Notes under the pieces: model-generated
What the model was told of the DNA's origin: nothing
Seen by the model: the letters and a program-made list of their open reading frames with translations, nothing else
The model's database searches: none
Shown: in pieces, positions 1 to 64,000 of the stretch
Position numbering within the stretch: the first letter of the stretch is position 1
Layout: every line of letters begins with the position of its first letter
Made by a program: the position numbers and the translations under genes
Assembly: GCF_002706745.1 (NCBI RefSeq)
Contig: NZ_CP017702.1
Location: 1,116,001 to 1,180,000, forward strand
Direction of reading: 5' to 3'
DNA length: 64,000 nt
Source: Companilactobacillus farciminis KCTC 3681 = DSM 20184
GTDB taxonomy: Bacteria > Bacillota > Bacilli > Lactobacillales > Lactobacillaceae

Positions 1-1026
1 TCTCAAGCTACAAAGCAAATTGAACAATTACGCAACAAGTTAAATGATCTTGATTCAGAAAAGAGTCAGTTAGACTTAAGCAATACTGAGGTCAAGAATC
101 GTATCAAAGAATGTCAGACTGAAATTAATGATCTGCAAGACGTTGTAGCTAAGTTAAAAGCTGAGCGTGAGAAGCAACAAGCACTATCTAGTGAATTGAA
201 TTCAAAAGCTCAACGTAATTTTGACTTGCAAAAAGCTGCCGCTGACCAGCAAGAATCACTGGCTATCCAAAATACAAAATTGTCCAATCAAATCGACAGT
301 CGTCTGGATACATTGTCACAAGATTATCAATTGACTTATGAGGCGTCACTACAAGAACTAAAACGTGGTGATTATGATCCTGAGGCTTTGAAGAAAGAAG
401 CACGCTTGCTCAAGATGGGAATTGAAGAATTGGGAACGGTCAATTTATCAGCTATTGATGACTATGACAAGGTCAAAGATCGTTACGAATTCTTAACGCA
501 ACAACAAAATGACCTTTTACAAGCTAGAAGTCAATTGTTAGATACGATGTCAGAAATGGATAAAGAAGTAACGACGAGATTTAAGAAGACTTTTGATGAG
601 GTGTCAGAAGCCTTTGAAGAGATTTTCCCAGAAATGTTTGCTGGTGGTCGTGCTAAACTAGTCCTAACTGAGCCGGATAATTTGTTAGAGTCAGGAATCG
701 AAATCATTGCTCAACCACCCGGGAAGAAATTCCAACGTTTGAGCCTTTTGTCTGGTGGGGAAAAAGCTTTGACAGCAATTACTTTGCTCTTTGCAATTAT
801 TAAAGCTAAACCAGTGCCATTCTGTATCTTAGATGAGGTTGAAGCGTCACTTGATGATGCCAATGTCTATCGATTTGCCAATTATCTAAATCAATATGAT
901 GACAACACTGAATTCATCGTCATTACTCACCGTAAAGGAACTATGATGAACGTTAACCGTTTGTATGGTGTAACTATGGAAGAATCCGGTGTTTCCAGAA
1001 TGTTGTCAGTTAAAGTTAAAGAATAG
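1..1026 (+). CDS. smc: Chromosome partition protein SMC, C-terminal part (5' end outside window)
   Basis: The reading frame is open from base 1, so this is the last 341 codons of a gene that starts upstream. The first ~120 codons are Gln/Glu/Lys-rich coiled coil, and the rest is the C-terminal ATPase head lobe. The ABC signature LSGGEKALTAI lies around residues 251-261 of this fragment, followed by Walker B CILDEVEA and a D-loop ending SLDDAN. SMC dimers with ScpA/ScpB compact and segregate the chromosome. ftsY follows after 9 bp, the usual Firmicutes order, so the two are probably cotranscribed. No defect is visible in the part present. Confidence 0.97.
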   Translation, partial: SQATKQIEQLRNKLNDLDSEKSQLDLSNTEVKNRIKECQTEINDLQDVVAKLKAEREKQQALSSELNSKAQRNFDLQKAAADQQESLAIQNTKLSNQIDSRLDTLSQDYQLTYEASLQELKRGDYDPEALKKEARLLKMGIEELGTVNLSAIDDYDKVKDRYEFLTQQQNDLLQARSQLLDTMSEMDKEVTTRFKKTFDEVSEAFEEIFPEMFAGGRAKLVLTEPDNLLESGIEIIAQPPGKKFQRLSLLSGGEKALTAITLLFAIIKAKPVPFCILDEVEASLDDANVYRFANYLNQYDDNTEFIVITHRKGTMMNVNRLYGVTMEESGVSRMLSVKVKE

Positions 1027-1035
1027 GAGAGAATA

Positions 1036-2442
1036 ATGGGATTATTTGATCGAATTAAAAAAGCCTTTACCGGCAAAGATGATTCTGAAGAAAAAGAATT
1101 AGAGAAAAAATCTTCAGAACAAGCCCCTGAATCTGACCAAAATTCAAAACCAGAACCAGCTTCTCCTGAAGAAAAAGAGTCCACACCAGAAGCTCAACCA
1201 GAGGAAGCTACTGAAGATGAATCAACAGTTGAAGAAAAGCCAGAACCAGCAGAGCCTACTGTTGAAGAACCTGAATCAAAAACGGTAGAACCAGAGCCGG
1301 AATCTGAAACTAAACCTGAGAATTCTTCTGAAACCGTTAAAGAAGAGCCAGAAAACACTCCTGAAGAATCAGCTCCAGAAGAAGTTTCTGAATCGGATGA
1401 AGAAACTGAAGAAGAAACTACTGAGCCAGTTGCTGAAGAATCTAAAGAAACTGAAGAGCCTAAAGAATCCGAAGAAACTGAAAAGCCAAAGGATGATGTC
1501 AAAGAGTATGACGAAGGCTTGAAGAAGAGTCGTAACTCCTTTAGTTCTCGTTTGAATCATTTCCTAGCTAACTTTAGAAGTGTCGATGAGGATTTCTTTG
1601 ATGATTTGGAAGAATTGTTGATTGAGTCTGATGTTGGCTATGAAACAGCTATGCGTATTTCTGATGAATTGCGTGAAGAAGTTAAGTTGGAAAATGCCAA
1701 GAAAAAATCTGATGTTTCTAACGTTATTGTGCGTAAATTAGTTGATATGTACGGTGAAGAAGGTAAGGACGAAGATAATGATTTGAAGTTCAGTACTGAC
1801 AAAACACCTACTATCTTCTTGTTCGTCGGTGTCAACGGTGCTGGTAAAACTACTACTATCGGAAAGCTTGCCCATCGTTACCAATCAGAAGGTAAGAAGG
1901 TCTTATTAGCTGCTGGTGATACGTTTAGAGCTGGAGCAATCGAACAATTGCAAGAATGGGGTAAACGTGTAAATGTTCCTGTTCAAGCAAGTAAAGCACA
2001 CACTGATCCAGCTTCGGTCGTTTATGATGCCGTTCAACGAGCAGTTAATGAGGATTTCGATATCTTGTTAGTTGATACTGCTGGACGTTTGCAAAATAAA
2101 GAAGGCTTGATGCGTGAGCTAGAAAAAATCAAGCGTGTTATTACTCGTGAATTGCCAGATGCACCACAAGAAGTCTTATTGGTACTTGACGGTTCAACTG
2201 GACAAAATGCTTTGAGTCAAGCTAAACAATTCAACGAGACGACTGATGTTTCAGGAATTGTTTTGACTAAATTGGATGGAAGTTCCCAAGGTGGGGTCGT
2301 CTTGGCAATCAGAAACGAATTGCATATTCCAGTTAAGTTAGTTGGTTTGGGAGAACAAATGGATGACTTACGTGACTTTGACCCAGAGAAGTTCATTTAT
2401 GGCCTCTTCAAAGATTTAATCGTTGGAGCCTCAAATAAGTAA
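1036..2442 (+). CDS. ftsY: Signal recognition particle receptor FtsY
   Basis: SRP receptor GTPase that docks Ffh-ribosome complexes at the membrane. The 468 aa divide into a short basic start, a very acidic Glu/Pro/Ser/Thr-rich stretch at about residues 13-155, and the NG domain. The NG domain shows the P-loop GVNGAGKT (265-272), DTAGR (347-351) and TKLD (411-414). Acidic N-terminal A domains are normal in FtsY but vary greatly in length; this one is long for a Gram-positive. An AGGAGA ribosome binding site precedes the ATG. It overlaps ylxM by one base, and with ffh nearby forms an SRP gene cluster. Confidence 0.97.
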   Translation: MGLFDRIKKAFTGKDDSEEKELEKKSSEQAPESDQNSKPEPASPEEKESTPEAQPEEATEDESTVEEKPEPAEPTVEEPESKTVEPEPESETKPENSSETVKEEPENTPEESAPEEVSESDEETEEETTEPVAEESKETEEPKESEETEKPKDDVKEYDEGLKKSRNSFSSRLNHFLANFRSVDEDFFDDLEELLIESDVGYETAMRISDELREEVKLENAKKKSDVSNVIVRKLVDMYGEEGKDEDNDLKFSTDKTPTIFLFVGVNGAGKTTTIGKLAHRYQSEGKKVLLAAGDTFRAGAIEQLQEWGKRVNVPVQASKAHTDPASVVYDAVQRAVNEDFDILLVDTAGRLQNKEGLMRELEKIKRVITRELPDAPQEVLLVLDGSTGQNALSQAKQFNETTDVSGIVLTKLDGSSQGGVVLAIRNELHIPVKLVGLGEQMDDLRDFDPEKFIYGLFKDLIVGASNK

Positions 2443-2783
2443 TGGATATTGATGAAACGACCCGAATCAATCTGCTGTATAATTTTTATCATTCGTTATT
2501 GACGAAAAAGCAAAGTCGCTATATGGATCTCTATTATGTGGAGGATTTTTCACTCAGTGAGATTTCTGAGCAGTTAGATGTTTCCAGACAAGCAGTTTTG
2601 GATAACTTGCATCGTTCCGTCAATTTGTTAGAATCATTTGAGAAAGAACTCGGATTAGTTGAGAAGACTCAAGAAATTGATGATATTTCAAAGAATCTTA
2701 GTCAATTGGTGCAAACTAAGTATGCCGATGATAAAGAATTATTAGCGTTAGTACAAAGAATTTCTAAAATAAATGAAATGTAG
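2442..2783 (+). CDS. ylxM: YlxM/p13-like helix-turn-helix protein of the SRP cluster
   Basis: Small (113 aa) sigma-70 region 4-like protein. The sequence has a typical helix-turn-helix around residues 25-60 (SLSEISEQLDVSRQAVLDNL). The family (UPF0122, YlxM) is almost always encoded between ftsY and ffh, as here. In streptococci it has been linked to modulating SRP function; its exact role in lactobacilli is not shown by the sequence. The start codon overlaps the ftsY stop (TAATG), which suggests translational coupling. Confidence 0.92.
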   Translation: MDIDETTRINLLYNFYHSLLTKKQSRYMDLYYVEDFSLSEISEQLDVSRQAVLDNLHRSVNLLESFEKELGLVEKTQEIDDISKNLSQLVQTKYADDKELLALVQRISKINEM

Positions 2784-2792
2784 GAGTAGAGT

Positions 2793-4229
2793 ATGGCTTT
2801 TGAAGGATTAAGCGAACGTTTACAAAAAGTTTTTTCTTCCTTAAAGGGAAAAGGTAAGCTTTCTGACGAAGATGTTCGTAAAGTAATGCGTGAAGTTCGA
2901 ATGGCCTTATTGGAAGCCGATGTTAATTTTGACGTCGTTAAGACTTTCGTTAAGACTGTCCGTGAACGTGCCTTAGGCGCAGAAGTAATGGAAAGTTTGA
3001 CTCCTTCACAACAAGTTATCAAGATTGTTGATGAAGAGTTGACGAAGTTGATGGGACAAGAAGCAGTTCCATTGAATAAAGCACCGCACATTCCAACGAT
3101 TATCATGATGGTTGGTCTCCAAGGTGCTGGTAAAACTACTACAGCCGGTAAATTAGCTAATCGTTTGAAGACAAATGACAAAGCTCGTCCATTTTTCATC
3201 GCCGGAGACGTTTATCGTCCAGCTGCGATTGAACAGTTAAAGACTATCGGTCAACAATTGGACGTACCAGTTTACGATGAAGGAACAGATCACGATCCAG
3301 TTGAAATCGTTAAAAATGGTTTGGCAGTAGCGAAAGAAAATAAAAATGACTATGTAATTATTGATACGGCTGGACGTTTGGAAATCGATGAGCAGTTGAT
3401 GGAAGAACTTCAAAAGATCAAAGATTTGGCACATCCAAATGAAATCTTGTTCGTTGCTGATTCAATGACTGGTCAAGTAGCTGCTAAAGTTGCTCACGGT
3501 TTTGATGAACAACTAGATATTACCGGTGTAGTTTTGACGAAGTTGGATGGTGACACTCGTGGTGGTGCTGCACTTTCAATTCGTTCCGTTACTGGTAAGC
3601 CAATCAAGTTCATCGGACAAGGTGAAAAACTCGATCAATTAGATGTTTTCCATCCTGATCGTATGGCCAACAGAATCCTAGGTATGGGTGACATGTTGAC
3701 CTTGATTGAAAAAGCCCAAACTGATTACAACGAAGAGCAAGCTAAGCAAGTTGCCGAAAAGATTCGTGAAAATAGTTTTGATTTCAACGACTTTATCGAT
3801 CAAATGGATCAAATTCAAAAGATGGGTCCTTTGGATGAATTGATGAAGATGATTCCAGGAATGGCTAATAATCCTGCTTTAGCTAATATCAATATTGGTG
3901 AAAAGGATATTGCCCACTTAAAGGCTATCGTCTATTCAATGACACCTAAGGAACGTGAAGATCCAGACCTTTTGAATCCTTCACGTCGTCGTAGAATTGC
4001 CGCTGGTTCTGGTCAAAGCGTGCAAAACGTTAACCGTATGATCAAGCAATTCAAGCAATCCCGTGACATGATGAATAAGATGAGTAAAGGTAACATGGCC
4101 GGAATGGAACAATTGATGGGTAATGGAGTTCAAGGTCGTCTAGGTAAGATGGCTATGAAATCAATGGTCCGTCGTAATAAAAAGAATAAGAAGAAGCGCT
4201 TAAAGAAAATCAAACGTTTCAAATCATAA
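2793..4229 (+). CDS. ffh: Signal recognition particle protein Ffh (SRP54)
   Basis: GTPase and signal-sequence-binding subunit of SRP, acting with the 4.5S/6S RNA (not in this window) and FtsY in cotranslational membrane targeting. The 478 aa show an N domain, the G domain with GLQGAGKT (about 108-115), DTAGR (191-195) and TKLDGD (249-254), then a methionine-rich M domain from about residue 300, ending in a very basic Lys/Arg tail. Ribosome binding site AGGAG is 8 bp before the ATG. A strong terminator begins immediately after the stop codon. Confidence 0.97.
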   Translation: MAFEGLSERLQKVFSSLKGKGKLSDEDVRKVMREVRMALLEADVNFDVVKTFVKTVRERALGAEVMESLTPSQQVIKIVDEELTKLMGQEAVPLNKAPHIPTIIMMVGLQGAGKTTTAGKLANRLKTNDKARPFFIAGDVYRPAAIEQLKTIGQQLDVPVYDEGTDHDPVEIVKNGLAVAKENKNDYVIIDTAGRLEIDEQLMEELQKIKDLAHPNEILFVADSMTGQVAAKVAHGFDEQLDITGVVLTKLDGDTRGGAALSIRSVTGKPIKFIGQGEKLDQLDVFHPDRMANRILGMGDMLTLIEKAQTDYNEEQAKQVAEKIRENSFDFNDFIDQMDQIQKMGPLDELMKMIPGMANNPALANINIGEKDIAHLKAIVYSMTPKEREDPDLLNPSRRRRIAAGSGQSVQNVNRMIKQFKQSRDMMNKMSKGNMAGMEQLMGNGVQGRLGKMAMKSMVRRNKKNKKKRLKKIKRFKS

Positions 4230-4277
4230 AAAAAATAGATGCTGTCAAGAAAAAAACTTTACAGCATCTATTTTTTT
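4230..4277 (+). terminator. Intrinsic terminator after ffh
   Basis: A-rich left arm and U-rich right arm form a 16-bp perfect inverted repeat (left 4230-4245, right 4261-4276) around a 15-nt loop, starting directly at the ffh stop codon. It would end the ftsY-ylxM-ffh transcript. Its right arm doubles as the spacer of the rpsP promoter. Confidence 0.9.
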
Positions 4278-4286
4278 GTGTATACT
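4258..4286 (+). promoter_or_regulatory. Promoter of rpsP, interleaved with the ffh terminator
   Basis: -35 TTTACA (4258-4263), 17-bp spacer, -10 TATACT (4281-4286). The -35 straddles the loop and right arm of the ffh terminator. The predicted start near 4293 leaves a leader of only about 27 nt before the rpsP ATG. Confidence 0.7.
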
Positions 4287-4319
4287 AACAAAGTTAAGTA
4301 TTTAGGAGGAAACAAACAT

Positions 4320-4592
4320 ATGTCAGTTAAAATCAGAATGAAACGTATGGGTAGTAAGTTAAGACCATTTTACAGATTGGTAGTTGCAGATTCACGTTCA
4401 CCACGTGATGGTCGCTTTATCGAACAAGTTGGTTACTACAACCCAATTTCACAACCAGAAGAAATCAAGTTGGATGATGACAAGATCGTTGAATGGTTAA
4501 ACAAAGGTGCACAACCTTCAGATACTGTTCGTCACTTGTTGAAACAACACGGAATTATGCAAAAGTTCCACGAAAGCAAATTTACAAAATAG
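4320..4592 (+). CDS. rpsP: 30S ribosomal protein S16
   Basis: 90 aa with the S16 signature start ([24 protein letters not shown]) and [17 protein letters not shown] 5' in-frame extension to 4239 runs through the ffh terminator and is not coding. The ATG at 4320 has AGGAGG at 4304-4309, so it is the real start. S16 binds 16S rRNA early in 30S assembly. It heads the rpsP-rimM-trmD cluster. The small KH-domain gene (ylqC/khpA) often found between rpsP and rimM in Firmicutes is absent here. Confidence 0.97.
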
Positions 4593-4601
4593 TAATTTTT
4601 A

Positions 4602-4636
4602 ATGGGACCAGACAATTGTCGTGGTTCCATTTTTAT
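4602..4636 (+). terminator. Terminator-like hairpin between rpsP and rimM
   Basis: ATGGGACCA (4602-4610) pairs with TGGTTCCAT (4622-4630), including one G-U, and is followed by a T run. The loop holds the palindrome GACAATTGTC (4611-4620). It could be a partial terminator that lowers rimM-trmD relative to rpsP, or an RNA processing site. No promoter was seen between it and rimM. Confidence 0.55.
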
Positions 4637-4649
4637 TCACGGAGGAAAA

Positions 4650-5156
4650 ATGACTGAAAAATTATATCGTGTTGGTACTATCGTAAATACTCATGGTATT
4701 AAAGGTGAATTGCGAGTAATTCCCATTACCGATTTTCCTAAGGACCGTTTTAAGTCAGGCGCAAAATTGTTTTTGAAAGATAAAACAGAATTTGTCGTTG
4801 AATCATCATGTCCACATAAAAATTTTGTTTTAGTTAAATTAAAGGGCTATGACAATATTAATGACGTTGAAAAATTCGTTAAGTCAGAATTGTTCGCCAA
4901 CGGTGAAGAAGTAAGCGACTTAGAAGATGGCGAATTTCTTTACAGTCAGATCATTGGTTTGAATGTGATCGATAAGAATTTAGGTGAGGTTGGTAAAATC
5001 ACTGAGATCATCGAATTAGGTTCCAACGATGTTTGGGTCGTCAAGAGTCCAAAGTATAAGGAAATTTTGTTGCCTTATATCGATGATGTAATTAAGGAAG
5101 TTGACCTTGAAAATAAAGAGGTCAAAGTTGAAATACCGGATGGGTTGATAGATTAA
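4650..5156 (+). CDS. rimM: Ribosome maturation factor RimM
   Basis: 168 aa 16S rRNA processing factor that binds S19 and helps mature the 30S head. The N-terminal RimM barrel has the family pattern [16 protein letters not shown], and the C-terminal half is a PRC-barrel (about 95-165). The ATG at 4650 is chosen because GGAGG lies at 4641-4645; an upstream in-frame start at 4602 would fall inside a hairpin. The stop overlaps the trmD start by one base, consistent with coupled translation. Confidence 0.95.
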
Positions 5157-5884
5157 TGGATATTACAATTTTAAGTATTTTTCCAAAAATGTTTCAGGCA
5201 CTAAATGAGTCATTGATTGGAAAAGCACAAGAAAAAGAACTCGTAAATATTGATGTTGTCGATTTTCGTGACTTTACTACTAATAAGCAAAACCACGTTG
5301 ACGACGCGCCATATGGCGGTGGAGCTGGGATGCTTTTGCAAGCTCAACCGATTTACGACGCAATGGATTATGTTGAAAAGAAAAAGCCGGGTAAAAAGAG
5401 AGTTGTCTTATTAGATCCGGCTGGTAAAACTTTCAACACTAAGATGGCCAAAGATTTTGCTAAAGAGGATCAATTGGTATTCATCTGTGGACATTACGAA
5501 GGTTTTGATGAGCGTGTTAAAGATTTGGTGACCGATGAAGTGTCAATCGGCGATTATATTTTGACGGGTGGCGAGTTGCCAACGATGAGTATGATCGATG
5601 CGACGTTACGGTTCGTGCCAGGCGTATTAGGGAATTCATTTTCAGCTGAAGAGGAATCTTTCTCAAACAACTTGTTAGAATATCCTCAATACTCACGTCC
5701 GGCCGATTTTCGAGGCAAAAAAGTTCCTGACGTGTTAATCAGTGGGGACCATGAAAAAATCCGTCTCTGGCGTTTAGAACAAGCCTTGAAGAAGACTTTG
5801 GAGCGTCGTCCCGATTTATTGGAGCATGCTTCGTTGACTGACGAAGAAAAGAAGCTTTTACGTAAAATTCGTCAAAATAATTAG
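5156..5884 (+). CDS. trmD: tRNA (guanine-37-N1)-methyltransferase TrmD
   Basis: 242 aa SPOUT-class enzyme that makes m1G37 in tRNAs with G36, preventing +1 frameshifting; uses S-adenosylmethionine. The trefoil-knot region is clear: [13 protein letters not shown] followed by [15 protein letters not shown]. The early motif [17 protein letters not shown] is also canonical. Length is typical. It is the last gene before the separately promoted rplS. Confidence 0.97.
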
Positions 5885-5913
5885 TTTACAATTAAGTTCA
5901 AATAAAGTATCAT
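5885..5913 (+). promoter_or_regulatory. Promoter of rplS
   Basis: TTTACA (5885-5890), 17-bp spacer, TATCAT (5908-5913), directly after the trmD stop. It would start transcription near 5920 and give rplS its own leader RNA of about 78 nt. Confidence 0.6.
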
Positions 5914-5990
5914 ATTAAGAGTGTTTGAACGCACATATTAACGATATTCCGCTGTATGTCCGAGATATATAAGAGTGTCGGTAGGGAGAA
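5914..5990 (+). promoter_or_regulatory. Candidate L19 ribosomal-protein leader
   Basis: Non-coding 5' region of rplS lying between its promoter and its ribosome binding site AGGGAG (5983-5988). In Bacillota the rplS mRNA often carries a structured leader (Rfam L19_leader) that is thought to bind L19. The position fits and the region contains several short complementary segments, but the identification rests mainly on context; a covariance-model search would decide it. Confidence 0.5.
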
Positions 5991-5997
5991 ATTATTT

Positions 5998-6351
5998 ATG
6001 AATAAATTAATTCAAGATATTACTAAAGAACAATTACGTTCTGATATTCCTGACTTCCGTAGTGGTGACACTATTCGTGTACATGCTAAGGTTGTTGAAG
6101 GATCACGTGAACGTGTTCAATTATTCGAAGGTGTCGTAATCAAGAGACATGGTTCAGGAATCAGTGCAACATATACTGTTCGTAAGATCAGTAATGGTGT
6201 TGGTGTTGAAAGAACATTCCCATTGAACACACCTCGTGTTGAACAAATCGAAGTTATCAGACATGGTCGTGTACGTCGTAGCAAGCTTTACTACCTACGT
6301 GCTCGTACAGGTAAGGCTGCTCGTATTAAAGAACGTCGTCGTGACATCTAA
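5998..6351 (+). CDS. rplS: 50S ribosomal protein L19
   Basis: 117 aa, at the 30S-50S interface. Family motifs [26 protein letters not shown] and the C-terminal basic [21 protein letters not shown] are present. The ATG at 5998 is preceded by AGGGAG at 5983-5988; an in-frame ATG at 5956 lies in the leader and has no ribosome binding site. A strong bidirectional terminator follows. Confidence 0.97.
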
Positions 6352-6382
6352 TTTAATGCAAACAGTGAAGTTAAACTTCTAA

Positions 6383-6418
6383 AAAATAAACCACCCGTAA
6401 AAGGTGGTTTATTTTTTT
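6383..6418. terminator. Bidirectional terminator between rplS and the rpiR-type gene
   Basis: 12-bp stem (AAATAAACCACC, 6383-6394, with its complement 6403-6414) with T runs on both strands. It ends rplS on the plus strand and the converging regulator gene on the minus strand, whose stop codon lies inside it. Confidence 0.9.
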
Positions 6419-7278
6419 TGCCCTGAAAATCTAGAATCGGAGAAAAGTTTTTCCGAAGCTAAGCGATGTCGTTGATTGTCATCGTAGTTGGCGACAAATA
6501 GTCCTGAATATAATGTGTTTAAAACGTAATCGATAGCCGCACTTGAAGCAAAAGGTGAGATTTTGTCAGTCGAGCTTTCAGAATCATTGACGGGAATGAT
6601 TAAATCACTGAGCTGAGCAATTTTGGAGTTTTTGTTGGCGGTAATGGCAATGATGCAACAGCCGTTGAGCCGTAGGATTTTTGTCATTTGGTAGGTACTT
6701 TTCGTTTGACCACTGTAAGAAATTACGATAGCACAGTCTTCTTTTTGAAAGTTAGCAGCCAAGAAATTGCTCTCTTCAACTAAAGTTGGCAATTGGGCGT
6801 GGAAGTTGATCTTCATCAGTTTATTTTGGAAGCTCAAGGCTGAAATATAAGTATCGCCGTAAGCAAAAATGCCTAAATTTTTAGCCTTTAAAATCAATCG
6901 GATAGCTTTTTCCAAAGTAGAATTGTCCAAAAGTTCACTCGTCTGTTTGATCGATGTTTCCATAACATTAGCAATCTTTTGCGCGATTTCTTTGTTGGAA
7001 TCATCTTCAGTAAAGGGGAAGTCCGGATCAATAGTAGAAATGTCGTCGTAGTGTTTTTGTAATTCAGCTGATAATTTGATTTTGAAATCCTTAAAACCCT
7101 TTAAGCCAATTTTTCGACATAGTCTGACGACCGTGGAAGTTGAACTGAAGGTATTGGTAGCTAGTTTTTGAATCGATAAATTTAAAACCGCTTCTTTATT
7201 CTTCAAAATATATTCGGCCAAGTCTTTTTCAGAACCGTTGAAATTGTTTTGAGCTTTTAGTTGGTTAATAATTGTCAT
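6409..7278 (-). CDS. MurR/RpiR family transcriptional regulator
   Basis: 289 aa with the two-domain RpiR layout. An N-terminal helix-turn-helix (about 1-77, including ATNTFSSTSTVVRLCRKIG) precedes a SIS sugar-phosphate-binding domain (about 115-255, with FAYGDTYISAL and VISYSGQTKST). Such proteins sense phosphosugars and control sugar-acid, amino-sugar or polyol genes. It is divergent from a Gfo/Idh/MocA oxidoreductase with a 127-bp shared intergenic region, so that gene is the likely target. The specific effector cannot be read from the sequence. RBS AGGTGA precedes the ATG. Confidence 0.88.
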   Translation of the reverse strand: MTIINQLKAQNNFNGSEKDLAEYILKNKEAVLNLSIQKLATNTFSSTSTVVRLCRKIGLKGFKDFKIKLSAELQKHYDDISTIDPDFPFTEDDSNKEIAQKIANVMETSIKQTSELLDNSTLEKAIRLILKAKNLGIFAYGDTYISALSFQNKLMKINFHAQLPTLVEESNFLAANFQKEDCAIVISYSGQTKSTYQMTKILRLNGCCIIAITANKNSKIAQLSDLIIPVNDSESSTDKISPFASSAAIDYVLNTLYSGLFVANYDDNQRHRLASEKLFSDSRFSGQKK

Positions 7279-7405
7279 AATGTTTCACCTAATTTGTTTT
7301 CGATATTAAAATAATTGGAATATTTTTACCATTTCGTATATATTACATTATTACTTAATAAGTCGTGGTTCAATGGAGTTGATAAAAGATTTGGAGGTAT
7401 AGAAA

Positions 7406-8389
7406 ATGAAATTAGCAATTATTGGTTCAGGTAATATCGTACATGACTTTTTGACGATTACCAAGGATCTAAAAGAAACACAATTAACAGCCATTATCGG
7501 TACGAATAGAAGCATTGATACTTTGAAACAATTGCAGAGTGAATACCATATTGGGCAAGTCTTTACTGACTTTGACGAGGCTTTAAAGAAGAGCGATTTT
7601 GATACTGTGTACGTTGCTGTTCCTAATTTCTTGCATTATCAATTTGCCAAGAAAGCTTTGGAGAATGGAAAAAATGTCATTTCAGAAAAACCTTTCACAG
7701 TTAAATATGAAGAATTCGAAGATTTGAAAAAGATTGCTTTAGAGAAGCATTTGATCTTACTAGAAGCAATTACAACTCAATATCTACAAAACTTCCTCGA
7801 TTTAAAAAAGAAGTTGCCTGAATTGGGCGATTTGAAAATTATTGAGAGTAATTATTCACAATATTCATCTCGATATGATGCCTTTAAAGCTGGAAAAATT
7901 TTGCCAGCATTTGACCCTAAAAAAGGTGGTGGAGCCTTGATGGATCTAAATATTTATAATATTCACTTTATCGTTGGCTTGTTGGGACGTCCTAAGAAAG
8001 TAACGTATTTGCCAAACGTTGAGCGTAATATCGATACGTCAGGTATTTTGACCTTGGATTATGGGACTGTCAAAGCAGTAGCAATCGGTGCTAAAGATTC
8101 CGTTATTCCGTTTAGAAGTAGCGTTATTCAAGGTAACCATGGATCAATCGTAGTCAATGGTCCAACTAATGAAATGAAATCATTTGACATTTATGACAAT
8201 GACAAAGAATTGGTTGAAAAAATCGATCACAACGTTTATCCACATCGGATGTATCAAGAGTTCGTTGAATTTGAAAGAATCATTAGAACTAACGATTTAC
8301 AAGCAGTTCAACAACACCTTCAACACAGTGAAGATGTCATGTGGGTCGTAAAGAAAGCCTTAGAATCAGCTGATTTAAAGTTAGACTAA
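7406..8389 (+). CDS. Gfo/Idh/MocA family NAD(P)-dependent oxidoreductase
   Basis: 327 aa. The N-terminal Rossmann fold has IIGSGNI (5-11), and the catalytic-lysine motif EKP is at residues 94-96. The C-terminal half is the alpha/beta substrate domain, with KKGGGALMDLNIYNIHF containing the conserved Asp/His-type region. Family members oxidise or reduce sugars and polyols such as inositol or glucose-fructose. The substrate here is unknown. It has a ribosome binding site GGAGG before the ATG, is divergent from the RpiR-type regulator, and is followed by a long terminator hairpin. Confidence 0.88.
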   Translation: MKLAIIGSGNIVHDFLTITKDLKETQLTAIIGTNRSIDTLKQLQSEYHIGQVFTDFDEALKKSDFDTVYVAVPNFLHYQFAKKALENGKNVISEKPFTVKYEEFEDLKKIALEKHLILLEAITTQYLQNFLDLKKKLPELGDLKIIESNYSQYSSRYDAFKAGKILPAFDPKKGGGALMDLNIYNIHFIVGLLGRPKKVTYLPNVERNIDTSGILTLDYGTVKAVAIGAKDSVIPFRSSVIQGNHGSIVVNGPTNEMKSFDIYDNDKELVEKIDHNVYPHRMYQEFVEFERIIRTNDLQAVQQHLQHSEDVMWVVKKALESADLKLD

Positions 8390-8441
8390 TATCATTTACC
8401 GAGTAGGTAACGTTTTTTATTATTTATTTTATGTAATTCAA

Positions 8442-8510
8442 AAAAGCATCTACTTTGAATAGAGTGCCTATGTTACTTGCTACGCACTTATCAAAGTAGA
8501 TGCTTTTAAT
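8442..8510 (+). terminator. Long terminator hairpin after the oxidoreductase
   Basis: A 17-bp perfect stem (left 8442-8458, right 8491-8507) closes a loop that contains a second stem, AGTGC (8463-8467) with GCACT (8484-8488). It ends in TTTTAATTT. Both arms begin or end in A/T runs, so it may act in both directions. Confidence 0.8.
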
Positions 8511-8520
8511 TTATTGATAT

Positions 8521-8708
8521 AAAAAATAAGACCACTATCTAGTCCGGAATAGCAAAGAAAATTGGCTCAAATGTGAAATTTCTCTTGGCAATTTATTGCC
8601 TAGTGAAAGGTCGAGCTTGAAGACTTTGCCCGAACTTGGGCTTAGCAAAGGCTCCAAGTCGTGCCCACATTGTTCCAGCCAAATTTTCTTTGCTATGGAG
8701 GACGGAAT
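8521..8708 (+). repeat. 188-bp interspersed inverted-repeat element, copy A
   Basis: Almost identical, in opposite orientation, to 34976-35163; by eye only about half a dozen base differences. The ends form imperfect terminal inverted repeats: GTCCGGA or GTCCTCC followed by a perfect 14-base core ATAGCAAAGAAAAT (8549-8562 and the complement near 8682-8696), then GGCT. Internally there are smaller palindromes such as GGCAATTTATTGCC. No open reading frame is visible. It looks like a MITE-like or otherwise mobile non-coding repeat, sitting between two convergent genes. In this copy an inner stem is damaged relative to copy B (GCAAAGGCTCC instead of GCAAAGTCTTC). The rest of the 8390-8756 gap holds only the terminators. 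Confidence 0.85.
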
Positions 8709-8730
8709 TATATCGCCAATCCAATTTAAG

Positions 8731-8758
8731 AAAAAATCTCATTCGATAGCGGATTTTT
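8731..8758 (-). terminator. Weak terminator after the minus-strand unknown gene
   Basis: On the minus strand AAAAATC pairs with GATTTTTT around a 13-nt loop, right at the stop codon of the 184-aa gene, giving a U-rich end. The stem is short and AT-rich. Confidence 0.45.
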
Positions 8759-9311
8759 AAATGCTTTTTTTAACCATTCGTTCAATTCCATAATTGGATA
8801 AAGTGTATAAAGAGTCGAATAAAGCTTGTCCCAAAGCAGAATTACGTTTGATTTTACTGTTATTGTTGTTAGGAATTCTTTTCAATAGTGAATCGAGTTT
8901 ATTAATATCACGATCAGAATAAAATTGGCTGCTTTTAAGATGATGAGTCAAAGCAACTAAAAAAGAATACTTTGGATTGATTTTTTTTAGTTGTTTCAAT
9001 TGATTAGTTGCCGACTTATCAAGACCGTTAGGGTAGATGATCTCTGAATAGCGTTCACGCAAGTTGGCATAAACGTCGCCGAAATGTAAGATCCAGACGA
9101 TAAAATCATCGGAATTGATGTATTGCAAAGTTAGATTGACTTCAGAATAATCATTTACTTTTTCTAGGATCTTATTTTCAATCAGCCAATCCATGAAGCC
9201 ATAAAAATATTCTTCTATGTCACTATTTCTAACGCTTGCTAAACCACTTAGACCGGTAAAATCAGTAATTTTTTGCTTGATAATTTCATTTTCTAATTGT
9301 TGAATTGTCAC
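8757..9311 (-). CDS. Hypothetical protein, 184 aa
   Basis: I do not recognise a family. The protein looks soluble and mostly helical, with no signal peptide or membrane segment. An Asn/Lys stretch (about 147-155, PNNNNSKIKR) separates a C-terminal helix. The start is a GTG at 9311 with only a weak upstream purine stretch, so the exact start is uncertain. It lies 19 bp downstream of the histidine phosphatase gene on the same strand, so the two are probably one transcript. Codon use looks like its neighbours. Confidence 0.7.
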   Translation of the reverse strand: MTIQQLENEIIKQKITDFTGLSGLASVRNSDIEEYFYGFMDWLIENKILEKVNDYSEVNLTLQYINSDDFIVWILHFGDVYANLRERYSEIIYPNGLDKSATNQLKQLKKINPKYSFLVALTHHLKSSQFYSDRDINKLDSLLKRIPNNNNSKIKRNSALGQALFDSLYTLSNYGIERMVKKSI

Positions 9312-9330
9312 ATTTTTTCATCTCGAAGTT

Positions 9331-9948
9331 TTAGTTAAACACTTGATTATAGTACCCCAAATAAAACTCTTTATCGTTGACGCTAGTTATTTTGGTAACA
9401 CTGGTATTTCTTGGTTCTGGCAGACTCATTGGATCTTGTGGTTTTAAAACATCCAAAGCACCGGCTTTAATCGTAAAACCATGCGTTATGCAAATGATTT
9501 TTTCATTAGGGTACTTATTGGTAGTTTCAACCATAAATTCATGCACGCGATTAATCACGTCATCAAAAGTTTCGCCATCTTGAGCATATTTGACGTACAT
9601 TGGTAAAACGTCGTCCCAATAATCATTATAAGCATCGGGGTGTTGTTTTCTCAAGTCAGCGTTTTTTTGTCCGTCCCATTGACCATATGAAATTTCTAAT
9701 AATCGTTTGTCAAAACTGACTGGCAATTTAGCTTTTTGATTGAGAATTTCAGTAGTTTGTTTAGTACGATTCAAAGGACTAGAAATAATTCTATCCGCAA
9801 AACTGATATCAAAGTGGTCACGCAAGGTTTTGGCTTGTTTTTGACCGTTATCATTGAGATAAGTGATTTCTGAATTAATTGTGCCTTGCTTCATTTTTAG
9901 GACATTGGCTTTCGTCTGTCCATGACGAATAAAGTAAAATTGAGTCAT
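9331..9948 (-). CDS. Histidine phosphatase family protein (phosphoglycerate-mutase-like)
   Basis: 205 aa of the RHG superfamily. The catalytic FIRHGQT is at residues 6-12 (phospho-accepting His9), with SSPLNRTKQTTEIL (second arginine motif), the acid region near ISYGQWDG, and the late CITHGFT histidine. Members dephosphorylate small metabolites. Length suggests a broad-specificity phosphatase rather than glycolytic dPGM, which has a longer form. RBS AGGAGG lies just upstream of the ATG. Probably cotranscribed with the unknown 184-aa gene downstream. Confidence 0.88.
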   Translation of the reverse strand: MTQFYFIRHGQTKANVLKMKQGTINSEITYLNDNGQKQAKTLRDHFDISFADRIISSPLNRTKQTTEILNQKAKLPVSFDKRLLEISYGQWDGQKNADLRKQHPDAYNDYWDDVLPMYVKYAQDGETFDDVINRVHEFMVETTNKYPNEKIICITHGFTIKAGALDVLKPQDPMSLPEPRNTSVTKITSVNDKEFYLGYYNQVFN

Positions 9949-10007
9949 ATTTCCTCCTAGATGATTGTCTTGATTTAATTATATTCATAATAATTAAAGA
10001 TTGCTAG

Positions 10008-10035
10008 TTGACAATTATTAAAAGAATGTTAAAGT
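10008..10035 (+). promoter_or_regulatory. Promoter of the serC-serA leader
   Basis: -35 TTGACA (10008-10013), 16-bp spacer, and -10 TAAAGT (10030-10035) preceded by an extended TGT. Transcription would start near 10042, giving a very short untranslated stretch before the leader-peptide ribosome binding site GGAGG (10051-10055). Confidence 0.65.
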
Positions 10036-10064
10036 TTATTTAAGTTAATTGGAGGTTCTTTAAT

Positions 10065-10130
10065 ATGAAAAATATCAAAAATACATTAAACCTTACAGTC
10101 TCCTCCAAGTCTACACGTATATACATGTAG
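10065..10130 (+). CDS. Serine-rich leader peptide of the serCA attenuator (21 aa)
   Basis: A 21-codon open frame with ATG at 10065 and TAG at 10128, preceded by GGAGG at 10051-10055 with 9-nt spacing. The peptide reads MKNIKNTLNL-TVSSKSTRIYM. Three of four codons at 10101-10112 are serine (TCC TCC AAG TCT), and all three would be read by a tRNA-Ser with a GGA anticodon. It lies upstream of serine biosynthesis genes, and its last codons form one arm of an RNA hairpin. This is the layout of an attenuator leader peptide. It is too short for ordinary gene finders. Translation is inferred, not shown. Confidence 0.75.
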   Translation: MKNIKNTLNLTVSSKSTRIYM

Positions 10131-10235
10131 GCTTATTAACTAAACCTCATGTATGAAGCCAAATTCATAACTGTGAGGTTAATAAATTAAACCAACTAGT
10201 TTCCTCACAGAGATTTTATCTGTGGGGATTTTTTT
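10089..10235 (+). promoter_or_regulatory. Candidate ribosome-mediated serine attenuator of serC-serA
   Basis: Four competing pairings can be drawn. P1: 10121-10131 (end of the leader peptide) with 10145-10154, 10 bp with one bulge. P2: 10143-10157 with 10164-10180 (AACCTCA/TGAGGTT plus TATGAA/TTCATA). P3, antiterminator: CTGTGAGG (10171-10178) with CCTCACAG (10203-10210). P4: the terminator at 10202-10228. A ribosome stalled at the Ser codons leaves P1 free, so P3 forms and serCA is read. A ribosome reaching the stop codon blocks P1, so P2 and then P4 form. AACCTTACAG (10089-10098) can also pair with 10171-10180, which could give termination when the leader is not translated. No T-box sequence was seen. 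Confidence 0.7.
10202..10235 (+). terminator. Terminator hairpin of the serCA attenuator
   Basis: TCCTCACAGA (10202-10211) pairs with TCTGTGGGGA (10219-10228) with one G-U pair and a 7-nt loop, then seven T residues (10229-10235). It sits between the leader peptide and serC, 27 bp before the serC start. Confidence 0.85.
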
Positions 10236-10262
10236 ATCTAATTTTTTAAAGGAGTGGAATTC

Positions 10263-11348
10263 ATGGTAGTTTATAATTTTTCAGCCGGACCAGCTGTTTT
10301 GCCAACCGAGGTCATTAAAAGAATTAAGGAAGATTTGCCATCCTTTGATAATTCAGGGATGAGCGTGATGGAAATATCTCATCGTTCAAATCTATTTGAT
10401 GAAGTTATCGACCAAGCACAACAAGATTTAAAAGAACTGTTGCAAGTGCCAGATGATTATCACGTACTGTTCTTCCAAGGAGGTTGTACATTGCAGTTTA
10501 CGGCAGCTCCTTTGAATCTAGCAACTGAACATAAAAAAATTGCTCTGTTAGATAGTGGTCATTGGGCTGATCGTGCAAGGGATGAAGCTAGTCGTTTAGG
10601 TATTGAAGTGGATGTCATAGATTCAACGAAGAATCTTCACTACACTCAGTTGCCAGCGTTAAAAGACTTGCCACAAGACACTTACGATTACTTGCACATT
10701 ACAACTAATAATACGATTGAAGGAACAGCCTATAATCGTTTGCCAAAGACAGGGAATACTCCGTTGGTAGCTGACTTGTCGTCCAATTTCTTAGCACAAG
10801 ATTATGATTTTTCTAAATTCGATTTGATGATGGTGGGAGCTCAAAAGAATGTTGGTATTGCTGGATTAACTATCGTCGTAGTCAAAGATGATCTGATCGG
10901 TAAGGCGAAGAATCTTCCTAGCATGATCGATTATGAACTATTTGCCAAAAAGAATTCGATGTTCAACACGCCACCTGTTTTTGCAATTTATGTAGCTGGA
11001 TTAGTTTTGAAATGGGTCAAAGAACAAGGTGGAGTTAAGGAAATGGATCGTCGTAATCGTAAAAAGTCTGATTTATTGTACGACTTCTTAGACGATTCTA
11101 AATTATTTACAGCACCAGTCATGAAACAAGACCGTTCCTTAACGAATGTGCCTTTTGTGACGGGCAAGCCAGAATTAGATCAAGAATTGATTCAACAAGC
11201 TAGTGAAGTCGGTTTATTGAATATTAAAGGCCATCGTTCAGTTGGCGGAATGCGAGCTAGTTTGTACAATGCAATGCCTTATATTGGAGTCGAAAAACTA
11301 GTTGACTTCTTAAATAAATTTGAAAAAGATTACTGGGGGAAACACTAA
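10263..11348 (+). CDS. serC: Phosphoserine aminotransferase
   Basis: 361 aa PLP enzyme that converts 3-phosphohydroxypyruvate and glutamate to phosphoserine, step two of serine synthesis. The N-terminal YNFSAGPAVLP is the family hallmark, and the PLP lysine is K195 in VGAQKNVGIAGL. HRSVGGMRASLYNA near the C-terminus is also typical. ATG 10263 is preferred over GTG 10254, since AAAGGAGTGG lies at 10248-10257. It is controlled by the upstream attenuator and overlaps serA by one base. No phosphoserine phosphatase gene (serB) is in the window. Confidence 0.96.
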   Translation: MVVYNFSAGPAVLPTEVIKRIKEDLPSFDNSGMSVMEISHRSNLFDEVIDQAQQDLKELLQVPDDYHVLFFQGGCTLQFTAAPLNLATEHKKIALLDSGHWADRARDEASRLGIEVDVIDSTKNLHYTQLPALKDLPQDTYDYLHITTNNTIEGTAYNRLPKTGNTPLVADLSSNFLAQDYDFSKFDLMMVGAQKNVGIAGLTIVVVKDDLIGKAKNLPSMIDYELFAKKNSMFNTPPVFAIYVAGLVLKWVKEQGGVKEMDRRNRKKSDLLYDFLDDSKLFTAPVMKQDRSLTNVPFVTGKPELDQELIQQASEVGLLNIKGHRSVGGMRASLYNAMPYIGVEKLVDFLNKFEKDYWGKH

Positions 11349-12517
11349 TGTATGATGTAAAAACTTTTAATGCGATTGCCCAAAGCGGCTTAGATACTTT
11401 TAGAAATGATTTTGAAATTAATAAGACTGATGATCCAGATGCTTATTTGATTAGATCAGTTAATTTGTTGGAAGCTGATTTTCCACAGAGCCTAAAGACG
11501 ATTGTTAGAGCTGGTGCCGGTGTTAACAATATTCCGTTAGACCGCGTGACTGAAAAGGGAATTGCAGTTTTTAATACTCCCGGTAGTAATGCTAATGCCG
11601 TTAAAGAATTGATAGTTGCTCTAATGATTGCTACGAAGAGAAATCTCTTTGAGGCACACCAATATTCAGATGAACATACAGAAGCCGATGTTTCTCAACG
11701 AACTGAAAAAGACAAAACTAAATTCAATGGTACAGAATTAGCTGGTAAAAAAATTGCAGTAATTGGGTTAGGCCACGTTGGTTCTCTAGTTGCCAATGCT
11801 GCGTTAGGATTAGGGATGAAAGTAATTGGTTATGATCCTTATTTATCAGCTAATGCTGCTTGGAGAATCAACAATAAAGTTAAACGAGTTGATACAATTA
11901 AAAAAGCCGTTAAGAGTGCCGACTTTGTAACTATTCACGTGCCTAAGAATGAAGAGACAATTGGTTTGATCAGTACTCCAGAAATCAATGAAATGAAAGA
12001 TGGGGCAGTTTTGTTCAACTATTCTAGAGTTGGTATCGTCGATAATAAGGCTGCTGTTAAAGCTATTCGTAATCAAAAAATCAATCATTACTGTACCGAC
12101 TTTGGTGAACCGATCATTGCTGACAATCCAAAGATTACCATCACTCCACATATCGGTGGTTCAACTTTAGAAGCTGAATCAAATGGAGCTATTCAAGGTG
12201 CTAATACCGTTATGGATTATTTGCAAAATGGCGATACGACTAATTGTGTCAATTTGCCAAATATGCAGGTAGCATTTGAAACAGCTTTTCGAATTACCGT
12301 AATTCACCAAAATGTTCCTAACATGGTTGGACAGATCAGTACGCAACTAGCTAATCGTCAAATCAATATTGAAAATATGGCTAATGCGGCTAAAGATAAA
12401 GTGGCTTATACGATCGTTGACGTGAACGATTTGAATCAAGATGATGCTGAAGATTTGATTCACCATTTGAATTCTATTCCTGAAGTTTATCGTGTTCGTC
12501 TGATAAAACATCAATAA
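11348..12517 (+). CDS. serA: D-3-phosphoglycerate dehydrogenase
   Basis: 389 aa, first enzyme of serine synthesis, oxidising 3-phosphoglycerate with NAD. The NAD-binding motif GLGHVGS is near residues 140-146. The catalytic Arg (FNYSRVGIVD), Glu (TDFGEP) and His (ITPHIGGST) are all in place. An ACT domain from about residue 315 (FRITVIHQNVPNMVGQIS) suggests feedback control, probably by serine. It is shorter than the ~525-aa Bacillus form because it lacks the intervening domain. Order serC-serA with a one-base overlap implies coupled translation. Confidence 0.93.
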   Translation: MYDVKTFNAIAQSGLDTFRNDFEINKTDDPDAYLIRSVNLLEADFPQSLKTIVRAGAGVNNIPLDRVTEKGIAVFNTPGSNANAVKELIVALMIATKRNLFEAHQYSDEHTEADVSQRTEKDKTKFNGTELAGKKIAVIGLGHVGSLVANAALGLGMKVIGYDPYLSANAAWRINNKVKRVDTIKKAVKSADFVTIHVPKNEETIGLISTPEINEMKDGAVLFNYSRVGIVDNKAAVKAIRNQKINHYCTDFGEPIIADNPKITITPHIGGSTLEAESNGAIQGANTVMDYLQNGDTTNCVNLPNMQVAFETAFRITVIHQNVPNMVGQISTQLANRQINIENMANAAKDKVAYTIVDVNDLNQDDAEDLIHHLNSIPEVYRVRLIKHQ

Positions 12518-12542
12518 AAAAACCACTCAATTAAATGAGTGG
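12515..12542 (-). terminator. Terminator of lexA
   Basis: CCACTCA (12523-12529) pairs with TGAGTGG (12536-12542). The seven-A run at 12516-12522 gives a U tract on the minus strand directly after the lexA stop codon. On the plus strand the T tract is poor, so serA is less clearly terminated by it. Confidence 0.8.
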
Positions 12543-12543
12543 C

Positions 12544-13167
12544 TTAGAATATTTGTGAACGATATAATCCAACAACTTTTCCTAAGATCTCGACGTTGTC
12601 TAAGATGATAGGGTCCATCGTATCGTTTTCAGGTTGTAGGCGGTAATGTCCATTTTCTTGATAAAATCTCTTGCAAGTGGCTTCGATATCTTCAGTCATT
12701 GCAATAATGATTTCACCGTTGTTTGCAAAGTTTTGTTCGTGAACGATAACGTGGTCACCATCGTAGATCCCCGCGTTGATCATACTTTCACCGTGAATTT
12801 CTAGCATGAACAATTCACCAGATTCACGATTCAAGTCAGGTGGGATTGGGAAGTAACCATCAGGATTTCTTTCAGCGGTAATTGGTTGACCAGCCGCAAC
12901 AGTACCTAAGATAGGAATTTGTTTTGACTTGATTCCAATTGAACTGAGTCCGATAGTTGTTAACTCGATAGCACGTGGCTTTGTAGGGTCACGTTGAATG
13001 TAGCCTTTCTTTTCAAGACGAGATAAATGACCGTGGACCGTTGATGTTGAAGATAAATCTACGGCTTCGCAGATCTCTCTAACAGTAGGCGGATATCCAT
13101 GTTCATCTAAGTAATCATAAATGCATTGTAAAATTTGTGACTGTTTAGAGCCTTCAGCTTTTGACAT
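12544..13167 (-). CDS. lexA: SOS repressor LexA
   Basis: 207 aa. An N-terminal winged helix (1-65, [24 protein letters not shown]) binds SOS boxes, and the C-terminal half is the S24 autoprotease. The RecA-triggered cleavage site is A92-G93 in GTVAAGQPI, and the catalytic dyad is S128 (GESM) and K166. Two overlapping SOS-box-like sites lie upstream (13213-13238), so autorepression is expected. Divergent from ynzC, the arrangement known around lexA in Bacillus; the cell-division inhibitor yneA usually found there is not present here. Confidence 0.97.
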
Positions 13168-13212
13168 TAGAACACCTCATTGTTAATATCTTAAATAGAT
13201 TGTATCAAAATT

Positions 13213-13238
13213 TGAATACAAGTTCAAACAAGTGTTCG
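13213..13238. promoter_or_regulatory. Overlapping LexA (SOS) boxes in the lexA-ynzC intergenic region
   Basis: CAAACAAGTGTTCG (13225-13238) matches the Gram-positive SOS consensus CGAACNNNNGTTCG with one mismatch. TGAATACAAGTTCA (13213-13226) is a weaker second box sharing two bases. The position between divergent lexA and ynzC would let LexA control both. Confidence 0.7.
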
Positions 13239-13262
13239 ATTGTATTAGGGAGATTTGATAAA

Positions 13263-13505
13263 ATGAACGAACAAGACGAATTACTTAAGAAAATCAATGA
13301 ATTAGCCCACAAGGCTAAGGCCGGCACGATTACTAAAGAGGAAGAAGATCAACAAGCAGAACTTAGAAAAGAATACTTGAAGAACTTCCGTGCTAGTTTT
13401 AAATCACAAATTGAAATGTTACGTGTCTTTGATAAGCAAGGAAACGAAGTAACTCCTGAAAAAGTTAGAGAAATTCAACGTAAAAAGAGATTACGTGACG
13501 ATTAG
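13263..13505 (+). CDS. DUF896 family protein (YnzC-like)
   Basis: 80 aa, charged and helical. The pattern INELAHKAKAGTITKEEEDQQAELRKEYLKNFR is diagnostic of the DUF896/YnzC family, small cytoplasmic proteins of unknown function often next to lexA. The ATG at 13263 is used; an in-frame extension upstream runs through the SOS boxes and lacks support. AGGGAG lies at 13247-13252. May be SOS-controlled through the upstream boxes (inference). Confidence 0.88.
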   Translation: MNEQDELLKKINELAHKAKAGTITKEEEDQQAELRKEYLKNFRASFKSQIEMLRVFDKQGNEVTPEKVREIQRKKRLRDD

Positions 13506-13566
13506 ACTTTCATTTATTGAATTTTTTTTGTAATATTAATAAGTATATGGAAAGGGTGAAACATAA

Positions 13567-13788
13567 ATGGGAACAACAATAGTCGTTGGTATTTTAGCTT
13601 TGTTGATTGGCCTAGTTGGTGGTTTCTTCGCTGCTAGATGGTATATGAAGAAATATTTCCAAGACAATCCACCAATCAGTGCTGATATGATTAAGCAAAT
13701 GATGGCTCAAATGGGACAAAAGCCTTCACAAAAGAAACTTAATCAATTAATGAATACTATGAAGAATTCACAAAAGAATAACAAGTAG
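13567..13788 (+). CDS. yneF: YneF family membrane protein (UPF0154)
   Basis: 73 aa with one N-terminal membrane segment (about residues 4-26, VVGILALLIGLVGGFFAAR), then the family motif WYMKKYFQDNPPISADMIKQMM and a basic tail. Function is unknown. Widely conserved in Bacillota and usually close to lexA/ynzC as here. RBS AAAGGGTG precedes the ATG, and a terminator follows. Confidence 0.92.
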   Translation: MGTTIVVGILALLIGLVGGFFAARWYMKKYFQDNPPISADMIKQMMAQMGQKPSQKKLNQLMNTMKNSQKNNK

Positions 13789-13796
13789 TTAAACAA

Positions 13797-13841
13797 AATA
13801 AGCGATATGCATATTTTTATATGTGTACCGCTTATTTTTTT
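13797..13841 (+). terminator. Terminator after yneF
   Basis: AATAAGCG (13797-13804) pairs with CGCTTATT (13829-13836), with an inner imperfect stem, followed by a T run to 13841. Confidence 0.85.
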
Positions 13842-13865
13842 ATGCAAAAAATTAGTCAATCACTA

Positions 13866-13945
13866 AATCACGAACTAAAAATATTTGTGTAATTATAATT
13901 GACAAAATGTAAACGTTAAACACGAATAATATACGAAAAATATTG
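13866..13945 (+). promoter_or_regulatory. Possible PurR boxes and promoter region of the pur operon
   Basis: Three CGAA-centred sites (13871-13875, 13923-13927, 13933-13937) resemble PurBox AWWWCCGAACWWT with two to three mismatches each; the third matches 11 of 13 positions. A TTGACA hexamer is at 13899-13904, but no clear -10 follows at normal spacing; TATAAA occurs at 13946-13951. No guanine/adenine riboswitch core was recognised. PurR control is likely from family knowledge, but the site assignment is tentative. Confidence 0.4.
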
Positions 13946-14028
13946 TATAAAATACGCTTTTTGCATTGAAAGAAAATGAAAACCCTGATAAACTTTGGAT
14001 ACCAAAGCAAGAAAGGTGGAAATTTTTA

Positions 14029-14511
14029 ATGTCTGATGTAGCGATAGTTATGGGTTCCATTTCCGACTTAAAAGTTATGCAAGCAACAATCGATGTTTTG
14101 CAAGAACTCGGAGTTAGTTATGAAGCCAAAGTGATTTCAGCGCACCGTACGCCTCAAGAGATGCTCGATTTTGCTAGAGGCGCTAAGGATACTTTCAAAG
14201 TGATCATTGCTGGAGCAGGGGGAGCTGCTCATTTACCTGGCATGATTGCATCATCAACAATTTTACCGGTGATTGGGGTGCCGGTTCCATCGAGATATCT
14301 CAAAGGGATGGACTCATTGCTTTCAATAGTACAAATGCCAGCAGGAGTTCCAGTAGCAACTGTTTCCATTGGTGAAGCTGGAGCGAAGAATGCGGCAATT
14401 TTAGCCACTAAGATCTGCGCATTACAAAATGAAACTTATCAAGAATCATTAAGGAAATATGTTCAAGCGATGCACGACAAATCGCTAGAAAGTGGGAAAG
14501 ACCTTGGATAA
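14029..14511 (+). CDS. purE: N5-carboxyaminoimidazole ribonucleotide mutase PurE
   Basis: 160 aa class I PurE, which shifts the carboxyl group of N5-CAIR to make CAIR. Family motifs [20 protein letters not shown] and [12 protein letters not shown] (active-site His) are present. ATG 14029 has AAAGGTGGA at 14012-14020; an in-frame upstream TTG at 13966 would add an unrelated 21 residues. First gene of an 11-gene purine operon in the order E-K-C-S-Q-L-F-M-N-H-D. Its 3' end overlaps purK. Confidence 0.96.
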
Positions 14512-15634
14512 GACAATTTTACCCGGCTCAACAATTGGAATTATCGGTGGTGGTCAATTAGGTCAGATGATGTCCTTTTGTGCCAAAGAAATGGGTTATA
14601 AAGTAATTATTTTAGATCCACAAGAAAATTGTTCAGCTGCTCAAGTGTCTGATGACCAAATCGTAGCCCAATATTCGGACGTTGATCAGCTCGTTGAATT
14701 AGCCAAAAGATGCGACGTTTTAACTTACGAGTTTGAAAATGTTGATGCAGCAGCTATCAATGAAGTTAAGAAATACACTCAAGTGCCTCAAGGTACTAAA
14801 GCTTTGAAAGTTACTCAAAATCGAATTTCTGAAAAAGATTTTATTGAAGCTAATGGTTTTTCAACTGTGCCACACGTTGTGATTGAAAATATCTTCGAAT
14901 ATCATCGCGGCGTAGAAAAATTAGGCGCACCAGTAATTTTGAAGACGATTCGTGGCGGCTATGATGGCAAAGGACAAATATTAGTCACTGATCCAGAGAA
15001 TGTCTGTTATGCCGATATTGAGCATTTGTTGATGCAAGGCCCTTGCATGTTGGAGAAAAAAATCAATTTGGAAAAAGAAGTTTCAGTTGTCGTTTCTGCT
15101 AACAGTAAAGGCGATAAGTCAATTTTTCCAATTATTGAAAATGTTCATCGCCACAATATTTTGCATTTGAGTACTTGTCCAGCACAAATCAGTGAAAAGA
15201 GTGCTCAACATATTTATAACGTTGCTGAAACTTTAGCTGAAAAACTCGAATTAGTTGGCACGATGTGTATCGAATTCTTTATTTCTGATGAAGACGAAGT
15301 TTTTGTTAATGAGATTGCTCCAAGACCTCATAATTCCGGTCATTTAACGATTGAAGCATGCAATATTTCTCAATTCGATGCTCATATTCGTGGAGTTTGC
15401 AATTTGGCAATGCCACAAGTAGAACTTCTAAAACCAGCTGCCATGGTCAACCTTTTGGGACAGCATTTGGAGCCTGCTAAAAAAGAATTGAGTCAACATC
15501 CAGAATGGCATTTTCATGACTATGGCAAGGATGCTGTCAAAGAAAACCGTAAGATGGGACACATCACAATTTTGAGTGATGACCTTGAAAAGACTAAACA
15601 AGCTATCGAAAATAATTCAATTTGGGACGTGTAA
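14504..15634 (+). CDS. purK: N5-carboxyaminoimidazole ribonucleotide synthase PurK
   Basis: ATP-grasp enzyme that makes N5-CAIR from AIR, bicarbonate and ATP, partner of PurE. About 376 aa. N-terminal [15 protein letters not shown], the glycine-rich [12 protein letters not shown] and the metal-binding [14 protein letters not shown] are diagnostic. The start is uncertain: TTG 14504 gives the family-like MDKTILPGS with GTGGG upstream, while GTG 14492 adds four residues. Both overlap the end of purE, which implies coupling. Confidence 0.94.
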
Positions 15635-15636
15635 AA

Positions 15637-16344
15637 ATGACAAATGAAAAGTTGCTTTACGAAGGAAAAGCTAAGAACGTGTATCAAGCTGAAAATGAAG
15701 ATGAAGTTTTGATGGTTTATAAGGATCAAGCAACAGCTTTCAATGGTAAGAAAAAAGAAATTTTGCCAGGTAAAGGTGTTTTGAATTGCCAAATCTCTAT
15801 GTTAGTTTTTGACTATTTGATCAAGAATGGCATCAAAACTCACTTGGTCAAAAATCTTTCAGATCATGAACAATTGGTTAAAAAAACTGACGTCTTTTCT
15901 TTAGAAGTAGTTTTAAGAAATATCACTTCCGGATCTTTAGTAAGAAAATTCCAAATTGAAGAAGGTCAGAAATTATCGACTCCAATTATCGAATTTTATT
16001 ATAAGAGCGATGCTCTAGATGATCCTTTCATCAACGAATCACAGATCCATGCACTAGGAATTGCCGATAAAGAAGAAGTTGAGGTCATCAAGGAACAAGC
16101 TTTAGAAATCAATCAATTGTTGATTCCTTTCTTTGCTAAAGCTGACTTTGATTTAGTAGATTTCAAATTGGAATTTGGTAAATATAACGGTCAAATCATT
16201 TTAGTAGATGAATTTTCACCAGACAATTGCCGTCTTTGGGATAAAACTAGTCACCATTCAATGGATAAAGATGTTTTTAGAAAACACGAAGGCGATTTAG
16301 TTGAAACATACCACGACGTCTTGCAACGACTACAAGATAAATAG
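15637..16344 (+). CDS. purC: SAICAR synthetase
   Basis: 235 aa phosphoribosylaminoimidazole-succinocarboxamide synthase joining CAIR and aspartate. LLYEGKAKNVY at the start, VVLRNITSGSLVRKF and LVDEFSPDNCRLWD are family signatures. ATG 15637 is two bases after the purK stop, with GGGA upstream. Length is normal. Confidence 0.96.
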   Translation: MTNEKLLYEGKAKNVYQAENEDEVLMVYKDQATAFNGKKKEILPGKGVLNCQISMLVFDYLIKNGIKTHLVKNLSDHEQLVKKTDVFSLEVVLRNITSGSLVRKFQIEEGQKLSTPIIEFYYKSDALDDPFINESQIHALGIADKEEVEVIKEQALEINQLLIPFFAKADFDLVDFKLEFGKYNGQIILVDEFSPDNCRLWDKTSHHSMDKDVFRKHEGDLVETYHDVLQRLQDK

Positions 16345-16354
16345 GAGAGAAGCA

Positions 16355-16603
16355 ATGAAATTAGTTAAAGTTTATGTCACTTTGAAGGATTCCGTTTTAG
16401 ATGCACAAGGAGAAGCAATCAAATCTGCCATTAATACAATGGGTTATGACAAAATATCTGACGTTCACATGGGCAAGTACTTTGAATTGAAGTTTGCCAA
16501 TGACTATCAAGAATTAGAAAACGATGTCGACAAAATTTGTGATGACCTGTTAGCAAATCCTAATATTGAAACTTATCGCTATGAAATTACGGAGGCTGAA
16601 TAA
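16355..16603 (+). CDS. purS: FGAM synthase subunit PurS
   Basis: 82 aa small subunit that bridges PurL and PurQ. VYVTLKDSVLDAQGEAI is the family start, and GKYFELKF follows. ATG 16355 has AGGAGA at 16343-16348. The three-gene S-Q-L arrangement marks a Gram-positive type FGAM synthase rather than the fused enterobacterial form. Confidence 0.95.
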   Translation: MKLVKVYVTLKDSVLDAQGEAIKSAINTMGYDKISDVHMGKYFELKFANDYQELENDVDKICDDLLANPNIETYRYEITEAE

Positions 16604-17278
16604 ATGAAATTTGCAGTAGTGAATTTCCCTGGTTCAAATTGTGATATGGACCTCTTTTATGCGATTCGCGATGGTGTCAAACAAGAAGTTGAATTAGTCG
16701 ACTATCGAGCTACATCCTTGGATGGTTTCGACGGTGTTTTGATTCCTGGTGGTTTTTCATACGGTGACTATTTACGTAGTGGGGCAATTGCAGTGCATGC
16801 ACCGATCGTTAAAGAGATTATTCGCTTTGCTAATGAAGGCAAAATCGTTTTAGGAATTTGCAATGGTTTCCAGATTTTAACTGAGCTAGGTTTGTTGCCA
16901 GGTGCCTTAATCCAAAACGAAAAGAGTCGCTTTATTTGTGAGACTGTCGATCTTGAAGTTGAGAATAATCAAACTGTTTTCACAAGTCATTATCAACCAA
17001 AAGAAGTGATCAAAGTTCCAGTAGCTCACGGTGAAGGTCGTTATTACTGTGATGAAGCAACTTTGCAAGAATTAAAAGAGAATCACCAAATCATTTTCAA
17101 ATATAAAGATAATATCAATGGCAGCGTGGACCAAATTGCCGGCATTGCTAATAAAGAAAAAAATGTATTGGGAATGATGCCCCATCCAGAAAGAGCGATT
17201 GAAGAAATCCTCGGTTCTGACGATGGTTTGAAATTGTTCCAATCGTTAATCAATCCAGAAGTAAAGGTGAATGACTAA
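16604..17278 (+). CDS. purQ: FGAM synthase glutaminase subunit PurQ
   Basis: 224 aa class I glutamine amidotransferase supplying ammonia to PurL. The nucleophile is in GICNGFQIL, the His/Glu in MPHPERAIE, and FPGSNCDMD starts the family fold. The start directly follows the purS stop, and the stop overlaps the purL start by one base. Confidence 0.96.
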
Positions 17279-19488
17279 TGACTGAACCTACTGCAAAACA
17301 AATTAAAACTGAAAAAATTTACCAACAATGGGGTCTAACTGATGAAGAGTACGACTTGATCAGTGAAAAGATTTTACATCGTCTCCCTAACTACACTGAA
17401 ACTGGACTTTATTCGGTAATGTGGAGTGAACATTGTTCTTATAAGAATTCCAAAAAAGTTCTTCGCAAAATGCCAAATCACAGTGACCGTGTTTTAGCAG
17501 GTCCCGGTGAAGATGCTGGTATTTTAGACATTGGCGATAATCAAGCTGTCGTTTTCAAAGCCGAAAGTCACAACCATCCATCAGCTGTCGAACCGTATCA
17601 AGGTGCCGCAACCGGTGTTGGGGGAATCATTAGAGATATTTTCTCAATGGGTGCTCAACCAATCGCTTTGATGAATAGTTTGAAATTTGGACCATTGAAA
17701 GATGGAAAAACGAAGCATTTAGTTAACGAAGTAGTTGCTGGTATTGGTGGCTATGGAAACTGTATCGGTTTGCCAACTATTGGTGGGGAAATCTCGTTTG
17801 AAGATTGCTACGAACACAATCCACTCGTCAATGCCATGTGCATTGGTTTGTTGAACAGTACTGACTTCAAGCACGGTAAAGCTAGTGGCGATAAGAATTT
17901 GATTGTCTATGTCGGTGCTAAGACTGGTCGTGATGGAATCCATGGAGCAACCTTTGCCTCAGATGAATTTACCGACACGAAAAACAAGCAACGTTCAGCT
18001 GTTCAAGTTGGGAATCCTTTCATTGAAAAATTATTGATGGATGCCTGTGTTGAAATCATCGAACAACATTCTGAATGGGTTTTAGGTATTCAAGATATGG
18101 GTGCTGCCGGTTTAGTTTCTTCAACCGCTGAAATGGCTTCTAAAGCAGGTTCAGGTTTGAAATTGAATCTAGATCGTGTGCCACAACGAGAAACTGGAAT
18201 GACAGCTTACGAAATGATGTTGTCAGAATCTCAAGAGCGAATGGTTCTGTGCGTAAAGCCAGAATTCGTCGATGACGTATTGATGTTCTTTAGACGTTTT
18301 GAATTGGATGCCGTTGTTATTGGAGAAGTTACCAATGATAAGCAATATCGTATTTATCACCACAATGAATTAGTAACTGATATTCCGGTTGATAGTTTGA
18401 CTGAAGACGTTCCAGAATATGACCGAGCTGAAAAACAACCTCAAAGAATGATTGATGATAAGGATTTTCACTTTGAACCAACGATTTCTTCATTGAAAGA
18501 AACTTGGCTGGACATGTTAAAGCGTCCTAATATCGCAAGTAAGAAACATTTTTATCAGACTTATGATTCTCAAGTTAAAGCTAATACTCTGGTTCGTCCT
18601 GGTAGCGATGCCGGTGTAGTTAGAATTCGTGGCACAAAAAAAGCCATCGCAGTTACTAACGATAGCAATTCTAAGTATGTTTATTTAAATCCTTATGTCG
18701 GTGGACAAATTGCTGTTATGGAAGCAGCTAGAAATATTGTTGCCAGCGGTGGTTTGCCAATCGGTATCACTGACTGTTTAAATTACGGAAATCCCGAAGA
18801 TCCAGAAGCCTTTTATGAACTAGATAAGAGTGTCGAAGGAATTGCAAGTGCCTGTGAAGTAGTTGATACGCCAGTTATTTCCGGAAATGTCTCACTTTAC
18901 AACGAATATAACGAAGTAGCTATTTATCCTAGTCCAATGGTTGGGATGGTCGGCTTGATCGACGATATTAAAAAAGTTACTACAAGTGATTTCAAGCAGA
19001 GCCAAGACTTAATTTATGTCTTAGGACAAACGGATAATGACTTCAATGGCTCAGAAATTCAAATGGAACAGATGAAGCAATTAAAAGGTGATTTAAGACC
19101 ACTAGACCTCAATCAAGAAAAACTACACCAAGATTTGATCAGACAAGCTATCAATCAAGGTTTACTAAAGAGTTGTCACGATCTTTCTGAAGGTGGTCTA
19201 GCAGTTGCTTTGTCAGAATCAGCTTTTGAAAATGAACTAGGCTTTGAGATTGAAACTAAATTAACTTCAAAGCAAATGTTCTCAGAAACTCAATCACGAT
19301 TCTTAGTAACCGTAGCACCAGAAAATCAAGTAGCGTTTGAAAAAATAGTACAAAGAGATTTTGAATTATTAGGTTTTGTTAGTTCTCAAAATATTTTCAA
19401 AATTACTACAGCTGATGAGACTGTTCAAATTGATGGGCAGACAGCTAAGAGTAGTTGGAAAGAGGCGATTGCGTGCTTAATGAAGTAA
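17278..19488 (+). CDS. purL: FGAM synthase large subunit PurL
   Basis: 736 aa small-type PurL using FGAR, ATP and PurQ-derived ammonia. YSVMWSEHCSYKNSK and the ATP-binding FKAESHNHPSAVEPYQGAATGVGG motif are diagnostic, as is SCHDLSEGGLAVAL near the C-terminus. Length fits the Bacillus-type enzyme. The last 16 bases overlap the purF start. Confidence 0.96.
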   Translation: MTEPTAKQIKTEKIYQQWGLTDEEYDLISEKILHRLPNYTETGLYSVMWSEHCSYKNSKKVLRKMPNHSDRVLAGPGEDAGILDIGDNQAVVFKAESHNHPSAVEPYQGAATGVGGIIRDIFSMGAQPIALMNSLKFGPLKDGKTKHLVNEVVAGIGGYGNCIGLPTIGGEISFEDCYEHNPLVNAMCIGLLNSTDFKHGKASGDKNLIVYVGAKTGRDGIHGATFASDEFTDTKNKQRSAVQVGNPFIEKLLMDACVEIIEQHSEWVLGIQDMGAAGLVSSTAEMASKAGSGLKLNLDRVPQRETGMTAYEMMLSESQERMVLCVKPEFVDDVLMFFRRFELDAVVIGEVTNDKQYRIYHHNELVTDIPVDSLTEDVPEYDRAEKQPQRMIDDKDFHFEPTISSLKETWLDMLKRPNIASKKHFYQTYDSQVKANTLVRPGSDAGVVRIRGTKKAIAVTNDSNSKYVYLNPYVGGQIAVMEAARNIVASGGLPIGITDCLNYGNPEDPEAFYELDKSVEGIASACEVVDTPVISGNVSLYNEYNEVAIYPSPMVGMVGLIDDIKKVTTSDFKQSQDLIYVLGQTDNDFNGSEIQMEQMKQLKGDLRPLDLNQEKLHQDLIRQAINQGLLKSCHDLSEGGLAVALSESAFENELGFEIETKLTSKQMFSETQSRFLVTVAPENQVAFEKIVQRDFELLGFVSSQNIFKITTADETVQIDGQTAKSSWKEAIACLMK

Positions 19489-20879
19489 AGAGTTTGAATG
19501 AAGAATGTGGTGTGTTTGGTGTTTGGGGAGCTGAAAATGCTAACTATTTAACTTATTTAGGATTGCACAGTCTGCAACATCGTGGTCAAGAAGGCGCCGG
19601 AATTGTTGCTAATGATGGTAAAAGATTACGAACTTATCGTAATTTAGGATTGTTGACACAAGTTTTTTCTAAGCCAGAATTTCTCAACAGTCTAGTCGGC
19701 GATTCAGCGATTGGTCACGTTCGTTATTCGACAGCCGGTGAGAACAAAATTGAAAACGTTCAGCCATTATTGTTTGATTTTACAGACAGTCAAATCGCTC
19801 TAGCACATAACGGTAACCTGACGAATGCAATTACGCTCAAAAAAGAATTAGAAGAAAAGGGTCATATTTTTAAATCTAGTTCTGATTCAGAAGTTTTAGT
19901 GCATCTCATTAAAGTTTCCAATGCACCTACATTACACGAAAAAATCGTCGAAGCACTCAATAAGATTCAAGGTGGTTTCGCATACTTGTTGTTGACAAAG
20001 GACGCTTTGATCGTAGCGCTTGATTCCCATGGATTTAGACCTTTATCAATCGGTAAATTGCCTAACGGTGGTTTCGTAGTAGCTAGTGAGACGTGTGCTT
20101 TGGATGCTGTTGGCGCTACCTTGATTCGTAACGTTCAACCTGGAGAATTGATCACCATCTCTGATTCAGGTATGGAAATTGATCACTGGACTAAGAAGAC
20201 ACAATTGGCAATTTGTTCTATGGAATTTATTTACTTCGCACGACCAGATTCTGACATTTTGGGTATCAACGTTCATTCAGCCAGAAAACGTATGGGTGCC
20301 AATCTTGCTAAAGAAGCCCCAGCTGACGGAGATATTGTCGTGGGTGTTCCTAACTCTTCTTTATCAGCAGCGAGTGGATATGCTGAAGAGATTGGTTTGC
20401 CTTACGAAATGGGCTTGATCAAGAACCAATATATGGGACGTGAATTTATCCAACCAACTAAAGAATTACGTGAAAAGAGTGTTCGTCAAAAGTTGGCTGC
20501 TGTCAAAGGTGTCGTTCGTGGCAAACGAGTGATTTTGGTCGATGATTCAATCGTCCGTGGAACTACTTGTGCCTATATCGTGCAATTATTGCGTGACGCT
20601 GGTGCCGTTGAAGTTCATCTAAGAATTGCTTCACCACGTTTTATGCATCCATGTTTTTACGGTATCGATATTCAAGAAAAGAGCGAGTTGATTGCTGCTC
20701 ACAAGTCGATTCCTGAAATGAACCAAATGTTTGGCTCTGATTCATTGAAGTTTCTCAGTGAAGATGGCTTGATTAAAGCAATTGGTTTAAATGCGGATGC
20801 ACCATATTCTGGTTTGGATATGTCATATTTCAATGGCGATTATCCAACGTATCTCTATGATTACGAGTCCAAAAAATAA
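19473..20879 (+). CDS. purF: Amidophosphoribosyltransferase PurF
   Basis: Committed step: PRPP plus glutamine to phosphoribosylamine. GTG 19473 is chosen because it gives the 11-residue propeptide MLNEVKSLNEE directly before the catalytic Cys of CGVFG, as in B. subtilis PurF, and because AGAGG lies at 19461-19465. The 468-aa precursor would be 457 aa after self-cleavage. The phosphoribosyl-binding VILVDDSIVRGTTC and QHRGQEGAG motifs are intact. The cysteines around CSMEFIYFARPDS and MHPCFYG fit the iron-sulfur type. Overlaps the end of purL by 16 bases. Confidence 0.96.
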   Translation: MLNEVKSLNEECGVFGVWGAENANYLTYLGLHSLQHRGQEGAGIVANDGKRLRTYRNLGLLTQVFSKPEFLNSLVGDSAIGHVRYSTAGENKIENVQPLLFDFTDSQIALAHNGNLTNAITLKKELEEKGHIFKSSSDSEVLVHLIKVSNAPTLHEKIVEALNKIQGGFAYLLLTKDALIVALDSHGFRPLSIGKLPNGGFVVASETCALDAVGATLIRNVQPGELITISDSGMEIDHWTKKTQLAICSMEFIYFARPDSDILGINVHSARKRMGANLAKEAPADGDIVVGVPNSSLSAASGYAEEIGLPYEMGLIKNQYMGREFIQPTKELREKSVRQKLAAVKGVVRGKRVILVDDSIVRGTTCAYIVQLLRDAGAVEVHLRIASPRFMHPCFYGIDIQEKSELIAAHKSIPEMNQMFGSDSLKFLSEDGLIKAIGLNADAPYSGLDMSYFNGDYPTYLYDYESKK

Positions 20880-20891
20880 GGAGGCATCAAG

Positions 20892-21911
20892 ATGTCCAAT
20901 CCCTATCAAGATGCGGGTGTTGATATTCAATCAGGCTATAAGATTTCTAAGTTTGTTAAACAAAACACTCACAATAAAAATATCGGCAATTTTGGCGGTG
21001 TTTACGAGATTCCAGAAGGCTACAAACATCCAGTTCTAGTTTCTAGCGATGATGGTGTCGGGACGAAATTGTTACTGACGAATGAAGCCAAGAAGTGGGA
21101 TACGATTGGTATTGATTTGGTGGCAATGTGTGTCAACGATATTTTGTCGCAAGGTGCTATTCCTCAATACTTCCTAGACTATATTTCAACTGGCAAAATC
21201 GATCACAAGGTCGAAGAAATACTCAAAGGCGTAATTGCCGGTTGCAATCAAGCAAACGCTGCTTTGATTGGTGGCGAAACTGCTGAAATGCCTGGTGTTT
21301 ATAGTGAAAAAGATTATGACTTAGCAGGATTTTCAGTTGGTATTTGTGAAAAGGACGGTTTATTGCAAAAACAAAATCTAAAAGCTGGCGATGTTTTGAT
21401 TGGTATCACATCTAGTGGTATTCATTCTAATGGCTATTCGCTCGTTCGAAAGATTTTCTTCCAAGATCACAATTTTTCTATCAATGACGTATTGCCAGAA
21501 GCATCTGGAAAGACTTTAGGTGAATTATTGTTAACACCGACAAAGATTTATGTTGAAGACGTTGTTCCGTTGTTAGAAGAACGTTTGATCAAAGGCATCA
21601 GTCACATCACTGGTGGAGGTTTTCTTGAGAATATTCCTCGAATGTTGCCAGATGATTTAACGGCGTCAATCAATGTCGATGTTTGGCCAAAGTTACCTAT
21701 CTTTGATATTTTGCAAAAATACGGACAATTAGAGCTAAGCGATATGTATAACATTTTCAATATGGGTATCGGGATGGTCATTGCTGTCGATCCTGCCAGA
21801 GAAATTGAAGTTTTGGAATTATTGAATGAGACTAAGACTAATGCTTATACGATTGGTGAACTAGTACCAAAGGAATCTCAAAGTCTGATTTTGAAAGGAG
21901 ATAAGCTATGA
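20892..21911 (+). CDS. purM: AIR synthetase PurM
   Basis: 339 aa ATP-dependent cyclisation of FGAM to AIR. YQDAGVDIQSGYK, SSDDGVGTKL, GGETAEMPGVY and GITSSGIHSNGYSL are family motifs. AAGGAGG lies upstream of the ATG. The last bases overlap purN by four (ATGA), typical of coupling. Confidence 0.97.
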   Translation: MSNPYQDAGVDIQSGYKISKFVKQNTHNKNIGNFGGVYEIPEGYKHPVLVSSDDGVGTKLLLTNEAKKWDTIGIDLVAMCVNDILSQGAIPQYFLDYISTGKIDHKVEEILKGVIAGCNQANAALIGGETAEMPGVYSEKDYDLAGFSVGICEKDGLLQKQNLKAGDVLIGITSSGIHSNGYSLVRKIFFQDHNFSINDVLPEASGKTLGELLLTPTKIYVEDVVPLLEERLIKGISHITGGGFLENIPRMLPDDLTASINVDVWPKLPIFDILQKYGQLELSDMYNIFNMGIGMVIAVDPAREIEVLELLNETKTNAYTIGELVPKESQSLILKGDKL

Positions 21912-22489
21912 GAGTAGCCGTCTTTGCTTCAGGTAATGGTAGTAATTTTGAAGCCATTGCTAAATCAGATGAGTTAAGGAATTTAGGGTTAGAAATCGAA
22001 CTCTTAGTATGTGATCAACCCCAAGCTCACGTTTTAAAACGGGCTGAAAAGTATCATATTCCGGTATTTGTTAATCGATTAGCTGATTATCCAGATCGTA
22101 ATGCTTACGAACAAGCTATTGTCGATAAATTAAAGCCGTTGAAGATCGAATACGTTTTATTAGCAGGTTATATGAAAGTAGTTACGAAGACTTTATTAGG
22201 TGCTTATCCTAATCGCATTATTAATATTCATCCATCACTGTTGCCAAAATTTTCGGGATTAGAAGCGATTGAACGGGCTTTTGCTGCAGGGGATGAAGTA
22301 ACTGGCGTGACGATTCATTATATTGATGAAGGGGTAGATACTGGTCCAGTTATCAAGCAGTGCAAAGTCGTTCGTTTACGAAATGATACTGAAGCTAGTT
22401 TGGAAGCAAGAATTCATCAAACTGAGCATCAAATGTATCGCCAAGTAATTCTTGATTTATTAAATAAAAATAATGAGGTGGCCAAATAA
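21908..22489 (+). CDS. purN: Phosphoribosylglycinamide formyltransferase PurN
   Basis: 193 aa, formyl-THF-dependent conversion of GAR to [18 protein letters not shown] opens the fold. The catalytic Asn-His-Asp set is in [20 protein letters not shown] and [16 protein letters not shown]. Overlaps purM by four bases and purH by one. Confidence 0.96.
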
Positions 22490-24030
22490 TGAAGAGAGCT
22501 TTGATCAGTGTTTCAGATAAAACAGGTGTAGTTGAATTTGCTAAAGGTTTAATCGCTAATGATTTTGAAATTATTTCAACTGGTGGCACATATAAGAAAC
22601 TCCAAGAAGCAGGCGTTAAAGTAACTGAAATCGATGAAGTAACTAAATTTCCAGAAATTCTCGATGGTCGTGTGAAGACATTGCATCCAGTCGTTCATGC
22701 TGGATTGTTAGCTAAACGTGACAATCCAGAACACATGAAAACACTTGAAAAGCTCAATATTAATACAATTGATTTAGTTTGTGTCAATCTTTATCCATTT
22801 AAAGAAACTATTTCAAAAGCAGACGTTACGCCCGCACAAGCTATTGAACAAATCGATATCGGCGGACCTTCAATGATTCGTTCTGCTTCTAAGAATTTCA
22901 AGAGTGTATATGTAGTTATTGATAATAAGGATTATGAAACTGTTCTTGAAAGCATTAAATCAGATGAAGACGATACTGTTTTACGCCGTCGTTTAGCTGC
23001 CAAGGCTTTCCGTCATACAGCTCAATACGATAGCATTATTGCTCATTATTTGACTGATCTAAATGGGGATGAATTCCCAGATGTTGAAGTTCTAGGATAC
23101 GATTATCATCAAGAATTAAGATACGGTGAAAATTCTCATCAAAAGGCTGCCTTTTATCAAAGTGCTATGCCAAGTGAATATTCAATTGCTTCAGCTAAAC
23201 AACTACATGGTAAGGAATTATCATTCAACAATATCAAGGATGCTGACGCTGCTTTAAGAATCGTGGCTGATTTTGACCAACCTTGTGTTGCCGCTTTGAA
23301 GCATATGAATCCTTGTGGCGTTGGGGTTGATGATGAATCAATTTACAAGGCATGGAGAAAAGCTTATACAGCTGATACAATGTCAATTTTTGGTGGTATC
23401 GTAGCGGTCAACCGTGAAGTTACTAAGGAAATTGCTGAAGAAATGCACAAGATTTTCTTGGAAATCGTAATTGCTCCTAGTTTCACTCCAGAAGCTCTAG
23501 AAATTCTAGAAGCTAAAAAGAACATTCGTCTTTTGACACTTGATTTCTCCAAGGCTAAATCTGCTGACAAATATGATTATGTATCTGTTATGGGTGGATT
23601 ATTAGTTCAAGAACGTGATAGTACTGTAGACAAGCTCGATGAATTTAAGGTCGTTACTAAAAAAGCTCCAACCGATGAAGAAATGAAAGCTTTATTATTC
23701 GGTCAACAAATCGTTAAGCACGTTAAGAGTAATGCCATCGTTATCTCAACGACTGACAAGACACTTGGTATTGGTGCTGGTCAAATGAATCGTATCGGTT
23801 CAGTTAAAATTGCGATTGAACAAGAAGAACAAGCTGATACGCATACTCCATTAGTTATGGCTTCTGATGCCTTCTTCCCAATGGATGACTGTGTGCAATA
23901 CGCTGCTGAACACAACATTACAGCTATTGTTCAACCAGGTGGTTCCATTAAGGATCAAGACTCAATCGACATGGCAAATGAACATGGTATTGCAATGGTC
24001 TTCACAGGTAGAAGACACTTCAAACACTAG
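22489..24030 (+). CDS. purH: Bifunctional AICAR transformylase/IMP cyclohydrolase PurH
   Basis: 513 aa carrying out the last two steps to IMP. The N-terminal cyclohydrolase (about 1-200) has [13 protein letters not shown] and [15 protein letters not shown]. The C-terminal transformylase has the [14 protein letters not shown] and KHMNPCGVG motifs with catalytic Lys-His. Length is typical. Confidence 0.97.
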
Positions 24031-24042
24031 AGAGGTTTTTTA

Positions 24043-25299
24043 ATGAAAATACTTGTTGTTGGTTCTGGTGCCAGAGAAGATGCTATTTGTAAGTCATTAC
24101 TGAAAAATGATGACAATACAGTTTTCTGTGCACCCGGAAATGATGGAATGAAATTATCAGGTATCAAAACAATTTCAATCAATGAAGATGAATTTGATCA
24201 CTTAACTAACTTTGTTCAAACCAATAATATCGACTATACGATCGTTGGTCCGGAAGAACCATTGGTGAATGGAATCGTTGATTTCTTCAAGGAACGTAAA
24301 TTAAAAATCTTTGGCCCTAACAAATTGGCAGCACAAGTGGAAGGTTCTAAGACCTTTACTAAAAAAGTGATGGCTGATGCCAATATTCCAACGGCTAAGT
24401 ATCGTGAATTTACTGATTTAGAGAGTGCTGTAGAGTATTTGACAGTTGAAGCGAGCTTTCCAACGGTTATCAAAGCTGACGGTTTAGCTGCTGGCAAAGG
24501 CGTTTATATTGTTCAGGACTTAAATGAAGCTTTAGAAGTGGTCAGTGAACTTTTGGATGGACATAAATTCAATACTAAAAGAGTAGTGATTGAAGAGTAC
24601 CTTGATGGTGAAGAATTTTCACTGATGGCATTTGTCGATCACAAGCGCTTTTATCCAATGCCTTTGGCTCAAGACTACAAAAAGATTTTTGAAGGCGACA
24701 AGGGACCTAATACTGGTGGTATGGGGGCTGTTTGTCCGGTAAATAATATTTCTGATGACATCAGGCAAATGGCAATTGACCAAGTTTTGAAGCCTTTTGT
24801 TCATCAACTGTATCAAGAAGGTATCAAGTACACTGGCATTTTATATGCTGGCTTGATCTTGACTAAAGATGGTATCAAGGTAATTGAATTCAACGCTCGT
24901 TTCGGCGATCCGGAAACAGAAGTTGTTTTGCCACGATTGAAGTCTGACTTATCTGATATTTTTGTGAAGATTTTAAATCATAAAAAGATTGCCGAGATAA
25001 ATTGGGAAACCAAAGGTCTCAACTTAGGTGTCTTTGCAGTCAGCAAAGGTTATCCACAACAACCAATTTTTGGTAGTTTGGGTAAAGTCGCTGATTTCAA
25101 AAACTGTCCTTTGACGATCAACTTTGCTGGCGTTCGTAAGCAAGATGATGAATTGATCAGTAATGGTGGACGTTTGTACTTGATGCAAACACGAGCTGAT
25201 TCATTGAGTCATGCTCAAGCAGACATTTATCAGAATTTGCAACGGATGAATCAAGAGAATATTTTTTATCGACGCGATATTGGTAAAAATTCCATATAA
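24043..25299 (+). CDS. purD: Phosphoribosylamine-glycine ligase PurD
   Basis: 418 aa ATP-grasp GAR synthetase, second step of the pathway. KILVVGSGAREDAI is the N-terminal motif (most homologues read GREHAL, so Asp replaces His here), followed by VVIEEYLDGEEFSLMAF, GPNTGGMGAVCP and EFNARFGDPETEV. Last gene of the operon, with a strong terminator 4 bp after the stop. Confidence 0.95.
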   Translation: MKILVVGSGAREDAICKSLLKNDDNTVFCAPGNDGMKLSGIKTISINEDEFDHLTNFVQTNNIDYTIVGPEEPLVNGIVDFFKERKLKIFGPNKLAAQVEGSKTFTKKVMADANIPTAKYREFTDLESAVEYLTVEASFPTVIKADGLAAGKGVYIVQDLNEALEVVSELLDGHKFNTKRVVIEEYLDGEEFSLMAFVDHKRFYPMPLAQDYKKIFEGDKGPNTGGMGAVCPVNNISDDIRQMAIDQVLKPFVHQLYQEGIKYTGILYAGLILTKDGIKVIEFNARFGDPETEVVLPRLKSDLSDIFVKILNHKKIAEINWETKGLNLGVFAVSKGYPQQPIFGSLGKVADFKNCPLTINFAGVRKQDDELISNGGRLYLMQTRADSLSHAQADIYQNLQRMNQENIFYRRDIGKNSI

Positions 25300-25302
25300 A
25301 CG

Positions 25303-25342
25303 AAAAAGACGACAATTTCGATTTGAAATGTCGTCTTTTTTA
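25303..25342. terminator. Bidirectional terminator between purD and plsC-like gene
   Basis: A stem of about 14 bp around GACGACA/TGTCGTC, with A run left and T run right. It ends the pur operon and the converging acyltransferase gene. Confidence 0.9.
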
Positions 25343-25351
25343 TTTATATAA

Positions 25352-25981
25352 TTATTTATGTTTCTTTTTTGGTGGGATATATTCAAAACTGGGATCAATT
25401 TCATTATCGATTTTATCCCAAGCTTTTTCCATATCATCGTTAACTTGTTTAGTCTGTGCTTCATCCAATTTAGCTTTGAAGTCAAAGTCGATTTCTGGAC
25501 CAACTCCGATTGTGATTCTTTGGTGTTTCAAAAGACCGCCGAATGTTAGTGGTCCTTGATAGACAAAAGGAACTAACGGAGCCTTAGAAAGTTTAGCTAT
25601 TAAAGCAGCGCCACCTTTTAAATCTTCTGAATAACGAGTTCCAGAAGGGAACATGATCAAAACTTTGCCTTCTTTTTTCAAGGCTTTAACAGGTGTCTTG
25701 ATTACTGAAGGACCAGGATGTTCACGATCGACTGGGAAAGCGTGGGCATGGACTAAAATGAATCTTAAAATCGGATTCTTGAAGAGTTCTTTTTTTGCCA
25801 TAAAAGTTGCATCACGTGGCGAGATTACCAAAGCAAAGAAGATTGGCTCCCACCAAGTTCGATGAGGTGCTACTAGAATATAAGGCTTATCAGGCAAGTT
25901 TTCCTTGCCAACAACGTGATAACGCCCGTTTAAGAGGAAGACTAGTCCTCTAACTAAAACACGAATTACTTTATAAAACAT
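25352..25981 (-). CDS. 1-acyl-sn-glycerol-3-phosphate acyltransferase-like protein (PlsC family)
   Basis: 209 aa, membrane-associated by an N-terminal hydrophobic stretch (about 1-17). The PlsC layout is clear, with ILVAPHRTWWEPIFF and the later FPSGTRYSE. Canonical PlsC has HX4D and a FPEGTR motif; here the first is H40-X4-E45 and the second has Ser for Glu (111-116). The family makes phosphatidic acid from lysophosphatidic acid. The altered motifs may mean a distinct acceptor or a lineage variant. Ends with a Lys/His-rich tail. RBS GGGAGA is present upstream. Monocistronic. Confidence 0.85.
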   Translation of the reverse strand: MFYKVIRVLVRGLVFLLNGRYHVVGKENLPDKPYILVAPHRTWWEPIFFALVISPRDATFMAKKELFKNPILRFILVHAHAFPVDREHPGPSVIKTPVKALKKEGKVLIMFPSGTRYSEDLKGGAALIAKLSKAPLVPFVYQGPLTFGGLLKHQRITIGVGPEIDFDFKAKLDEAQTKQVNDDMEKAWDKIDNEIDPSFEYIPPKKKHK

Positions 25982-26043
25982 AAAATTCTCATTCTCCCAA
26001 AAATAATTTTCACTTATTTAAAATACCATAAAGCAGGTGTAAT

Positions 26044-26772
26044 ATGTCGATTAATTCTCAAGATACGATTGCCAATAGCGGTATCAAGATCAATCAGGAC
26101 AAAGAGCTCTATTCATTTAACCTTGATACTATTTTACTCTATAATTTCGCAAATCCCGCAAAAAAAGGCAAAGTTGTCGATTTATGTGCTGGCAATGGGG
26201 CCATCGGTTTATCTTTAGCTAGTAAAACTTCCGCCAAAATTTATTTAGTTGAAATTCAAAAACAACTCGCAGATTTGGCACAACAAAGCATCACAGATAA
26301 TCATCTCGCTAGTCAAGTGACGTTGATCAATGATGATTTAAAAAACGTACAACAATACATCGCTCATGATACAGTTGATACGATCGTCTGCAATCCGCCA
26401 TATTTTAAAGTGACTGATCAAACGGCAATCAAAGATAATGCCGTTTTAGCCATAGCTCGTCACGAACTAAAGGCTGATTTAAAAGATATTTTGTCAGCGA
26501 TTAAAGTTTTACTCAAGGAAAATTCTCATGCCTATTTAGTTTATCGTCCACAACGACTCAGCGATTTGTTAGTAACGATGAATGAAGAGAAATTGCAAGC
26601 TAAGCGTCTAAGATTCGTCAGAACGACTTCTAAAAAAGATGCCAATTTAGTATTAGTCGACGCTATCAAAACCGTAAAGACCGCATCTTTGAAAGTAGAA
26701 CCAGACTTAGTTATTTATGACGAAAATCATCAATTGAGTAAAGAGGCCGATTTAATAATCAATGGAAAGTAA
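26044..26772 (+). CDS. tRNA1(Val) adenine-N6 methyltransferase-like protein (YabB/TrmN6)
   Basis: 242 aa Rossmann-fold methyltransferase. SAM motif VVDLCAGNGAIGLSLA (44-59) and catalytic NPPYF (117-121) of N6-adenine methyltransferases are intact. DTILLYNFA near residue 28 is characteristic of the YabB/TrmN6 group. Overlaps the downstream GIY-YIG gene by 11 bases, the usual yabB-yazA pairing, so they are cotranscribed. Substrate assignment is by family only. Confidence 0.9.
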   Translation: MSINSQDTIANSGIKINQDKELYSFNLDTILLYNFANPAKKGKVVDLCAGNGAIGLSLASKTSAKIYLVEIQKQLADLAQQSITDNHLASQVTLINDDLKNVQQYIAHDTVDTIVCNPPYFKVTDQTAIKDNAVLAIARHELKADLKDILSAIKVLLKENSHAYLVYRPQRLSDLLVTMNEEKLQAKRLRFVRTTSKKDANLVLVDAIKTVKTASLKVEPDLVIYDENHQLSKEADLIINGK

Positions 26773-27043
26773 ATACTATGTATACATGTTGTTATGCAGC
26801 GACCAGACTTTTTATACGGGAACTAGTAATAATGTAGAAAAGCGAGTAAAGACGCACAATGCCGGCAAAGGTGCTAAGTACACGAAAGTTAGACGTCCGG
26901 TGCAACTCATGTATACCGAAGAACTAGCTAATAAATCCGCAGCCTTGAAACGGGAGATTGTAATCAAAAAGCTGACACGTCAACAAAAAGAACAACTTTT
27001 AAAAAGTCACGGAATAAATTGGCACGACTACTTGATTAAATAG
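26762..27043 (+). CDS. GIY-YIG nuclease superfamily protein (YazA/UPF0213)
   Basis: 93 aa with the UhbP/YazA form of the GIY-YIG fold: YYVYMLLCSDQTFYTGTSNN at the start, RVKTHNAGKGAKYTK containing the conserved Arg/His, and a late EREI-like KREIVIKKL. Small members act in DNA or RNA processing, and the real role of YazA is unclear. Its 3' end contains the rpsB promoter. Confidence 0.88.
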   Translation: MESKYYVYMLLCSDQTFYTGTSNNVEKRVKTHNAGKGAKYTKVRRPVQLMYTEELANKSAALKREIVIKKLTRQQKEQLLKSHGINWHDYLIK

Positions 27044-27060
27044 TGGTCTTCATTTATAAT
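27032..27060 (+). promoter_or_regulatory. Promoter of rpsB-tsf
   Basis: TTGATT (27032-27037), 17-bp spacer, perfect TATAAT (27055-27060). The -35 lies inside the end of the GIY-YIG gene. Start is predicted near 27067, giving a leader of about 100 nt. Confidence 0.8.
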
Positions 27061-27082
27061 ATTAAACCGTATTGAATACACA

Positions 27083-27141
27083 CACTTAACGATTCAGTTG
27101 ATGGTGCGCGAGTCGCGTTTCAATTGAATAGGACTTAAGTG
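27083..27141 (+). promoter_or_regulatory. Structured leader of rpsB (candidate S2 autoregulatory element)
   Basis: CACTTAA (27083-27089) pairs with TTAAGTG (27135-27141). Inside it, ATTCAGTTGA (27092-27101) pairs with TCAATTGAAT (27120-27129), with a GC-rich loop at 27104-27117. The stem ends a few bases before the ribosome binding site AGGAGG at 27154-27159. Autoregulation of S2 by an mRNA leader is known in other bacteria; binding here is inferred. Confidence 0.5.
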
Positions 27142-27167
27142 GAGGTAAAAACCAGGAGGAACTTTTT

Positions 27168-27974
27168 ATGTCAGTTATTTCTATGAAACAACTTCTTGAA
27201 GCCGGTGTACATTTCGGTCACCAAACAAGAAGATGGAACCCTAAGATGAAGCCATTTATCTTTACACAAAGAAATGGTATTTACATCATTGATTTACAAA
27301 AAACAGTACGCATGATCGACGATGCATACAACTATATGAAGGCTGTTGCCGGTGATGATGGAATTTTCCTATTCGTTGGTACAAAGAAACAAGCCCAAGA
27401 CGCTGTTGCTGAAGAAGCTACACGTGCCGGTCAATACTACGTTAACCACCGTTGGTTAGGTGGAACTTTGACTAACTGGAACACAATCCAAAAACGTATC
27501 AAGAGATTAAAGGACATCAAGGCAATGGCTGAAGATGGTACTTTTGATCGTCTACCTAAGAAAGAAGTTGCTTTACTACAAAAGCAACAAGCTAAGCTTG
27601 AAAGATTCCTTGGTGGTATCGAAGATATGCCAAGAATTCCAGATGTTATGTTCATTGTTGATCCTCACAAGGAAAACATTGCTGTTAACGAAGCTAAGAA
27701 GCTTAACATTCCTATCGTAGCTATGGTTGATACAAACACAGATCCAGATCCTATCGATGTTATCATTCCTTCAAACGATGATGCTATTCGTGCCGTTAGA
27801 TTAATCACATCTAAGATGGCTGATGCTATCGTTGAAGGTAAACAAGGTGAAGAAGCTGTTTCAGATGCAGACTTTGCTAAGGATGACAACAACGACGAAA
27901 ATTCTGATGCTGCTGATGCAAAATCTATCGAAGATTTAGCACAAGCTAAGAACACAAGCGAAGATAACAAATAA
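27168..27974 (+). CDS. rpsB: 30S ribosomal protein S2
   Basis: 268 aa with [38 protein letters not shown] and [23 protein letters not shown] motifs. The last ~35 residues are an acidic Asp/Asn/Ala tail not shared by all S2 proteins. AGGAGG ends 8 bp before the ATG. It has its own promoter and structured leader and is followed by tsf, the usual pair. Confidence 0.97.
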
Positions 27975-28044
27975 TTAAAATAATAAACGTAAAATAGAGT
28001 CATCTGAGTAAGATGGCTTTATTTATACGACTGGAGGATTACTA

Positions 28045-28920
28045 ATGGCTAAAATTACTGCTGCTCAAGTTAAAGAATTACGTGATAAGACAAGCGTTGG
28101 TATGATGGATGCTAAGAAGGCATTGGTTGCTGCTGACGGTAATATGCAAGAAGCTATCGACAAACTTCGTGAAAAGGGTATTGCTAAGGCTGCCAAGAAG
28201 AGTGGTAACATTGCTGCTGAAGGTTTGACACATATCGAAATTTCAGGTAACAAGGCTGCTATCATCGAAGTTAATTCTGAAACTGACTTTGTTTCATCAA
28301 ATGACAAATTTATCAACTTAGTAAACGAAATTGGTAAAGCTGTTGTTGCTAATGAACCAAAGACAATGGACGAAGCTTTGGAACTTAAGATTGGTGACCA
28401 AACAATCAACGAAGCTATCACTGGCTTAACAGCTGTTATCGGTGAAAAGATTTCATTGAGACGTTTCCAAGTTCTTGACAAGACTGATTCACAAGTATTC
28501 GGTTCATACCTACACAATGGTGGTTTGATCGGTGCTATCGTTACTCTTGAAGGTGCTGATGAAGCTACTGCTAAAGACGTTGCTATGCACGTTGCAGCCG
28601 TAAACCCTGAATTCATGGATCGTGATCAAGTTCCTGCTGATCGTCTAGAACATGAAAAAGCTATCTTCACTGAAGAAACTAAGGCTGAAGGTAAACCTGA
28701 AAAGATCATTCCTAGAATCGTTGAAGGCCGTCTAAACAAGTTCTTGTCAGAAATTAGTTTGGCTGACCAAGAATTCGTTAAGGATTCAGACATGACAGTT
28801 CAACAATTCGTTGAATCAAAGAATGGTAAGTTAGTTTCATTCGTTCGTTATGAAGTTGGCGAAGGTATCGAAAAGAAACAAGAAGACTTTGCTGAAGAAG
28901 TAAAGAACCAAATGAAGTAA
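28045..28920 (+). CDS. tsf: Elongation factor Ts
   Basis: 291 aa guanine-nucleotide exchange factor for EF-Tu. [19 protein letters not shown] (UBA-like N-terminus), the [13 protein letters not shown] loop and [12 protein letters not shown] are diagnostic. GGAGG lies 8 bp upstream of the ATG. Ends with a terminator. Confidence 0.97.
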
Positions 28921-28936
28921 TTTTTTAACAATTTCG

Positions 28937-28982
28937 AGAAAGGTCGCTTAATTCAATTTGAATTAAACGACCTTTTCTTTGT
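28937..28982 (+). terminator. Terminator after tsf
   Basis: GAAAGGTCG pairs with CGACCTTTTC, extended by TTAATTCA/GAATTAA inside, then a T-rich tail to 28980. Confidence 0.85.
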
Positions 28983-29088
28983 ATAAAGGGTTGTATCCGA
29001 GCAATTTTTATTTAAAAATAGTGTTTAGATAAATTTAGTGTTTCTAATATGTTAAAATGTTTAATAGCAAAATTAAAGGAGAGTACTT

Positions 29089-29823
29089 ATGCCTAATATC
29101 AAGTATAAAAGAATTATCTTAAAAGTTTCTGGTGAAGCTTTAGCTGGAGAAAAAGGATTTGGCATTAATCCCCCAGTTATCAAAAAAATCGCTGAACAAA
29201 TTAAAAGTGTTCATGATTTAGGTGTTGAAGTTGCCATTGTTTGTGGTGGTGGAAACATCTGGCGTGGTGAAACTGGTGCTGAAATGGGTATGGATCGTGC
29301 TCAAGCAGATTACATGGGTATGATGGCTACAGTTATGAATGGTCTAGCTTTACAAGATGGTTTGGAAAATATTGGTGTCCCAACTCGTGTGCAAACTTCA
29401 ATTGAAATGCGTCAAGTTGCAGAACCATATATCAGAAGAAGAGCCGTTAGACATCTAGAAAAAGGCCGTGTAGTTATTTTTGCCGGTGGAACTGGTAATC
29501 CATACTTCTCAACTGATACTACTTCAGTACTACGTGCTGCTGAAATTGAAGCTGATGTTATTTTGATGGCTAAGAATGATGTTGATGGTGTTTATTCAGC
29601 TGATCCTAAGAAAGATCCAAATGCTAAGAAGTATTCAGAATTGTCACAACTTGATATTATCAATAAGAACCTCGGTGTTATGGATACAACAGCTTCTTCA
29701 TTGTCAATGGATAACAATATTCCATTGATCGTCTTCAACTTGAACAAGCCAGAAAACATCAAGAAGGTTGTTCAAGGCGAAAATATCGGAACAATTATAA
29801 AGGGTGGTAATGATGACAAATAA
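29089..29823 (+). CDS. pyrH: UMP kinase
   Basis: 244 aa amino-acid-kinase-fold enzyme phosphorylating UMP to [24 protein letters not shown] and [16 protein letters not shown] are family signatures. An extended -10 (TGTTAAAAT, 29050-29058) 30 bp upstream suggests its own promoter. The 3' end overlaps frr by 11 bases. First gene of a run to proS. Confidence 0.97.
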
Positions 29824-30370
29824 AGCTATTACAAAAGCAAAAGAGAATATGTCCAAGTCAGTTGACGTTTTGAGTCGTGAACTAGCTAATATTCGTGCCG
29901 GTAAGGCCAATGCTTCAATTTTAAGTAACGTAAGAGTTATGTATTATGGAACAGAAGTACCATTGAATCAAGTTGCTTCTATCAATATTCCTGAAGCACG
30001 TGTTTTGATGATCACACCTTATGACAAGTCTTCACTAGATGACATTGAACATGCTATCAACTCATCAGATTTGGGCTTAAATCCTGCTAATGACGGTAGT
30101 GTGATTCGTTTGGTTATTCCACAACTTACTGGTGAACGTAGACAAGAAATTGCCAAGCAAGTAGGTAAGGAAGCTGAAAGTGGACGTATTGCTGTTAGAA
30201 ACGTTCGTCGTGAAGCTATGGATGATTTGAAGAAACAACAAAAGAACAATGATATCACAGAAGACGAATTGCATACTTTAGAAAAAGATGTTCAAAAAGT
30301 TACTGACGATGCCATTGCTCAAATGGATAAACTAGCTGCAGATAAGGAAAAGGAAATTACTGAAGGCTAA
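29813..30370 (+). CDS. frr: Ribosome recycling factor
   Basis: 185 aa, splits post-termination ribosomes with [33 protein letters not shown] and [11 protein letters not shown] are typical. ATG 29813 is chosen over ATG 29810 and GTG 29804, because AGGGTGG at 29801-29807 is then 5 nt away and the length equals the family norm. Overlaps pyrH. Confidence 0.95.
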
Positions 30371-30375
30371 TTTAT

Positions 30376-31119
30376 ATGACAGAAGATATTAGGAAGAGAT
30401 TAGATCCAGATGCTTCGATTCCAAAGCATGTAGCAATTATTATGGATGGTAATGGACGGTGGGCTAAGAGATTAGGTCAACCAAGAATTGCTGGTCATAA
30501 AGAAGGCATGAACAATGTCAAAACGATTGCAACTGCTGCCAGTCATTTAGGTGTTAAAGTCTTGAGCCTTTATGCCTTTTCAACTGAAAATTGGAGTCGT
30601 CCTAGCAAAGAGGTCAATTTTTTGATGCGCCTACCAGTTGACTTCTTTGGGACATTTATGCCCGATTTAATCAAAGAAAATATTAAAGTATTGGTAACCG
30701 GATTTACGGACCATTTGCCTGATAGAACGAGAAAAGTAGTTATGAAAGCAGTTGAGGATACGAAGGATAATACCGGTATGATCCTCAACTTTGCTTTTAA
30801 TTATGGCGGTCGTGCTGAAATTGTCCATGCAGCAAAAGAGTTGGCAATTAAAGCTCAGGATGGTTCAATAGATCCAACAGACATTGACGACGAATTGTTT
30901 TCTAGTCAATTATTAACTAGTCAATTGGGTGAGTTAGCTGACCCAGACTTGTTGATCAGAACTAGTGGCGAAGAGCGAATTTCTAATTTCATGTTATGGC
31001 AATTAGCCTATTCGGAAATGGTCTTTGATAAAACTCTTTGGCCTGATTATTCGGTTGATAATTTGATTGAGGATATTCAAGAATTCGATAGAAGAGATCG
31101 CCGTTTCGGTTCGGTCTAG
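30376..31119 (+). CDS. uppS: Isoprenyl transferase (undecaprenyl diphosphate synthase)
   Basis: 247 aa cis-prenyltransferase making C55-PP for the cell wall lipid carrier. HVAIIMDGNGRWAKRLG holds the catalytic Asp24; YAFSTENWSRP and the C-terminal DLLIRTSGEERISNFMLWQ with TLWPD are diagnostic. Ribosome binding site is weak. Followed by cdsA, the usual order. Confidence 0.96.
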   Translation: MTEDIRKRLDPDASIPKHVAIIMDGNGRWAKRLGQPRIAGHKEGMNNVKTIATAASHLGVKVLSLYAFSTENWSRPSKEVNFLMRLPVDFFGTFMPDLIKENIKVLVTGFTDHLPDRTRKVVMKAVEDTKDNTGMILNFAFNYGGRAEIVHAAKELAIKAQDGSIDPTDIDDELFSSQLLTSQLGELADPDLLIRTSGEERISNFMLWQLAYSEMVFDKTLWPDYSVDNLIEDIQEFDRRDRRFGSV

Positions 31120-31137
31120 TTAGTTTGGGGGAAAATC

Positions 31138-31932
31138 ATGAAACAACGTGTAATTACTGCCGTTATTGCTTTGGCAATTTTTATTCCCATATTGCTTGCA
31201 GGTGGAATTTGGCTAGAAGTTGCAGCAGCAGCACTAGCAGCAGTTGGTGTATTTGAAGTTTATATCATGCGCAAGAGAATTATCGTTTCAGTCGACTTTT
31301 TAGTGACAATTTTAGGAACGTTAGCTTTAGTAGTACCAAACGGTTTTTATAGCGGTTGGTTGCCTAAGAGTTTCTCACGTCTTGATTTATTTTATGTCTT
31401 CGCAGTTATTTTGTTAGTCATTACTGTTTTGACTAAGAACAAATTTAATTTTGAAGATGCAGGTGTTTCAGTAGTTTCAATGCTTTATATCGGAACAGGA
31501 TTCCACTATTTAGCAGCTGTCAGAAATTCACAGCCAGGACTAGGTTTGTTGATGTATGCTTTGATCGTTGTTTGGTCAACTGATATTTTTGCCTATACGT
31601 TTGGTAGAAAAATTGGTAAGCATAAATTATGGCCTGCTATCAGTCCTAATAAGACATGGGAAGGAACAATTGCTGGTATTATTATGGCATTAGTTCTTTC
31701 TGGAGTTTATATGATTTTTGTCCCACAAGAATATTCCATCACTTCAATGTTGATGATTGCTTTTGTCTTGTCTATTATGGGACAAATGGGCGATTTGATT
31801 GAATCTGCCTACAAGAGATTTTACAAAGTTAAGGATTCAGGAAATATTTTGCCAGGTCATGGTGGAATCTTGGATCGTTTTGATAGTATGTTGATCGTAC
31901 TACCATTGCTACACATTTTTGGTTTAGTCTAA
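31138..31932 (+). CDS. cdsA: Phosphatidate cytidylyltransferase
   Basis: 264 aa integral membrane enzyme making CDP-diacylglycerol. About seven to eight hydrophobic segments cover the first 200 residues. The signature SPNKTWEGTIAGI and the C-terminal KRFYKVKDSGNILPGHGGILDRFDSM are complete. GGGGG ribosome binding site upstream. Confidence 0.96.
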   Translation: MKQRVITAVIALAIFIPILLAGGIWLEVAAAALAAVGVFEVYIMRKRIIVSVDFLVTILGTLALVVPNGFYSGWLPKSFSRLDLFYVFAVILLVITVLTKNKFNFEDAGVSVVSMLYIGTGFHYLAAVRNSQPGLGLLMYALIVVWSTDIFAYTFGRKIGKHKLWPAISPNKTWEGTIAGIIMALVLSGVYMIFVPQEYSITSMLMIAFVLSIMGQMGDLIESAYKRFYKVKDSGNILPGHGGILDRFDSMLIVLPLLHIFGLV

Positions 31933-31952
31933 ATTAGCTCGTGGAGGTTAAA

Positions 31953-33221
31953 ATGACCGCGATAATTACATTTATAATCGTTTTTGGAATTTTGGTAATT
32001 GTCCATGAATTTGGACACTATTATGCTGCAAAAAAATCAGGAATCTTAGTTCGTGAGTTTTCTGTTGGTATGGGACCGAAGATCGTCGCTTACCGCAAAA
32101 ATCATACGACCTATACTTTGAGACTGCTGCCTTTAGGTGGGTATGTCCGCATGGCTGGTGCGCAAGAAGATGATTCTGAAATTCAACCGGGAACGATGGC
32201 ATCATTAGTAATTAATGATGACGATAAAGTAACAAAAATTATAACTTCAAGTAAGGTTTATGATGCAAACGCGGTTCCAGTTCAAATCTCTAAAGCTGAT
32301 CTTGTTGATGATTTAGTAATCGAAGGATACGAAAATGGTGATGAAACTGTCACTAAAAAGTATTCAGTTGATCATGATGCAACGATTGTTGAAGAAGATG
32401 GTACGGAAGTGCAAATTGCACCTCGTGACGTTCAATTGCAATCAGTCTCTGTTTGGAAACGAATGATCACAAACTTTGCTGGTCCATTTAACAATTTTGT
32501 TTTAGCAATCGTGGCTGCTATTATCGCTGCCTTTATGATGGGTTCAGTTGGAACTGGCTCTAATCAATTAGGCAGCATTCAAAAGGATTCAGTGGCTCAA
32601 AAAGCTGGTCTAAAGGCCAACGATAAAATTTTAAGTATTAACGGGAAGAAAACTGCTTCTTGGACGGATCTGTCAGAGAATATTCAAAATAATCCTGGTA
32701 AGAAATTAACGATGAAAGTTCAATCTGGTAAAAAGGTTGAGACTATCAAAGTAACGCCTAAGACAGTTAAATCTTCAGGTCAAAGTTATGGACTGATTGG
32801 TATTATGCAAAAGACCGATTCTTCTGCCATGGCTAAGATCAAATATGGTTTCATTTATAGCTGGAGCACTTCGTTAACGATTTTCCACGCTTTAGGAAAG
32901 ATGGTTTCAGGTGGGTTTAGCATTAATCAATTATCTGGTCCGGTAGGAATTTATTCGATGACTTCTAAAGTTGCCTCAACTGGATTGATCAATATTATTT
33001 TCTTCACATCAATGCTGTCTATGAACTTAGGAATCGTTAATTTGATTCCAATTCCAGCACTTGATGGTGGAAAGATTTTATTGAATATCGTTGAAGCTAT
33101 TAGAAGAAAACCAATTCCAGAACAATATGAAAATGTGATTACCTTAATTGGGGTCGGAATCTTAGTTCTATTAATGATTGCCGTTACCTGGAATGATATC
33201 CAGCGCTTCTTTATAAAATAG
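31953..33221 (+). CDS. rseP: Site-2 intramembrane metalloprotease RseP
   Basis: 422 aa. The zinc motif is H18-E19-F-G-H22 in the first membrane helix, with a PDZ domain at about 200-275 and the second active-site motif NLIPIPALDGGKI near residues 365-380. Such proteases cut membrane-anchored anti-sigma factors and signal-peptide remnants. ATG 31953 has GGAGG at 31943-31947; the GTG at 31941 overlaps that site and is rejected. Between cdsA and proS as in other Bacillota. Confidence 0.95.
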   Translation: MTAIITFIIVFGILVIVHEFGHYYAAKKSGILVREFSVGMGPKIVAYRKNHTTYTLRLLPLGGYVRMAGAQEDDSEIQPGTMASLVINDDDKVTKIITSSKVYDANAVPVQISKADLVDDLVIEGYENGDETVTKKYSVDHDATIVEEDGTEVQIAPRDVQLQSVSVWKRMITNFAGPFNNFVLAIVAAIIAAFMMGSVGTGSNQLGSIQKDSVAQKAGLKANDKILSINGKKTASWTDLSENIQNNPGKKLTMKVQSGKKVETIKVTPKTVKSSGQSYGLIGIMQKTDSSAMAKIKYGFIYSWSTSLTIFHALGKMVSGGFSINQLSGPVGIYSMTSKVASTGLINIIFFTSMLSMNLGIVNLIPIPALDGGKILLNIVEAIRRKPIPEQYENVITLIGVGILVLLMIAVTWNDIQRFFIK

Positions 33222-33235
33222 GGGGATAAAAGAAC

Positions 33236-34945
33236 TTGAAACAGTCAAAATTATATATTCCAACATTAAAGCAAACTCCTTCAGATGCTGAAGCAATCAG
33301 TCATCAGTTGATGTTGCGTGCCGGTTACATCAGACAAGTCTCTGCCGGTGTTTATGCTTACTTGCCATTAGCTTGGTCAGTAATCCAAAAGATCGAAGGA
33401 CTTATCAGAAAACAAATGAAGGACATCGATGCTGCTGAAATGCGTATGCCAGCTATTTTGCCAGCCGATCTTTGGAAGGAAAGTGGTCGTTATGCAACTT
33501 ATGGCGACAATCTTTTCAAGTTCAAAGACCGTCATGATCGTGACTTCATTCTTGGACCTACACACGAAGAAACTTTCACAAGTATCGTCAAAGAAGGTTT
33601 GAACAGTTACAAGAAGTTGCCAATCGCTATGTATCAAATTCAAATGAAGTATCGTGATGAAGACCGTCCTCGTAATGGATTGTTGCGTGGTCGTGAATTT
33701 ATCATGCAAGATGCTTATTCATTTACTTCTAACAAAGAGCAACTCGATGTTATCTTCAATCAAATGGAACAAGCTTATCGCAATATTTTTGACGCTTGTG
33801 GTTTGAACTATCGTGTCATTATCGGTGATGCTGGTGCCATGGGTGGTACTGATTCTAAGGAATTCTCTGCTATTGCTGATATCGGTGAAGATACCATTGC
33901 CTATTCAGACGATTCAGATTACTCAGCTAACCTAGAAATGGCTGCAAGTAAAATGGATGAGAACCCAGTTGAAGATAAGAAAGAAATGGAAGAAGTCAAC
34001 ACACCAAATGTACATACAATTGATGCCTTGGCTCAACTTCTTAAAGTCGACGCTTCAAGAATCATGAAGGCTGTAGCTTATATTGCTGATGAAAAACCAG
34101 TAATGGTTATGATTCGTGGTGACTACGATGTCAACGATGTTAAATTGAAGAACTATTTGGGAGCAGACTTTTTACGTGAAGCAACTAATGAAGAAGTAAC
34201 TGACGTATTTGGCAGTGTTCCTGGATTTATCGGACCTAAGGGTATCAAAGAAGATGTTAAAGTCTTATACGATAGCTCATTAGTTGGTTTGACAAACTTT
34301 GTCGTTGGACCTAATAAGGCTGACCGTCACTTTGTCAATGCTAACTTTGAAGATATCACAGATGAAATGCCAGAATTTAGAGATTTCCGTGTGATCAAAG
34401 AAGGCGAAACTTCACCAGATGGTCACGGTAAGATTCAATTTACTCGTGGTATTGAAATCGGTCATATCTTCAAACTAGGAACTAAATTCTCTAAAGCATT
34501 GGGCGCTAACTTCTTAGATGAAAATGGTAAATCAAATCCTATCATCATGGGTAGTTACGGTATCGGTGTTTCAAGATTATTGACAGCTATCGTTGAACAA
34601 CACAGCGACGAAAATGGTATCGTTTGGCCAGTAAGTTTGGCTCCATACCAAGTTCACGTTGTTCCTATCAAGTACAACAATGACGTTCAAGGCAAACTAA
34701 GTGACGAAATTGTTGAATTGTTGGAAAATGAAGGCTATGATGTCTTGCTTGACGATCGTAAAGAACGTCCTGGTGTTAAGTTTGCTGACTCTGATTTGAT
34801 CGGTACACCAATCAGAATCACTGTTGGTAAAAAAGCAGCTGACGAAATTGTTGAACTAAAGCTTAGAAGCACTGGTGAAACAATCGAAGTAAGTAAAGAT
34901 GAATTAGTAAATTCAGTAAAAATATTGCTTAAGAATCAGAAATAG
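33236..34945 (+). CDS. proS: Prolyl-tRNA synthetase
   Basis: 569 aa class II enzyme of the bacterial type with an editing insertion (about 225-400). Motif 2 is at [26 protein letters not shown], and motif 3 at [17 protein letters not shown]. The start is TTG 33236 behind AGGGGG; no better ATG exists before the conserved KLYIPTLKQ. The following 331-bp gap holds the second copy of the 188-bp element. Confidence 0.96.
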
Positions 34946-34975
34946 ATTTTTTTAGTTAAGTTTGGTTAGTGTAAT

Positions 34976-35163
34976 ATTCCGTCCTCCATAGCAAAGAAAA
35001 TTTGGCTGGAACAATGTGGGCACGACTTGAAGACTTTGCTAAGCCCAAGTGCGGGCAAAGTCTTCAAGCTCGACCTTTCACTAGGCAATAAATTGCCAAG
35101 AGAAATTTCACATTTGAGCCAATTTTCTTTGCTATTCCGGACTAGATAGTGGTTCTATTTTTT
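34976..35163 (-). repeat. 188-bp interspersed inverted-repeat element, copy B
   Basis: Reverse-complement copy of 8521-8708, differing at only a few positions. In this copy the inner inverted repeat is intact: CTTGAAGACTTTGC pairs with GCAAAGTCTTCAAG (14 bp), suggesting it is the less decayed copy. It lies between proS and polC in a gap of 331 bp that is otherwise AT-rich, with a short hairpin before polC. No open reading frame. No obvious target-site duplication could be defined by eye. Confidence 0.85.
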
Positions 35164-35238
35164 AGTTTCTTAATTATTTGAAACAAAAGATGAACGGCGG
35201 CGGAATTCAATAACTTAACTTAAGAAAAATCATAAAAT

Positions 35239-35258
35239 GAGGCTTAGGCCTTTTTTTA
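35239..35258 (+). terminator. Weak terminator-like hairpin before polC
   Basis: AGGC (35240-35243) pairs with GCCT (35248-35251) around TTAG, followed by seven T residues. The stem is only four to five base pairs, so efficiency is doubtful. Confidence 0.35.
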
Positions 35259-35276
35259 TTTTTTGAAAGGTAGAAT

Positions 35277-38200
35277 ATGGCAGATACAAAACAACTTTTT
35301 GAAATACTAGTTAAGCAAATTAAATTGGACCAATTGTTAGAATCTAACGATTCGTTTGCCGATGGTAAATTGAACAAATTGGAAGTTCATAAGAATAGTA
35401 AACGTTGGACCTTTTACTTTGAGTTCAAGGATGTTTTGCCATTTAAAGAATTTCTAACTTTTGTCAAAGCGTTGAAGGCTAGTTTTGAGGGTATTGCACA
35501 GGTAAATTTTGAAATCAAGACTACCCAAGCACAATTAAGACAAAAAGATATTACCGATTATTGGAATTACGTGTTGAATGACTGTTCTGTTGAATCGCCA
35601 ATGGTTTTGGATAAAATCAGTCAAACGCCGCCACATATGGAAAATGGTCAAGTCTTTTTAGATGTTTCGAATAGTTTCATGGCGGATATTGTTGATGGCA
35701 AGTTGGTCAATGGTTTGCAATCTGAATACAGCAGTTTAGGTTTCCCAGATTTTCGAATCAGAGCCAATATCGATGAATCGAAGAATCAAGAAAAAGAAGC
35801 TGCGATGAAGGCCATGAACGTGGAAAAGAACAAGCAATTCCAAGCTAAGGCTAAAGAAGTCAGTGAGAAAAAGGCAGCTAAACCCGTCAATGTTTCTAAA
35901 GTTGGACGCAAAATTCCTGACGATCAAGAAATTACGCAAATGGTCGATATCGTCGAAGAAGAGAGAAATAAAGTTGTTGAAGGCTATGTTTTTGATATCG
36001 ATGTTAGAAAGTTAAAATCAGGTCGTTCACTATTGATTTTAAAGGTGACTGATTATACGTCGTCATTTAGTATCAAGAAGTTCTCAAATGGTGAAGACGA
36101 TGAAAATTTCTTCAATTCATTAGATAAAGGCGCTTGGATCAGAGTTCGTGGTAGCGTTCAAGAGGATAATTTCTCGCGTGAATTAGTTATCATGGCAAAT
36201 GATATTAATGTTATCAAACACCAACCAAGAATCGATACTGCAGAAGATGACAATAAGCGTATCGAATTGCATGCCCACACTAATATGAGTCAAATGGATG
36301 CCATTCCTAGTGCAACTGATTTGATCAAACGTGCTAGCGACTGGGGTCAAAAGGGAATCGCCATAACTGATCACCATGCTCTACAAGCCTTTCCTGAAGC
36401 TTTTAGTGCTGGTAAAAAATTCGGCGTCAAAATTGCTTATGGTGTCGAAATTGATTTAGTCGATGAAGGTAATCCAATTGCTTACAATCTTCGTGATCAA
36501 AAATTAGCTGGTTCAGAATATGTGATTTTCGATACTGAAACGACTGGTTTGTCAGCTGTTTACGATTCGATCATTGAAATTGGTGCTACTAAGATGAAAG
36601 ATGGCGAAGTAATCGATCGTTTTGATAAATTTATCAATCCTGGTCACCCACTGTCAGAAGTAACGACTAATTTGACTAGTATCACAACGGAAATGGTTGA
36701 AAATGAACCCGATGAATCAGTGATTGTCGGTGAATTCATGGACTTTATTGGCGATGATATTTTAGTTGGTCACAATGTAACTTTCGATATGGGCTTTATG
36801 AATGCCGCTTTGACGAGAATGGGACGAGAACGCTTGTCAATGCCAGTGATCGATACTTTGGAAATGTCACGAACATTGCATTCAGAATATCGTAATCACA
36901 AGTTGGATTCGTTGGCTAAACGTTACAATATCGTTTTGGAACACCACCATAGAGCGGATTCCGATGCGGAAACAACTGGTTATTTGATGTACAAGCTGTT
37001 TGAAGAATTGGAAGATAAATTTGGAACTGACAATGTCGATCAACTAAATGATCATATTGGTGGTGAAGAAGCATATAAGCAAGCTCGTCCAAGTCATGCA
37101 ATTTTGTTAGCTAAGACTCAAGCTGGTTTGAAGAATATGTTCAAAATCGTTTCGTATTCAATGACACAGTACTATTATCGAACAGCTCGTGTCCCTAGGA
37201 GATTGTTGAACAAGTATCGTGAAGGTATAATCGTAGGTTCCGCCTGTGAAAATGGTGAAGTCTTTACTAGTATGATGCAAAAAGGATATGACGATACTAG
37301 AGAATTGGCTCAGTATTACGATTATTTAGAAGTCATGCCGAAGACTTTGTATCAACATTTGATTGATATCAAAATTATCAAAGACGAAACAGCTCTGGAA
37401 GAGATTTTGAAAAATATTGTCAAATTAGGTAAAGAACTCAATAAGCCAGTTGTCGCAACAGGTGACGTTCACTACCTAGATCCACATGACAAAGTTTATC
37501 GAGATATCGTTATTAAAGCCGTCAAGAGTAATGCTTTAGCACGTCGACCAGAGTTGCCAGATGTACAGTTTAGAACGACTAATGAGATGTTTGATGAATT
37601 CAGTTACATGGACTCACAAACTCAACAAGAAATCATCGTTGATAATCCTAAGAAAATTATGGATTCAATCGATGAAATGTCTCCGGTCAAAGATAAGCTT
37701 TATACTCCTAAAATGGAGGGTGCCGAAGATGAAATTCGTAATTTGACTTTGAACAAAGCACATGAACTATATGGTGACCCATTGCCAGAAATCGTTCAGG
37801 AGCGAATGGACAAAGAGTTAAAGAGTATCATTGGTAATGGATTCTCAGTTATTTACTTGATTTCACAACGTTTGGTTTACAAATCAAATAAAGATGGATA
37901 TTTGGTAGGTTCTCGTGGTTCCGTTGGATCAAGTTTCGTTGCCACGATGACTGGTATTACTGAAGTTAATCCTTTGCCACCGCATTATCGCTGTCCTAAG
38001 TGTAAGTATTCCGAATTCTTTACTAAAGGTGAAGTTGGTTCTGGATATGATTTGCCTGATAAGAAATGTCCAAAATGTGGAGCTGATCTCAAAAAAGATG
38101 GTCAAGATATTCCGTTTGAAACTTTCTTAGGATTTAAAGGTGATAAGGTTCCGGATATTGATTTGAACTTCTCTGGTGATTATCAGCCAGTAGCTCACAA

Positions 38201-39575
38201 TTATACGAAAGTATTGTTTGGGGAAGATCACGTATTTAGAGCCGGAACGATTGGTACAATTGCTGATCGAACTGCTTTTGGTTACGTGAAAAATTACGAA
38301 GAATTGACTGATCAAAATCTTCGTAATGCCGAAGAAGAGCGATTAGCCATGGGTTCAACTGGTGTCAAAAGAACCACTGGTCAACATCCGGCCGGAATCA
38401 TCGTTGTGCCTGACTACATGGATATCTTTGATTTCACGCCAATTCAATATCCGGCTGATGATCAAAATGCTGCTTGGAAGACGACTCACTTTGATTTCCA
38501 CTCAATTCACGATAATATTTTGAAACTAGATATTCTAGGACATGATGATCCAACGATGATTCGTATGCTTCAAGATTTATCTGGTATCGATCCTAAGACT
38601 TTGCCGGTTAAAGACCCAGGGGTCATGGAATTGTTCAGTGGAACTAAGTCTTTAGGTGTTACGCCTGAACAAATCTTTTCAAAAACTGGAACACTAGGGG
38701 TGCCAGAATTCGGTACTCGTTTTGTTCGAGGAATGCTTGAAAAGACTCATCCAACAACCTTTGCCGAATTGCTACAAATTTCTGGATTGTCTCACGGGAC
38801 TGATGTTTGGTTAGGTAACGCTGAAGAATTGATCGATAAAGGTATCGTTACTTTGAAGGAAGTTATTGGTTGTCGTGATAATATCATGATGGATTTGATT
38901 CACTATGGTATGGATTCACAGATGGCTTTCCAAATCATGGAGCACGTTCGTAAGGGACGCGGAATTCCTGATGATTGGAAACAAGCTATGAAAGATGCTG
39001 ATGTTCCTGATTGGTATATTGATTCTTGTTTGAAGATCAAATACATGTTCCCTCGAGCTCACGCCACAGCTTACATTATTATGGCGTTAAGAATTGCCTA
39101 CTTTAAGGTACATTATCCACTTTACTATTACAGTGCTTACTTCACAGTTCGTGCTGACGACTTTGACTTGGTAGCGATGACGACTGGTAAAGATGCTGTC
39201 AAAGCTTCAATGAAAGCTATCAACGATAAGGGAATGGATGCTTCAACTAAAGAAAAGAATTTGTTGACAGTTTTGGAATTGGCTAACGAATGCTTGGAAC
39301 GTGGTTTCAAGATCAAGATGGTCGATATCGAAAAATCAGATGCTTTTGAATTTAAGATCATCGATGATAAAACACTTCTAGCACCATTCAATGCTATTCC
39401 TGGACTTGGTGACAACGTTGCTAAGCAAATCATTGCCGCACGTGAAGAACAACCTTTCTTATCTAAGCAAGATTTAGGTACTCGTGGTAAGGTTTCAAAG
39501 ACTGTTATCGAATATATGACAGAAAATCATGTTTTAGATGGCATGCCAGACGAAAATCAGTTATCATTATTTTAG
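35277..39575 (+). CDS. polC: DNA polymerase III alpha subunit, PolC type
   Basis: 1432 aa replicative polymerase of low-GC Gram-positives. Order: N-terminal domain (1-220), OB fold (about 225-325), PHP domain (from [14 protein letters not shown], ~330), inserted 3'-5' exonuclease (~415-590, starting [10 protein letters not shown]), polymerase core with [12 protein letters not shown] (~878), a zinc site [10 protein letters not shown]...CPKCGADL (~905-940), and [12 protein letters not shown] carrying catalytic Asp (~960). Ends ENQLSLF, which fits the beta-clamp-binding motif QLSLF. Length is normal. Confidence 0.97.
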
Positions 39576-39591
39576 GTATGGTTGTTATAAG

Positions 39592-39620
39592 TTGATTTAA
39601 TAACAAATATATGTTAAATT
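39592..39620 (+). promoter_or_regulatory. Promoter of the rimP-nusA-infB operon
   Basis: TTGATT (39592-39597), 17-bp spacer, TAAATT (39615-39620) with an extended TGT before it. The predicted start near 39627 is upstream of a strong hairpin, so transcripts must pass it to reach rimP. Confidence 0.5.
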
Positions 39621-39645
39621 AACTACTAGTTAATTATTGATTAAT

Positions 39646-39672
39646 GAGTGAGCAGAAATGCTCACTCTTTTT
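39646..39672 (+). terminator. Terminator between polC and rimP
   Basis: Perfect 9-bp stem GAGTGAGCA/TGCTCACTC with a GAAA tetraloop, then five T residues. It terminates polC, but it also lies downstream of the candidate rimP promoter. Confidence 0.9.
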
Positions 39673-39699
39673 ATTGCCGATTACTTTGGAGGAATGTCC

Positions 39700-40167
39700 T
39701 TGGATACAAAAGTTGAAGAATTAAAAGCCATTTTACAACCCATTTTGGAGCAACACGATTTCTTTTTAGTTGATTTAGAATTCGTGCACGAACATGGGGA
39801 TTGGTACTTGAGAGTTTATGCAGATAAAAAAGGTGGAATCAGTATCGATGATTGTGCCGTTATTAGTGAGGAATATGGAGAAAAGCTAGATGAGTTGGAC
39901 CCAATCGAACCAGCTTACTATCTAGAAGTTTCATCTCCGGGTGCAGAACGTCCATTAAAGAACGATGAAAGTCTAACTAACTACGTTGACGACTACGTTC
40001 ATGTTTCTTTATACCAAAAAGTAAATGGTGAAAAAGCTTTTGAAGGAACACTTACAGAAGTAACAGACACAGAGATAACTTTGATCGTTAAAGTTAAGAA
40101 TTTAAAGAAGCAAGTAGAAATTAGCCGCAAAAATATCGCTAAGATTCGTCTTGCAATCGAATTCTAA
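39700..40167 (+). CDS. rimP: Ribosome maturation factor RimP
   Basis: 155 aa 30S assembly factor. ILEQHDFFLVDLEFVHEHGDWYLRVY and YLEVSSPGAERPLK are diagnostic. TTG 39700 is chosen because GGAGG at 39688-39692 is 7 nt upstream. The in-frame ATG at 39694 is only one base from that site, and ATG 39658 sits inside the terminator. Heads the nusA operon as in most bacteria. Confidence 0.93.
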   Translation: MDTKVEELKAILQPILEQHDFFLVDLEFVHEHGDWYLRVYADKKGGISIDDCAVISEEYGEKLDELDPIEPAYYLEVSSPGAERPLKNDESLTNYVDDYVHVSLYQKVNGEKAFEGTLTEVTDTEITLIVKVKNLKKQVEISRKNIAKIRLAIEF

Positions 40168-40177
40168 GGAGAAAATC

Positions 40178-41395
40178 ATGAGTAAAGAAATGGTTGAAGC
40201 CCTCGATGCGCTTGAACGCGAAAAGGGTATCAAAAAAGAATACGTTATTGAATCATTAGAAGCTGCCTTAGTTGCTGCTTATAAGAGAAATTACAACCAA
40301 GCCCAAAACGTTGATGTTGAATTTGACGCTAAAAAGGGTAATATACATGTTTATGCGGTTAAAGAAGTTGTCGAAGATGTTGTGGATGATCGTCTAGAAG
40401 TAAGTCTTGAAGATGCCCAACAAAAGAGTAAAGGTTATGAAATTGGCGATCATATCAAAGAAGAAGTAACACCAAAAGACTTTGGTAGAATTGCTGCTCA
40501 GACCGCTAAGCAAGTGATCATGCAACGTGTTCGTGAAGCTGAGCGTGATATCATTTATAATGAATACAGTCAGTATGAACACGAAATCATTCAAGGAACA
40601 GTTGAACGTAGCGATAGCAGATATGTTTACATCACTTATGGACGTATCGAAACAGTTATGCCTAAGGCTGACCAAATGCCTGGTGAAACATACAATTCTC
40701 GTGATAGAATTCGTGTTTATGTTACAAAGGTAGAAAATGCTACTAAAGGACCTCAAGTCTTTGTTTCTAGAACTGATCCAGGTTTGGTCAAGAGATTATT
40801 TGAACAAGAAGTTCCTGAAATTTATGATGGAACTGTTGAAATCGTCTCAATTGCTCGTGAAGCTGGGGACAGAACTAAGATTGCTGTTAAATCAGATAAT
40901 CCAGATGTTGACCCCGTTGGTACTTGTGTTGGACCAAAGGGTTCACGTGTGCAAGCAGTCGTTGATGAATTGAACGGTGAAAATATCGATGTTGTACCTT
41001 ACGTTGATGATCCAGTTGATTTCATTGCTAACGCTTTGAATCCAGCTGAAGTTATCGCGGTTCAATTTGACGAAAACGACAAGAAACAATGTATCGTAAT
41101 CGTTCCTGACTACCACTTGTCATTAGCAATTGGTAAGAAGGGGCAAAATGCGCGTTTAGCTGCTAAATTAACTGGTTATAAGATTGATATCAAGCCAGAA
41201 TCGCAAGTTGAATTTGTTGATGACAACGACGAAGATGTTGATTTAGACGATATTGAGAGTGGTAAGATTGACATAGAGAAGACTCGTGAAAATGCTGCTA
41301 ATGCAGATGACGCAAAGAATCCTGCTGCACAAGACGATGAAGATAATGATTCAGACTCAGATGATGTAGATAGCGATTCCGATTCAGAAAACTAA
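40178..41395 (+). CDS. nusA: Transcription termination/antitermination factor NusA
   Basis: 405 aa. N-terminal RNA-polymerase-binding domain (1-125), S1 domain (about 130-200, GTVERSDSRYVYITYGRIE), then two KH domains (about 230-345, CVGPKGSRVQAVVDEL and LAIGKKGQNARLAAKLTG). The last ~55 residues are an Asp/Glu/Ser-rich acidic tail. ATG 40178 has AAGGAG at 40166-40171. Confidence 0.97.
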   Translation: MSKEMVEALDALEREKGIKKEYVIESLEAALVAAYKRNYNQAQNVDVEFDAKKGNIHVYAVKEVVEDVVDDRLEVSLEDAQQKSKGYEIGDHIKEEVTPKDFGRIAAQTAKQVIMQRVREAERDIIYNEYSQYEHEIIQGTVERSDSRYVYITYGRIETVMPKADQMPGETYNSRDRIRVYVTKVENATKGPQVFVSRTDPGLVKRLFEQEVPEIYDGTVEIVSIAREAGDRTKIAVKSDNPDVDPVGTCVGPKGSRVQAVVDELNGENIDVVPYVDDPVDFIANALNPAEVIAVQFDENDKKQCIVIVPDYHLSLAIGKKGQNARLAAKLTGYKIDIKPESQVEFVDDNDEDVDLDDIESGKIDIEKTRENAANADDAKNPAAQDDEDNDSDSDDVDSDSDSEN

Positions 41396-41410
41396 AAAGG
41401 GGTGATGGAT

Positions 41411-41719
41411 TTGGCAACTCGTAAGATACCTATGCGTAAAGATGTTTTGACAAATAAGATGTATCCAAAAAGAGAAATGGTAAGAATTGTCAAAGATAAA
41501 GAAGGCAATATTTCGATTGATCCTACTGGAAAGAAACCTGGCCGTGGGGCTTATGTAGGTCTAGATCCAGAAGCCGTTAAAAATGCTAAATCAGCAAAGA
41601 TTCTGGAAAAAGTATTTTCACATGCAGTTCCAGAAGATTTTTATGATGAACTATTTGATTTCGTAGATCACCAAAAGGCCCGTATGGATCTTTTTGGAGA
41701 TTTGGGTAAGAAACATTAA
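41411..41719 (+). CDS. ylxR: YlxR family RNA-binding protein (DUF448)
   Basis: 102 aa. RKIPMRKDVLTNKMYPKREMVRIV and GRGAYVGLDPEAVKNAK match YlxR, a small protein of the nusA-infB operon; it has been linked to transcription regulation and RNase P in other Bacillota. The start is probably TTG 41411 (8 nt after GGGG at 41399-41402). ATG 41405 and GTG 41402 lie on or next to that site. Confidence 0.9.
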   Translation: MATRKIPMRKDVLTNKMYPKREMVRIVKDKEGNISIDPTGKKPGRGAYVGLDPEAVKNAKSAKILEKVFSHAVPEDFYDELFDFVDHQKARMDLFGDLGKKH

Positions 41720-42015
41720 TGAAGAACTTTTTAAATTTCTTAGGTATTGCAGTTAGAGCTCGAAAATTTATTAGTGGAACTGAACTGACTATTAATGGAA
41801 TGCGCAGTGGTGAGGTAAAACTCGTTATCATGGCGCAAGATTGTAGTGCTCGAACAAAAAAAGATTTGCACAATAAGGCAAGTTATTATAATGTACCTGT
41901 GATAGATACGATAAGTAGTGAAGAGTTAAAAACGGCTATTGGAAAAGACAGAAAAGTTATGGGAATAACAGATTTTGGATTTGCTAAAAGGTTAAAAGAA
42001 ATTATGGACAATTAA
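41719..42015 (+). CDS. ylxQ: L7Ae-family ribosomal protein YlxQ
   Basis: 98 aa L7Ae/L30e/Gadd45-fold protein, likely binding kink-turn [22 protein letters not shown] and [19 protein letters not shown] are family patterns. Starts on the last base of the ylxR stop (TAATG), so it is translationally coupled. Sits before infB as expected. Confidence 0.93.
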
Positions 42016-42028
42016 GGAGAGTGATAGG

Positions 42029-44875
42029 ATGGTCAAAAAAAGAATTTATACTATTGCAAAAGAAAATAGTGTTGAGAATCAAGTAGTATTAGATGCCGCC
42101 GCAAAATTGGGCATTGATGTTAAAAACCATATGTCATCAGTAGATGAAAGTGTAGAAAAGAAAATCGTCAGCAGTTTAAAGGGTGGTAAGAAGCCCGCTA
42201 GTCAACCAAAAGCACAATCAAAGACTGATGAAAAGCGCGAAGGTAGTAATCACAATTCAGGTGATCACAAAACTAAGATCAAGATTACTGCTGTAAGAAG
42301 AGATACTAATAAGGGTAAAGGTCACTTTGACCATCGTAACAATAATCACAACTCCAACAGTAATCGTCCAAACAGCAATAATAGTAACTATCATCGTCCA
42401 AATAATGGCAACAATTCTCACAATTCAAACAATGCTAATAATGGCAATAGAAACGATAACCGTAATTCACAAAATCGTGATAACCGTAATCGTAACAATG
42501 AAACACGCAACAACCGCAATGGCGAGAATCGTAATAACAACAATAATCGCAATCGCAACAATAACAACCGACGTGATCGTTCAAATGTGCAAGCACAAGC
42601 TCCACGTCCAAGACAAAGTGCTGGTAACAAGTATCTAGAACAATTTAAGACAAACATCGCTGATGCTAGTCGTATTCCTAGTCATCCAACTAGAAATCAT
42701 AACAATCGTCCTAATAACAACCGCACAAATAACAGTGACAATGCTCATAGAAACAATCACCGTCCTAACAATAATAACGAGAACAACAATCGTTATAACA
42801 AGAACAACAACAACCATAATGTAAATAACCGTAACAACAATAATAATCACAATAACCAAAATCAAAACAGAAGACCTAATAACAACAACGCAGCTGCCAA
42901 GGCTAAGGAAACTCCTAAGTCAACTGTAGCAAACGTTAATATTCCAAAGCCAGAATACAAGAAGCCAAAACCAACTAACAATAATCGTGACTTTGGCCAC
43001 AAACAAAATCTTGCTAATCCATTTGGTAGTCGTAAGAAGAAGAAAGAACGTAAACGTCAACAACGTCAACGTACTGAACCTAAGAAGCCAATGCCACAAA
43101 GAAAGGAACGTCCATTACCAGAAACACTTGTTTATACAGTGGGTATGAACGCTCAAGATATTGGTAAGTTGATTCACAGAGAACCAGCTGAAATTGTTAA
43201 GAAACTCTTTATGCTTGGTATTATGATCAACCAAAACAAGTCATTGGATAAAGATACCATTGAATTGTTGGCTGAAGATTACGGTATTAAGTCAGAAGAA
43301 AAGGTTCAAGAAGATGTTGCCGATATCGACAAGTACTTCGATGCTGAAGTTAATACAACGGAGAACCTTGTTACTCGCCCACCAGTAGTTACAATCATGG
43401 GTCACGTTGATCATGGTAAGACAACCTTGCTTGATCACCTAAGACACACACATGTTACTGCCGGTGAAGCTGGTGGTATCACTCAACATATCGGTGCTTA
43501 CCAAGTTCGTCTAAAAGACAGATTGATTACATTCTTGGATACTCCAGGACACGCTGCCTTTACTAATATGCGTGCTCGTGGTGCTGATATTACTGATATC
43601 GTTATTTTGGTTGTTGCTGCTGATGATGGTGTTATGCCACAGACAATTGAAGCTATCAACCACGCCAAGGCCGCAAATGACCCAATTATCGTAGCTATCA
43701 ATAAGATCGATAAGCCAGGTGCTAACCCACAACACGTAATCGAAGAACTAATGCAATATGACTTAGTTCCAGAAGATTACGGTGGGGATACTATCTTTGT
43801 TAATATTTCTGCCAAAATGGGTACAAATATCGACGAATTGCTAGAAATGGTTCTTCTAGAATCTGATGTTCTAGAATTAAAGGCTAACCCTCAACAAAAG
43901 GCTATCGGTACTGTTATCGAAGCTAAGTTGGATAAGGGTCGTGGACCAGTTGCTACATTGCTAGTTCAACAAGGTACACTACATGTTGGTGATCCAATCG
44001 TTGTTGGTAATACCTTTGGTCGTGTCAGAACAATGACAAACTACAATGGTAAAGACATCAAGAATGCTAAACCATCAGAGCCAGTTGAAATTACTGGTCT
44101 AAACGATGTTCCTGAATCAGCCGACAAGTTCGTTGTCTTCGATGATGAAAAGACAGCTCGTGCCGCCGGTGAAGAACGTGCTAGTCGTGCTCTTCAAAAG
44201 GAACGTCAAAATACTAACCCTGTAACTCTTGATAACTTGTTCGAAACAATGAAAGAGGGAGAACTTAAACAAGTCGACGTTATTATTAAAGCCGATGTTC
44301 AAGGTTCTGCTGAAGCCATTGCCGGAAGTTTGAAGAAGATCGAAGTTGAAGGCGTTCGTGTCAATATCATTCACTCTGCCGTTGGTGCCATTACTGAAAG
44401 TGATGTTAACTTGGCTGCTGCAAGTAACGCTATCATCATTGGATTTAACGTTCGTCCAACTGCTCAAGCCAAGGTTCAAGCTAAGGATGAAAATGTTGAT
44501 ATTCGTCTACACAGAGTTATTTACAAGGCTATCGACGAAATCGAAGCTGCTATGAAGGGTATGTTGGAACCAGTTTACGAAGAAAAAGTTATTGGTAACT
44601 TGACTGTTCGTGAAACATACAACGTATCTAAGATTGGTACTATCGCTGGTTGTTATGTAAACAGTGGTAAGATCCAACGTGATAGTGGCGTAAGACTTAT
44701 CAGAGACGGTATCGTTATTACTGAAGGTAAGCTAGCTTCTCTAAAACGTTTCAAAGATGACGTTAAGGAAGTTGGTTCAGGATTCGAATGTGGTATCACA
44801 ATCGAAAACTACAACGATATTAAGATCGGCGATGAAGTCGAAGTTTATGTTATGGAACAAGTTCCAGTTAAATAG
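42029..44875 (+). CDS. infB: Translation initiation factor IF-2 with long Asn-rich N-terminal region
   Basis: 948 aa, longer than the ~716 aa of B. subtilis IF-2. An IF2N segment (1-50) is followed by a low-complexity Asn/Arg/His/Lys-rich region from about 95 to 345, a second IF2N (~365-415), and the G domain with GHVDHGKTT (~456-464), DTPGHAAF (~504-511) and NKID (~557-560). Domains II-IV follow. The G domain and C-terminal initiator-tRNA-binding domain look complete. It delivers fMet-tRNA to the 30S subunit. Last gene of the rimP operon, ended by a terminator. Confidence 0.97.
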
Positions 44876-44888
44876 TTAATTATCTAAT

Positions 44889-44929
44889 AAAGTCGGAATG
44901 CTGTTGAAACATTCTGACTTTATTTTTTT
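44889..44929 (+). terminator. Terminator after infB
   Basis: AAAGTCGGAATG (44889-44900) pairs with CATTCTGACTTT (one G-U), then a T run ending at 44929. Confidence 0.9.
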
Positions 44930-44965
44930 GACAAATTATTCAACAAAAAGAATTGCCAAGTAATG

Positions 44966-44974
44966 TGATATAAT
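44966..44974 (+). promoter_or_regulatory. Extended -10 promoter of rbfA
   Basis: TGATATAAT gives a perfect extended -10 (TATAAT at 44969-44974). No good -35 is seen at the right distance; a TTGACA at 44928-44933 is too far away. Confidence 0.5.
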
Positions 44975-45042
44975 CAAGCAGTGATGATTAAAAGATGACA
45001 AGTAAACTAGAGATAGTTTGAAAATAATTATGGAGGTACAGC

Positions 45043-45402
45043 ATGGTAAAACATCGTATAGGTCGTGTTGAACAAGAAATTCAAAAAGAAGTTAACGATA
45101 TTCTTCTTAAACGTGTAAGAGATCCTAGAGTTCAAGGCGTTACAGTCACAGGTGTCGAAATGACCGGTGATTTGCAACAAGCCACAATTTATTACAGCAT
45201 TCTATCTGAAAAAGCTAGTGATGTTGAAAAAACTCAAGCAGGACTAGATAAAGCTAAAGGCTTGATTCGTCGTGAATTAGGTCAAAAGTTAACTTTGTAC
45301 AAAGTCCCTGAACTCGAATTCAAGCAAGATCAATCAGTTCGTTACGGAGAAAAGATTGATAAATTGATTGCTAAGTTACACCAAGACGAAGCTAATCGTT
45401 AA
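45043..45402 (+). CDS. rbfA: Ribosome-binding factor A
   Basis: 119 aa KH-like 30S maturation factor. HRIGRVEQEIQKEVNDIL, VTVTGVEMTGDLQQATIYYS and VPELEFKQDQSVRYGEKID are diagnostic. Has its own promoter and terminator, so it is separate from infB upstream and truB downstream. Ribosome binding site GGAGG is 8 nt upstream. Confidence 0.96.
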   Translation: MVKHRIGRVEQEIQKEVNDILLKRVRDPRVQGVTVTGVEMTGDLQQATIYYSILSEKASDVEKTQAGLDKAKGLIRRELGQKLTLYKVPELEFKQDQSVRYGEKIDKLIAKLHQDEANR

Positions 45403-45440
45403 AAAAAACAGGTGGGAATTTTTTTCTTGCCTGTTTTTTT
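45402..45440 (+). terminator. Terminator after rbfA
   Basis: AAAAACAGG pairs with CCTGTTTTT around a 16-nt loop, starting at the rbfA stop and ending in seven T residues. Confidence 0.85.
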
Positions 45441-45511
45441 GTGGAAAACTTTCTATTGTTAAGGAAGACTAGTAAAATTATTAATGATATTACGAAAAAT
45501 GGAGATTTGTT

Positions 45512-46426
45512 ATGGACGGAGTAATTCCATTAAATAAAGAAATCGGACAAACTAGTTCGGACTATGTATATAAATTAAGAAAAATCTTGCACACGAGAAA
45601 AATTGGCCACACAGGAACTTTGGATCCGTTGGTTGATGGAGTTTTGCCAATCTGCGTTGGACAAGCAACGAAGCTGGTAAACACTTTGACGGGCTCTCCT
45701 AAAGAATATGCCGGAGAAATCACTATTGGACGTTCAACGACTACTGAAGACCGTGAAGGCGAAACTGTTGAGGAAAAGAAATTGTCAAAGCCATTCACTA
45801 ATGAAGAATTAGAGCAGACTTTTGAACAAATGACCGGGGACTTAAAGCAGATTCCACCAATGTTTTCAGCTGTTCGTGTGAATGGTAAGAAACTCTATGA
45901 GTATGCTCGAGCTGGTATCGAAGTAGAACGACCAGTTCGCCAAATTCACATTTATAGCTTTTCAATGACTTCAGAACCTAGTTTCGACGAAACAACGGGT
46001 TATCAAACGATTAAATTTCACGTTAAATGTTCTAAAGGAACTTATGTCAGAACTTTAGCTGTAGAATTTGGTAAATTATTAGGATATCCTGCCTTTATGT
46101 CGCAATTGACGCGAGTAAAAAGTGCTGGTTTTCCAATTGAAGAGACTTTTACCTTAGGTCAAATTGAAGAGATGATGGAAAAAGATGATTATCATTTCTT
46201 GAAGTCGATCGATGAAGTTTTAAAAGAGGTGCCTAGTTTAGAATTGAACGATGAACAGTGGGATGTTCGTGTCAGTCATGGGGGATTTTTAGAAGAAAAA
46301 GACGTTGACTCTGACAAAACTAAACAATTACGTGTCCAAAGAGATGGCGTAACCAAAGCACTTTACAAGTATGATAAAGTTAGAAATATGTGGATTCCAG
46401 ATTTGATGTTATTGAACAATAAGTAA
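45512..46426 (+). CDS. truB: tRNA pseudouridine-55 synthase TruB
   Basis: 304 aa. Makes pseudouridine 55 in the T loop of tRNAs. The catalytic Asp38 is in IGHTGTLDPLVDGVLPI, with KQIPPMFSAVRVNGKKLYEYAR and CSKGTYVRTLA downstream. A C-terminal extension after residue ~240 fits PUA-like tails. GGAG ribosome binding site upstream. Followed by ribF after 12 bp, the common truB-ribF pair. Confidence 0.97.
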   Translation: MDGVIPLNKEIGQTSSDYVYKLRKILHTRKIGHTGTLDPLVDGVLPICVGQATKLVNTLTGSPKEYAGEITIGRSTTTEDREGETVEEKKLSKPFTNEELEQTFEQMTGDLKQIPPMFSAVRVNGKKLYEYARAGIEVERPVRQIHIYSFSMTSEPSFDETTGYQTIKFHVKCSKGTYVRTLAVEFGKLLGYPAFMSQLTRVKSAGFPIEETFTLGQIEEMMEKDDYHFLKSIDEVLKEVPSLELNDEQWDVRVSHGGFLEEKDVDSDKTKQLRVQRDGVTKALYKYDKVRNMWIPDLMLLNNK

Positions 46427-46438
46427 AAGAGGGTAATT

Positions 46439-47365
46439 ATGCAGATTATTAATGTTAAACATCCGCTAAAAAAAGAGCAATTGCCAGCCGAAGCAACAGT
46501 GTTGATCATGGGCTTTTTTGACGGGGTACATTTAGGACATCAAAAGGTTATCAAGACGGGTGTGAGATTAGCTAAAGAGCATAATTTGAAATCAATCCTC
46601 TTGACCTTTGATCGATCACCTAGAACTGTTTATCAACACGAAACTAATTTTAAATATCTTTCAACGAGAAGCCGTAAAGCTCAGCTAGTTGAAGGATTAG
46701 GAGTGGACTATCTTTATTTTGTGAAGTTCACGCCTGATTTCGCCCACCTTAAGCCACAAGAATTCGTGGATCAATACATGATCGACCTCAAAGCTAAATA
46801 CGTTGTTGCCGGTTTTGACTACACTTATGGTAAAAAAGATGTTGCTAACATGGCTAATCTACCTAATTATTCTAAAGGTAATTTTGAAACTGTTATGGTG
46901 CCAGAACAATTGATCAATGATCAAAAGATTGGTTCCAGTGCTATCAAAGAGTTCATCACTAGTGACAAAATCTCTGAAGCCAATAAATTTTTAGGCTACA
47001 ATTACCAAAATCAAGGTAAGGTCATTCACGGATTGCAACGTGGTCGCACACTCGGTTATCCAACAGCTAACATTGCAGTCGATGGAGATCAATTGATTCC
47101 GTCAATCGGCGTTTATGCTACTAAAATAAAAGTAGCTGGCGTTTGGTACAATTCGATGACCTCAGTTGGTTATAACGTAACGTTCAAAGAGAATACCGGT
47201 ATTACGATCGAGTCGAATATCTTTGACTTTAATCAGGATATTTATGGTCAACCGGTTGTGATCGAATGGGTCAAGTATCTTCGTGGCGAAGTGAAGTTCG
47301 ATGGTGCAGAAGGCTTGATCAAACAGTTAGAATTAGATAAAAGCAATTCTTTAAAAGTTTTATAG
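46439..47365 (+). CDS. ribF: Bifunctional riboflavin kinase/FMN adenylyltransferase
   Basis: 308 aa making FMN and then FAD. The N-terminal adenylyltransferase has MGFFDGVHLGHQKVI and VVAGFDYTYGKK. The C-terminal kinase has VIHGLQRGRTLGYPTANI and the metal-binding region around PSIGVYATKI. Cotranscribed with truB. No FMN riboswitch is visible upstream. Confidence 0.96.
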   Translation: MQIINVKHPLKKEQLPAEATVLIMGFFDGVHLGHQKVIKTGVRLAKEHNLKSILLTFDRSPRTVYQHETNFKYLSTRSRKAQLVEGLGVDYLYFVKFTPDFAHLKPQEFVDQYMIDLKAKYVVAGFDYTYGKKDVANMANLPNYSKGNFETVMVPEQLINDQKIGSSAIKEFITSDKISEANKFLGYNYQNQGKVIHGLQRGRTLGYPTANIAVDGDQLIPSIGVYATKIKVAGVWYNSMTSVGYNVTFKENTGITIESNIFDFNQDIYGQPVVIEWVKYLRGEVKFDGAEGLIKQLELDKSNSLKVL

Positions 47366-47461
47366 ATGGAGGACTTATGGTGTAAGCCAAGAGGTTCTCT
47401 TTTTCATTGTTTATAAAAAAGGTCAGTTATGGAAATAATTATGGAAATTGAGCGTGCATAC

Positions 47462-47490
47462 TTGACACTATTAGGATAGATTGTTATATT
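47462..47490 (+). promoter_or_regulatory. Promoter of the hrcA-grpE-dnaK operon
   Basis: TTGACA (47462-47467), exactly 17 bp, TATATT (47485-47490): a near-consensus housekeeping promoter, immediately upstream of the CIRCE operator. Confidence 0.9.
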
Positions 47491-47498
47491 TTACATTG

Positions 47499-47525
47499 TT
47501 AGCACTCAGGTATGAATAGTGCTAA
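47499..47525 (+). promoter_or_regulatory. CIRCE operator of hrcA
   Basis: TTAGCACTC, nine-base spacer, TAGTGCTAA. It matches the CIRCE inverted repeat (consensus right arm GAGTGCTAA) with one mismatch. HrcA bound here blocks the promoter just upstream until heat stress lowers GroEL-assisted HrcA activity. Confidence 0.93.
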
Positions 47526-47541
47526 AAAGGAGGACGGTATA

Positions 47542-48588
47542 ATGCTATCACAACGTCAAGATGCAATCTTGAGAGAAGTCGTGCGCATATTTACAGATAC
47601 CGGCCAGCCGGTTGGGTCGAAGACATTGATGAACGAATTACCATTTCATGTAAGTTCTGCGACAATCAGAAATGAAATGGCAATGCTCGAAGAAGTTGGG
47701 TACCTCGAGAAGACCCATCTTTCTTCAGGTCGAATTCCTTCGGCAATGGGATATCGCTATTATCTCGATCATCTGGTACAACCAACTAGTGTGCCACAAG
47801 ATATAGCTCAAAGAATTGACGAGGATTTCGGTAAAACATATCATCAAATCGGTGATATTATCGAACAATCCGCCAAGATCTTATCTCATTTAACTAGCTA
47901 CACCGCAATTACTTTGGGACCTGAAAGCAGTTCGATTCGTTTGACTGGATTTAGAATCGTCCCATTGAATGCACATCAACTTATGGCAATCATTGTCACA
48001 AGTGATAATAATGTAGAAAATAATATTTATACTGTCGATGATGATTTTGATACTTCATTAATTGAAAAAATCGTCAACATCGTGAATGATAAATTAGTTG
48101 GACAACCTTTGAATAAAGTCCTTCGAATGCTTCACAGCGATGTCCCAGCAATTCTTTCCGAATATATGTATTCAACTGATGGTTTGTTGGATATGATGGA
48201 TTCACTCTTTAAGAAGGCTGAATCAGAGAAGTATTATGTCGACGGTCAATTGAATCTTTTGAATTATGCTAATAGTGACGATATGTCAGAGGTTCAGTCG
48301 TTGTTCTCGATAATTAATCAAAGCAACGATTTGAGAAAACTGTTAGATCCATCGATTTTAGATGATGGAATAAAAGTTCGTTTAGGAAGCGAATTAGGTA
48401 GTGATGCATTGAAGAATTACAGTATCATTACTGCTAATTATGATGTTGGACATCACGGTAAAGGCGTCATTGCCTTACTTGGCCCAACTACGATGCATTA
48501 TTCGCAATTGATTGGTTTGTTAGGCGAATTTAGAGTTGAATTAGCGAAAAGGTTGATTGATTATTATTCAAGGTATGATGATTCTTGA
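47542..48588 (+). CDS. hrcA: Heat-inducible transcription repressor HrcA
   Basis: 348 aa repressor of CIRCE-controlled chaperone operons. The winged helix (1-100) has RQDAILREVVRIFTDTGQPVGSKTL and SSATIRNEMAMLEEVGYLEKTHLSSGRIPS, and the C-terminal GAF-like/dimerisation region is complete. ATG 47542 has AAAGGAGG at 47526-47533; the ATG at 47512 falls within the operator. Autoregulated through the CIRCE upstream. Confidence 0.96.
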   Translation: MLSQRQDAILREVVRIFTDTGQPVGSKTLMNELPFHVSSATIRNEMAMLEEVGYLEKTHLSSGRIPSAMGYRYYLDHLVQPTSVPQDIAQRIDEDFGKTYHQIGDIIEQSAKILSHLTSYTAITLGPESSSIRLTGFRIVPLNAHQLMAIIVTSDNNVENNIYTVDDDFDTSLIEKIVNIVNDKLVGQPLNKVLRMLHSDVPAILSEYMYSTDGLLDMMDSLFKKAESEKYYVDGQLNLLNYANSDDMSEVQSLFSIINQSNDLRKLLDPSILDDGIKVRLGSELGSDALKNYSIITANYDVGHHGKGVIALLGPTTMHYSQLIGLLGEFRVELAKRLIDYYSRYDDS

Positions 48589-48604
48589 AATTTAGGAGGA
48601 AGTA

Positions 48605-49162
48605 ATGGCAGATAAACAAAAAGATCAAGATTTGAAGACTGCTAAAGAAGAAACTTCAAAGACTGATAAAAAAGCTGAAAAGAAAACAGCTGAAAAACAA
48701 GATCCAAAAGACAAAGAGATCAAAGATCTTAATGCCAAGAATGCGGACTTGGAAGACAAGTTCTTAAGAAGCCAAGCTGAAATTCAAAATATGAATAATC
48801 GTCATAAAAAAGAAGTTGCTGGTATGCTTAAATATGACGGACAAAAGCTAGCTACTGAAATTCTTCCCGTTTTGGATAATTTGGAACGTGCTTTGAATGT
48901 TGAAGCCACAGATGACTCAAGCAAGCAATTGAAGAAGGGTATCGAGATGGTTCAACAACACATGGTTAAAGCATTGGAAGACAACCATGTCAAAGCTATC
49001 GACAATGTAGGTGAGAAGTTTGATCCTGCAGTTGCTCAAGCTGTTCAAACTGTTCCAGCTGATGATGACCACAAGAAAGATACCGTTGTTCAAGTCCTTC
49101 AAAAGGGATACAAACTTGAAGACCGTGTCTTACGTCCAGCAATGGTTGTCGTTGCACAATAA
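48605..49162 (+). CDS. grpE: Nucleotide exchange factor GrpE
   Basis: 185 aa co-chaperone releasing ADP from DnaK. A Lys/Glu/Asp-rich N-terminal tail (1-45) leads to a long helix ([17 protein letters not shown]) and the head with [15 protein letters not shown] and [24 protein letters not shown] upstream. Second gene of the chaperone operon. Confidence 0.97.
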
Positions 49163-49197
49163 TTAGTAAATAAAAAATTAAAAAGAGGTTTAGGTTT

Positions 49198-51060
49198 ATG
49201 TCTAAAGTTATTGGTATTGATTTAGGTACTACAAACTCTGCTGTAGCCGTTTTGGAAGGCGGTTCTCCAAAGATTATTACAAACCCAGAAGGTGCAAGAA
49301 CAACTCCTTCAGTTGTTGCATTTAAAGATGGTGAAATTCAAGTTGGTGAAGTTGCCAAAAGACAAGCTATCACAAACCCTGATACAGTTTCATCAATCAA
49401 ACGTCACATGGGTGAAGCAGGTTACAAAGTTACTGTAGCCGGCAAGTCATACACACCACAAGAAATTTCAGCTTTCATCTTGCAACACATCAAGAAGTTC
49501 TCAGAAGACTACTTAGGTGAAAAAGTTACAGATGCTGTTATTACAGTTCCTGCATACTTCAACGATTCACAAAGACAAGCTACTAAGGATGCCGGTAAGA
49601 TTGCTGGATTGAACGTTCAACGTATCGTTAACGAACCAACAGCTTCAGCTCTTGCTTATGGTCTAGATAACGACAAGGGTGACGAAAAGATCCTTGTTTA
49701 TGACCTTGGTGGTGGTACATTTGATGTTTCTGTACTTCAATTAGGTGATGGAGTCTTCGAAGTACTTTCAACAAATGGTGATACACGTCTTGGTGGTGAT
49801 GACTTTGACCAAAAGATCATCGACTGGCTAGTTGAACAATTCAAGGCTGAAAATGGCGTTGATTTGAGTCAAGACAAGATGGCTCTTCAAAGATTAAAGG
49901 ATGCTGCTGAAAAAGCTAAGAAAGACTTATCAGGTGTTGCTCAAACATCAATCAGTCTTCCATTTATTTCATCAGGTGCTAATGGCCCACTTCACTTGGA
50001 AGAAACATTGACACGTGCTAAGTTCGATGAATTGACTTCAGACCTAGTTGAAAGAACAAAGATCCCTGTTGACAATGCTTTGAAGGATGCTAACTTAACT
50101 ACTTCAGACATCGACAAGGTTATCCTAAATGGTGGTTCAACACGTATTCCTGCTGTTCAAGATGCTGTTGCTAAATGGACTGGCAAAGCTCCAGACCACT
50201 CAATCAACCCTGACGAAGCCGTTGCTCTTGGTGCTGCTATCCAAGGTGGTGTTATCTCTGGTGATGTTAAAGACGTTGTTCTACTAGATGTTACTCCACT
50301 ATCACTTGGTATCGAAACTATGGGTGGTGTCTTCACTAAGTTGATCGATAGAAATACAACTATCCCAACAAGCAAGTCACAAGTCTTCTCAACTGCTGCT
50401 GATAACCAAAGTGCTGTTGATATCCACGTTCTTCAAGGTGAGCGTCCAATGGCTGCCGACAACAAGACCTTAGGTCGTTTCCAATTAACAGATATTCCTG
50501 CTGCACCTCGTGGTGTACCTCAAATCCAAGTTACATTCGATATTGATAAGAACGGTATCGTTAATGTATCTGCTAAGGATATGGGAACAAACAAGGAACA
50601 AAAGATTACTATCAAGAGTTCATCAGGTTTGAGCGATGAAGAAATCGACCAAATGATGAAGGAAGCTAAGGAACACGAAGAAGAAGATAACAAACGTAAG
50701 GAAGAAGTCGATGTTAAGAATGACGTTGAACAAACATTGTTCGCAACTGACAAGACTCTAAAAGACGTTAAGGGTAAAGTTTCTGACGATGAAATCAAGA
50801 AAGCCCAAGATGCTCGTGATGCTTTGAAGAAAGCTCAAGACTCAGGTGACCTTGAAGACATGAAGAAGAAACGTGACGATTTGAACAAGATCGTTCAAGA
50901 CTTGTCTGTAAAACTTTATCAACAAGCTCAACAAGCACAACAACAAGCTGGTGGCGATAATGGTGCTACTGGTACAGGTTCAACTGATGGCAAGAAGTCA
51001 GACGACAATACAGTTGACGGTGACTTTTCCGAAGTAGATCCTGATAAAGACAAGAAATAA
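49198..51060 (+). CDS. dnaK: Hsp70 chaperone DnaK
   Basis: 620 aa. ATPase domain (1-360) with [29 protein letters not shown] and [13 protein letters not shown]. Substrate domain (about 370-510) has [18 protein letters not shown]. The helical lid and a Gln/Gly/Asp-rich tail end EVDPDKDKK. It works with GrpE and DnaJ. Ribosome binding site AGAGG upstream. Confidence 0.98.
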
Positions 51061-51070
51061 TAATTGTGAT

Positions 51071-51132
51071 AAAGAGCAGTGGTTTAATTACTAAAACCAG
51101 TTATGGTATAGTAAGAACAATAACTGCTCTTT
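51071..51132 (+). terminator. Long hairpin between dnaK and dnaJ, with a possible promoter in its loop
   Basis: AAAGAGCAGT (51071-51080) pairs perfectly with ACTGCTCTTT (51123-51132) around a 42-nt loop. The loop contains an extended -10, TGGTATAGT (51104-51112). It may terminate most dnaK transcripts while allowing a separate dnaJ start near 51119. A second small hairpin AGGAC/GTCCT lies at 51150-51166. Confidence 0.5.
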
Positions 51133-51185
51133 TGAGCGTTAAAAAGGAATAGGACGTAAAAGTCCTGTCGCATAAAGGTGATTTA

Positions 51186-52325
51186 ATGGCAGATAAAAAT
51201 CCATATGACGTACTAGGCGTTGATAAAAACGCTTCTGATGACGATATAAGAAAAGCATTTCGTAAACTTTCTAAAAAGTATCACCCCGATTTGAATAAGG
51301 CTCCTGATGCTGAAGAGAAGTTTAAGGAAGTTAATTCCGCTTATGAAATTCTAAAAGATCCTCAAAAACGTGCGCAATATGATCAATATGGTTCTGCCGG
51401 CATGAATGGTGGCCAAGGAGGATTTGGTGGCTTCGGCGCTGGTGGTGCTGGAGATCAATTCGGTGGTTTTGAAGATATCTTCAGTCAATTCTTCGGTGGC
51501 GGCGGTGCTGCTCGTCAAAATCCTAATGCCCCAAGACAAGGTTCCGATCTTCAATATCGTATGGACTTAACTTTTGAAGAAGGTGTCTTTGGTAAGAAGA
51601 CTAATATTTCTTACAATCGTGAGGAAGAGTGTTCTACCTGTGGTGGTTCTGGTGCAAAGCCGGGAACACATCCAGAGACTTGTTCAAAATGTCATGGTTC
51701 AGGCTATGTTGAAGTTGATCGTCAAACTCCACTTGGTCGTATGCGTACACGTGTTGTTTGTGATGTCTGCAATGGTACTGGTAAGGAAATCAAAGAAAAG
51801 TGTAACGTTTGCCAAGGCTCAGGTAAGGTAAATGAAAAGCATGAATTGAAGGTTACAGTACCAGCTGGTGTTGAAGACGGACAACAAATGCGCTTAGAGG
51901 GCCAAGGTGAAGCCGGAACTAACGGTGGACCTTATGGTGATCTATACATTGTCTTCCACGTTGCTCCAAGTAAAGAATTCAGACGTGATGGCTCAACTAT
52001 CTACGCTTCAGTTAATATCAGTTTCCCACAAGCTACTTTGGGAGATGAAATCAAAGTCAACACAGTTCACGGTCCAGTCAATTTGAATATCCCTAGTGGT
52101 ACTCAAACTGGTACAACATTTAGATTGCGTGGCAAAGGTGCTCCAGTTCTTAACAGCAAGAGTATCGGTGATGAAAAGGTAACAGTTAATATCGTTACTC
52201 CACGTAAATTGTCAGCTGAACAACGCAGTGCTTTGAAGAAATTCGCTGAAGCCGGCGGAGACAAAGTCAAAGAAAAAGATAGTAACTTTTTCAATAAAGT
52301 CAGAGATGCTTTTAAAGGCGAATAA
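51186..52325 (+). CDS. dnaJ: Chaperone protein DnaJ
   Basis: 379 aa Hsp40. J domain 1-70 with the HPD motif in KKYHPDLNK, a Gly/Phe-rich linker (~75-115), four zinc-finger repeats [24 protein letters not shown] and CNVCQGSG (~145-215), then the C-terminal peptide-binding domains. Complete type I DnaJ. Ribosome binding site AAAGGTG upstream. Terminated before lepA. Confidence 0.97.
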
Positions 52326-52328
52326 TTT

Positions 52329-52357
52329 AAAAGAAGGGGTTTTAGCCTCTTCTTTTT
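52329..52357 (+). terminator. Terminator after dnaJ
   Basis: AAGAAGGGG pairs with CCTCTTCTT (one G-U) around a 6-nt loop, followed by TTTTTT. Confidence 0.85.
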
Positions 52358-52431
52358 TGTTGTCTAGAACATCGGTGTACAATAGTGTAAAATAGAAAGA
52401 ATGATAAATTTCTGATAGAAGGGAATAATTT

Positions 52432-54279
52432 ATGGATTTAGATCTCGATAAATTAAAAGAACGACAAAAAAGAATTCGTAATTTTTCTATCGTAGCGCAT
52501 ATCGATCATGGTAAATCAACGATTGCCGATCGAATTTTGGAAAGAACTAAGACAGTTTCAAAACGTGAAATGAAAGCTCAGATCCTTGATGATATGGATT
52601 TGGAACGTGAACGTGGAATTACTATCAAGTTGAATGCGGTCGAACTAGAATACGAAGCCAAAGATGGACAGACTTACATCTTCCATTTAATCGATACACC
52701 AGGACACGTGGATTTCTCATATGAGGTTTCACGCTCTCTTGCTGCCTGTGAGGGCGCTTTGTTAGTAGTAGATGCTGCTCAAGGTGTCGAGGCACAAACT
52801 CTAGCTAACGCTTATTTAGCGATTGATAACGACCTAGAAATCGTACCAGTTATCAATAAAATCGATTTGCCTTCTGCTGAACCAGATAAGGTCAAAGAAG
52901 AAATTGAAGAGATGATCGGTATCGATGCTGAATCTTCAATTTTGATGAGTGCTAAGACTGGTATCGGTGTTGACGAACTGCTCGAAAGAATCGTTTCGGA
53001 TGTTCCAGCACCAACTGGAGATTTGGATAAACCACTCAAGGCTTTGATCTTTGACTCAGTTTATGACAGTTATCGTGGTGTTGTCCTTGACGTACGTGTT
53101 CGTGAAGGCGTTGTTAAGGTCGGAGACACGATTGAATTGATGAGTAATAAGAAGACCTTCGAAGTTACAGAAGTTGGTGTGATGTCTCCTAAAGCCGTTA
53201 AACGTGATTATTTGATGGCAGGGGATGTTGGTTATATTACAGCCAGCATCAAGACGGTTAAGGATACGCAAGTTGGTGATACGGTTACTTTAGCCGATAA
53301 TCCAACTGACGAACCTTTGACTGGTTACCGTAAGAGTACACCAATGGTTTATGCTGGACTTTATCCAGTTGATAATGCTAAATATGAAGATTTGCACGAA
53401 GCCTTAGATAAGTTGCAATTAAACGATGCGGCTTTGGAATATGAACCAGAAACTTCGCAAGCCTTAGGGTTTGGTTTCCGTGTTGGATTCTTGGGCTTGT
53501 TGCACATGGATGTTGTTCAAGAACGTTTGGAACGTGATTTTGACCTCGACTTGATCACGACATCGCCATCAGTTGACTATCACGTTACAAAGACTGACGG
53601 AGAAGAGATCATCGTTGATAACCCGGCTGAATTGCCAGATGCAACGGATATCAAAGAAATTCGTGAACCTTTTGTTCGTGCGGAAATCATGGTACCAGAA
53701 GATTTCGTTGGTCCTGTTATGGAACTTTGCCAAAGAAAACGTGGCGAGTTCGTAACGATGGATTACTTGGACAAATATCGAGTCAATGTGGTTTACAAGT
53801 TGCCATTGCTAGAAATTATCTTTGATTTCTTCGATGATTTGAAGTCAAATACCAAAGGTTATGCATCGCTAGATTACAGTGTCGACGATTATGAACCTAG
53901 TGAACTAGTGAAGATGGATATCTTGTTGAATGGGGAACCAGTCGATGCGTTGAGTTTCATTGTTCACAAAGACTTTGCCCAAAAACGTGGTCGTGATATC
54001 GTAGCTCGTCTGAAGGAAGTAATTCCTAGACAAATGTTTGAAATTCCAATTCAAGCAGCTATCGGTAACAAGATTGTCGCTCGTTCAAATGTTAAAGCTT
54101 ATCGTAAAGATGTTACTGCCAAACTTTATGGTGGTGATAGAACTCGTCGTGATAAATTGTTGAACAAGCAAAAAGCTGGTAAGAAGCGTATGAAGGAAGT
54201 CGGAAAAGTTTCCGTACCTCAAGAAGCCTTCATGTCGGTCTTGGATCTTAACCGAGGCAAAGATGACAGTAAAAACTAA
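52432..54279 (+). CDS. lepA: Elongation factor 4 (LepA)
   Basis: 615 aa translational GTPase. [19 protein letters not shown] (G1), [15 protein letters not shown] (G3) and [13 protein letters not shown] (G4) are intact, followed by the EF-G-like domains and the LepA-specific C-terminus ending in a basic [21 protein letters not shown] stretch. It acts on stalled or early elongating ribosomes. AGGGAA upstream of the ATG. Confidence 0.97.
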
Positions 54280-54280
54280 G

Positions 54281-54326
54281 AAAACACTTATAATGTAACT
54301 ATACGTTGCATCATAAGTGTTTTTTG
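54281..54326 (+). terminator. Terminator after lepA
   Basis: AAAACACTTAT (54281-54291) pairs with ATAAGTGTTTT, with an inner ATGTAAC/GTTGCAT stem, then a T run. Ends just before the next ribosome binding site at 54330. Confidence 0.88.
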
Positions 54327-54342
54327 TTTGGAGGAAATTTGT

Positions 54343-55647
54343 ATGGAAAAATTCGATACGATTATTATTGGAGCAGGACCTGCAGGATTGGCTGCTGCTT
54401 ATAATTTAAAAGGTAATGGTCAAAACGTTGCCGTGATTGAAAATAATCTCTGGGGTGGAACTTGTCCTAATCGTGGCTGCGACCCTAAAAAAGTTTTGTT
54501 GAGTGGTGTCGAAGCAAGAGATAGAATGGCACAACTCCAAAACAAGGGCTTTGATAATGTGCCTTTCGTTAACTGGGAACAATTGGAAACTTTTAAAGAA
54601 AAATTCACAAAACCAGTTTCTACAGGGAGTCGTAAAGGAATCGTCGATGCTGGTATCACGGCAATTGATGGACAGCCAAAATTTACTTCTGAGGATACTT
54701 TAGTTGTCAATGGAATTGAATACCAAGCCGATAAATTTATCATTGCTACCGGTCAACGTCCTAGTTATTTAGATATCGTTGGGAAAGAACATTTATTGTC
54801 TAGTACTGACTTCCTATCGCTCAAGAAGATGCCAGAAGATATTACGATCATTGGTGCTGGATATATTGCCTTTGAATTAGCTACGATTGCCAATGCCACT
54901 GGAGCTAAGGTTCATATTATCCATCATAATGACCGTCCATTAAAAGAATTTGATCAAGAATATGCTATGGAATTAGTTAAACAGCTCGAAAATAAGGGCA
55001 TTGATTTTAACTTTAATGTTGATACACAATCAATCACAGCTCAAGATGGCAAATACCTTTTGAAGGCTGATAATTTTGAATTGACTACCGATTTAGTTAT
55101 TGGTGCTACTGGTCGAATTGCTAACGTTGATTTCTTAGATTTAGAGAAAGCCAACGTACAATACAATCGTCACGGTGTAGTTGTTAATGATCACTTGCAA
55201 TCAACTAATGAGAACGTTTATGCGATTGGGGATGTCGTTTCTACTAAACAACCTAAATTAACCCCAGTTGGTGGTTTTGAAGCTGGCTATGTCAGTGATA
55301 TTTTATTGGGAAAGACTGATAAAAAGCTTGAATTGCCTTTGATTCCAACCGTTGTGTATGGCAGTCCAAAACTTGCTAAGGTTGGTGAGCAAACTGGCGA
55401 TAAAATAGTTGAACAAGATGTAACTAGTTGGTTTACGTACAGTCACACTAATGAACCAGTTGCTAAGGTAAAGATTGTTTTGAATGATAAAAAACAAATT
55501 ATCGGTGCCACTTTGTTGAGTAATGAAGCTGATAGTTTGATCAATTTATTGACTCTGGCTATCAAACAAAAGATGAGTCATGAAGATGTTGTTAAAGAGA
55601 TTTTTGCCTATCCAACTGCTGCTAGTGATTTGGAATATTTGATCTAA
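54343..55647 (+). CDS. Glutathione-reductase-like FAD/NAD(P) disulfide oxidoreductase
   Basis: 434 aa class I pyridine-nucleotide disulfide reductase. FAD motif IIIGAGPAGLAAAY (7-20), redox cysteines C41 and C46 in WGGTCPNRGCDPKK, NAD(P) motif IIGAGYIAFELA, and second FAD motif VYAIGDVV. Unlike canonical members, the C-terminal active-site HPT is YPT (Tyr423), so the usual catalytic His is missing. The protein may reduce a small disulfide by a variant mechanism. ATG 54343 has GGAGG upstream. Ends in a bidirectional terminator. Confidence 0.87.
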   Translation: MEKFDTIIIGAGPAGLAAAYNLKGNGQNVAVIENNLWGGTCPNRGCDPKKVLLSGVEARDRMAQLQNKGFDNVPFVNWEQLETFKEKFTKPVSTGSRKGIVDAGITAIDGQPKFTSEDTLVVNGIEYQADKFIIATGQRPSYLDIVGKEHLLSSTDFLSLKKMPEDITIIGAGYIAFELATIANATGAKVHIIHHNDRPLKEFDQEYAMELVKQLENKGIDFNFNVDTQSITAQDGKYLLKADNFELTTDLVIGATGRIANVDFLDLEKANVQYNRHGVVVNDHLQSTNENVYAIGDVVSTKQPKLTPVGGFEAGYVSDILLGKTDKKLELPLIPTVVYGSPKLAKVGEQTGDKIVEQDVTSWFTYSHTNEPVAKVKIVLNDKKQIIGATLLSNEADSLINLLTLAIKQKMSHEDVVKEIFAYPTAASDLEYLI

Positions 55648-55697
55648 AAAAACGATGATAAATTTCCGCTGAAAATGGAAGTTATCATCGTTTTTTA
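55647..55697. terminator. Bidirectional terminator between the oxidoreductase and the Gls24 operon
   Basis: 15-bp perfect stem (55647-55661 with 55682-55696), A/T runs on both sides and an inner TTCC/GGAA pair. Serves converging transcripts. Confidence 0.92.
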
Positions 55698-55699
55698 GG

Positions 55700-56104
55700 T
55701 TAATCTTTTTTCTTCTTATTGTTTTGTTGTCGGCTCCATTCAGAATTGGTCATTAAATCATCAACGTTTAGAGTGATTTTACCAACTTCTTTGCCAGTCA
55801 TCTCTTTAACGTTACGAGTAACGGTGTTAACGATTCGATCAAAGACTTGAGGTGCTGATTTACCGTATTCTAGAATAGCCTTTAATTCAAAAGATAATTT
55901 GTTGTCATCATTGTCGACATCAACACCTTTAGTAGGATTATCGATGAATCGGTCTGTTAAATTGCTGATAGCACCGCCAGTAAGGGATAAAACGCCATCG
56001 ATTGAATTGGCTGTTTGACTAGCAATTTTTTCTAAAACTTGATCTGAGAAATTGAGTTCTTTTTGAATTGAATTAACAGAATTTGGCTTTTGTGAGTTAG
56101 TCAT
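55700..56104 (-). CDS. Asp23/Gls24 family envelope stress protein (copy 2)
   Basis: 134 aa. Pattern DQVLEKIASQTANSIDGVLSLTGG, then LSFELKAILEYGKSAPQVFDRI and EVGKITLNVDDLM, typical of the family. Asp23-type proteins polymerise on the inner membrane face through AmaP and respond to alkaline or cell-wall stress. Last gene of a minus-strand operon glsB-amaP-DUF2273-gls24-gls24. Paralogue of the neighbour upstream. Confidence 0.92.
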   Translation of the reverse strand: MTNSQKPNSVNSIQKELNFSDQVLEKIASQTANSIDGVLSLTGGAISNLTDRFIDNPTKGVDVDNDDNKLSFELKAILEYGKSAPQVFDRIVNTVTRNVKEMTGKEVGKITLNVDDLMTNSEWSRQQNNKKKKD

Positions 56105-56119
56105 AGTGATTAGTCCTTT

Positions 56120-56533
56120 CTATTTAACCCGGTTATTATCAGGAGATTTTGATTGCTTTTGCCATTCCTTTTTGGTCATCATATCACTAATATAAACGTT
56201 GATTTCAACTACATTTAACCCAGTCATACGTTTAATTTGATTACCGACTTCTTGAAGGATGTTTTGGAATATTTGATGAGCGTCTTTACCGTATTCCAAG
56301 ATAATTTCTAAATCTAATGCAGCCTGTTTTTCACCAACATCAGCATCGATTCCTTTGGTAATATCTTCTTTGCTTCTGATTTTATCGGCCAAATTATCGA
56401 AGACATTGCCGTTCATCGAAAGAATACCATCGATGTTTTGAATCGACATACCAGCAATCTTAGCTATTACGTCGTCATTAAATTTAAGTTTACTGTTGTT
56501 CAGTAAAGTAGTGTTCAATTGTTGATCTGTCAT
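56120..56533 (-). CDS. Asp23/Gls24 family envelope stress protein (copy 1)
   Basis: 137 aa paralogue of the next gene, with DDVIAKIAGMSIQNIDGILSMNGN, ALDLEIILEYGKDAHQIFQNI and NVVEINVYISDMMTKKEWQ. Both copies end in a Lys/Gln-rich tail. RBS AAGGAG lies within the end of the broken DUF2273 gene just upstream, which suggests the original genes were coupled. Confidence 0.92.
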   Translation of the reverse strand: MTDQQLNTTLLNNSKLKFNDDVIAKIAGMSIQNIDGILSMNGNVFDNLADKIRSKEDITKGIDADVGEKQAALDLEIILEYGKDAHQIFQNILQEVGNQIKRMTGLNVVEINVYISDMMTKKEWQKQSKSPDNNRVK

Positions 56534-56536
56534 AGG

Positions 56537-56731
56537 TTACTCCTTTATTTGTAAAATTTTAATTATTTTTGAGTGTAAAGCTTGCTTGTCTCGCGTTGAG
56601 CCGGTCAAGATGGCAATCAAGTATCCCAGTACTCCAGCTATCAAAACTAGTAATAAATTGCCAAATCCTAGAATGATTCAAATCAAGACTAGTGAACTTG
56701 CGAGAATAAAGCCGAATAAACCTCGTCTCAT
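56537..56731 (-). pseudogene. DUF2273-like small membrane protein gene interrupted by an in-frame TGA
   Basis: On the minus strand an ATG at 56731, preceded by GAGGA, opens a 65-codon frame ending TAA at 56537. Codon 18 is TGA (56680-56678), splitting it into a 17-residue start (MRRGLFGFILASSLVLI) and a second hydrophobic part (IILGFGNLLLVLIAGVLGYL). Reading the TGA as Trp gives a normal 64-aa DUF2273-type protein with two membrane segments, always found between amaP and asp23/gls24 in such operons. One base change (TGG to TGA) or a sequencing error explains it. Confidence 0.8.
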
Positions 56732-56741
56732 ATCTTTGTCC

Positions 56742-57287
56742 TCACGTTACTTTTATCTTTTTATCAGTCGTATTGGAACTTAGATTTATAATTGTTTTCT
56801 TAATAGGTACATTTAGGTGGTCGATTAATTGTTCATTAGCAATTTCTTTAATGTAGTCGCCCAGCTGAGGTAAATTTTTAGTTTCATTGCTGAGAACTGA
56901 AATTAACATCTTAGCGTGGCGTTTTTTACCCAAAATTTTTAATTGAACGTTGACCTTTTGTAAAGAAGGTATTTCTTCCAATCGTCTAGTAATCATTTTT
57001 TCGACAACATTAGTAGAAATTCTTAATTTTCCATTGGAAGAAGTAAATTTAATTTCTTGATATTTGGTAGGACTGAAGAGGGCATACATCAAAATAAAAA
57101 TGTAAATGAGTGTTGAGATGGCCGCTAAAGCTAAAGAAAGATATGTCAGCCAATTTTTTGGTACATTTAAAGAATTGATCCAATTAATTATCGGTTTGAT
57201 TGGATAAGTTAAGGCAGTGAACCAAAAAACTTGCAACAAACCGATTAGTGTTAAGGCAATGAGAATAATCTTATTAGCTTTTTTCAT
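56742..57287 (-). CDS. amaP: Alkaline shock response membrane anchor protein AmaP
   Basis: 181 aa. Two N-terminal membrane segments (about 7-28 and 44-70), then a cytoplasmic domain (SNGKLRISTNVVEKMITRRLEEIPSLQKVNV). The family anchors Asp23/Gls24 at the membrane; gene order here (amaP, DUF2273, two gls24) supports it. It starts 10 bp after glsB and stops 10 bp before the broken gene. Confidence 0.85.
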   Translation of the reverse strand: MKKANKIILIALTLIGLLQVFWFTALTYPIKPIINWINSLNVPKNWLTYLSLALAAISTLIYIFILMYALFSPTKYQEIKFTSSNGKLRISTNVVEKMITRRLEEIPSLQKVNVQLKILGKKRHAKMLISVLSNETKNLPQLGDYIKEIANEQLIDHLNVPIKKTIINLSSNTTDKKIKVT

Positions 57288-57296
57288 AATGTTTAC

Positions 57297-57554
57297 CTAA
57301 GTTTTTTTATTGAAGCCACTCAAAACTAGAGTAGTCAAGAATACGACGATAATGGCACCAATGATGGCTGGAACAATTGCCATGCCAGCGACATTTGGTC
57401 CCCAAGTTCCTAATAAACTTTCCCCCAGCCATGCGCCAATCAATCCACCAATAACATTTCCAACCCAACCTAAAGGCATGTTGCGATTGATAATCATACT
57501 AGCAATGACACCAATTACGGCACCCACGATAATGATCCATATAGCATGTAACAT
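57297..57554 (-). CDS. GlsB/YeaQ/YmgE family stress response membrane protein
   Basis: 85 aa from the ATG at 57554, which has GGAAGGG about 10 nt upstream; two ATG/TTG codons further up are less well placed. Three hydrophobic segments with Gly-rich pattern IIVGAVIGVIAS, GWVGNVIGGLIGAWLGE and IGAIIVVFLTTLVLSGF are typical. First gene of the Gls24 operon. No strong promoter was recognised upstream. Confidence 0.87.
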   Translation of the reverse strand: MLHAIWIIIVGAVIGVIASMIINRNMPLGWVGNVIGGLIGAWLGESLLGTWGPNVAGMAIVPAIIGAIIVVFLTTLVLSGFNKKT

Positions 57555-57681
57555 ATTAACCATTCCCTTCCGCAAAGAATTAATATCTTCTTTGTTAGTA
57601 AATTAATATTAAAATATTTCTGGAAACTTTGTCTACAAATAACTAATGAAATGAATAAATAAAAAATTATAATTAAAAAAT

Positions 57682-57712
57682 AAAAAAGCCTCTCGCTAAT
57701 TTAACGAGAGGT
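57682..57712 (-). terminator. Terminator of galE
   Basis: On the minus strand AACCTCTCG pairs with CGAGAGG around TTAAATTAG, followed by CTTTTTTATTTTTT. It lies directly after the galE stop. Confidence 0.9.
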
Positions 57713-57721
57713 TAGATATTA

Positions 57722-58711
57722 CTAGTTTTCATAACCATTCAAATGTTTAGACTTGAAATTCCAAGCATCAGTGATAACTTTTTGAACGTCATCGTATTGT
57801 GGTTGCCACTTCAAAATTGTTCTAGCTTTAGTTGAGTCAGCAATCAAAGTACTAGGATCTCCGGCACGACGTGGTCCAATTTTAGCAGGGATTTCTTTAC
57901 CAGTAGCGATTCTAGCTGCTTCAAGGATTTCTTTATTTGAGAAACCAGTTGAAGAACCGAGGTTGAAGACGTCACTGTCATTGCCAGCACGCAAGTATTC
58001 CATAGCCAGGCGGTGAGCTTCAGCTAAGTCTTCTACGTGGACATAATCACGGACGTTAGTACCATCTTTAGTGTCATAATCGTCACCAAAGATTGTCAAT
58101 TCGTCACGTTGGCCAGCGGCTACTTGTAAGACAACAGGAATCAAGTGAGTTTCTGGATTGTGGTCTTCACCGATAGTTCCATCAGGCTTAGCACCACCGA
58201 CGTTGAAGTATCTCAAAGCTACGAATTTGATACCATAGGCAACATCACACCAGTGCATGATTTTTTCCATAGCTAGTTTACTTTCACCATATGGATTGGT
58301 AGGAACTGTTGGATCAGTTTCCTTAATTGGGATTTGTTTAGGTTCGCCATAAGTTGCTGCAGTTGAAGAGAAGACGATGTGCTTAACTCCAAAATTGTGC
58401 ATGACTTGTAATAGAGAAATCATACCGGCAGTATTGTTGTCGAAATATTTGAGTGGGTTTTTCATGGATTCTGGTACGATTGAAAAGGCTGCAAAGTGAA
58501 TGACGTCAGTGATATCTTCATTTTGGAATAATTTGATCAAAAATTCTTTATCACGGACATCACCTTGATAAAATTTAGCCTTAGAATTAATGGCTTGTCT
58601 GTGACCAGTTGCTAAATTGTCTGCTACAATGACGTCGTAATTCATTTCACATAAATGATCGACTGTATGTGAACCGATATAGCCAGCGCCACCTAAAACA
58701 AGAATACTCAT
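57722..58711 (-). CDS. galE: UDP-glucose 4-epimerase
   Basis: 329 aa extended short-chain dehydrogenase. NAD motif GGAGYIG (7-13), catalytic Ser in [12 protein letters not shown] (115-116), Y141 and K145 of YGESK, and the C-terminal [18 protein letters not shown]. Interconverts UDP-glucose and UDP-galactose for galactose use and cell-surface sugars. Stands alone, not with galK/galT, so a role in cell-surface polysaccharide supply is likely. GGAGG upstream of the ATG. Confidence 0.95.
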
Positions 58712-58856
58712 ATAATTACCTCCAGATTCATTTATAAGTACATTATAACTTACTTAGAAAAGTTTAAAGATAGTAAAATTAAATCACTACACTTTTTTTG
58801 ATAGATGTTTTAAGATTAAATATATATTGCAAATTCATGGAACAAGGAATGGAAAA

Positions 58857-59516
58857 ATGAAAAAGTTCTTTTCGATTTTTGGAACAATTATATTATTATT
58901 GGTTGCTGTTGCTTTAATTTTTAATCAGCCAATCAAAGAATATGCAGTCAAAAGAATCGCCGAGCACAATTTGACGACTCTGACTGCCAAAAAAGCTGCT
59001 AGTAATGCTAAGAAAAAAGGCGAGTTTGATTTTAATAAAGTAAAACCAATTTCAGCGACTCAAGTTGCCAAAGCTTCAGTCAATAATGATGCAGCTGTAA
59101 TTGGAAAAATGGCTGTTCCTTCAGTTAACTTGCGTTTACCGATCGTCGTTGGTTTGAGTGACAATGCGCTATCGACTGGTGGCGGTACGATGAAAGAAAA
59201 TGAGAAGATGGGCAAGTCCAATTATGCCTTAGCGGGTCATTATATGACTAATAAGGGAGCTCTGTTTTCACCATTAGAAAATGCCAAGATTGGTGATTTG
59301 GCCTATATAACCGATATGAAACGAGTTTATACTTACAAAATTTATTATAAGAAAATCGTTCCACCAACAGCCGTCTATTTGTTAGATGACGTTGAGAATC
59401 AGAGCATCTTAACTTTGATAACTTGTGCTGACGGTGGTACTAATCGTTGGGCCTTACAAGGTTCACTAGTGAAAAGCCAGCCAGCCAATAAAAATACTTT
59501 AGCGGTATTTTCTTAA
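58857..59516 (+). CDS. srtA: Class A sortase
   Basis: 219 aa transpeptidase that anchors LPXTG proteins to the cell wall. One N-terminal membrane anchor (about 4-22), then the catalytic core with H128 (ALAGHYM), C190 in TLITC and R197 in GTNRWALQG. The TLITC-R order and single N-terminal anchor are class A. ATG 58857 is used; an upstream frame start at 58827 lacks support. Single-gene transcript. Confidence 0.92.
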   Translation: MKKFFSIFGTIILLLVAVALIFNQPIKEYAVKRIAEHNLTTLTAKKAASNAKKKGEFDFNKVKPISATQVAKASVNNDAAVIGKMAVPSVNLRLPIVVGLSDNALSTGGGTMKENEKMGKSNYALAGHYMTNKGALFSPLENAKIGDLAYITDMKRVYTYKIYYKKIVPPTAVYLLDDVENQSILTLITCADGGTNRWALQGSLVKSQPANKNTLAVFS

Positions 59517-59524
59517 ATACTCCT

Positions 59525-59562
59525 TAAAAAGTTTTGGAATTAGTTTCAAGACTTTTTTTTTG
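59525..59562 (+). terminator. Terminator after sortase
   Basis: AAAAGTTTTGGAA pairs with TTTCAAGACTTTT with two G-U pairs, followed by a long T run. Confidence 0.8.
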
Positions 59563-59607
59563 CGTTCGATAATTGCTATAATTAAATAATTGTTAGTAGG
59601 TGATGGA

Positions 59608-61917
59608 TTGACATTAATTAATTGGGAAAAGCGAAAGAATCCCACAAAACAAGAGATAGATGAATTTGCAGAAAGTAAGCACGTTACACCTGTGGTAGCG
59701 GAATTATTACTGGAAAGAGATATCGTTGAAGATAGTGATATCGAAGCTTTTTTGCACAGTGACGTGACTGAACTACAAGATCCTTTTGGACTTCATGACA
59801 TGGATAAAGCTTTGGAGTTGATTGATGAAGCCGTTGAATCAGAAAAAAAGATTGCTATATACGGTGATTATGATGCCGATGGTGTTACTAGTACTTCAAT
59901 CATGAAATTAACGCTGCAAAAACTCGGCAATAAACCGATTTTTTATGTTCCTGATCGTTTCAAGGATGGTTATGGACCTAATCTGGATCGATATAAAGAA
60001 TTGGCTGATCAAGGAATTGATCTGTTGATCACAGTTGATAATGGTGTCAGTGGTACAGATGAAATCAAGTATCTTAAAGATCGTGGCATTAAAGTAATCG
60101 TAACTGATCACCATGACTTACCAAAGGAATTGCCTGAAGCTGATGCTATCGTCCATCCTAGTATCCCAGGTTCTGAATATGTTTGTCCTTACTTATCTGG
60201 AGCCGGTGTGGCTTTTAAGATAGCTGATGCTTTATTGGGCGATGAAGCCTTACAATTGATCGATTTGGCTGCAATTGGAACTGTCGCCGATGCGGTGGCT
60301 TTGAAGGGTGAAAATCGTGTCATTGTTACCGAAGGGCTCAAACAAATGAAAAATAATAATCACGTTGGATTGAGTGCCTTGCTAGATAAATGCAAAGTCA
60401 AATTATCCCATGTGACTGAAGAAGATATTGGCTTTCGGATTGCACCTAGGATCAATGCTCTCGGTCGTCTAGAAAATGCCTCCTCAGGGGTCGAATTGTT
60501 GACGACTGGTGATGAGTCATTTGCCAAAGAAATTGTTGATGAGACCGAGGAAATCAACTCTAGAAGACAAGATTTGGTTGCCAGTGCTTTTGAGGATGCA
60601 CAAGCTCAGATTCAAGCGCAAAAAGAAAATGGCGTGATCGTGTTAAAAGGCAATGGTTGGCACCAAGGAATTTTAGGAATCGTTGCTAGTAGAACGATGG
60701 ATCAAGAAAATAAACCTGTCTTAGCCACGCAATTTGACGATAATAGTGGTGTTATGAAGGGTTCCGGTCGTTCTCCAGAAGGCTTCAATTTGTTCACAGC
60801 TTTAGATAAGCATCGTGATTTGTTTACCGCTTTTGGAGGACACGCTCAAGCCTGTGGTTTTTCAATTGAGGAAGATAAGTTAGATGAGTTGACGAAGCTA
60901 TTGCAAGTAGAACCTGCACAACAAGATTTTGACCCTAAGGCACCAGTAGTTAAAAATTATGATCTACAGTTAAATATTGCAGATTTGAGTATGGATCTAA
61001 TCAAGCAGGTTCAACAGTTAGCACCATTTGGAATGGGTAATCCAAAGCCAGTCATCAAATTAGGCAATGTCTCGTTGTCGCAGATGCGTTCAATCGGTAA
61101 AGATGCTAGTCACTTAAAGACACAGGTTACAGATGAACAACATAGAATCGATGCGATAGGCTTTGGAATGTATGAAAAAGCTGCTAGTTTAACGACTAAT
61201 CTATGTGATGTCTATGGTGAATTAGGCGTGAATGAGTGGCGCGGCAAAAAGAATTTGCAGTTAATGCTCGATGACTTCCAAGTTTCACCACAGGCACAAG
61301 TTCTCGCCGACTTAAAAGATGTTTACTTAGATTATCGTAATAAAGGCTTGTCGACGAAAATTCTGGAACATTTTGATGCGGTAGTTTTCTTTAATGAAGC
61401 ATATTTAGAAGCGGCCAAACGTTTCGATGTGAAAACTGATTTAATTATGTATAATGAAAACTGTGATGGTAAGAATGTATTGATCTATGATCGACCTCAC
61501 AATTTAGAATTATTCCAAAAATTTATTAAAAACAATAAAACTCAACATACAGCGTTATTCTTCCATACGGATTTGGCAAGTAGATATCTAAAACCTGATA
61601 TGATAAAGATGAAAACGCTTTTGAAATATCTTTACTCCCATCAAAATATTACGATGGAAGGGATGGATTTGGTTGCTAAATTCTTGAATATGCAAAAAAA
61701 TGACGTAGATTTTTATTTAAAAGTGTTTTTTGAGTTAAATTTTGTTAAAATAGTAAATGGTTTTGTTGAAAAAGCAAATGCTTCACAACAACGTGAATTA
61801 ATCGAATCTCCGACATACTTGAAGAGATTGCAACGTAATGACGTTGAAAAAATATTAATTGAATCTAGCTTTGACGATTTATTGTCATGGATGAGTGATT
61901 ACGATTGTCACTGTTAG
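59608..61917 (+). CDS. recJ: Single-stranded-DNA-specific exonuclease RecJ
   Basis: 769 aa, 5'-3' ssDNA exonuclease of the DHH family for recombination and mismatch repair. Motif I DYDADG (87-92), DHH at 167-169, the DHHA1 domain with [11 protein letters not shown], and a C-terminal OB region are present. The C-terminal ~200 residues form the Lactobacillales-type extension. TTG 59608 is preferred, since AGGTGATGG lies just upstream; TTG 59590 is the alternative. Ends 22 bp before the apt start. Confidence 0.95.
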
Positions 61918-61939
61918 ATTGAATGGGGAATTTAAAAAA

Positions 61940-62458
61940 ATGGATATTGATTTTAAGAAATACGTAGCTAATGTTCAAGATTTTCCAGAACCTGGTGTAC
62001 TATTTCGAGATATTTCACCATTAATGGCTGATGGCAAGGCATATGCTGCCGCAACCGATAAGATTGTGGAATATGCAAAGAGCCGTGGAGCCGAAATGAT
62101 TGCTGGACCAGAAGCCCGTGGATTTATCGTGGGTTGTCCAGTGGCTTACAAGATGGGCATCGGTTTTGCACCTGCTCGTAAGAAAGGTAAGTTACCTAGA
62201 GAAACGGTCTCAGTTTCTTATGATTTGGAATACGGTCAAGCATCACTTTATATGCAAAAAGATGCTATCAAGCCAGGTCAAAAAGTCTTAGTAGTAGATG
62301 ATTTGATGGCAACTGGTGGTACTTTAGCCGCTACAATCAAGTTGATCGAAAAATTAGGTGGTATTGTCGTTGGAACAGCCTTCTTAATCGAATTAACTGA
62401 TTTGCACGGTCGTGATAAAATTAAAGGGTATGATATGTATACTCTTATGCAATACTAA
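61940..62458 (+). CDS. apt: Adenine phosphoribosyltransferase
   Basis: 172 aa purine-salvage enzyme converting adenine and PRPP to [34 protein letters not shown] and the PRPP motif [16 protein letters not shown] are diagnostic. ATG 61940 has GGGGA upstream. recJ-apt is a conserved pair. It complements the de novo pathway encoded at 14-25 kb. Confidence 0.97.
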
Positions 62459-62483
62459 TATAAAAGGCTTTGGCCTTTATTAT

Positions 62484-62573
62484 GGAGAGTTGGCAGAGTG
62501 GTAATGCATCGGACTCGAAATCCGACGAACCCGTCTTATAGCGGGCGCGCAGGTTCAAATCCTGTACTCTCCT
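62484..62573 (+). tRNA. tRNA-Ser (anticodon CGA)
   Basis: Cloverleaf with acceptor stem GGAGAGT/ACTCTCC, anticodon stem TCGGA/TCCGA around CTCGAAA, a long variable arm typical of tRNA-Ser (CCCG/CGGG), and T arm CAGG TTCAAAT CCTG. The anticodon CGA reads UCG. CCA is not encoded, and the base after the acceptor stem (discriminator) is T, where G is more usual for serine tRNAs. A small AAAGGC/GCCTTT hairpin lies just before it. Confidence 0.95.
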
Positions 62574-62582
62574 TAAGAATAG

Positions 62583-62616
62583 AAAAGGAATGCCGAATTA
62601 ACGGCATTCCTTTTTG
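62583..62616. terminator. Bidirectional terminator after tRNA-Ser
   Basis: AAAAGGAATGCCG pairs with CGGCATTCCTTTT around six bases, with T run on the plus strand and an A/T-rich flank on the minus strand. It overlaps the 3' end of the SAP-domain gene. Confidence 0.9.
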
Positions 62617-63548
62617 TTAACCGAGAAATTATTTTGATAAATATTATCGATTGCTGCGTAGTTATAAGTTAAGCCGGCTTTTAAAAGTGCGACCATTTCA
62701 ACGTCAGAGAATAAACTGTCGATTTGTCTGTATTCGTCTAAAATACAATGAAATTGCAAGAGGAGACTGTCATCAGAAACTCCGTTGCCAGCTTGAAATC
62801 GAATCAGTTTATTTATGCAATTCATAGGAAAAACGGCAATCTTTGATTTCAAATCGTCAAGAGTTTCAATTTGTCGTTTTAGGTCGGGGAGTTGGTAATT
62901 GGTGATGTTTGATGCTTGTCCTGAAAGTGATAAGAAAATTATTTTTAAACAAGTATCCAAAAAGTCGGTTTGGTCAATGTTGTATTTTAGTTTGCTAAAG
63001 AGTCTATGATTGAGGACTTCAAACAATTTTTTGTAACGTTTTTCTAAGGTATACTTCTCAACTAAGAAGTCAGTTATCTGGTCAATGATAATTATTGGAT
63101 CGTTTTGATTGTTGGATATACCGGCCATTTCTGCCGTTTTGAAAGTAATGATGTTGTCGCAGTAATTTTCTGTTATAAAGTGAACGAATGGATTGTTATC
63201 GAGCAATTCTTGACCCGCATCTGTAAGTAAAAAAGTTTTCGTTTTAATAATTTTATTAATTTCTTCATCGTCGAGATTTTCAATAATACGATTGGCTAGA
63301 ATGGCTTTGCGTCCGGTGGTGGAAAGGTCGTGCTTGAAGAGGATATCTTTCAATTGATCGACGTAAAGCTTTGATAAGCTCAATTCTCTTTCAAAGGTTA
63401 GACTTAGTAATCCTTGTTCTACTAAATTGGCAGCAATACTAGATTCTGAGACCAAAAAGACATTTCTGAGGATATGTGAATTAAAATAATAGTCTTCGCG
63501 TTTTCCATCCAAAATTGATAAGGCATAAATTTCTCCAAAGTTTAGCAT
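62598..63548 (-). CDS. SAP-domain protein of unknown function
   Basis: About 316 aa. Residues ~60-100 (LYVDQLKDILFKHDLSTTGRKAILANRIIENL) fit the SAP motif, a helix-extended-helix DNA-binding module. The rest is helical and unassigned; no enzyme motif or membrane segment is seen. ATG 63548 has AAAGGAG eight nt upstream and is preferred to the GTG at 63557. Similar SAP-domain proteins occur in lactobacilli, often near mobile or phage-derived genes; here the neighbours are core genes. Function unknown. Confidence 0.78.
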   Translation of the reverse strand: MLNFGEIYALSILDGKREDYYFNSHILRNVFLVSESSIAANLVEQGLLSLTFERELSLSKLYVDQLKDILFKHDLSTTGRKAILANRIIENLDDEEINKIIKTKTFLLTDAGQELLDNNPFVHFITENYCDNIITFKTAEMAGISNNQNDPIIIIDQITDFLVEKYTLEKRYKKLFEVLNHRLFSKLKYNIDQTDFLDTCLKIIFLSLSGQASNITNYQLPDLKRQIETLDDLKSKIAVFPMNCINKLIRFQAGNGVSDDSLLLQFHCILDEYRQIDSLFSDVEMVALLKAGLTYNYAAIDNIYQNNFSVNKKECR

Positions 63549-63608
63549 TATTTTCACTCCTTTAAGAAGAAAATACGAAAAAAGATGAACATTTTTTGTC
63601 CATCTTCA

Positions 63609-63815
63609 TTATTTATCATTAAATTCTTCCTCTTCATTGGATTGAATGCTACGCAATTTAGAAATTGGTCTCAATAACATTTTCTTTGAAGTCGTAACTT
63701 GACGCACATGTGAATCTGGTTCGTTGTGGTGGTGCAAAAAGAATAGGTCGGCTACGATTACTGATGCCGTTAAAAAAGTATTTAGCTGTAAGATTCGCTT
63801 AAATCTCTTTTTCAA
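63609..63815 (-). CDS. Small hypothetical membrane-anchored protein (68 aa)
   Basis: TTG start at 63815 behind AGAGGA. A basic start (KKRFKRILQ) is followed by one hydrophobic segment at about 12-27, then a His-rich stretch (FFLHHHNEPDSH) and a basic then acidic tail. No family recognised. Could be a type I or II single-pass protein, possibly a small stress or regulatory peptide, but nothing else supports this. Confidence 0.6.
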   Translation of the reverse strand: MKKRFKRILQLNTFLTASVIVADLFFLHHHNEPDSHVRQVTTSKKMLLRPISKLRSIQSNEEEEFNDK

Positions 63816-63852
63816 AGTCGTTTTCCTCTTTTTAGCTAAACTATAGCATATT

Positions 63853-64000
63853 TTAATCGTACCATTTTAACTCTTTAGTATTTAAAAAGACTGAACGACC
63901 TAGGCAGTGACTGTCGTAGTAAATAATTGAGCTGAGACCTTCCATATAGTCTTCAGAGGAGATATCTAAAACTTTGAGTACTTCTGATAAAGAAATCCGT
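63853..64000 (-). CDS. Partial unknown protein, C-terminal 48 residues (gene continues beyond window)
   Basis: The minus-strand frame runs from the window end to TAA at 63853. It translates to RISLSEVLKVLDISSEDYME and ends VFLNTKELKWYD. No stop interrupts it, so it is the C-terminus of a longer protein. No family is recognisable from so short a piece. Confidence 0.65.
   Translation of the reverse strand, partial: RISLSEVLKVLDISSEDYMEGLSSIIYYDSHCLGRSVFLNTKELKWYD

Follow-up and report, generated by a model that had tools for sequence, protein, structure and literature searches.

The serC-serA locus and its leader region

The window, a 64,000-nucleotide stretch of DNA from Companilactobacillus farciminis, belongs to a genome of one contig (2.55 Mb) and carries serC and serA on its forward strand, with the start of serA overlapping the stop codon of serC by one base. 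The serC protein is 94% identical to that of Companilactobacillus formosensis and 92% identical to that of C. futsaii. The features of the locus are listed below; proportions of paired cells and of pairs changed on both sides refer to the alignment of 44 leaders described later.

10008..10035, + strand: promoter with -35 element TTGACA (10008-10013), 16-nt spacer, and -10 element TAAAGT (10030-10035), with TG ahead of the -10 element
10043..10055, + strand: 5' arm of outer stem P1; 10043-10049 is complementary to 10135-10141, and the Shine-Dalgarno region 10049-10055 to the leader's own Ser codons at 10102-10108
10051-10055, + strand: leader peptide Shine-Dalgarno sequence GGAGG, inside the P1 5' arm
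10065..10130, + strand: leader peptide frame of 21 codons, ATG 10065 to TAG 10130, predicted product MKNIKNTLNLTVSSKSTRIYM
10101..10112, + strand: putative regulatory codons TCC TCC AAG TCT (Ser Ser Lys Ser), a Ser cluster present in 14 genera with synonymous change
10109..10132, + strand: hairpin P2 (segments A:B), 10109-10115 with 10126-10132; 96.0% of cells paired, both-side change in 3 of 8 pairs
10120..10155, + strand: helix C (segments B:C), proposed to form when the ribosome is stalled at Ser, 10120-10127 with 10148-10155
10143..10180, + strand: helix D (segments C:D, anti-antiterminator), 10143-10151 with 10172-10180; 93.7% of cells paired, both-side change in 7 of 9 pairs
10171..10210, + strand: helix E (segments D:E, antiterminator), 10171-10178 with 10203-10210; 95.7% of cells paired, both-side change in 6 of 8 pairs
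10202..10235, + strand: intrinsic terminator (segments E:F), 10202-10211 with 10219-10228, followed by seven T (10229-10235); 96.8% of cells paired, both-side change in 8 of 10 pairs
10250-10254, + strand: serC Shine-Dalgarno sequence AGGAG
10263..11348, + strand: serC, phosphoserine aminotransferase (NCBIfam NF003764 and TIGR01364 above cut-off; Pfam PF00266)
11348..12517, + strand: serA, phosphoglycerate dehydrogenase (TIGR01327 at 7.5e-75, below the cut-off of that family; PF02826 and PF00389)

The promoter, ribosome site, 21-codon frame, Ser codons, competing stems, and terminator that an initial annotation of this DNA had described ahead of serC-serA were all recovered in place. The four pairings that it proposed also exist, although the first fits better as 10120-10127 with 10148-10155. 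Both the promoter and the terminator upstream of serC were also chosen by a simple scan (4 promoter-like sites versus 1.7 expected, and 1 terminator versus 0.2 expected), and a TTGAC...TGTTA block was discernible in the Companilactobacillus alignment rows that reach the promoter, the row for locus L012 ending short there. Folding of 10032-10240 gave a z score of -4.1 and that of 10118-10240 a z score of -4.35, with 0 of 200 dinucleotide shuffles being as good in either case. The 25 nucleotides at 10224-10248, which include the 3' arm of the terminator and the T run, are identical to the stretch directly after a T-box match (G000:C1:723012-723236).

Distribution of the leader and its serine codons

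A search of the genus yielded matches in 28 of 36 Companilactobacillus genomes, that of the window included, of which 27 were serC and the remaining one was a remote aminotransferase-like sequence (1e-6). A leader frame with a Ser cluster was present ahead of all 27 serC loci, at a distance of no more than 300 nt in 25 of them. The leaders of L018 and L020 lie about 500 and 390 nt upstream of serC, respectively, beyond an extra stretch with repeated GTTTGG-containing units that separates leader and gene in these two genomes (also L255 and L256). Some Companilactobacillus leader frames extend to a later stop codon (24 residues).

At a threshold of 1e-60, serC was found in 129 of 301 genomes of the family, representing 21 genera. 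Upstream DNA was taken for 104 of the 119 matches outside Companilactobacillus, with 15 being left out, and a Ser-cluster leader frame followed by a terminator was present at 60 of these 104 loci (57 identified by script, and L104, L121, and L091 by inspection, the L091 leader being about 720 nt upstream of serC). The leader is present in 14 of the 21 serC-bearing genera, Companilactobacillus counted. It was sparse in g22 (1 of 8 loci) and g16 (2 of 5), and no such leader was found in the loci taken from seven genera (g2, 0/5; g3, 0/6; g9, 0/1; g30, 0/13; g33, 0/7; g36, 0/1; g39, 0/1). Absence was scored by a script that scanned about 480 nt upstream and needed a ribosome site, with 8 of the 44 absences also being checked by eye. 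In 295 genomes of the order, a covariance model matched 12 at 1e-3, and the four matches outside Lactobacillaceae were weak (1e-4 to 7e-4) and without a serC leader. At L177, L181, L182, L188, L191, and L192, serC has a tRNA gene no more than about 560 bp away. The fold scans described below were performed with 83 leaders that have defined ends; L018, L020, L091, L104, and L121 were counted as present and lie outside this set.

The motifs in the leader peptides include SSKST, SSLST, SSSWST, SSSRST, VSSWSSSL, VSSSRSSR, ASSSTQS, and FSSSPVG. The residue between the Ser codons varies (K, L, W, or R) while the serines persist; isolated exceptions occur, for example SFSWS in L113. Serine accounts for 21% of leader residues, compared with 5.5% in the long frames of the window. 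When the six-codon stretch richest in Ser was taken from every one of the 83 leaders, the 304 cluster Ser codons comprised 152 UCC, 71 UCU, 56 UCA, 19 AGC, and 6 AGU. UCC is the rarest Ser codon in the long window frames (5.7%) and yet makes up half of the cluster codons, a choice that may partly serve pairing, since UCCUCC complements the leader GGAGG. Of 42 leaders scored, 41 had a start codon, chosen by its ribosome site, that shares the frame of the Ser codons and lies 10 to 13 codons from them; L122 alone had an out-of-frame start, 2 of 44 leaders yielded no start, and for L096 and L158 the script picked a start upstream of the likely one. Two hallmarks of an attenuator are present in the leader: a predicted short translatable frame with a ribosome site upstream of the terminator, and a cluster of codons for the amino acid made by the operon. 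The downstream gene serC makes phosphoserine, a product that fits the Ser cluster.

Competing folds and the predicted ribosome switch

The alignment (A1) comprised 44 leaders of common architecture from 7 genera, drawn from the 83 with defined ends; 25 leaders of g38, g5, g12, g6, g16, g22, and g26, in which the downstream fold differs, and 14 near duplicates were left out. The off structure, consisting of P2, helix D, and the terminator, was paired in 95.5% of cells in A1, and 18 of its 27 pairs had changed on both sides, compared with 10.4 in shuffles and a level that 0 of 500 shuffles reached. When the partners were slid by 1 to 3 columns, only 31-52% of cells were paired. Helix E uses arms of both helix D and the terminator, and its both-side change was equalled in one shuffle out of 500. 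Eight pairs are counted, a ninth, which formed in 7 of 44 leaders, having been dropped after the first test. For helix C, at least 6 bp were formed with the leader's own complement in 39 of 44 leaders, compared with 619 of 1460 cross-genus combinations and 8.5% of shuffled ones. These values were obtained with a longer search stretch than that used in a first test, which had been shortened by gaps (35 of 44; cross-genus, 0.30). The arms of helix C substitute for one another among leaders, as in ATACATG/CATGTAT, ATCCATG/CATGGAT, and CATCTGTG/CACAGATG.

As in an attenuator, terminator and antiterminator are mutually exclusive, and covariation supports both states across the 44 aligned leaders (7 genera). 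Such conservation of two alternative states together is more than a plain terminator needs. The initial annotation had interpreted the region as a serine attenuator and suggested a comparison with related species, to see whether the Ser codons are retained and the pairings show compensation; the Ser clusters of 14 genera and the compensatory changes in the 7 aligned genera both support that interpretation. The outer stem P1 is only weakly supported as a feature of the family, given that pairing with the leader's own partner (48 of 78) was close to the cross-genus (0.42) and shuffled (0.43) values; long examples are those of L035, L101, and L129.

Because termination prevailed at nearly all ribosome positions at full equilibrium with the finished terminator, the choice between the two states must be kinetic and made during transcription. 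Full-equilibrium folding was dropped as uninformative with regard to the switch, and partial transcripts were folded instead. In the E scan, the folded transcript extended as far as the 5' arm of the terminator; the ribosome was moved along codon by codon, and all RNA upstream of its front was masked. For the window leader, the probability of the terminator arm being held upstream was 0.23 for the unmasked RNA, 0.72-0.83 when the S, S, K, or S codon occupied the A site, and 0.06-0.17 when the stop codon did. With a footprint of +12, the value at Ser exceeded that at the frame end by >0.2 in 45 of 83 leaders, and the reverse was apparent in none; the genus-averaged Ser excess was 0.191, compared with -0.009 +/- 0.031 at shifted positions (0 of 5000 permutations). 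Similar numbers were obtained with footprints of +9 (41 leaders) and +15 (39 leaders), again with no reverse case. The remaining 38 of 83 leaders did not show a Ser-end difference of >0.2, with averages of 0.00 for g23, 0.12 for g13, and 0.09 for g38. The value at Ser exceeded that at the codons preceding the cluster by >0.2 in only 26 of 83 leaders and that of the unmasked RNA in only 21 of 83, with no reverse case; termination as the default without translation is therefore not general.

In the D scan, which corresponds to one step earlier in transcription, the Ser codons were compared with the last reachable codon. Helix D was lower at Ser in 23 of 44 leaders, with no reverse case (1 of 5000 permutations). 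The window leader manifested the switch in the E scan only, helix D remaining formed at its Ser codons in the D scan. One or other scan favoured readthrough at Ser over the frame end in 35 of 44 leaders, and neither favoured the contrary; nine leaders (L009, L010, L011, L016, L021, L027, L114, L127, and L153) were positive in neither. In silico, the position of the ribosome at the regulatory codons selects the fold in 35 of 44 leaders when the two scans are combined and in 45 of 83 in the E scan of the larger set. Folding with a masked ribosome, akin to the constrained folding proposed in the initial annotation, thus yielded the switch expected at the Ser codons for the majority of leaders, though not for every one.

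In the his leader, pairing of A:B, C:D, and E:F corresponds to the off state, and pairing of B:C and D:E to the on state. Comparative and modelling data together make it very probable that the serCA leader is a ribosome-mediated, serine-specific transcription attenuator of this layout. RNA synthesis would start near 10042, and a ribosome would translate the 21-codon peptide. With an ample supply of charged tRNA-Ser, the ribosome would pass the Ser codons and reach the stop codon at 10130, covering segment B (10120-10132), so that C:D would pair (10143-10151 with 10172-10180), the terminator (10202-10235) would form, transcription would end near 10235, and serCA would be off. With charged tRNA-Ser, the likely signal, in short supply, the ribosome would stall at 10101-10112 and open P2; B:C would then pair (10120-10127 with 10148-10155) and release D, which would in turn capture the 5' arm of the terminator (10171-10178 with 10203-10210) and allow readthrough into serCA. 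For the window species, folding suggests that the untranslated RNA would form P1 and P2, conceal the ribosome site of the peptide, and terminate by default.

We considered three other explanations. That UCCUCC is kept to mask the peptide's own ribosome site, with the element sensing general translation or initiation rather than serine, appears highly unlikely. Complementarity of this GGAGG/CCUCC type is common, with a score of at least 12 between the Shine-Dalgarno region and the Ser codons in 68 of 78 leaders with their own partner (cross-genus, 0.77; shuffled, 0.40), and the Shine-Dalgarno sequence of the window is paired in the minimum-energy fold. Serines are nevertheless retained where UCCUCC has been lost (TCA TCA TCA CGG TCA in L129; TCC TCA TGG TCT TCA TCC in L139; TCC TCA TCA CGG TCT in L130 and L159), additional Ser codons lie outside the motif, and the fold switch, where seen, falls at Ser codons.

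Still less probable is a serine T-box, or another riboswitch binding tRNA or a metabolite, with the peptide frame being accidental. Serine genes are under the control of T-boxes in other Bacillota, according to the accessible part of one study (PMC8002221), and the genome with the window has 25 T-box matches at an E value of 1e-3, 7 of them over the cut-off. The serCA leader is not among these 25, however, and the T-box family (RF00230) had no match in the window leader or in 10 other leader loci, consistent with the initial annotation, which had proposed a ribosome-driven attenuator where a T-box would be usual. Nor was a T-box detected at 20 leaderless serC loci. No Rfam family attained its gathering score in the window leader, the best being the trpB motif (28.1 versus 59 bits), and at the 10 other leader loci the sole RNAs to do so were tRNA genes in the neighbourhood. 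A riboswitch would, moreover, leave the frame, the Ser codons, and the rare-codon bias unexplained. With regard to catalogued RNAs in general, only tRNA genes attained the gathering score in the window, the 20 leaderless loci, and the 10 leader loci; the best score for His_leader (RF00514) was 33.9 bits versus a gathering score of 49, at L136 only, with none listed in the window.

Least credible is a plain intergenic terminator without regulated readthrough, with serCA read from elsewhere and the small frame due to chance: the terminator is indeed strong at equilibrium, but a terminator-like hairpin lies ahead of serC in all 83 loci, a set picked for the presence of the peptide, with L181 and L183 having the weakest hairpins, and the 44 aligned leaders have the mutually exclusive, covarying antiterminator.

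Other candidate leader peptides and relation to known systems

A covariance model of the serCA element, such as that which we built and of which many of the tested leaders are part, can be used to find further members. The model matched 99 of 301 family genomes at an E value of 0.1. All 58 matches below 1e-8 precede serC, many of them by construction, and the possibility that the element has been copied before other genes was rejected on this basis. The next match (1.2e-8, in genome G102) precedes trpX, and eight loci with weaker matches that we opened contained short frames of other composition. Such weak matches probably expose further leader peptides, of aromatic, Val, Leu, and Trp types.

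A short leader with a single Trp (..RWQS..) precedes trpX, a tryptophan ABC transporter gene, at L245 and, by resemblance, at L246, both in genus g35. Frames containing FYYYW and followed by a terminator-like hairpin precede the genes for shikimate dehydrogenase (L249) and DAHP synthase (L252, by profile) as well as DAHP-synthase-like frames (L273 and L275, by resemblance). The aromatic-rich frames of these four loci, MLTTHGKVNSFYYYWFMK and MIKINSKINRFYYYWY followed by A or V, are candidate Phe/Tyr/Trp attenuators, though their fold scan was flat. The FYYYW leaders MRTWPRPKQNRFYYYWFLQ and MRKSTAKSQLRFYYYWFIQ of L277 and L278 precede a gene for transketolase (by resemblance for L277 and by profile for L278), an enzyme that supplies erythrose 4-phosphate to the synthesis of aromatic compounds. 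Frames of the YYFW type (RYYFWF, QYYFWY, and NYYFGY) at L247, L248, and L289 precede the gene for a PTS_EIIC_2 membrane protein (by resemblance for L289), which is perhaps a transporter of aromatic compounds. Finally, L250 has the leader MLLRTNSEFNITEQVVVVVSVLD (VVVVV; about 290-530) before an amino acid permease gene, and L251 the Leu-rich leader MNRYITVVNNNQLLDLHLFLLIIKSV with a terminator before the gene for an LDH-like dehydrogenase. For the shikimate, DAHP, transketolase, and trpX candidates, the gene suits the amino acid featured in the peptide.

Among 12 non-serine leaders subjected to the fold scan, a clear switch was obtained for L250, coming on at the valines and going off once the stop codon was reached, and for L247, at YYFW. 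The result was partial for L246 and L251, a fall occurred only near the stop codon for L245, the scan was flat for L248, L249, L252, L273, L275, and L278, and it was contrary for L277. A search with an aromatic pattern found 40 places in 36 of 121 genomes; a reversed control pattern was commoner (about 55), so that the count is itself no evidence. Of 20 such loci opened, 4 had a leader-like frame with a large downstream frame, 1 had a short frame without one, and 15 lacked a start codon with a ribosome site. The FYYYW leaders of L273, L275, L277, and L278 came from this pattern search. We consider it rather likely that, alongside their T-boxes, Lactobacillaceae use a whole set of ribosome-mediated leader-peptide attenuators throughout the lineage, the serine element being one among several, with our confidence having been lowered by the control pattern being no rarer and by the contrary result for L277. 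These further candidates suggest that short frames ahead of lactobacillar amino acid genes may be overlooked regulators.

The serCA leader resembles the his operon leader of enterics (RF00514) and the trp/thr/ilv type in having a peptide rich in codons for the product. Its P2, helix D, and terminator, as opposed to helices C and E, reproduce the layout of the his leader, and in both an intrinsic terminator precedes the first gene. It differs from the enteric leader in that the amino acid is serine rather than histidine, the operon is another, the host is a low-GC member of Lactobacillaceae, and it is not a member of RF00514.

The initial annotation had regarded a ribosome-driven attenuator as unusual for low-GC Gram-positive bacteria, a view that needs to be tempered, given that such leader peptides have been published for His in bacilli and Leu in Staphylococcus aureus and that Lactobacillaceae seem to have more. 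The accessible part of PMC5794164 proposes a Leu-rich attenuator peptide for S. aureus ilv-leu on the basis of mutants and expression. That system is likewise one of ribosome-dependent control of an amino acid operon in a low-GC Gram-positive organism with T-boxes elsewhere, whereas it concerns Leu rather than Ser and other genes in another family; the case for serCA is a purely comparative one, based on a frame present in 14 genera and covariation in 7. As far as the accessible part of PMC2965389 describes, a predicted His leader peptide lies ahead of hisS/hisZ paralogues in bacilli, which is alike in that a predicted leader peptide replaces a T-box in Bacillota and different in that hisS-family genes are concerned there and a biosynthetic operon here. 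The words serine, serC, and serA occur zero times in the main text of that paper.

No leader-peptide attenuator for serine or from lactobacilli was found in the literature searched, which was open-access only, so that absence there is no proof, and the initial annotation had likewise known of no described example for serCA. The kind of attenuation is known; its use for serine, for the serCA operon, and in this lineage seems not to have been described in the open literature that was searched. The leader would extend sensing by the translating ribosome to serine, with a his-type switch (frame in 14 genera, covariation in 7) operating within a family that also uses T-boxes. T-boxes bind tRNA directly, whereas the proposed sensor in the serCA leader is the translating ribosome. 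The serine T-box leaders of Bacillota, in the accessible part of PMC8002221, are alike in serving serine biosynthesis and presumably in responding to the same signal, the charging of tRNA-Ser. One and the same pathway would then be under the control of a T-box in some Bacillota and of a leader peptide in others.
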